A DNA stretch of 21,686 nucleotides from a virus: IMG/VR virus record IMGVR_UViG_3300001533_000886, positions 6,384-28,069 of that record; one strand, 5' to 3'. Shown piece by piece: positions 1 through 21,686 of the stretch. Each line of letters starts with the position of its first letter. Position 1 is the first letter of the stretch. The notes beneath the pieces were generated by a model. The model searched no databases. It had not been told where the DNA came from and saw only the letters and a list, made by a program, of their open reading frames with translations. The translations under genes and the position numbers were made by a program.

Positions 1-1509
1 TCAGCCGTATTTTGCTCACCAGCCTCTGAAATTTTATATGGTGGTGCTTTAGGTGCAGGTAAAAGTTTTTTAATACGTTACTTAGCTATTGTTTATGCGG
101 CAATAGTTCCTGGAATTCAGATATTCATTATAAGGCGTTTGAATGCTGAAATAGAGAAGAATCATTTACGAGGCCCTAATAGTTTACCTGATTTATTAGG
201 CCCTTGGATAACTGCTGGATTAGTTTCTATTAAGTATTCATCACCTTATGAAATTAGATTTAAGAATGGTTCAAGAATCTTCTTAGATCATATGCAATAT
301 GATAAGTCAACAGAATCATGGCAAGGTAGAGAGCTTCATGTATTAGCCGTAGATGAAAGTACACATCTTACAGAATATCAGTTACGTTATTTGATGACTC
401 GTGTTCGTTTAGGTGCTTTTAAGATCGATTACAAAGCACTTAAAAATGCTTTTGATAATATTTATTCTTCCTGGGGTATAGATCATAGAATGTCTATGAG
501 GGAAGTAAAAAGTTATTTTCCTAAAGTTATACTTGGTACTAACCCCGGTGGTTCTTCTCATATTTTTCATAAAGAGACTTACGTAGACCCGGCACCTCCT
601 ATGCAAATATTTAAATCAGAGTTTGGTGGTTGGGCACAATACATACCCGGTCTTTATACCGATAATCCTACATTGTTAGAAAATGACCCTAATTATATTA
701 AGCGAATTGAGGGTTTGGGTGATAAAGAACAAGTTGCGGCTTTGAAAGAAGGTCGGTGGGATATCCTTTCTGGGGCTGCTTTAGGTGGCGTTTGGGATGG
801 TGCTATTCATATTATAGAACCTTTTCCAATTCCAGATTCATGGTATTTGGATATCACATTTGACTGGGGTTACACTAAACCATCTTCTGTAGGTATTTAT
901 GCCACTTCTAATGGTGATGATGCTTTAGATAGTCAAGGAAATGTTATATCTTTTCCTAAAGGTACGATTTTCAGGATTGGGGAATTATATTTTTGTGATC
1001 CTAAAAAAAGAAATCTAGGTTTAGAATTATCTGATTTTGAAATAGGTGAAAGGGTTGCTGAGAAGTTGATTTCTATGAATTTAGATTTAAGATATATTCA
1101 TGCTGGGCCAGCCGATAATACAATTTTTACTGCTAGGAATCATAGAGGTACTTTATCAAATCCACATGATGAAATACTTAATGGTTTTAACTCATATGCA
1201 GTTAAAGCTGGTATGAGACCAAAAGGTATTTTGTTTATGGAATCTGATAAATCCCCAGGTTCTCGTATTAGAGGTCTCTCTGTTATCAGAACTTTATTGA
1301 AGGCTAGTACAAAAAATCCTATGGAAGATCGTGGGTTTTTTGTATTTGATACTTGTAGGGATTTTATTAGGTTAGTGCCAACATTACCCAGAGACCCTAA
1401 AAATCCAGAAGATGTTGATACAGATTCAGAAGATCATATTTACGATGAATTTCGATATAAAGCTTTATCGCAGAATATAGAAGTGTCTAAAATTTCAAAT
1501 TATTTGTGA
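1..1509 (+). CDS. terL: Terminase large subunit (5'-truncated)
   Basis: ATPase-nuclease motor that packages phage DNA into the procapsid through the portal. The frame is already open at base 1, so the true start lies upstream; 502 residues are visible, and the first internal ATG is at 139. Walker A (GGALGAGKS) is encoded at 40-66, before that ATG, so 139 cannot be the real start. Walker B (VLAVDES) has its Asp-Glu at 351-356. The C-terminal nuclease domain begins near TFDWG (Asp at 862-864), with a second acidic site in GPADN (Asp at 1114-1116) and a final acidic DHIYDEFRY segment close to the C-terminus, as in RNase H-like terminase nucleases. The portal gene follows 8 bases later. The family call is secure; the missing N-terminus is probably short because Walker A normally lies within the first hundred residues. 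Confidence 0.95.
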   Translation, partial: SAVFCSPASEILYGGALGAGKSFLIRYLAIVYAAIVPGIQIFIIRRLNAEIEKNHLRGPNSLPDLLGPWITAGLVSIKYSSPYEIRFKNGSRIFLDHMQYDKSTESWQGRELHVLAVDESTHLTEYQLRYLMTRVRLGAFKIDYKALKNAFDNIYSSWGIDHRMSMREVKSYFPKVILGTNPGGSSHIFHKETYVDPAPPMQIFKSEFGGWAQYIPGLYTDNPTLLENDPNYIKRIEGLGDKEQVAALKEGRWDILSGAALGGVWDGAIHIIEPFPIPDSWYLDITFDWGYTKPSSVGIYATSNGDDALDSQGNVISFPKGTIFRIGELYFCDPKKRNLGLELSDFEIGERVAEKLISMNLDLRYIHAGPADNTIFTARNHRGTLSNPHDEILNGFNSYAVKAGMRPKGILFMESDKSPGSRIRGLSVIRTLLKASTKNPMEDRGFFVFDTCRDFIRLVPTLPRDPKNPEDVDTDSEDHIYDEFRYKALSQNIEVSKISNYL

Positions 1510-1517
1510 GGTGAGAG

Positions 1518-3269
1518 ATGTTAAGATTTAATGATTTTCAGTCAGGTGAAGAAACTGATATAGATTTTTCTTATAGACATCCTGAATATAAAAAGATGTA
1601 TTCTAATTGGATAAAGAATCGAGACTTTGTTAGAGGTACTGATTGGATTAAAGCCCGTTCTTATAGTGATCTTCATGTTTATGAAGAAAATGGTGGGTTT
1701 GTAGCCTCTTCATTTAATAACATTGATGGCTGGGAAGGTACCGCTTATTTACCTGTTCCAAAAGGCATGTTATCTGAGCCAGAGATTTATCGAAGTTATA
1801 AAGATCGGGCACAGGTATACAACGCTACAGGGAATACAGTTGAAGCATACAAGGGTATGCTTTATAGAAAAGCTCCTACCTTCCAGTATGAGAAAAAACA
1901 TTCAAGTGATGATGTCACTAACCTTAAAGAACTAGAAGATGAGATTAAAGATAAAGTTCTGAAAAAAGTAACATCAGATAATAGAGCTTTTTCTGATTTA
2001 TGTATGCAAGTATCAGAAGAAGTTATTATTACAAATAAAGTTGGTATTCTTGTTGATTTTCCTTCATTACAAAGGGACAAGGATTTATCTGTTTTAGAAT
2101 ATGAGGAACTTAATTTAACTCCAAAGACCTCTGTGTATAATGCAGAAACAATTATTAATTGGCATACCTCTAAAATTAGTGATGAGATTATACCAGATTA
2201 CTTTGTATTAGATGAATCGGGTTATGAATTTGATGCTGAAAAAATGATTTATCAGTGGGTTGAGAGATACCGTGTTTTATACTTAGAAGATGTTGAGAAT
2301 AATTTTATATATCGTCAGTTAATTGTACGAAATGTGACTAAAGCTTCTTCTGCGTCTGGAAATGGTAAAAATTATATTATAGAAGATAATATTACACCCA
2401 TGAAAGATGGTCTTCCTATGAATAGAATTCCATTTTATATTATTGACAAAGACGGTTTGAATTATACTAAGGTCTCTGAGTCTATTGTAAATGATTTAGT
2501 GGATGTTAATATAGGGCATTATAGAAATTCCGCAGATTGGGAACATAATTTATATTACTTGGGTATGAAGACTTTGGTAGTTAAAGGTTATGATATTGCC
2601 GCAAATGGGCCAATAACAATTGGTGGTGTAATTGCATCTAATTCAGATAGATTTACAGCAGAGTTGTTAGAGCCTACATCTGATTCAGGAATAGAAAAAG
2701 AAATGCAGAATAAAGAAATGCGTATGGCTGTATTAGGTTCACAGTCTATATCCCAAAGAGGGAAATATGTACAGTCTGCTGCAACAGCTAAGATCAACTC
2801 AGCTACAGAAAATTCAATTTTAGGTTCTTTGGCTAATGCTCAAAGTAAGGTGATGTCCATTATTCTTAATTTGATATTAGATTGGTCTGGTTATAGTTCT
2901 ATTAAGGGCAACATTCAAATAAATACAGACTTTTTTGAGGATGTAATTACACCCGAATCTATTATCAAGTTTTCTCAGTTGCTACAGTCTGGGTCTATAT
3001 CCCCGGAAACGTGGTACTATAATTTGGATCGCCGGGATGTATTTCCTCCAGATTGGTCTCTTGAGAAAGAGATGGCTAGAATTTCAGAAGCTGGTATGGG
3101 CATTTTTTCTGATTTAATTTATAGAAATACACCACTTAATAAACCTGATGCTATTGTTAAAGAAACACAAGGCATCTTAGATGTAACTGCGGGCAGTAGA
3201 AAATTTGAAAGTAGACCCGATCCTGACGAAGATGCTATGAAGGAAGATCCACAACAATATACACTTTAA
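1518..3269 (+). CDS. Portal protein (DUF4055-like)
   Basis: Forms the dodecameric ring at the capsid vertex through which DNA enters and to which the neck attaches. The 583-residue product has a normal portal length. Its layout resembles DUF4055 portals: an N-terminal region with a Tyr-rich EIYRSYKDRAQVYNATGN segment near residues 90-110, a beta-rich middle, and a helical MAVLGSQSISQRGKYVQSA stretch near residues 400-425, followed by a long helix and a charged C-terminal tail (DPDEDAMKEDPQ). The start is preceded by a good ribosome site (GTGAGG, then GAG) that overlaps the terminase stop region. Position between large terminase and MuF-like gene is the usual one for a portal. I recognise the family from general layout and context rather than from catalytic residues. 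Confidence 0.87.
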   Translation: MLRFNDFQSGEETDIDFSYRHPEYKKMYSNWIKNRDFVRGTDWIKARSYSDLHVYEENGGFVASSFNNIDGWEGTAYLPVPKGMLSEPEIYRSYKDRAQVYNATGNTVEAYKGMLYRKAPTFQYEKKHSSDDVTNLKELEDEIKDKVLKKVTSDNRAFSDLCMQVSEEVIITNKVGILVDFPSLQRDKDLSVLEYEELNLTPKTSVYNAETIINWHTSKISDEIIPDYFVLDESGYEFDAEKMIYQWVERYRVLYLEDVENNFIYRQLIVRNVTKASSASGNGKNYIIEDNITPMKDGLPMNRIPFYIIDKDGLNYTKVSESIVNDLVDVNIGHYRNSADWEHNLYYLGMKTLVVKGYDIAANGPITIGGVIASNSDRFTAELLEPTSDSGIEKEMQNKEMRMAVLGSQSISQRGKYVQSAATAKINSATENSILGSLANAQSKVMSIILNLILDWSGYSSIKGNIQINTDFFEDVITPESIIKFSQLLQSGSISPETWYYNLDRRDVFPPDWSLEKEMARISEAGMGIFSDLIYRNTPLNKPDAIVKETQGILDVTAGSRKFESRPDPDEDAMKEDPQQYTL

Positions 3270-3280
3270 GAAGGTTTTTC

Positions 3281-3442
3281 ATGCCTATCAAACGAGGAAA
3301 AGATACAAAAGGTTGTTTTTATCAATGGGGTTCTCAGAAGAAGTATTACTATAGTTGTGAGGATACTAAGAGTAGGAGAAATGCTTATAACAAAGCTAGG
3401 CGGCAGGCAAAGGCAATTTATTCTTCTGGCTATAAAGGGTAA
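3281..3442 (+). CDS. Small basic phage protein of unknown function
   Basis: A 53-residue ORF starting MPIKRGKDTKG and ending in a YSSGYKG tail. It is rich in Lys, Arg and Tyr, with an FYQWGS segment, a YYY run, and an Arg/Lys/Ala-rich second half likely to be helical (TKSRRNAYNKARRQAKA). It fills the gap between portal and MuF-like genes almost exactly (11 bases after the portal stop, 6 before the next start). AAGG at 3271-3274 is a plausible ribosome site. I recall similar short proteins (KGKD-like start, YYQWG, SGYK end) beside portals in other phages but know no established function. The strong positive charge would suit contact with DNA or with the acidic portal C-terminus; that is inference. 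It is too short for a typical ORF length cutoff. Confidence 0.75.
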   Translation: MPIKRGKDTKGCFYQWGSQKKYYYSCEDTKSRRNAYNKARRQAKAIYSSGYKG

Positions 3443-3448
3443 TTAAAG

Positions 3449-4510
3449 ATGGAGATAGTAGATAGTTTACAGGATATGGAAGTATTACATCAAACTTATA
3501 ATTTATATTATACTAACGGTATGATTAGAAGTTGGTTAGATTTAGTTAAGTTATTAGAAAAGGACTTACGAGGTTCTGTAACATATTTCGATGATAATGA
3601 TAAAAATCAAAAAATATTGAAAAATAATGTTGCAGAAGCCTTGCAAAAGTTTGAAGAAAGTGCTATAATACAACTTAGAAAAGATTTAGCAGATTTTGCT
3701 AGAGTTGAGAATTCTTATTATATAAATACCTACAAAGAAGTTTTAGACCCATTTGAATTAGAAGTAGAAGAAGAGGATTCAGAAAAAGTAGTAAATGCTA
3801 TAGAACAGGAAAAAATTAACTTTTCTGATAATAGAGTTTTTACACTACTATTATTTTATAGAACTTTTTTTAATGATAACTCAAAACGAATTAAAGATGC
3901 TATAGCTTCTGCTATAATGTTGGATAGAGACGAAAAATATATTAGAGATGTATTACTTGGTGTTAATGGGCAAACTCAAATAACAGCACATAGGTTATCG
4001 GTTGTAGGGAGAACGCTTACAAATTATTATTCTGCTAAAGTTAAAAATAGATTTATTTCAAAAAATAGACATATGATACAAGGTTATCAATGGATGTCAG
4101 TTTTAGATTCAAGGACATCTACTTTTTGCAGGTGGGCTGATGGAAAAACTTGGAACTATGATACAAACTCTGGAACATTAACAGCCCCCTATGAACCCCC
4201 CGCACATGAAAATTGTAGGAGTTCAACTACACCAATATTTTATTCTTATGATAAGTTGGGTTTAGATGCCAGGTATAAAGAGCAATTTACCGGGAAACCG
4301 CCAGAAAGAATTACATATTATGAATGGTTGTCAAGACAGCCAGCTTCTTTACAAAAAGATGTATTAGGGCCTACTAGATATACATTATGGAAAAAGGAGG
4401 GTGTTACCCCAGAAAAGTTTTATGATAATAAAGGTAAGTTTCTAACTTTATCTGAGTTACAAAAAAAGAATGTAGAAATACCAAAACAATATTTACAATG
4501 GGTGAGGTAA
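3449..4510 (+). CDS. MuF-like minor head protein
   Basis: Minor capsid/head morphogenesis protein of the Mu gpF / SPP1 gp7 family, found inside the head near the portal and needed for head assembly or DNA delivery. The 353-residue product has a long charged helical N-terminal half. The MuF signature lies at about residues 218-260: LDSRTSTFCRWADGKTW with Cys227, then HENCRSS with His253 and Cys256, a possible metal- or fold-stabilising Cys/His set. The C-terminal part carries the PASLQKDVLGPTR segment and LTLSEL that I associate with minor head proteins of this family. No toxin domain is fused to the C-terminus, unlike some MuF proteins. The gene starts 6 bases after the small basic ORF; the Shine-Dalgarno is weak (TTAAAG). 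The metallophosphoesterase gene begins 4 bases after its stop. Confidence 0.88.
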   Translation: MEIVDSLQDMEVLHQTYNLYYTNGMIRSWLDLVKLLEKDLRGSVTYFDDNDKNQKILKNNVAEALQKFEESAIIQLRKDLADFARVENSYYINTYKEVLDPFELEVEEEDSEKVVNAIEQEKINFSDNRVFTLLLFYRTFFNDNSKRIKDAIASAIMLDRDEKYIRDVLLGVNGQTQITAHRLSVVGRTLTNYYSAKVKNRFISKNRHMIQGYQWMSVLDSRTSTFCRWADGKTWNYDTNSGTLTAPYEPPAHENCRSSTTPIFYSYDKLGLDARYKEQFTGKPPERITYYEWLSRQPASLQKDVLGPTRYTLWKKEGVTPEKFYDNKGKFLTLSELQKKNVEIPKQYLQWVR

Positions 4511-4514
4511 GTAA

Positions 4515-5759
4515 GTGACTAGAGTACAATGGATTGCAGAGAAGAATTTAGAAGCTGATTGTTCTATGGATTATTATGATTATTATGATTCATTTTGTGA
4601 GTATTTTGATAGGATATCTTTTGAAACATATAAAAGGTATTGTCGAGAAGCGTTTCAAAATCTTTCTTCTGAGGAAACAGAGACAGTTAAATCAACCAAA
4701 AATTCAGAAGGTCTATCTGTTGAATTAAGGGCCTCTGACATTAGGACAGAGGAAGATTTAATAAAGTTTGGTAAGATAGATACTGATAGGTGGGAAGCCA
4801 TAGAGCTTATGAATGAGTTCTGGGGTAATGATGATAACCCCCATTATCTTATTAAGGGTAAATATAAGCCTAGAACTGGTGGTGTATTCACACCAAAAGA
4901 ATATGCAGAAAAGTTTAAAGACTTTGTAAAAAGTGTTGAACTTCCTACAAATGAAATTGAAAAATATAGCACAACTGGGTTTTTGTATGAGTTAGATTTA
5001 TTTGATTTACATTTCGGGCAACAAAGTCTATTAGCTGAAACAGGTGATATGGAATATAATCCTGATGTAGCTGCAAAAATGTATATGGATTCAATAAATT
5101 ATTTTATTCAAAAAACACATGATACTGTTGAGAAGTATGTTATACCCGTAGGTAATGATTTTTTTAACGTTGATTCTCATTTGAACACAACTACAAGAGG
5201 TACTCCTCAGCAGGAAAGCTCTTCTTTTAGAGGTACTTTTCTAAAGGCTGAAGAGTTATTGATTAAAGCAATAAATAAACTTAGTAAGATAGCTGAGGTT
5301 GAAGTGATTATTGTTCCTGGTAATCATGATGAGTATAGAATGTTTTATATGGGAGAATTCTTAAAAGCCTTTTTTAGAAATACTGTAGGTGTAGAAATTG
5401 ATAATTCATTAGAACCTAGGAAATATTTTTTGTGGGGTAAAACTTTACTAGGTTTCACACACGGCAATAAAGAAAAGCGTGGTTTTTTACCACTCTTAAT
5501 GGCACAGGAAAAAACTAAGGAATTTGCTAAAGCCAATTACCACGAGTGGCATTTAGGTCATTGGCATTCAACACACGATAGAAACTTTAGATTATCCAAA
5601 GAGTCCCAAGGTATTATGGAAAGGGTTCTGGGTTCTTTAGTACCTCTTGATGATTTTCACAAAGATAAAGGATACAGGCATATCAAACAATCTACCTGTT
5701 TTAAGTATCATAAAGAGCATGGGCCTATAGGAATGGAGTTTTATCATCCAGGAATGTAA
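4515..5759 (+). CDS. Calcineurin-like metallophosphoesterase
   Basis: A 414-residue protein with the complete metal-binding motif series of the calcineurin-like phosphoesterase superfamily: Asp164-x-His166 (DLHFG), Gly-Asn-Asp215 (GNDFFNVDS), GNHD at 269-272, His316 (THG) and His349-x-His351 (GHWHSTHD). These residues normally bind two divalent metals and hydrolyse phosphoesters or act as a nuclease. The first 150 or so residues lie outside the catalytic core; they are acidic and Tyr-rich at the start (YYDYYDSF), then charged, and may serve as a docking region. It starts with GTG at 4515 behind GGTGAGGTAAG, 4 bases after the MuF-like stop, so it is probably co-transcribed with the head genes. 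The substrate cannot be deduced: DNA ends, nucleotides or a phosphoprotein are possible. All key residues look intact. Confidence 0.88.
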   Translation: MTRVQWIAEKNLEADCSMDYYDYYDSFCEYFDRISFETYKRYCREAFQNLSSEETETVKSTKNSEGLSVELRASDIRTEEDLIKFGKIDTDRWEAIELMNEFWGNDDNPHYLIKGKYKPRTGGVFTPKEYAEKFKDFVKSVELPTNEIEKYSTTGFLYELDLFDLHFGQQSLLAETGDMEYNPDVAAKMYMDSINYFIQKTHDTVEKYVIPVGNDFFNVDSHLNTTTRGTPQQESSSFRGTFLKAEELLIKAINKLSKIAEVEVIIVPGNHDEYRMFYMGEFLKAFFRNTVGVEIDNSLEPRKYFLWGKTLLGFTHGNKEKRGFLPLLMAQEKTKEFAKANYHEWHLGHWHSTHDRNFRLSKESQGIMERVLGSLVPLDDFHKDKGYRHIKQSTCFKYHKEHGPIGMEFYHPGM

Positions 5760-5791
5760 AAATAATGAACTTTTTTTGTATTTTATTTATA

Positions 5792-5826
5792 TTGTTAAAA
5801 AAATCAGAGCTATAATGTGATATAAT
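5792..5826 (+). promoter_or_regulatory. Extended -10 promoter ahead of the capsid block
   Basis: In the 167-base gap before the scaffold gene, TG-A-TATAAT at 5818-5826 matches an ideal extended -10 element. A TTGTTA box lies at 5792-5797 but is 23 bases away, too far for standard -35 spacing, so any activity would rest on the extended -10. A second TATAAT lies at 5811-5816. The same TGATATAAT string recurs at 8558-8566 before the connector gene. The location at a block boundary is the best support; such strings also occur by chance inside genes in this AT-rich DNA. Confidence 0.55.
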
Positions 5827-5859
5827 GCTTTTATTAGGATAAAAAAGAAAATCAGTAAA

Positions 5860-5874
5860 TACAGCGGTGCTGTA
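5860..5874 (+). other. Small hairpin in the leader of the scaffold gene
   Basis: TACAGC-GGT-GCTGTA forms a perfect 6-bp stem with a 3-base loop, about 35 bases downstream of the predicted -10 and about 50 bases before the scaffold start. A weaker AGGA...TCCT pairing follows at about 5874-5889. There is no U-tract, so it does not look like a terminator. It may stabilise the transcript or modulate translation of the capsid block; this is inference. Confidence 0.35.
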
Positions 5875-5926
5875 GGATTTTCGGCTCCTGTGGAGTTATT
5901 TGATATATAGTAGTGGGGTATGTAGT

Positions 5927-6664
5927 ATGGATTTTTGGGAAAAAATTGCAGAGTTTCTGAGAGACGATGTAGAAGTTAGTTCTTTAAAGGCACAATTTGA
6001 GACTTATAAAAATGATCAGATTTCCGGTGTGATCAAGAATAAAGAAAAGATTCTTGATGAAAAGAAAGCACTTCAAGCGGAGCTTGATGAGTTGAAACAG
6101 AAGACAGCAGACTATGAGAAGCATGATATTTCTGTTGATAAATTTATGGAAATGGAAATTGAACTGGAGTCCCTTAAACAGAATGTGACTAATCCTGAAG
6201 AGCTTAAAGCGAAAGAAACGATGCTTATGGATCGTGGTAAAACGCTGAAAGAAAAAGAACTTTCACCCGTCATTGAGAAATTGACTAGTGATTTAGAAGG
6301 AACTTCTAAACAGTTGGAAGAGTACAAGGTTAAGTATCAGAAGTACATGGCGCAAAATCAAATTACTAAGGTTCTTAGTGATTTACACGTACAGTACGAT
6401 GATATGTGGTTTGATGGTTTCATGAGTAGAGCAAAGGTCGAGTATGATGAATCTAATGATTCTATGGATATTAACCTTTATCTTCAAGACCAAAATACAA
6501 CCGTTCCTTTGGAAGACTGGAAGAAAGTTTGGCCTACTACCGAACACGGTAAACGAATGATTAAAGCACCCACTAATTATGGTGGTGGAGCTGGAGGTGC
6601 AGGCAACGCCCCCGGAAAGAATATGAAAGAAACTCTTTCTGGTATGTTCGCCTATAAAACCTAA
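5927..6664 (+). CDS. Capsid scaffolding protein
   Basis: Predicted internal scaffold that guides assembly of the major capsid protein into a procapsid and is then removed. From ATG 5927 the product has 245 residues. It is highly charged and helical: a coiled-coil-like stretch rich in Lys/Glu/Leu runs from about residue 15 to 145 (DEKKALQAELDELKQ, EELKAKE, LEGTSKQLEEYK), followed by a more globular part and a flexible Gly-rich segment (GGGAGGAGNAPG) near the C-terminus. Composition and position immediately before the major capsid gene are typical of scaffolds. An in-frame TTG at 5900 is possible, but ATG 5927 has GTGGGG at a suitable distance and repeats the start context of the gene at 11935. 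No protease signature is visible, so a separate maturation protease would have to lie elsewhere or be absent. Confidence 0.8.
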   Translation: MDFWEKIAEFLRDDVEVSSLKAQFETYKNDQISGVIKNKEKILDEKKALQAELDELKQKTADYEKHDISVDKFMEMEIELESLKQNVTNPEELKAKETMLMDRGKTLKEKELSPVIEKLTSDLEGTSKQLEEYKVKYQKYMAQNQITKVLSDLHVQYDDMWFDGFMSRAKVEYDESNDSMDINLYLQDQNTTVPLEDWKKVWPTTEHGKRMIKAPTNYGGGAGGAGNAPGKNMKETLSGMFAYKT

Positions 6665-6697
6665 TTAAAAAACAAATTTAATTTGGAGGACAATTAA

Positions 6698-7642
6698 ATG
6701 GCATTACTTAATACTTTTCGTGAAGTGGCTATCGCAAATAGCCAGAAACAGCCTAAGATGGTCGATCAGCTTTTGGAAGAGGCTCCTATTGTAGAGACTA
6801 TTCCTTTTGAAGCTACTTCTAATGGCTTGTCTAATACTTATGAGGAATTGGAAGATGTTCAGGGTGCAGGTCTTATCGATCTGGATCAGGCACTTCCTAC
6901 GTTGGATTCTACTACTAAGCTCGGTGAAGTAAACCTTTCCGTACTTGGTGGTCAGATGTTTGTTGGTGAAGATAAAGCTCGTAAGTTTGGTGGCCCTGGC
7001 CCTTATTTTGATAAGAAAATTCCTGTTATTCTTCGTAAAACTGGTTCTGACTTTGAGAAGTCTATTATTTATAATAGTCTTCGGGCAAAAGCAATTACCT
7101 CTACTGGGGATCATTTGCTTTCTGCTGGTGGTTCTGCAAATAAGAACTATAGTATTATTGCTGTAAAGTGGGTTCCTGGTGAAGTTACTGGTCTTTATGA
7201 TCCCAACGGCTTTGGTCGTGGTATGTTGATGGATATGCAGCCCCTTAATGGTGGTAACCTCTCCCAGTTTACGGATACTACTGCTGATGGTAGAACAGTA
7301 ACCGTGAATGGTTATGGTATGCGTATGAAGAGTTATGTTGGTATGCAGCTTGCTAATGCTCGTTATGTATCTTCTATTGTTAACATTGATATTGATGATG
7401 ATGATCTTCCTACGGAAATGCAGATTGATGACCTTATTGAGTCTGTTCGTGGGCAGGAAGGTGGTTCTACTTGGTTGTTCATGCACCCGAAAGTTAAAAC
7501 CGCTCTTCAGAAGTATAAGGGTGATTCTATTGAGCTGACTGTAGCAGATAATATTGTACGAACCTATCAGACTTGGAATGGTATTCCTTTGATCTCTTCG
7601 TATAATTTCATGAAAGCTACAGAAACTAACGTATCTGTTTAA
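6698..7642 (+). CDS. Major capsid protein
   Basis: Principal shell subunit, expected to adopt the HK97 fold. The 314-residue product sits directly after the scaffold and before a cement-like gene, and has a very strong ribosome site (TTTGGAGGA, 8 bases before ATG). Visible features include an N-terminal helical region (VDQLLEEAPIVETIPFEATSNGL), a Gly-rich KFGGPGPYFDKK segment near residue 100 that could correspond to the E-loop area, VPGEVTGLYDP and QLANARYVSSIVNIDID in the later part, and FMHPKV before the C-terminus. It resembles the Bordetella phage BPP-1 Bbp17 type of capsid protein as I remember it. Codon choice is unlike most neighbours: CGT for Arg and CTT for Leu are common, which fits very high expression. 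Assignment rests on context, size and family resemblance. Confidence 0.87.
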   Translation: MALLNTFREVAIANSQKQPKMVDQLLEEAPIVETIPFEATSNGLSNTYEELEDVQGAGLIDLDQALPTLDSTTKLGEVNLSVLGGQMFVGEDKARKFGGPGPYFDKKIPVILRKTGSDFEKSIIYNSLRAKAITSTGDHLLSAGGSANKNYSIIAVKWVPGEVTGLYDPNGFGRGMLMDMQPLNGGNLSQFTDTTADGRTVTVNGYGMRMKSYVGMQLANARYVSSIVNIDIDDDDLPTEMQIDDLIESVRGQEGGSTWLFMHPKVKTALQKYKGDSIELTVADNIVRTYQTWNGIPLISSYNFMKATETNVSV

Positions 7643-7669
7643 TTTTAAATAATATTTTGGAGGATAAAT

Positions 7670-8092
7670 ATGGCTGACCTTGCTACTGGTACTATTAGTG
7701 CCGAACTTCGGGCTGATCCCGATTATTTGCTGTACGGGGAGACCGTTCCTAGCAATACAACTGTTTATTCCGATGGTATGGCCCTGGGTAAGACTCAGGA
7801 CGCTATTGAGATTGTAGGTGTTGCTAAGACTGAAATTACTGTGCTTGATACTAAGGAAATCTCTTTTGTTATTCAGGAGAGTTCCGATGATGGTGACTCT
7901 GATTCTTATGTTACTATTGCTACCCCGTATTCAATGACCGCTTCTAGTGATACTACTATTGATGCTGGCACTGAACTTTTCCGTTTTGTACCTTCTACTA
8001 AGGCAGAAGTTTATATTCGGGTAGGATTTGTGTCCACTGATACTGGAGAAGCTGGTACTGTTGATGTATTCCCGGTCTACAAGGCTCGGTAA
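7670..8092 (+). CDS. Head decoration/cement protein (Bbp16-like)
   Basis: A 140-residue beta-rich protein directly after the major capsid gene with its own strong ribosome site (TTTGGAGGA). The second half shows the pattern I associate with Bbp16-type capsid cement proteins: a Gln-containing strand (ISFVIQESSDDGDSDSY), a stretch on starting values (TPYSMTASSDTTIDAGTELF), and a closing strand set (AEVYIRVGFVSTDTGEAGTVDVF). It is acidic, with few Lys/Arg and no Cys or Trp seen, which is common for proteins coating capsids. Codon use resembles that of the major capsid gene, so both are probably made in large amounts. It lies just before a terminator hairpin that would end the capsid transcript. 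A fibre or other head protein cannot be excluded. Confidence 0.65.
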   Translation: MADLATGTISAELRADPDYLLYGETVPSNTTVYSDGMALGKTQDAIEIVGVAKTEITVLDTKEISFVIQESSDDGDSDSYVTIATPYSMTASSDTTIDAGTELFRFVPSTKAEVYIRVGFVSTDTGEAGTVDVFPVYKAR

Positions 8093-8116
8093 TTAACAAA
8101 TAAGATTAGTTCTTAT

Positions 8117-8147
8117 GGGCCTTCTATTTATTAGGAGGCCCTATTTT
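8117..8147 (+). terminator. Intrinsic terminator after the cement gene
   Basis: GGGCCTTCT (8117-8125) pairs with AGGAGGCCC (8133-8141) around a 7-base loop, a 9-bp stem with one G-T wobble, followed by TATTTT. It would end or attenuate transcription from the capsid genes before the zinc-finger gene. The downstream run is short and interrupted, so read-through is likely to be partial. Confidence 0.75.
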
Positions 8148-8165
8148 CATACTAAGGTGGTAATT

Positions 8166-8462
8166 ATGGGTAAGAAGAATACGTATGTATGTTTAGTTTG
8201 TGGTGAGTGGTTTGAAACAAAAGAAGAGAAGGCACAACATACTTGTAAAAGGGTGTTGACTCGGGATGGTAAACTTGTCGCTGGTAAGAAAAAGATGACC
8301 GAGGATGGTCATAAAGAAGAGCGTAGAATTTTAGGTGAGCGGTTAAAAGAGCTTGGTAAAATTTCTAAACGCTCCGAAATCAATTTTACTGATATTGATG
8401 AGTTAAGAGAGATGGTTGAAGAGGCCGAAACAAAATTAGAAAATAATGAGGATTTTGAATAA
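8166..8462 (+). CDS. Small C2HC zinc-finger protein
   Basis: A 98-residue protein with a single Cys/His cluster at its N-terminus: Cys9, Cys12, His25 and Cys27 in VCLVCGEWFETKEEKAQHTC, the spacing of a compact C2HC zinc finger. The rest is charged and probably helical, with Lys/Arg-rich 55-75 and an acidic C-terminus (EEAETKLENNEDFE). An upstream in-frame ATG at 8115 would place the start inside the preceding terminator hairpin, so I prefer ATG 8166 with AAGGTGG 5 bases before it. The gene is isolated between two terminators, downstream of the cement gene and upstream of the next promoter. Similar small zinc-finger ORFs occur beside phage capsid genes, but I know of no fixed role. DNA or protein binding during head assembly is a guess. 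Confidence 0.72.
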   Translation: MGKKNTYVCLVCGEWFETKEEKAQHTCKRVLTRDGKLVAGKKKMTEDGHKEERRILGERLKELGKISKRSEINFTDIDELREMVEEAETKLENNEDFE

Positions 8463-8499
8463 ATAAGAATTCTTGATAGATATTTAAAAAAGTGTATTT

Positions 8500-8527
8500 G
8501 GGGAGGTGTTAAAACCTCCCTTTTTTT
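8500..8527 (+). terminator. Strong intrinsic terminator closing the capsid block
   Basis: GGGAGGT (8501-8507) pairs perfectly with ACCTCCC (8514-8520) around a 6-base loop, followed directly by TTTTTTT (8521-8527). This is a textbook rho-independent terminator. It lies 38 bases after the zinc-finger stop and about 30 bases before the next predicted -10, so it insulates the capsid block from the neck and tail genes. Confidence 0.92.
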
Positions 8528-8534
8528 AGATATT

Positions 8535-8566
8535 TTGTAAAAATTAAGATGATTATATGATATAAT
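8535..8566 (+). promoter_or_regulatory. Extended -10 promoter ahead of the neck/tail genes
   Basis: TG-A-TATAAT at 8558-8566 repeats exactly the nine-base extended -10 found before the scaffold gene. A TTGTAA box at 8535-8540 is 20 bases upstream of TATAAT, a long spacing. It follows a strong terminator and precedes the connector start at 8600, exactly where a new transcript would need to begin. Confidence 0.6.
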
Positions 8567-8599
8567 TATGAATACGATTGATGAGAGGTATTTAGTTAT

Positions 8600-9130
8600 A
8601 TGGCTATACAGTTTGTTGTAGAAACAGGTACAGGTTTATCCGATTCTACTGCTTATATGGCAGTAGATGAGCTTAAACAGTATTGGGATAATATAGGTTA
8701 CTCATATACCTCAATTACTGATGATAGTATCATGCAGTATATAAATCGTTGTTCTAAGATTATTGATAATATTTATATAAAAGATTTTAGAGGAGTTAGG
8801 TTAAAACAGGAGCAATCATTAGAATGGCCTAGGATTGGAGCTTATTATGCTGATGGTTGGTGGATTAGTTCTTCTACTATACCACAAGAGATAAAAAATG
8901 CGGTTGCTGAAATGGTATATGCCATAACAGCAGATGGTGCTTCACTACAACCGATTATTACTACAAAAAATGCTATTATAGAAGAGTTTGTTAAGGTAGA
9001 TGTTATTGAGGAAAGAAGGAAGTATGCAGAGCCAATAATTTCTAAAGATAGAGTAACTGCTGTAGACGATGCTTTGAAAAGGTTGATACCTTATGTGGGG
9101 TCTATGGGTGGTTTACCAATAAGGATATAA
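8600..9130 (+). CDS. Head-tail connector/adaptor (DnaT-like family)
   Basis: First neck component, expected to bind the portal ring and extend the DNA channel. The 176-residue product opens with FVVETGTGLSDSTAYMAVDEL, the characteristic start of a phage family labelled 'DnaT-like' in databases but regarded as head-tail adaptors of the HK97 gp6 / SPP1 gp15 type. The middle is helical with LEWPRIGAYYADGWWISSSTIP, where the EWPR segment followed by IPxEIKNA is another hallmark, then VAEMVYAI and a C-terminal DALKRLIPYVG. It is the first gene after the promoter at 8558; GAGAGG about 11 bases before ATG is the likely ribosome site. The head-closure gene follows after one base. No evidence here supports a replication role despite the family label. 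Confidence 0.82.
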   Translation: MAIQFVVETGTGLSDSTAYMAVDELKQYWDNIGYSYTSITDDSIMQYINRCSKIIDNIYIKDFRGVRLKQEQSLEWPRIGAYYADGWWISSSTIPQEIKNAVAEMVYAITADGASLQPIITTKNAIIEEFVKVDVIEERRKYAEPIISKDRVTAVDDALKRLIPYVGSMGGLPIRI

Positions 9131-9131
9131 T

Positions 9132-9551
9132 ATGGCTTTTGATTATAATCGTATAGTAGTTAATACCGTTATCCCCCAAATAGCTGATAAAGGTAAGGAT
9201 GTTATTTTAATTAGAGAATTTAGTGTTGATGGGGTTTGGTCAAAGAAATATGATCCTATAACTTATGAACCTTATTGGGAAAATTCAGAAACTGGTGAGA
9301 TTTCATATACTGAGCCTACTGGGTATACTGAGATTTACACAGGCAAGGCTTTAATGACAAACTTTGAGGAAGAGGATTTTAGAGACACTTCAATACAGAG
9401 GGGAGATGTTAAATTATTATCGATAGAATTACCAGCCCCAAGACAAGGTGATGTTTATACAGTTAATGATATTAGATATGTTTATGTAAATCATGAGAAG
9501 TTGGCTCCAGGAGACACTACAGTATTATATAAAATACAGGTGCGAATATAA
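9132..9551 (+). CDS. Head closure/stopper protein
   Basis: A 139-residue beta-rich protein between the connector and the gp10-like gene, the position of head-closure proteins (HK97 gp7 / SPP1 gp16 / lambda FII type) that plug the head and bind the tail. Visible pattern: a helical N-terminus (DYNRIVVNTVIPQIADKG), a beta strand with the sequence DVILIREFSVDG, then KALMTNFEEEDFRDTSIQRGD and a strand leading to LPAPRQGDVYTVNDIRYVYV, which matches the layout of stopper proteins with a long middle loop. Spacing is tight: one base after the connector stop, and its TAA shares a base with the next ATG (TAATG). I assign it mainly by position and by the loop-strand pattern. Confidence 0.72.
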   Translation: MAFDYNRIVVNTVIPQIADKGKDVILIREFSVDGVWSKKYDPITYEPYWENSETGEISYTEPTGYTEIYTGKALMTNFEEEDFRDTSIQRGDVKLLSIELPAPRQGDVYTVNDIRYVYVNHEKLAPGDTTVLYKIQVRI

Positions 9552-10006
9552 TGGGTGAATTTACGAAGTCTATAGAGGCTTATATAGAAAAAACAACTAA
9601 GAACGCCGATTCAATTTTTAAGGAAACTGTTTCAGAAGTTTTTACTAGAATTGTGGATAAGACTCCAGTTGATGTTGATGATACTAAGCATAGAGGAAAA
9701 ACTAAAGGTAATTGGCAGATTGGTATTGATTCTATTCCAACAGAAGTTTTAGATTCATCAGACCCTTCTGGTTCTGCCACAAAAAGTAGAGAGTTATCTA
9801 AGTTAAAGAATGCAGAAGAAACAGTGTATATTGTACATAATGAACCGCATATACATTTATTGGAGTTCGGTTTATATCCTAAGCCGGGCGGCCCGAAAAC
9901 AGCTAATGGTTATTCTACACAAGCTCCAAAGGGTATGGTTAGAACAACATTAAATGAATTTAATACAATTTTTAAAAGGGTTGTTAATTCTAAAAAGGGT
10001 GTATAA
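9551..10006 (+). CDS. HK97 gp10-like tail completion protein
   Basis: A 151-residue neck or tail protein of the HK97 gp10 family. It starts with a long amphipathic helix, then the signature TPVDVDDTKHRGKTKGNWQ at about residues 37-55, corresponding to the 'TPVDTGRARANW' consensus of the family. The later VHNEPHIHLLEFGLYPKPGG is the family's 'N..pYa..lEfG' element, and APKGMVRTTLNEF near the C-terminus matches 'pkGmvr.al'. The start codon overlaps the preceding stop by one base, so translation is probably coupled. Family members are placed between head closure and tail terminator, as here, and are needed for tail completion or head-tail joining; the exact structural location varies between phages. 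Confidence 0.85.
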   Translation: MGEFTKSIEAYIEKTTKNADSIFKETVSEVFTRIVDKTPVDVDDTKHRGKTKGNWQIGIDSIPTEVLDSSDPSGSATKSRELSKLKNAEETVYIVHNEPHIHLLEFGLYPKPGGPKTANGYSTQAPKGMVRTTLNEFNTIFKRVVNSKKGV

Positions 10007-10423
10007 ATGACTGATTTTGATATATTGAGTGCTTTGAACTTTAGGTTATCTGAGTTTCTTTCAGAACATTCAATAGCTGTAGCTTACCCTAATGATAACT
10101 ATAATCCTTCTGAAGGAACGTCTTATATAAAAGTTGATTTGTTACCGAGTGAAACTGTTCCAGAAGCTATAGGAATTGGTTCAAAAACAAGGCATTCCGG
10201 GATTTATCAGTTAATGGTAATTGTCCCTAAGTATAATTCTTTGGGTGGCGTGAAGGTTGTGGTTGATAAGCTTAAAAAGTTTTTCAAGATGTCAACTACA
10301 GTAACATTTAATCAGGTGTTCATAAGAATAACAAAGTTTCAAGTGAACAGTTATCGGGAGGATGAAGTCTGGTTTTATCAACCAGTCTCCATATATTATA
10401 GATCAGATTTAGAAAATAGTTAA
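10007..10423 (+). CDS. Tail terminator protein (DUF4128-like)
   Basis: Predicted protein that caps the tail tube after polymerisation stops and docks on the head neck (lambda gpU role). The 138-residue product shows the DUF4128 pattern: an N-terminal helix (ILSALNFRLSEFL), AVAYPNDNYNPSEGTSYIKV where the 'pN..f.P..g.pyi.v' element is typical, then a strand with SETVPEAIGIG, HSGIYQLMVIVP, and a C-terminal VSIYYRSD strand. It starts directly at the gp10-like stop (TAAATG) and sits immediately before the major tail protein, which is the standard place for a tail terminator. AAAAGGGTG upstream of the ATG is an adequate ribosome site. Confidence 0.82.
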   Translation: MTDFDILSALNFRLSEFLSEHSIAVAYPNDNYNPSEGTSYIKVDLLPSETVPEAIGIGSKTRHSGIYQLMVIVPKYNSLGGVKVVVDKLKKFFKMSTTVTFNQVFIRITKFQVNSYREDEVWFYQPVSIYYRSDLENS

Positions 10424-10437
10424 TTGGAGGATTAAAT

Positions 10438-10851
10438 ATGGCTAGTGGATCGGAACGCTACATAGCGTATGCAAAAGAGACAATTGAAAAGGACGCTCCT
10501 ACGGGGGTCTACCAAAAACTAAGGACAACTGGTGGTGCAGGTATTAGTAATGAACGCACCAGTGTAACATCTAATGAAATTCGAGATGATAGGCAGATTA
10601 CTATTTCCAGATTAGGGAACAATCAGCCTAATGTAACTGTACCTTATGAATTTTCTTGGGAAACTTATGATTCCATTTTTGAAGGGGCTTTAGGGAACAC
10701 ATGGGTCGGTGATTATGAACTTACTGAGACTGTTTCATTTGGTGACGCCGACGATACAATTACTTTAGACGATGCTTCTAGTTGGGAAACTAAAGGTTTA
10801 GCAGTAGGTGATTATTTAATAGTTAGAGATTCTGTGGAGTATATGTTGTAG
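10438..10851 (+). CDS. Major tail (tube) protein, N-terminal part, frame 1
   Basis: First part of the tail tube subunit. It has a strong ribosome site (ATTGGAGGA) like the capsid gene. The 137-residue frame contains the family opening: RYIAYAKETIEKDAPTGVYQ, RTTGGAG, SVTSNEIRDDRQI, RLGNNQP, then YEFSWETYDSIFEGALGNTW. This matches roughly 300-400-residue tail tube proteins of siphoviruses. The frame then enters a beta-rich inserted domain (TITLDDASSW, GLAVGDYLIV) and stops at TAG 10849-10851, in mid-strand. The continuation is present in the -1 frame, open from 10827. I therefore read this as one gene of about 1436 bases broken by a frameshift, rather than two genes. A truncated tube protein of 137 residues lacking the C-terminal core would not be expected to form a tail. 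Confidence 0.8.
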   Translation: MASGSERYIAYAKETIEKDAPTGVYQKLRTTGGAGISNERTSVTSNEIRDDRQITISRLGNNQPNVTVPYEFSWETYDSIFEGALGNTWVGDYELTETVSFGDADDTITLDDASSWETKGLAVGDYLIVRDSVEYML

Positions 10852-11873
10852 ATTCATTTGCTGATAGTGGTGGGACTTCCGATGTTGTTTCTGTTTTAGC
10901 CGCTGATGGTGTCGCAGGAATTTCATTTACTTCGGAAGCTAGTGTTGAGATTAAGGTTGATGGTGGGGCTGATGGTGGGGCTTATGGGGGTCGTATAGAC
11001 ACTACCGGAAATACATTGACTGTGAGTTCTACCAATAAAACTATTACAGCGGCAACGGCCACTTTTAGTAGTTTTCGTGTAGGTGATGCTGTTTATTTTG
11101 ATGGATTTACCAGTCCAGGAAACAATGGGTATAAAGTTGTTACGGCTGTAACCGACACTGTATTGACTTTTGGGGATGATACGCTTACGAATGAGACAAC
11201 AACTACTGTCGATGTTGACTACGCCATGCACGTCGCCCTACTTACTGTAGGTACCGAGCTTTCTACTTATACCTTAGAAGAAGGTTTTACTGATGTTAGT
11301 GAGTATCATTATTCGGCGGGTTGTAAAGTTGGGTCTATGTCAATGTCTATCCAGCCTGATTCTGTACTAACCGGAGATTTTAGTTTTCAGGGTCAGACTT
11401 ATAGTGGGATGTCTGCAACACCGATTTCTTCTTCGACAACTCAGGTAACAACTACAGAGGTGTTTGACTCTTATACAGGTAGTCTTTACTTTGGAGCCGA
11501 TTTTCAGTGTGTAATCACGGGCTTGGATTTTACCCTGGATAATGGCTTGAATCGTAGATATGCTTTAATGCAGAAAGATGCTTGTGGAATTGGTGAAGGT
11601 CGGTCGAATGTATCTGGTACTGTTAATGCTTATTTCCCGGATTCTACTCTAGCAGATAAGTTTAACGATGAGGATGTTTTTGAGGTACGAATTCAGCTAA
11701 AAGACCTTAATGATAATTCTTATACTTTTGGATGGCCTAGAATGAAGTTCACCTCTGATTCCAGAGATGTTACTGAAAATGATGTTACTGAATCTTTGGG
11801 TTTTATGGCTTTGGGTGGCAATACAGAATTGACAAATATGTACATTCGCAAACAACCCAATAAACCTGTATAA
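10827..11873 (+). CDS. Major tail (tube) protein, C-terminal part, frame 3
   Basis: Remainder of the tail tube protein in the -1 frame relative to 10438-10851. The open frame begins after a stop at 10824-10826, so the two frames overlap by 25 bases. The first usable start is TTG at 11016, with no Shine-Dalgarno before it, which argues against independent translation. Content: a beta-rich inserted domain (FSSFRVGDAVYFDGFTSPGN, VVTAVTDTVLTF), then the conserved core continues with TYTLEEGFTDVSEYHY, GSMSMSIQPDSVLTGDFSF, FDSYTGSLYFG, TGLDFTLDNGLNRRYALM, GRSNVSGTVNAYF and a final IRKQPNK. These segments are the normal second half of this tail tube family. Removing two bases (AT) from TATAT at 10840-10844 would join EY to VVDSF in a natural-looking sequence. 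Confidence 0.78.
   Translation, partial: RFCGVYVVDSFADSGGTSDVVSVLAADGVAGISFTSEASVEIKVDGGADGGAYGGRIDTTGNTLTVSSTNKTITAATATFSSFRVGDAVYFDGFTSPGNNGYKVVTAVTDTVLTFGDDTLTNETTTTVDVDYAMHVALLTVGTELSTYTLEEGFTDVSEYHYSAGCKVGSMSMSIQPDSVLTGDFSFQGQTYSGMSATPISSSTTQVTTTEVFDSYTGSLYFGADFQCVITGLDFTLDNGLNRRYALMQKDACGIGEGRSNVSGTVNAYFPDSTLADKFNDEDVFEVRIQLKDLNDNSYTFGWPRMKFTSDSRDVTENDVTESLGFMALGGNTELTNMYIRKQPNKPV
10838..10851 (+). other. Frameshift junction in the major tail protein gene
   Basis: Frame 1 reads GAG TAT ATG TTG TAG and stops. The conserved protein resumes in frame 3 as GTT GTA GAT TCA. Deleting one AT from TATAT gives GAG TAT GTT GTA GAT TCA (EYVVDS), which restores the frame. No X XXY YYZ slippery heptamer is visible here. 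A sequence error, a real mutation or an unusual recoding event are all possible. Confidence 0.7.
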
Positions 11874-11880
11874 GGTAGTT

Positions 11881-11909
11881 TATAGTGGGGCTGTAGGCCC
11901 CACACTATA
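11881..11909 (+). terminator. Hairpin after the major tail protein gene
   Basis: TATAGTGGGGC pairs with GCCCCA-CA-CTATA: a GC-rich 6-bp inner stem (TGGGGC/GCCCCA, 11885-11890 with 11896-11901) with a 5-base loop, extended by a 5-bp AT-rich outer stem after a 2-base bulge. It sits 7 bases after the tail-protein stop. There is no U-tract (TAATAAAG follows), so it may act as a weak terminator or protect the 3' end of the abundant tail-protein message, reducing expression of the chaperones downstream. Confidence 0.55.
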
Positions 11910-11934
11910 ATAAAGAATTAAGAGGTAATGTAGT

Positions 11935-12312
11935 ATGGATTTTGGAAAATTGGATGTAAGTGCTAAAAGTGAAGAAGGTTCTTGGATGGTTATCCAGGAC
12001 TATGAAGGTGATGAAACTGATGCTAGAATTAAAGTGGTAGGTCAGGATTCTAAAATTTTTAAGAAGCGTATGCACAGATTTGCGGATATCAATCGAAAGA
12101 AAAAGAATGGGTTGAAAGCTGCTGAAATTGAGCGAGAGTTTTTAGAAACTTATGCGTCTTGTTGTGTTGAATTTGAAAATTGTTTTGTTGGTAAGAAAGA
12201 AATTAAAGCCGATAATCTGGAAGATGTTATTGAATTTTTAGAAACTTTCCGTTTTATTTTAGATCAAGTTTCTACGTTTTCTGGAGATCGTAGCAATTTT
12301 TTATCGAATTAA
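11935..12312 (+). CDS. Tail assembly chaperone (gpG-like)
   Basis: A 125-residue chaperone for the tape measure protein, equivalent in position to lambda gpG. It starts MDFGKLDVSAKSEEG, is charged and mixed alpha/beta in the first half, and has a helical second half with ADNLEDVIEFLETFRFILDQV. It ends with GDRSNFLSN. The last codons AAT TTT TTA contain the heptamer T TTT TTA, and the -1 frame is open through the stop into the next ORF, so a fraction of ribosomes should make a G-T fusion of about 250 residues. It lies between major tail protein and tape measure, the invariant site of this gene pair. AGAGG is 9 bases before ATG, and the minimal ATG-TAG lies just before the start. Confidence 0.88.
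   Translation: MDFGKLDVSAKSEEGSWMVIQDYEGDETDARIKVVGQDSKIFKKRMHRFADINRKKKNGLKAAEIEREFLETYASCCVEFENCFVGKKEIKADNLEDVIEFLETFRFILDQVSTFSGDRSNFLSN
12297..12303 (+). promoter_or_regulatory. Programmed -1 ribosomal frameshift site, T TTT TTA
   Basis: In the chaperone frame the codons are AAT TTT TTA TCG AAT TAA. The heptamer T TTT TTA fits the X XXY YYZ rule, so both tRNAs can re-pair one base back as TTT TTT. The next codon is then ATC at 12303, and the -1 frame reads IELRDKLCSEVKKHL without a stop into the second ORF. The 0-frame stop follows two codons after the slip. I see no convincing long stem immediately downstream. Confidence 0.88.
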
Positions 12313-12686
12313 GGGATAAATTATGTAGTGAGGTGAAAAAACATCTCACTCTTAATTATATCTCTTCTAAGAAAAAGGTGTCTTTAAGGTCGCAGTTAGA
12401 AAAAGTTTGGGATCAGATTGGCCAGATACCACCTAAATTGGAAGAATTGAGCCCCGATGTTCCAGCCGCAGGAGTTGATTTATGGAATTTTTTCTGGGAT
12501 CTGAAAACTGGTGAAACAATAACTTGGAATGAAATTCTTAGTTATTCCCAGTATATAGGTATTGAATTTGAGCTATGGCAAATTAGTGTTTTTTTTGCTA
12601 TGAATGCGGAGCATAATAAATACATTCAAGAAGTTGAGTTCCCAGAAAATAAAACACCAAAGAATAAACCTGGGGTTAAGAGGTAA
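12303..12686 (+). CDS. Tail assembly chaperone, frameshift extension (gpT-like)
   Basis: C-terminal T domain of the G-T fusion, read after the -1 shift at 12297-12303; 127 residues follow the slip. It begins IELRDKLCSEVKKHL, has a short basic stretch (SSKKKVSLRSQ), then WDQIGQIPPKLEEL, and a helical aromatic-rich part (VDLWNFFWDLKTGETITW, ELWQISVFFAMNAEHNKY), ending in a basic PKNKPGVKR tail. In lambda-type phages the T part binds the tail tube protein while G coats the tape measure. An internal GTG at 12333 could start a 117-residue product, but the only purine-rich sequence near it overlaps the start, so frameshift translation is the better reading. The tape measure starts two bases after its stop. 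Confidence 0.83.
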   Translation: MELRDKLCSEVKKHLTLNYISSKKKVSLRSQLEKVWDQIGQIPPKLEELSPDVPAAGVDLWNFFWDLKTGETITWNEILSYSQYIGIEFELWQISVFFAMNAEHNKYIQEVEFPENKTPKNKPGVKR

Positions 12687-12688
12687 AT

Positions 12689-15600
12689 ATGGATTTTGCA
12701 CCATTAGTAATTAAAATTTATTCCAAAGATGCAGTTAAAGCGTTATCCGATCTAGGTGTAACTGCTGAAAAAGTAGAAAAAGCTATAGACAAAATGTCTA
12801 ATGGTGCTACTCAAGGTGCAAAAAAAGCGAAAACTGAGTTTGAAAAGTTTTCTGATAGTGTAAATAAAGTATCTACAAAGTTAAATACATTCTCTAAAAA
12901 TATGAATCGGTATGTAACATTACCATTGATTGCTGCTGGAGCTGCATCAGTTAAAATGTCTACAGACTTAAATAAAGGTATGGCTTCTGTAGGTACTTTG
13001 ATTCCACAACAAACAGCAAAGCTTATGGAATACAAAGAAAGTATAAAAGATTTAGCTATAGAAACAGGTAAGTCTTTTAAGGATTTGACTAGAGGTTTAT
13101 ATGAAACTATTTCCGCTTTTCCAGGAACAGAATCTGCTATTGAGGTAACTGAGTTAGCGGCAAAAACCGCTAGAGCAGGTTTGTCAACAACTAAAGAGGC
13201 CTTGTCTCTTTTATCAGCAACTACAAAAGCATATGGTGATACTTCTTTGGAGGCCCAACAGAAAGTTGCTGATTTAGCGTTTATTGCTATAAAACTAGGT
13301 CAAACAACTTTTCCAGAAATGGCCTCAGCTATACAGAAGGTTACAGAGCGTTCTGCAGCATTAGGTGTGACCCAAGAGGAATTATTTTCTGTATTTGGTT
13401 CATTCACAGGTGTAACGGGTGATGCGGAAATGGCCGCAACACAAATGCGATCTGCTTTAATTGCTATATCCAAACCAACTCAAGAATTAAAAAAAGTATT
13501 AGAGTCTCTAGGTTTTGTTGGTACAAATGCCGCTAAAAATTTAATAGCTAAAGATGGATTACAAGGGGCCTTTAAGAAAATAATAGATACTTCCAATCAG
13601 ATGGGTTTTTCTTTGCAAGATGTTTTTCGTCGTATAGAGGGTGTGACTTTTGCGGGACAGTTAACAGGTAAGTTAGCAAAGAAATTTCAAGAATTAGAAG
13701 AGGCTGTTAAAGACTCTTCTTTTGCTATGATAGAGGCTTACAGACAACAAACAGAGGGTGCTAATGAAACTGGGTTTGCTATGGAGCAAGCTTTCAGAGC
13801 AGGACAAGTGGCTTTAACAGAATTAGGCGATGTTATTGCCCCAATGGTATTAGATGTATCTCAGAAAATAGTAGAATTATCTCAAGCTTTTTCTAATTTA
13901 GATTCTGGTACGAAAGAATTTATAGTAGGTTTAGGTGGTACAGCAGTTGCTTTTGGTTTATTATTGACAGTTGCTGCTAAACTCACTAAACTATTTGGGG
14001 CTTTGTTATTATTGGTACCTAAATTAGAATTAGCTTTTTTAGAGTTAGCAACAAACCCCGCTATAGCTGGTTTATTAGGGCCTTTAGGTGCTTTAGCGGC
14101 GGCGGCGGCTGTTGGTGGTATAATAACATTTGTTATAAAAAATGAGATAGAGAAGCAAAGTGTAGGAAATATAACCTCTGGTATGGATAATGAGCAGGGT
14201 GAAATTTATACGGAGAGGCTTGGTGAGGAGGTTATAATAAACTTCTTCAGAGATTTTGACAAAGCATATAAAGATTCCACACTGAAAATAACTGGGGGCG
14301 AGGCTGTTGGCGGTATGATGTCCCCAACAATTATAGAAGAATCAGATTTAACTTTAACGCAAGCTTCTAGTATTTTAGATGAATTAACACAAAAATATGA
14401 CTTAACTTTAAGTGTAACTCGTGATATTTTGTTAGCTAATGATAACCTAACAAATAAACAAAAAGAACAAATAAAAAATGCCGCAGATTTACGTGTTGGT
14501 TATAAAGATTTAGTAGGGGATGCACAAGCGGCTGCCAATAAACTTCTTGAGCAAGAAGAAGATCGCAAAAAGGGGATCGAATCTGCTATTGAGTTACAAC
14601 GTACTGCTATGAAGGATTTTGAGCAGCGTACTGAAGATATGCAAGCTAAAGGTCAGATTACGGAAAAAGAAAAACTAAGAATGCAACTGGAATATTATAA
14701 TAAATTACGTGATGGTTTAATATCCATAGCTTCTGACATGGATTTAACAGACGAACAAGATGCTTGGCTTTTAGCTTTAAATAGGTTTGTGAATACTACA
14801 AAAGATGAGTTAGGAAAGTTTGGTGGTGTAAATAAAAAGGTTACTGATGAGGTTACTTATGCTTGGGAACAAGCTGTTGAAGTTTATGAAGCTAGTATGG
14901 GGAGACTTCCAGACGCCGTAAATTTAGGTTTAATAACACCATTAGATGCAGTACAAAAAGAGATAAAAGCTACTCAAGATTTGATGATGACTGGTTTGCA
15001 GTTAAAAGCTCCTACGGAAGATTTAGATGCGTATAAGAAAAAATTAGAAGAATTAAATCGAACTTTTGTTGAAACACAAAAAGCTTCACATTCTGTAGAA
15101 CTGCGTGAATTTTATAGGAATAGAGAGTTAGGTTTATCACAATTTGAAATTGAACTTTTACCAAAAACAGAAATTTTCGATCTTAGAATAGAACAGATAA
15201 AAGCAGAGTTAGATGCTTTATATAAATCCTATGCTGATATAAAACCAATAGGTAGTTTTGTTTCAGCTGAAGATTTAGAAAAGTTAGGTCAAACAACCGA
15301 ACAAATAAAAAAACTTAAAGATGAGTTAAAACAAATTAAAGTAGAAGATGTGTGGGAAAGTATTCAATTAGAGGCATTACAGACAACATTACAAACTTTA
15401 TCATCGTCAATAGGTGTATACGGTAAAGAAGTAGGTAAAGCTGCCAGAGCTTCTGAAGGAGCCACGGCTAGAATGGAAGAAATGTCCGTTGCTGCCCATA
15501 GCTTAGTCAGTTCATTATTAGAAATGATACCTGCTTTGATGATGTCTGCTGGTTTGCAATTATTAACTACACTGGATCCAGCATCAGTGGCCCTAGGAGT

Positions 15601-16048
15601 AGCTTTAATTGCAGGATCATTAGCAGCAGAAGCTGGTATGGGTTATATGCAAGGATTACAGGAAGAGGCTATAGAGGAAAACGAAGATAGTACATCTTCA
15701 TATGCTAAAGGTGGTGCTTTTACTAACAAGATAATAGATACCCCAACAACTTTTAGTTTTGCCAAAGGCACAGGACTAATGGGAGAGGCTGGTGGTGAAG
15801 CTATAGTTCCTTTAGGTCGTACTAAAGATGGTTCTCTTGGTATTAAATCTACTGGTGGAGGAACAGAAGTGATTGTTAATGTTATTAATAATACAGATTC
15901 GGCGGAAGTTACCAGAACAGAAAGAACTACAAGTATTGGTAAAGAGATTGATATTATTATAGGTTCCAAAGTTAGGGATGTGTTATCTTCTGGGAAAGCT
16001 GATGGTGTAATGAAGTCAAGATATGGTGTTACTAGAAGGGGGTATTAA
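12689..16048 (+). CDS. Tail tape measure protein
   Basis: Sets tail length and is ejected ahead of the DNA; 1119 residues predict a tail of the order of 165 nm if the usual 1.5 Å per residue holds. The N-terminal part is helical and Lys-rich. A TP901-type core spans roughly residues 90-340 (TELAAKTARAGLSTTKEALS, TFPEMASAIQKV, SFTGVTGDAEMAATQMRSAL, FRRIEGVTF). Hydrophobic segments occupy about residues 411-484 (AVAFGLLLTVAAKL, GALLLLVPKL, GALAAAAAVGGIITFVI) and about 937-985, and may form the membrane channel. Charged coiled coil fills the middle. The C-terminus has GTGLMGEAGGEAIVPLG (about 1028-1044), a standard tape-measure end motif. It begins MDF behind AAGAGGTAA, the same start context as the chaperone gene. 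By far the longest complete gene in the window. Confidence 0.95.
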   Translation: MDFAPLVIKIYSKDAVKALSDLGVTAEKVEKAIDKMSNGATQGAKKAKTEFEKFSDSVNKVSTKLNTFSKNMNRYVTLPLIAAGAASVKMSTDLNKGMASVGTLIPQQTAKLMEYKESIKDLAIETGKSFKDLTRGLYETISAFPGTESAIEVTELAAKTARAGLSTTKEALSLLSATTKAYGDTSLEAQQKVADLAFIAIKLGQTTFPEMASAIQKVTERSAALGVTQEELFSVFGSFTGVTGDAEMAATQMRSALIAISKPTQELKKVLESLGFVGTNAAKNLIAKDGLQGAFKKIIDTSNQMGFSLQDVFRRIEGVTFAGQLTGKLAKKFQELEEAVKDSSFAMIEAYRQQTEGANETGFAMEQAFRAGQVALTELGDVIAPMVLDVSQKIVELSQAFSNLDSGTKEFIVGLGGTAVAFGLLLTVAAKLTKLFGALLLLVPKLELAFLELATNPAIAGLLGPLGALAAAAAVGGIITFVIKNEIEKQSVGNITSGMDNEQGEIYTERLGEEVIINFFRDFDKAYKDSTLKITGGEAVGGMMSPTIIEESDLTLTQASSILDELTQKYDLTLSVTRDILLANDNLTNKQKEQIKNAADLRVGYKDLVGDAQAAANKLLEQEEDRKKGIESAIELQRTAMKDFEQRTEDMQAKGQITEKEKLRMQLEYYNKLRDGLISIASDMDLTDEQDAWLLALNRFVNTTKDELGKFGGVNKKVTDEVTYAWEQAVEVYEASMGRLPDAVNLGLITPLDAVQKEIKATQDLMMTGLQLKAPTEDLDAYKKKLEELNRTFVETQKASHSVELREFYRNRELGLSQFEIELLPKTEIFDLRIEQIKAELDALYKSYADIKPIGSFVSAEDLEKLGQTTEQIKKLKDELKQIKVEDVWESIQLEALQTTLQTLSSSIGVYGKEVGKAARASEGATARMEEMSVAAHSLVSSLLEMIPALMMSAGLQLLTTLDPASVALGVALIAGSLAAEAGMGYMQGLQEEAIEENEDSTSSYAKGGAFTNKIIDTPTTFSFAKGTGLMGEAGGEAIVPLGRTKDGSLGIKSTGGGTEVIVNVINNTDSAEVTRTERTTSIGKEIDIIIGSKVRDVLSSGKADGVMKSRYGVTRRGY

Positions 16049-16051
16049 GAT

Positions 16052-16426
16052 ATGGCAGATGTCGATTGGCCTACAAGTTTACCACAGAGTTTTCAGCAAG
16101 ATTCTTTTATGGAACGGCAACAAAGTGGTGTTATTTCTACAGAGATGGATACTGGTGCTAAAAAAACTAGAAGGCGGTTTACTGCGGTTACTACTTATTG
16201 GCAAGGTAATATGATTTTTACAGAATCGCAGGTAATAATTTTTAAAAATTTTTTCAAATTCTCTATAGGTTATGGTTCTTTAAGATTTAATTTCCCGAAT
16301 CAGTATGACTTAGGTAGTACGGTAGAGGCTAGATTTAGAATAGCAGATACACCTTATAGTTTATCACCAGATAGAGATACTTTAGATTTTTTAATATCTT
16401 TTGAATTAGAGGTTTTTGAACTATGA
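16052..16426 (+). CDS. Tail-tip minor protein (gpM-like)
   Basis: A 124-residue protein directly after the tape measure, where lambda-like phages encode gpM, a distal tail-tip ring component. It opens ADVDWPTSLPQSFQQDSF, with the 'WP.sLPq' start typical of this family, followed by VISTEMDTGAKKTRRRFTAV, matching the usual 'tqMd.GpakvRRR' element. The second half has TESQVIIFKNFFKF and a beta-rich FNFPNQY...RFRIADTPYSLSP, ending in a strand (FLISFELEVFEL). Its stop overlaps the next ATG (ATGA), indicating translational coupling. Family resemblance is from memory of motif layout; the position supports it. Confidence 0.78.
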   Translation: MADVDWPTSLPQSFQQDSFMERQQSGVISTEMDTGAKKTRRRFTAVTTYWQGNMIFTESQVIIFKNFFKFSIGYGSLRFNFPNQYDLGSTVEARFRIADTPYSLSPDRDTLDFLISFELEVFEL

Positions 16427-16902
16427 GAACATTAACAAATTCGGCTATTACGGCAGGTAATAAACCAGAAACCGATGAAGTATTTCTTTATATTTTGGAA
16501 ATTAATCACCCCGTCTTAGTCACACCTATAAGAGTGGTAAATAATAATGAAAATATAATATCTAACGGGGATACTTACTTAGCTACAGCATTTAAATTTA
16601 CACCGCCTTCACAAGAGGGTGGTGAACTAACACCAGCTAAACTAACTATCGATAATATAGATCGCACCATAATGCTGGCTGTTAGGTCTATATCAGACTC
16701 TCTACAGGTCAATGCATCTGTGATTTTAGCCTCTGATCCAGACACTATTGAAATTGGCCCATTATCTATGGAGTTGATAAAAGTGTCATATAATGTGAGT
16801 ACTATAACTGGGGAAATTACGTATTTACAAGAATTACAAAACTATATTAGTTCTACAGTTGTTAGAAACTATAATTTTCCGGGATTGTTAGAGTGGAAAT
16901 AA
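16423..16902 (+). CDS. Tail-tip minor protein (DUF1833, gpL-like)
   Basis: A 159-residue DUF1833-type protein in the gpL slot of the tail tip. After a short helical start it shows FLYILEINHPVLVTPIRVVNN, then a beta hairpin with NGDTYLATAFKFTPPSQEGGEL, and PAKLTIDNIDRTIMLAVRSI, which match the DUF1833 pattern of 'EI.hp.l..PirvvnD', 'Y..fpf....' and 'a.l.iDNvdr.i..avR'. It lacks the C-terminal Cys cluster that holds an iron-sulphur centre in lambda gpL; I see no Cys in the product. It starts within the stop of the gpM-like gene (ATGA) and its end overlaps the GTG start of the NlpC/P60 gene by 10 bases, so the tip genes form one coupled set. Confidence 0.82.
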   Translation: MRTLTNSAITAGNKPETDEVFLYILEINHPVLVTPIRVVNNNENIISNGDTYLATAFKFTPPSQEGGELTPAKLTIDNIDRTIMLAVRSISDSLQVNASVILASDPDTIEIGPLSMELIKVSYNVSTITGEITYLQELQNYISSTVVRNYNFPGLLEWK

Positions 16903-17279
16903 ATAAGTATATTGGGATTCCTTATAAATTACACGGTAGTGATTTCTCAGGGTGTGATTGTTATGGGTTAGTGTGCCTTTTTTATAGAGAGGAATTTGGG
17001 ATTGAGTTACCTTCATTTACTAATTACATGGATAGTATTCAATCTTGTTCTAGTGCATTAGAACGAGATAAAGTATTGTTTCCTAATGAGTTGGTTGAGA
17101 AACCAGAGGTAGGTGATATAGGAACATTCCGGTATTTTGGGTACACTAACCATGTAGGTGTTTATGTAGGTCGGAATAAGGTATTACACGTTATGAGAAA
17201 TATAGCTACAGTAGCTCAGGATTTAAATAATCCCATTTTTAAAGGGAGATTAGAAGGTTGGTACAGATATGCAAAATAA
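16893..17279 (+). CDS. NlpC/P60 tail-tip peptidase (gpK-like)
   Basis: Cysteine peptidase expected to cut peptidoglycan peptides during entry or to mature the tail tip. The 128-residue product carries the NlpC/P60 catalytic series: Cys23 in CDCYGLV, His87 in NHVGVYVG and His99 in VLHV. Its length matches a single NlpC/P60 domain; the JAB-type N-terminal peptidase domain of lambda gpK is absent. GTG 16893 is the likely start, lying within the end of the DUF1833 gene and giving IPYKLHGSDFSGCDCYG close to the N-terminus, as expected. The 3' end overlaps the start of the next gene by 11 bases. The catalytic residues look complete, so it should be active. Confidence 0.9.
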   Translation: MEINKYIGIPYKLHGSDFSGCDCYGLVCLFYREEFGIELPSFTNYMDSIQSCSSALERDKVLFPNELVEKPEVGDIGTFRYFGYTNHVGVYVGRNKVLHVMRNIATVAQDLNNPIFKGRLEGWYRYAK

Positions 17280-20200
17280 AATTAAAGTTACCGTATTACA
17301 TAACCCTTTTAAAACTGAAAAAAAGATTTATGAATCTGAGAAAATAAGTTTTGAAGAGCTTTATGAGAAATATATACCTAATAAATATCCTAAAAGTCAT
17401 GTAATTATTATAGATCGTGATACTATCGTTAAAGACTGGAGTCAATTACCAAAACATAGTGATGTTTATATAAAAATTTTACCTACTAGTAGTGGTGGGG
17501 GGTCTAGTGAAGAAGAGTTACAGGGATCACAGCAAGATGGTGGTGGCGCTTTTGGTATAGGTTTGGCACTTGTGGCTGTAGGAATTATTTTATCAGCCAC
17601 TGGAATTGGTGCCGTTATCGGCGTCCCTCTCATTAAAGTAGGTGTAACAGTTGGTTTAGCTGGTGCTGCTGTTGGGATATATGCTACGTTGCAACTTGAG
17701 GGAATAGCATTGGCAGAACGTCAGAAGGAAGCAATGACAGTGAACCAGTTGCCATCTATTAGGGGTGGTAAAAATCAATCAGGTGCTAATAAAAGAGTAC
17801 CTATATTGTTAGGTGAGCATTTAGTTGTTCCTTTTTATGCCGCCCCTCCATATATATCAGTGACAAACAATGAGCAATATTTACATCAAAAATTTTTAAA
17901 TGGTTATAGTAATGTATATGTTGATGAAAGTACTATAAAAATAGGTGATACTAAGTTAGATAATTATTCTAATGAATACGAATTAACCACAGATGAATTA
18001 TATCCAGAGCGGGTTTTAGATAATGTTGTTGGTATATCACTTGTGGAGAATGGTGATAATGCTGTACGAACAACTACTACTAATGTTAAAAAAATAGTAG
18101 TTTATATTAGTTTCCCACAAGGTATACAACGTTGGAATGATAATTATGATATTAGATCTAAAGCAATTAAATTTACTATACAATACCGTGAAGCTGGGAA
18201 TGAGGCAGATTCTTGGAAAAGTATTGGTTCTATTAAAAATTCATATAAAACAAATACAACGAAAATATTTGTGTTTGAAAAAGAATTAGATAATATTTTG
18301 CCAACCGACCCAGATTATAACTTATTACGACAGTATGATGTGAAAGTAATTAAGCAATTCAATAAAGATAGTGAAAGAAAACGAGCCACTATGGTTTTTG
18401 CAAACATTCAGTCTTATACAGCCTCTTTTGATAATTTAGGTAGTGTTGATAGAAACCCAATTATAAGTTCTGTCAGAAATAATTTGTCAATATTAAATTT
18501 AAAAATAAAAGCTGAGAAGGATATAAACAATGCTATAGATCAGTTAAACTATGTTGCTAAAGCACATATAAGAAATTATAATGGGGTGGATTGGAATACA
18601 GTAGAATTCACAAATAACCCAGCGGCCTGTTTTCTCCATGTTTTAACCGATAGTAATGTTAATAGAAAGCCTGTTGATGATATCAATATAGATTTTGATG
18701 CTTTAGAAGAGTGGTATGATTATTGCGAAACTAAAGAATTTACATTTAATACATACTTAAATAAAGAGTATACGGTTTCAGAATTACTCAATGTAATTAC
18801 AGCCTCTGGACACGCATCATGGCTATTTATTGATAATGTGTATAGAGTTATTATTGATGATGTAAAACCAAATATTGTTCAGTATTTCACACCAAGAAAT
18901 ACTTTTAATTTTAGGGGTAGTAGAGGTTTTGGTAAATTAACTACCGGAATAAAAGCTCAATTTATAAATGCAAATTCTGGTTATTCCGAAGAAGAGCGTG
19001 TAGTTTATTACAATAATGTAGAAGATGACTCAGAGATAGAAGAAGCAAAATTCTTTGGCATAACTGATCCAGATCATGTTTATAAATTAGCACAAAGAAT
19101 GTTAAGAGTCCAAAGATTTAGACGTGAAATATTCTCTTTTTCGGCAGATATAGAAGCTTTAGTTTGTACTGGCGGTGATAGAGTAAAATTACAGCACGAC
19201 GTACCAATGTTTGGGTTAACCTCTGGTAGAATAATAAGTATATTAGATTATACTGGCAACGACGATGCTATCATATCAGATGAGTTAGTTACTTTTGAAC
19301 CATCAAAAACTTACCAGGTTAGAATTCGTTTAACTGGTGGTTCATCCATAATAAAGGATGTAGTTAATCCAGCTACAGTTGAAAATATAACTACAGATGA
19401 ATTAGAATTTGTGACACCCGAAGTTAGTGGCACTTTATCTGAACAAGAATTATTCATGTTTGGGGAATCTGGTTCCGAAACAGTTGATTTGTTAGTAATT
19501 GCAATAGAACCCGATGAAGATTTTATAGTAAATCTTATCTGTACAGAATATTCTCCTGAGATTTTTGATCCTGTAGTTCCCGATGCCTATGATCCAAAAA
19601 TAAGTATGCCTGGGAATGATGTAGGTGATTTCAGAATAACAAATGTTTATAACCCAGACACTGCCATACAAGAAGCTTTAGGTTTATCAACAGATTTAAC
19701 AGCAACTGCTCAAAGTTTAGAAGTTCGTAGACCAGATAGTTATACAATTACACAATATCAAGGTTTATTTTCAACTTTTGGTGTTGATCCAGAGGATTTA
19801 AATAATAGTTTTTTCTATGCACCTGTAGAAAAAGATTATAAGGTATATAAGAAAGATTATAAACGTTTGAGTTATGGTGACCTTTATTTGGATAAAACCA
19901 TTCATGGCATGTGTGCTGTCAATAATACAGATATAATTATATCTTCTTATGATGATGGTGAAAAGTTAGTTTATTTTGATGGAACTACAGCAACAGAAAT
20001 TACAACAATTAGAGCCTTACACCCTAGGGTTTTGAATGATACAGAACTACTTTATATAAATGTAGACGATAATCACACATTATATAAAAAAAGTATTGAT
20101 TCTTTAGATGATGGGGTGCAAGTATTTAATAAAATGATACACTCTTTCTGTGTTGTGTCAGATAACAGTATAGTTTATTCTTCCCCAGAATTAAGTAGTA

Positions 20201-21686
20201 TACTCTATTATAAAGATTTAGATGTTGCAGGAGATGGTATTGCTGTAACTTCTTCTAAGGGAGTTGATCCGGTCTATGATCCAGACAGAGAATATTTATA
20301 TTATTTATATACTACTGAACAGATTATTTATAGAACAGATTTAACTACCTCAGACGATGGTGATCGTACTTTTATTTATGCAATAAGTTTAGCTTTGAAC
20401 CCTTTAGGTGATCTGTTTTTTACAAATAATATAACTGGTAAAATACAACTGGCTTTGATAAATGCTATCGAAAGGAAACCAACTTTAACTTTACCCGCAC
20501 CTCCGGCAGATTTAGTATTTAGAGGTAATTTAACTAATGGTTCTATAATTGTTGGCGTGGAAGATGAGACTGTTTTGCAGTTAGCATCCGTTGGGGATAA
20601 GGTGTCCTCAGAATATTTATTAGAAGGTACAGAAATTGTATTTATTGATATTCAGAATTCGGTATTTCAAGTATCTAATCCAGCTATTACTACAATGCCT
20701 TCAACAACTTGTTTCCTCAATGCTACCGCAGACTATATAGGTGAATCGTCATTACTTCCAGGTTCTATTACAGAAACTAAAATAAGTGATGGGGCAATTA
20801 GTACACCAAAGTTACAAGCAAACGCTATCACTGCTGATAAAATGGAAGCAAATGTATTAAATACTTTGATTGCTAATATAAATGAACGATTGACCGTTGG
20901 TTCTCAAGGATATACTTCTTATAATTTAAAAATTTCTGGTGAAATAAATATAGGTGATACCAGAATATACGTTGATAAAGACGAAGTTACCATACAAGAG
21001 TGTGTTTCAATAGGCTTTCCCAATATAATTGAGAATTCTGTATGGGAAGATCGAAATTCATTAACTATGGATGAAGATGTTGTAGGTAATAAATATGAAA
21101 TTTTACACATGGGTGGTGCTGAGATAAGAAAGGGGTCTGTAGAGCCAAAGTCTTATGGCGATATCGCATGGGATAATACAGCAGTAGTAAATCCTGGGAC
21201 AAGTTATTTAACTGATAATAGATCACTACTTTCTGTGAAGGATGTACAAGAAGTTACTACAGGTGTTATAGATAGTGATGTTTCATTTGATAATGTTTTT
21301 TATGCAAATAATATTGATAAGTTTTTAGCAAATGGTAGTATTTTACCAGTAGAAGTTTCAGAAACAGTTTTTAATGCTGGTAATACATACGATGTTTCGA
21401 CAACACTTCTCCAAAATGGAAATGTTTTAATAGCTTACAGAGATGTCGGAAATTCTAGTTACGGAACTTTTGTAATTTATGATGAAGATGGAAATGAAAT
21501 TGTTGGAGAAACAGTTTTTAATGCCGGTACAACATACGATGTTTCTACAACACTTCTTCAAAATGGAAATGTTTTACTAGCTTACAGAGATGGCGGAAAT
21601 TCTGATTACGGAACTTTTGTAATTTACAGATTTTCCTTATATAAATATTCTGAAGTATTCACTGGAGAAAATATTATTCCAAGTAT
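17269..21686 (+). CDS. Tail tip/host-specificity protein, gpI+gpJ-like (3'-truncated)
   Basis: Runs off the window with at least 1472 residues. Residues 1-80 look like a beta-grasp fold (VIIIDRDTIVKDW, LPKHSDVYIKILP) followed by a Gly/Ser linker. A small-residue hydrophobic region covers about 91-150 (FGIGLALVAVGIILSATG, VGVTVGLAGAAVGIYA). Both resemble lambda gpI fused in front of gpJ. The gpJ-like core follows: VVYISFPQGIQRW at about 277, YTVSELLNVITASGHASWLF and FTPRNTFNFRG at about 508-555, and GDRVKLQHDVPMFGLTSGRI at about 637-656. About 870-1064 holds propeller-like repeats (VNNTDIIISSYDDG, SDNSIVYSSPE, LNPLGDLFFTNN). A collar-like TETKISDGAISTPKLQANAI is at about 1169-1188. The last part contains two 49-residue repeats. 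GAAGG lies 11 bases before ATG. Receptor binding is expected at the C-terminal side. Confidence 0.88.
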   Translation, partial: MQNKIKVTVLHNPFKTEKKIYESEKISFEELYEKYIPNKYPKSHVIIIDRDTIVKDWSQLPKHSDVYIKILPTSSGGGSSEEELQGSQQDGGGAFGIGLALVAVGIILSATGIGAVIGVPLIKVGVTVGLAGAAVGIYATLQLEGIALAERQKEAMTVNQLPSIRGGKNQSGANKRVPILLGEHLVVPFYAAPPYISVTNNEQYLHQKFLNGYSNVYVDESTIKIGDTKLDNYSNEYELTTDELYPERVLDNVVGISLVENGDNAVRTTTTNVKKIVVYISFPQGIQRWNDNYDIRSKAIKFTIQYREAGNEADSWKSIGSIKNSYKTNTTKIFVFEKELDNILPTDPDYNLLRQYDVKVIKQFNKDSERKRATMVFANIQSYTASFDNLGSVDRNPIISSVRNNLSILNLKIKAEKDINNAIDQLNYVAKAHIRNYNGVDWNTVEFTNNPAACFLHVLTDSNVNRKPVDDINIDFDALEEWYDYCETKEFTFNTYLNKEYTVSELLNVITASGHASWLFIDNVYRVIIDDVKPNIVQYFTPRNTFNFRGSRGFGKLTTGIKAQFINANSGYSEEERVVYYNNVEDDSEIEEAKFFGITDPDHVYKLAQRMLRVQRFRREIFSFSADIEALVCTGGDRVKLQHDVPMFGLTSGRIISILDYTGNDDAIISDELVTFEPSKTYQVRIRLTGGSSIIKDVVNPATVENITTDELEFVTPEVSGTLSEQELFMFGESGSETVDLLVIAIEPDEDFIVNLICTEYSPEIFDPVVPDAYDPKISMPGNDVGDFRITNVYNPDTAIQEALGLSTDLTATAQSLEVRRPDSYTITQYQGLFSTFGVDPEDLNNSFFYAPVEKDYKVYKKDYKRLSYGDLYLDKTIHGMCAVNNTDIIISSYDDGEKLVYFDGTTATEITTIRALHPRVLNDTELLYINVDDNHTLYKKSIDSLDDGVQVFNKMIHSFCVVSDNSIVYSSPELSSILYYKDLDVAGDGIAVTSSKGVDPVYDPDREYLYYLYTTEQIIYRTDLTTSDDGDRTFIYAISLALNPLGDLFFTNNITGKIQLALINAIERKPTLTLPAPPADLVFRGNLTNGSIIVGVEDETVLQLASVGDKVSSEYLLEGTEIVFIDIQNSVFQVSNPAITTMPSTTCFLNATADYIGESSLLPGSITETKISDGAISTPKLQANAITADKMEANVLNTLIANINERLTVGSQGYTSYNLKISGEINIGDTRIYVDKDEVTIQECVSIGFPNIIENSVWEDRNSLTMDEDVVGNKYEILHMGGAEIRKGSVEPKSYGDIAWDNTAVVNPGTSYLTDNRSLLSVKDVQEVTTGVIDSDVSFDNVFYANNIDKFLANGSILPVEVSETVFNAGNTYDVSTTLLQNGNVLIAYRDVGNSSYGTFVIYDEDGNEIVGETVFNAGTTYDVSTTLLQNGNVLLAYRDGGNSDYGTFVIYRFSLYKYSEVFTGENIIPS
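21361..21627 (+). repeat. Tandem 147-base coding repeat in the tail tip gene
   Basis: Two copies, 21361-21480 and 21508-21627, start 147 bases apart (49 codons) and agree at about 110 of 120 compared positions by eye. Each encodes TVFNAG-TYDVSTTLLQNGNV followed by an AYRD-GNS-YGTFVIY segment, joined by a DEDGNEIVGE linker in the first copy. The pattern of strands and NG turns suggests a beta-propeller or similar beta-rich receptor-contact module. After the second copy the sequence changes (RFSLYKYSEV). Confidence 0.9.

Follow-up and report, generated by a model that had tools for sequence, protein, structure and literature searches.

A major tail tube gene split across two reading frames in a metagenomic siphovirus contig, very probably by a private indel

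The IMG/VR record in our study comprises 28,069 bases, and the window, that is, the whole stretch of DNA that was analysed (21,686 nucleotides), corresponds to its bases 6384-28069. Its gene content is that of a siphovirus structural module in the order usual for siphoviruses: terminase, portal, head morphogenesis, scaffold, major head protein, connectors and tail terminator, followed downstream by the tail tube, tail chaperone, tape measure and tail tip genes. The head morphogenesis protein (3449-4510) has 353 aa, about half the length of its 714-aa match in the genome of the relative L001, and it lacks a middle stretch of ~330 residues that is present in that counterpart. The last ORF (21000-21684) crosses the window end and encodes a tail fibre-like protein containing a repeat, made of two near-identical tandem stretches, ETVFNAG(N/T)TYDVSTTLLQNGNVL(I/L)AYRD.

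The tail tube gene of this phage occupies two reading frames, with the following parts:

10438..10833, plus strand: tail tube, N-terminal part, in frame 1, with homology to relatives through R-D-S
10834..10851, plus strand: out-of-frame end of the frame-1 ORF, which closes with the TAG at 10849-10851
10834..10835, plus strand: most likely lesion site; frame-1 homology stops at 10833 and frame-3 homology starts at 10836
10836..11873, plus strand: remainder of the tail tube, in frame 3, up to the native stop

The frame-1 ORF begins at the ATG at 10438, preceded by an SD-like GGAGG, and encodes 137 aa, and frame 3 is open over 10827-11870 and ends with the stop at 11871-11873. By profile, both parts belong to the Phage_tube_2 / T5 pb6-like family: against PF18906 (Phage_tube_2) the first part covers profile positions 1-91 with 31.6 bits and the second covers 78-266 with 65.7 bits, both above the curated cut-off of 27 bits, and against phrog_290 they cover 13-106 and 105-322, respectively. 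Intact relatives match frame 1 for one part and frame 3 for the rest, with an E value of 2e-173 for L031; since the same intact relatives span both frames, chance is excluded. On the evidence of sequence, the two ORFs are to be read as one tail tube gene extending across two frames. The first-pass annotation had described a major tail protein split between frame 1, up to the TAG at 10849, and frame 3, open from 10827, and both the frames and the adjacent family matches agree with that description. No second copy of the tail tube gene was found in the 28-kb record.

With an alignment query, 81 loci representing 57 distinct proteins were gathered from viral and bacterial contigs. In 76 of the 81 loci a single ORF covers the matched stretch, in the other five the contig ends first, and a broken tail tube gene occurs in none of the 76 loci that span the site; in 77 loci, some of them overlapping on one contig, both window halves match one ORF. 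Aligning the halves to homologues, as had been proposed from the first reading of the sequence, gives consecutive parts of one family and not a single two-protein homologue among the 76. The tail tube gene is also intact in L107, a bacterial-genome contig with 42% to the L001 query. Exact-pattern scans of viral contigs, a collection from which very near records may be missing, revealed no near-identical intact copy of the same phage, and the same population was not seen intact in these scans; a pattern scan of viral contigs with the C-terminal part alone gave no match, and the reference phages include none that is closely related to the region at the DNA level.

The closest relative, L031, carries a single ORF of 477 residues, to which the first half is 65.2% identical and the second half 65.7% (tblastn gives 65% for the N-terminal part in frame 1 up to 10833). 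These values bear on the possibility that the contig is a chimera of two phages joined within the tail tube gene, a kind of misjoin that would be able to shift the frame. The near-equal identity to L031 on either side argues against it, the gene order is intact from terminase to tape measure, and we consider this explanation very improbable. General decay or an error-rich contig was also considered and was rejected, because the remaining window genes for which relatives were compared are unsplit: when set against eight relatives, the tail tube gene alone is split across frames.

Some further features of this family were observed. Over 10740-11250 the tail tube gene encodes a tandem pair of inserted beta domains that resemble each other, each with an [N/D][N/D]G-x turn in relatives, and distant relatives have one such domain (L016, L046) or none (L014, L018). 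The tail tube protein of L009 has an extra insert of ~80 residues. In L108, the upstream minus-strand gene at 902-1684 appears thymidine kinase-like, as judged by eye from its sequence.

The protein fold was judged on a model of the intact relative L031 (13 rows; pLDDT 80.6). In VIA-align comparisons this model gave a Z of 29.4 with the SH-Ab15497 major tail protein (8xan), 24.6 with P74-26 (8ed0) and 22.7 with the T5 tail tube (9iny); T5-type tail tubes align with it at Z 20-29 over 270-290 residues, in agreement with a two-domain tube fold. The model consists of two fused tube domains with a beta domain (~residues 89-182) inserted in the first, and the lesion falls in a beta-turn, a DDG motif in relatives, between model strands 126-130 and 137-145. 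The break cuts the predicted decoration domain within the first tube domain. The unshifted product has 137 of ~475 residues; it would lack what remains of the decoration domain as well as the entire second tube domain, so that on the model it could not work as a tail tube. The major tail protein of TP901-1 has been reported to be essential, a stop mutant giving tail-less capsids and no lysogeny (PMC4493119).

That the two ORFs represent two separate functional proteins is extremely improbable. The TTG at 11016 in frame 3, with a weak GGA upstream, could be considered in favour of independent translation, but it is the first start codon of a frame that has none over 10827-11015, and the C-terminal ORF, if counted from a start codon, does not begin before this position. 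The first-pass annotation had likewise considered independent translation unlikely, as the C-terminal part lacks a start with a ribosome site. In addition, the break lies inside the decoration domain of the first tube domain, and the relatives are all fused.

The lesion was located with a two-frame, frameshift-aware alignment in which all switch points were scored. The preferred switch is from 10830-10833 to 10836 for L031, L001 and L044, and in tblastn the frame-3 match begins at 10836 in L031, L044 and L109 (the genome of L001). From this position frame 3 reads GGA GTA TAT GTT GTA, that is, GVYVV, continuing as GVYVVDSF, and this start precedes the TATAT at 10840-10844. At the break, L031 reads ...VRNSDSDDGIYVVNAF..., and the other relatives read GDDGVYVVTSA (L008), AEDGVYYVDTL (L044) and GEDGIYSVKTV (L001); the GVYVV of the window stands against GIYVV, GVYYV and GIYSV in relatives, and L008 likewise has GVYVV. 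The residues VEYML at the end of the frame-1 ORF receive no support from the closest relatives. An AT insertion within TATAT had been proposed earlier, with the removal of one AT rebuilding a smooth EYVVDS. The insertion does not hold, as frame-3 homology is already under way before TATAT; the rebuilt frame is indeed open, but a switch at TATAT scores 13, 13 and 16 units lower for L031, L001 and L044, respectively. More distant relatives without the DGxY turn place the switch more vaguely, mostly at 10827-10836, and L010 prefers 10848 by one unit. These alignments suggest that the lesion, at ~10834-10835, most likely removed a net 3n+1 bases (the window has 10 fewer here than L031), and the comparison with relatives has moved it a few bases from the position inferred by inspection alone.

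We also considered the possibility that programmed or corrective frameshifting, either -1 or a +2 slide of tRNA-Tyr from TAT to TAT, makes the full-length protein. Both frames are open in the overlap 10827-10848, a TAT-to-TAT re-pairing at +2 within TATAT, which yields VEYVV, is by inspection the only exact one, corrective and 'savior' frameshifting are known (PMC5009743), and in other phages both tail and capsid genes use frameshifts. However, VEYVV would stand where the closest relatives read (D)DGxYxV, with the 13-16 score units lost as described above; no slippery heptamer of the form X XXY YYZ occurs in 10820-10855, which the first reading had also noted; the RNA fold downstream of the break is ordinary, with z values of -0.36 and +0.68 against shuffles; and the arrangement in two frames is not conserved in relatives (0/76). 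Moreover, the tube protein is required in high copy, whereas frameshift products are made at low level. Frameshifting of this kind is exceedingly unlikely, and we give hardly any credence to a non-canonical frameshift, such as +2 at TATAT, rescuing an essential, highly expressed tail tube gene. Programmed recoding at the tail tube break is very unlikely, and the undescribed recoding signal suggested in the first-pass annotation finds no support in the relatives, in the available re-pairing or in RNA structure.

How a real signal looks in this phage can be seen at the tail assembly chaperone pair, 1.4 kb downstream of the break, from its heptamer and stem-loop:

11935..12312, plus strand: tail assembly chaperone, first ORF (gpG-like); phrog_313; L031 60.8%
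12297..12303, plus strand: -1 slippery heptamer T TTT TTA, canonical and in frame, just before the chaperone ORF stop
12311..12366, plus strand: stem-loop 3' of the slippery site, -22.1 kcal/mol, z -6.34 (RNA fold)
12294..12686, plus strand: second chaperone frame (gpT-like), reached via a -1 shift and open from 12294; L031 60.6%; phrog_4966

By its sequence features, this pair is a predicted textbook case of -1 programmed frameshifting. The heptamer T TTT TTA is also present in L031 and L044, and L001 has AAATTTT.

With high confidence, we conclude that the locus is a T5 pb6-like tail tube gene of the ordinary single-ORF kind, with a private indel at ~10834-10835 that reflects either an erroneous consensus or a genome that is defective or in the minority. 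A sequence error, a dead genome or a population variant had been among the options listed in the first-pass annotation, and this proves the right class of explanation. The proposed indel, private to one viral contig, would interrupt an otherwise ordinary single-ORF major tail tube gene: the assembled consensus may be wrong at ~10834-10835, or the genome may be a defective or minority variant that would make no tail, only a truncated product of 137 residues. Homopolymers are the usual site of sequencing indels; the lesion does not lie in one, and this tips the balance a little towards a true mutation. An error or a minority genome, in turn, gains slightly from the phage's need for a tail, and we weigh consensus error and true mutation as about equal. 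In both parts, differences concentrate at codon position 3, each in its own frame, which indicates that the halves were coding until recently; together with the unsplit state of the other window genes compared, this argues for a recent lesion or a consensus error. Where the break lies, and that relatives lack it, is shown. We take the tail tube break for an ordinary mutation or a sequence error, not for a new protein-making route. It is a single indel, private to one metagenomic phage contig, and has little biological weight; in practical terms, annotations of the locus should name a frame-broken major tail protein, and neither two proteins nor a recoding site.

Frameshifts in the major tail gene have been reported in SPP1, Listeria and lactococcal 936 phages, where they yield a second, extended product; in two of these cases, SPP1 and the 936 phages, a protein that is already complete gains a C-terminal domain through the shift (PMC8718954, PMC5009743, PMC4759559). 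As in the window, the tail tube gene lies in two frames in SPP1 (gp17.1/gp17.1*) and in the Listeria PSA-type phages. The unshifted product of SPP1 is the whole tube protein, and a fraction of the copies gain a C-terminal FN3/Ig-like domain by the shift (PMC8718954, PMC5009743). In contrast, the unshifted product of the window is without most of the tube fold, and the SPP1/PSA-type arrangement, with a complete unshifted tube protein and a shift near the 3' end, is not found here (137 of ~475 residues). With the T5 pb6-type tail tube (PF18906, phrog_290) the gene shares its sequence family, and the fold is similar in the model of the intact relative; it differs in having beta domains inserted in the first tube domain and a frame break within the first of these inserts. 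Finally, the chaperone -1 frameshift of the lambda G/GT type has its expected counterpart in this phage, separate from the tail tube break.
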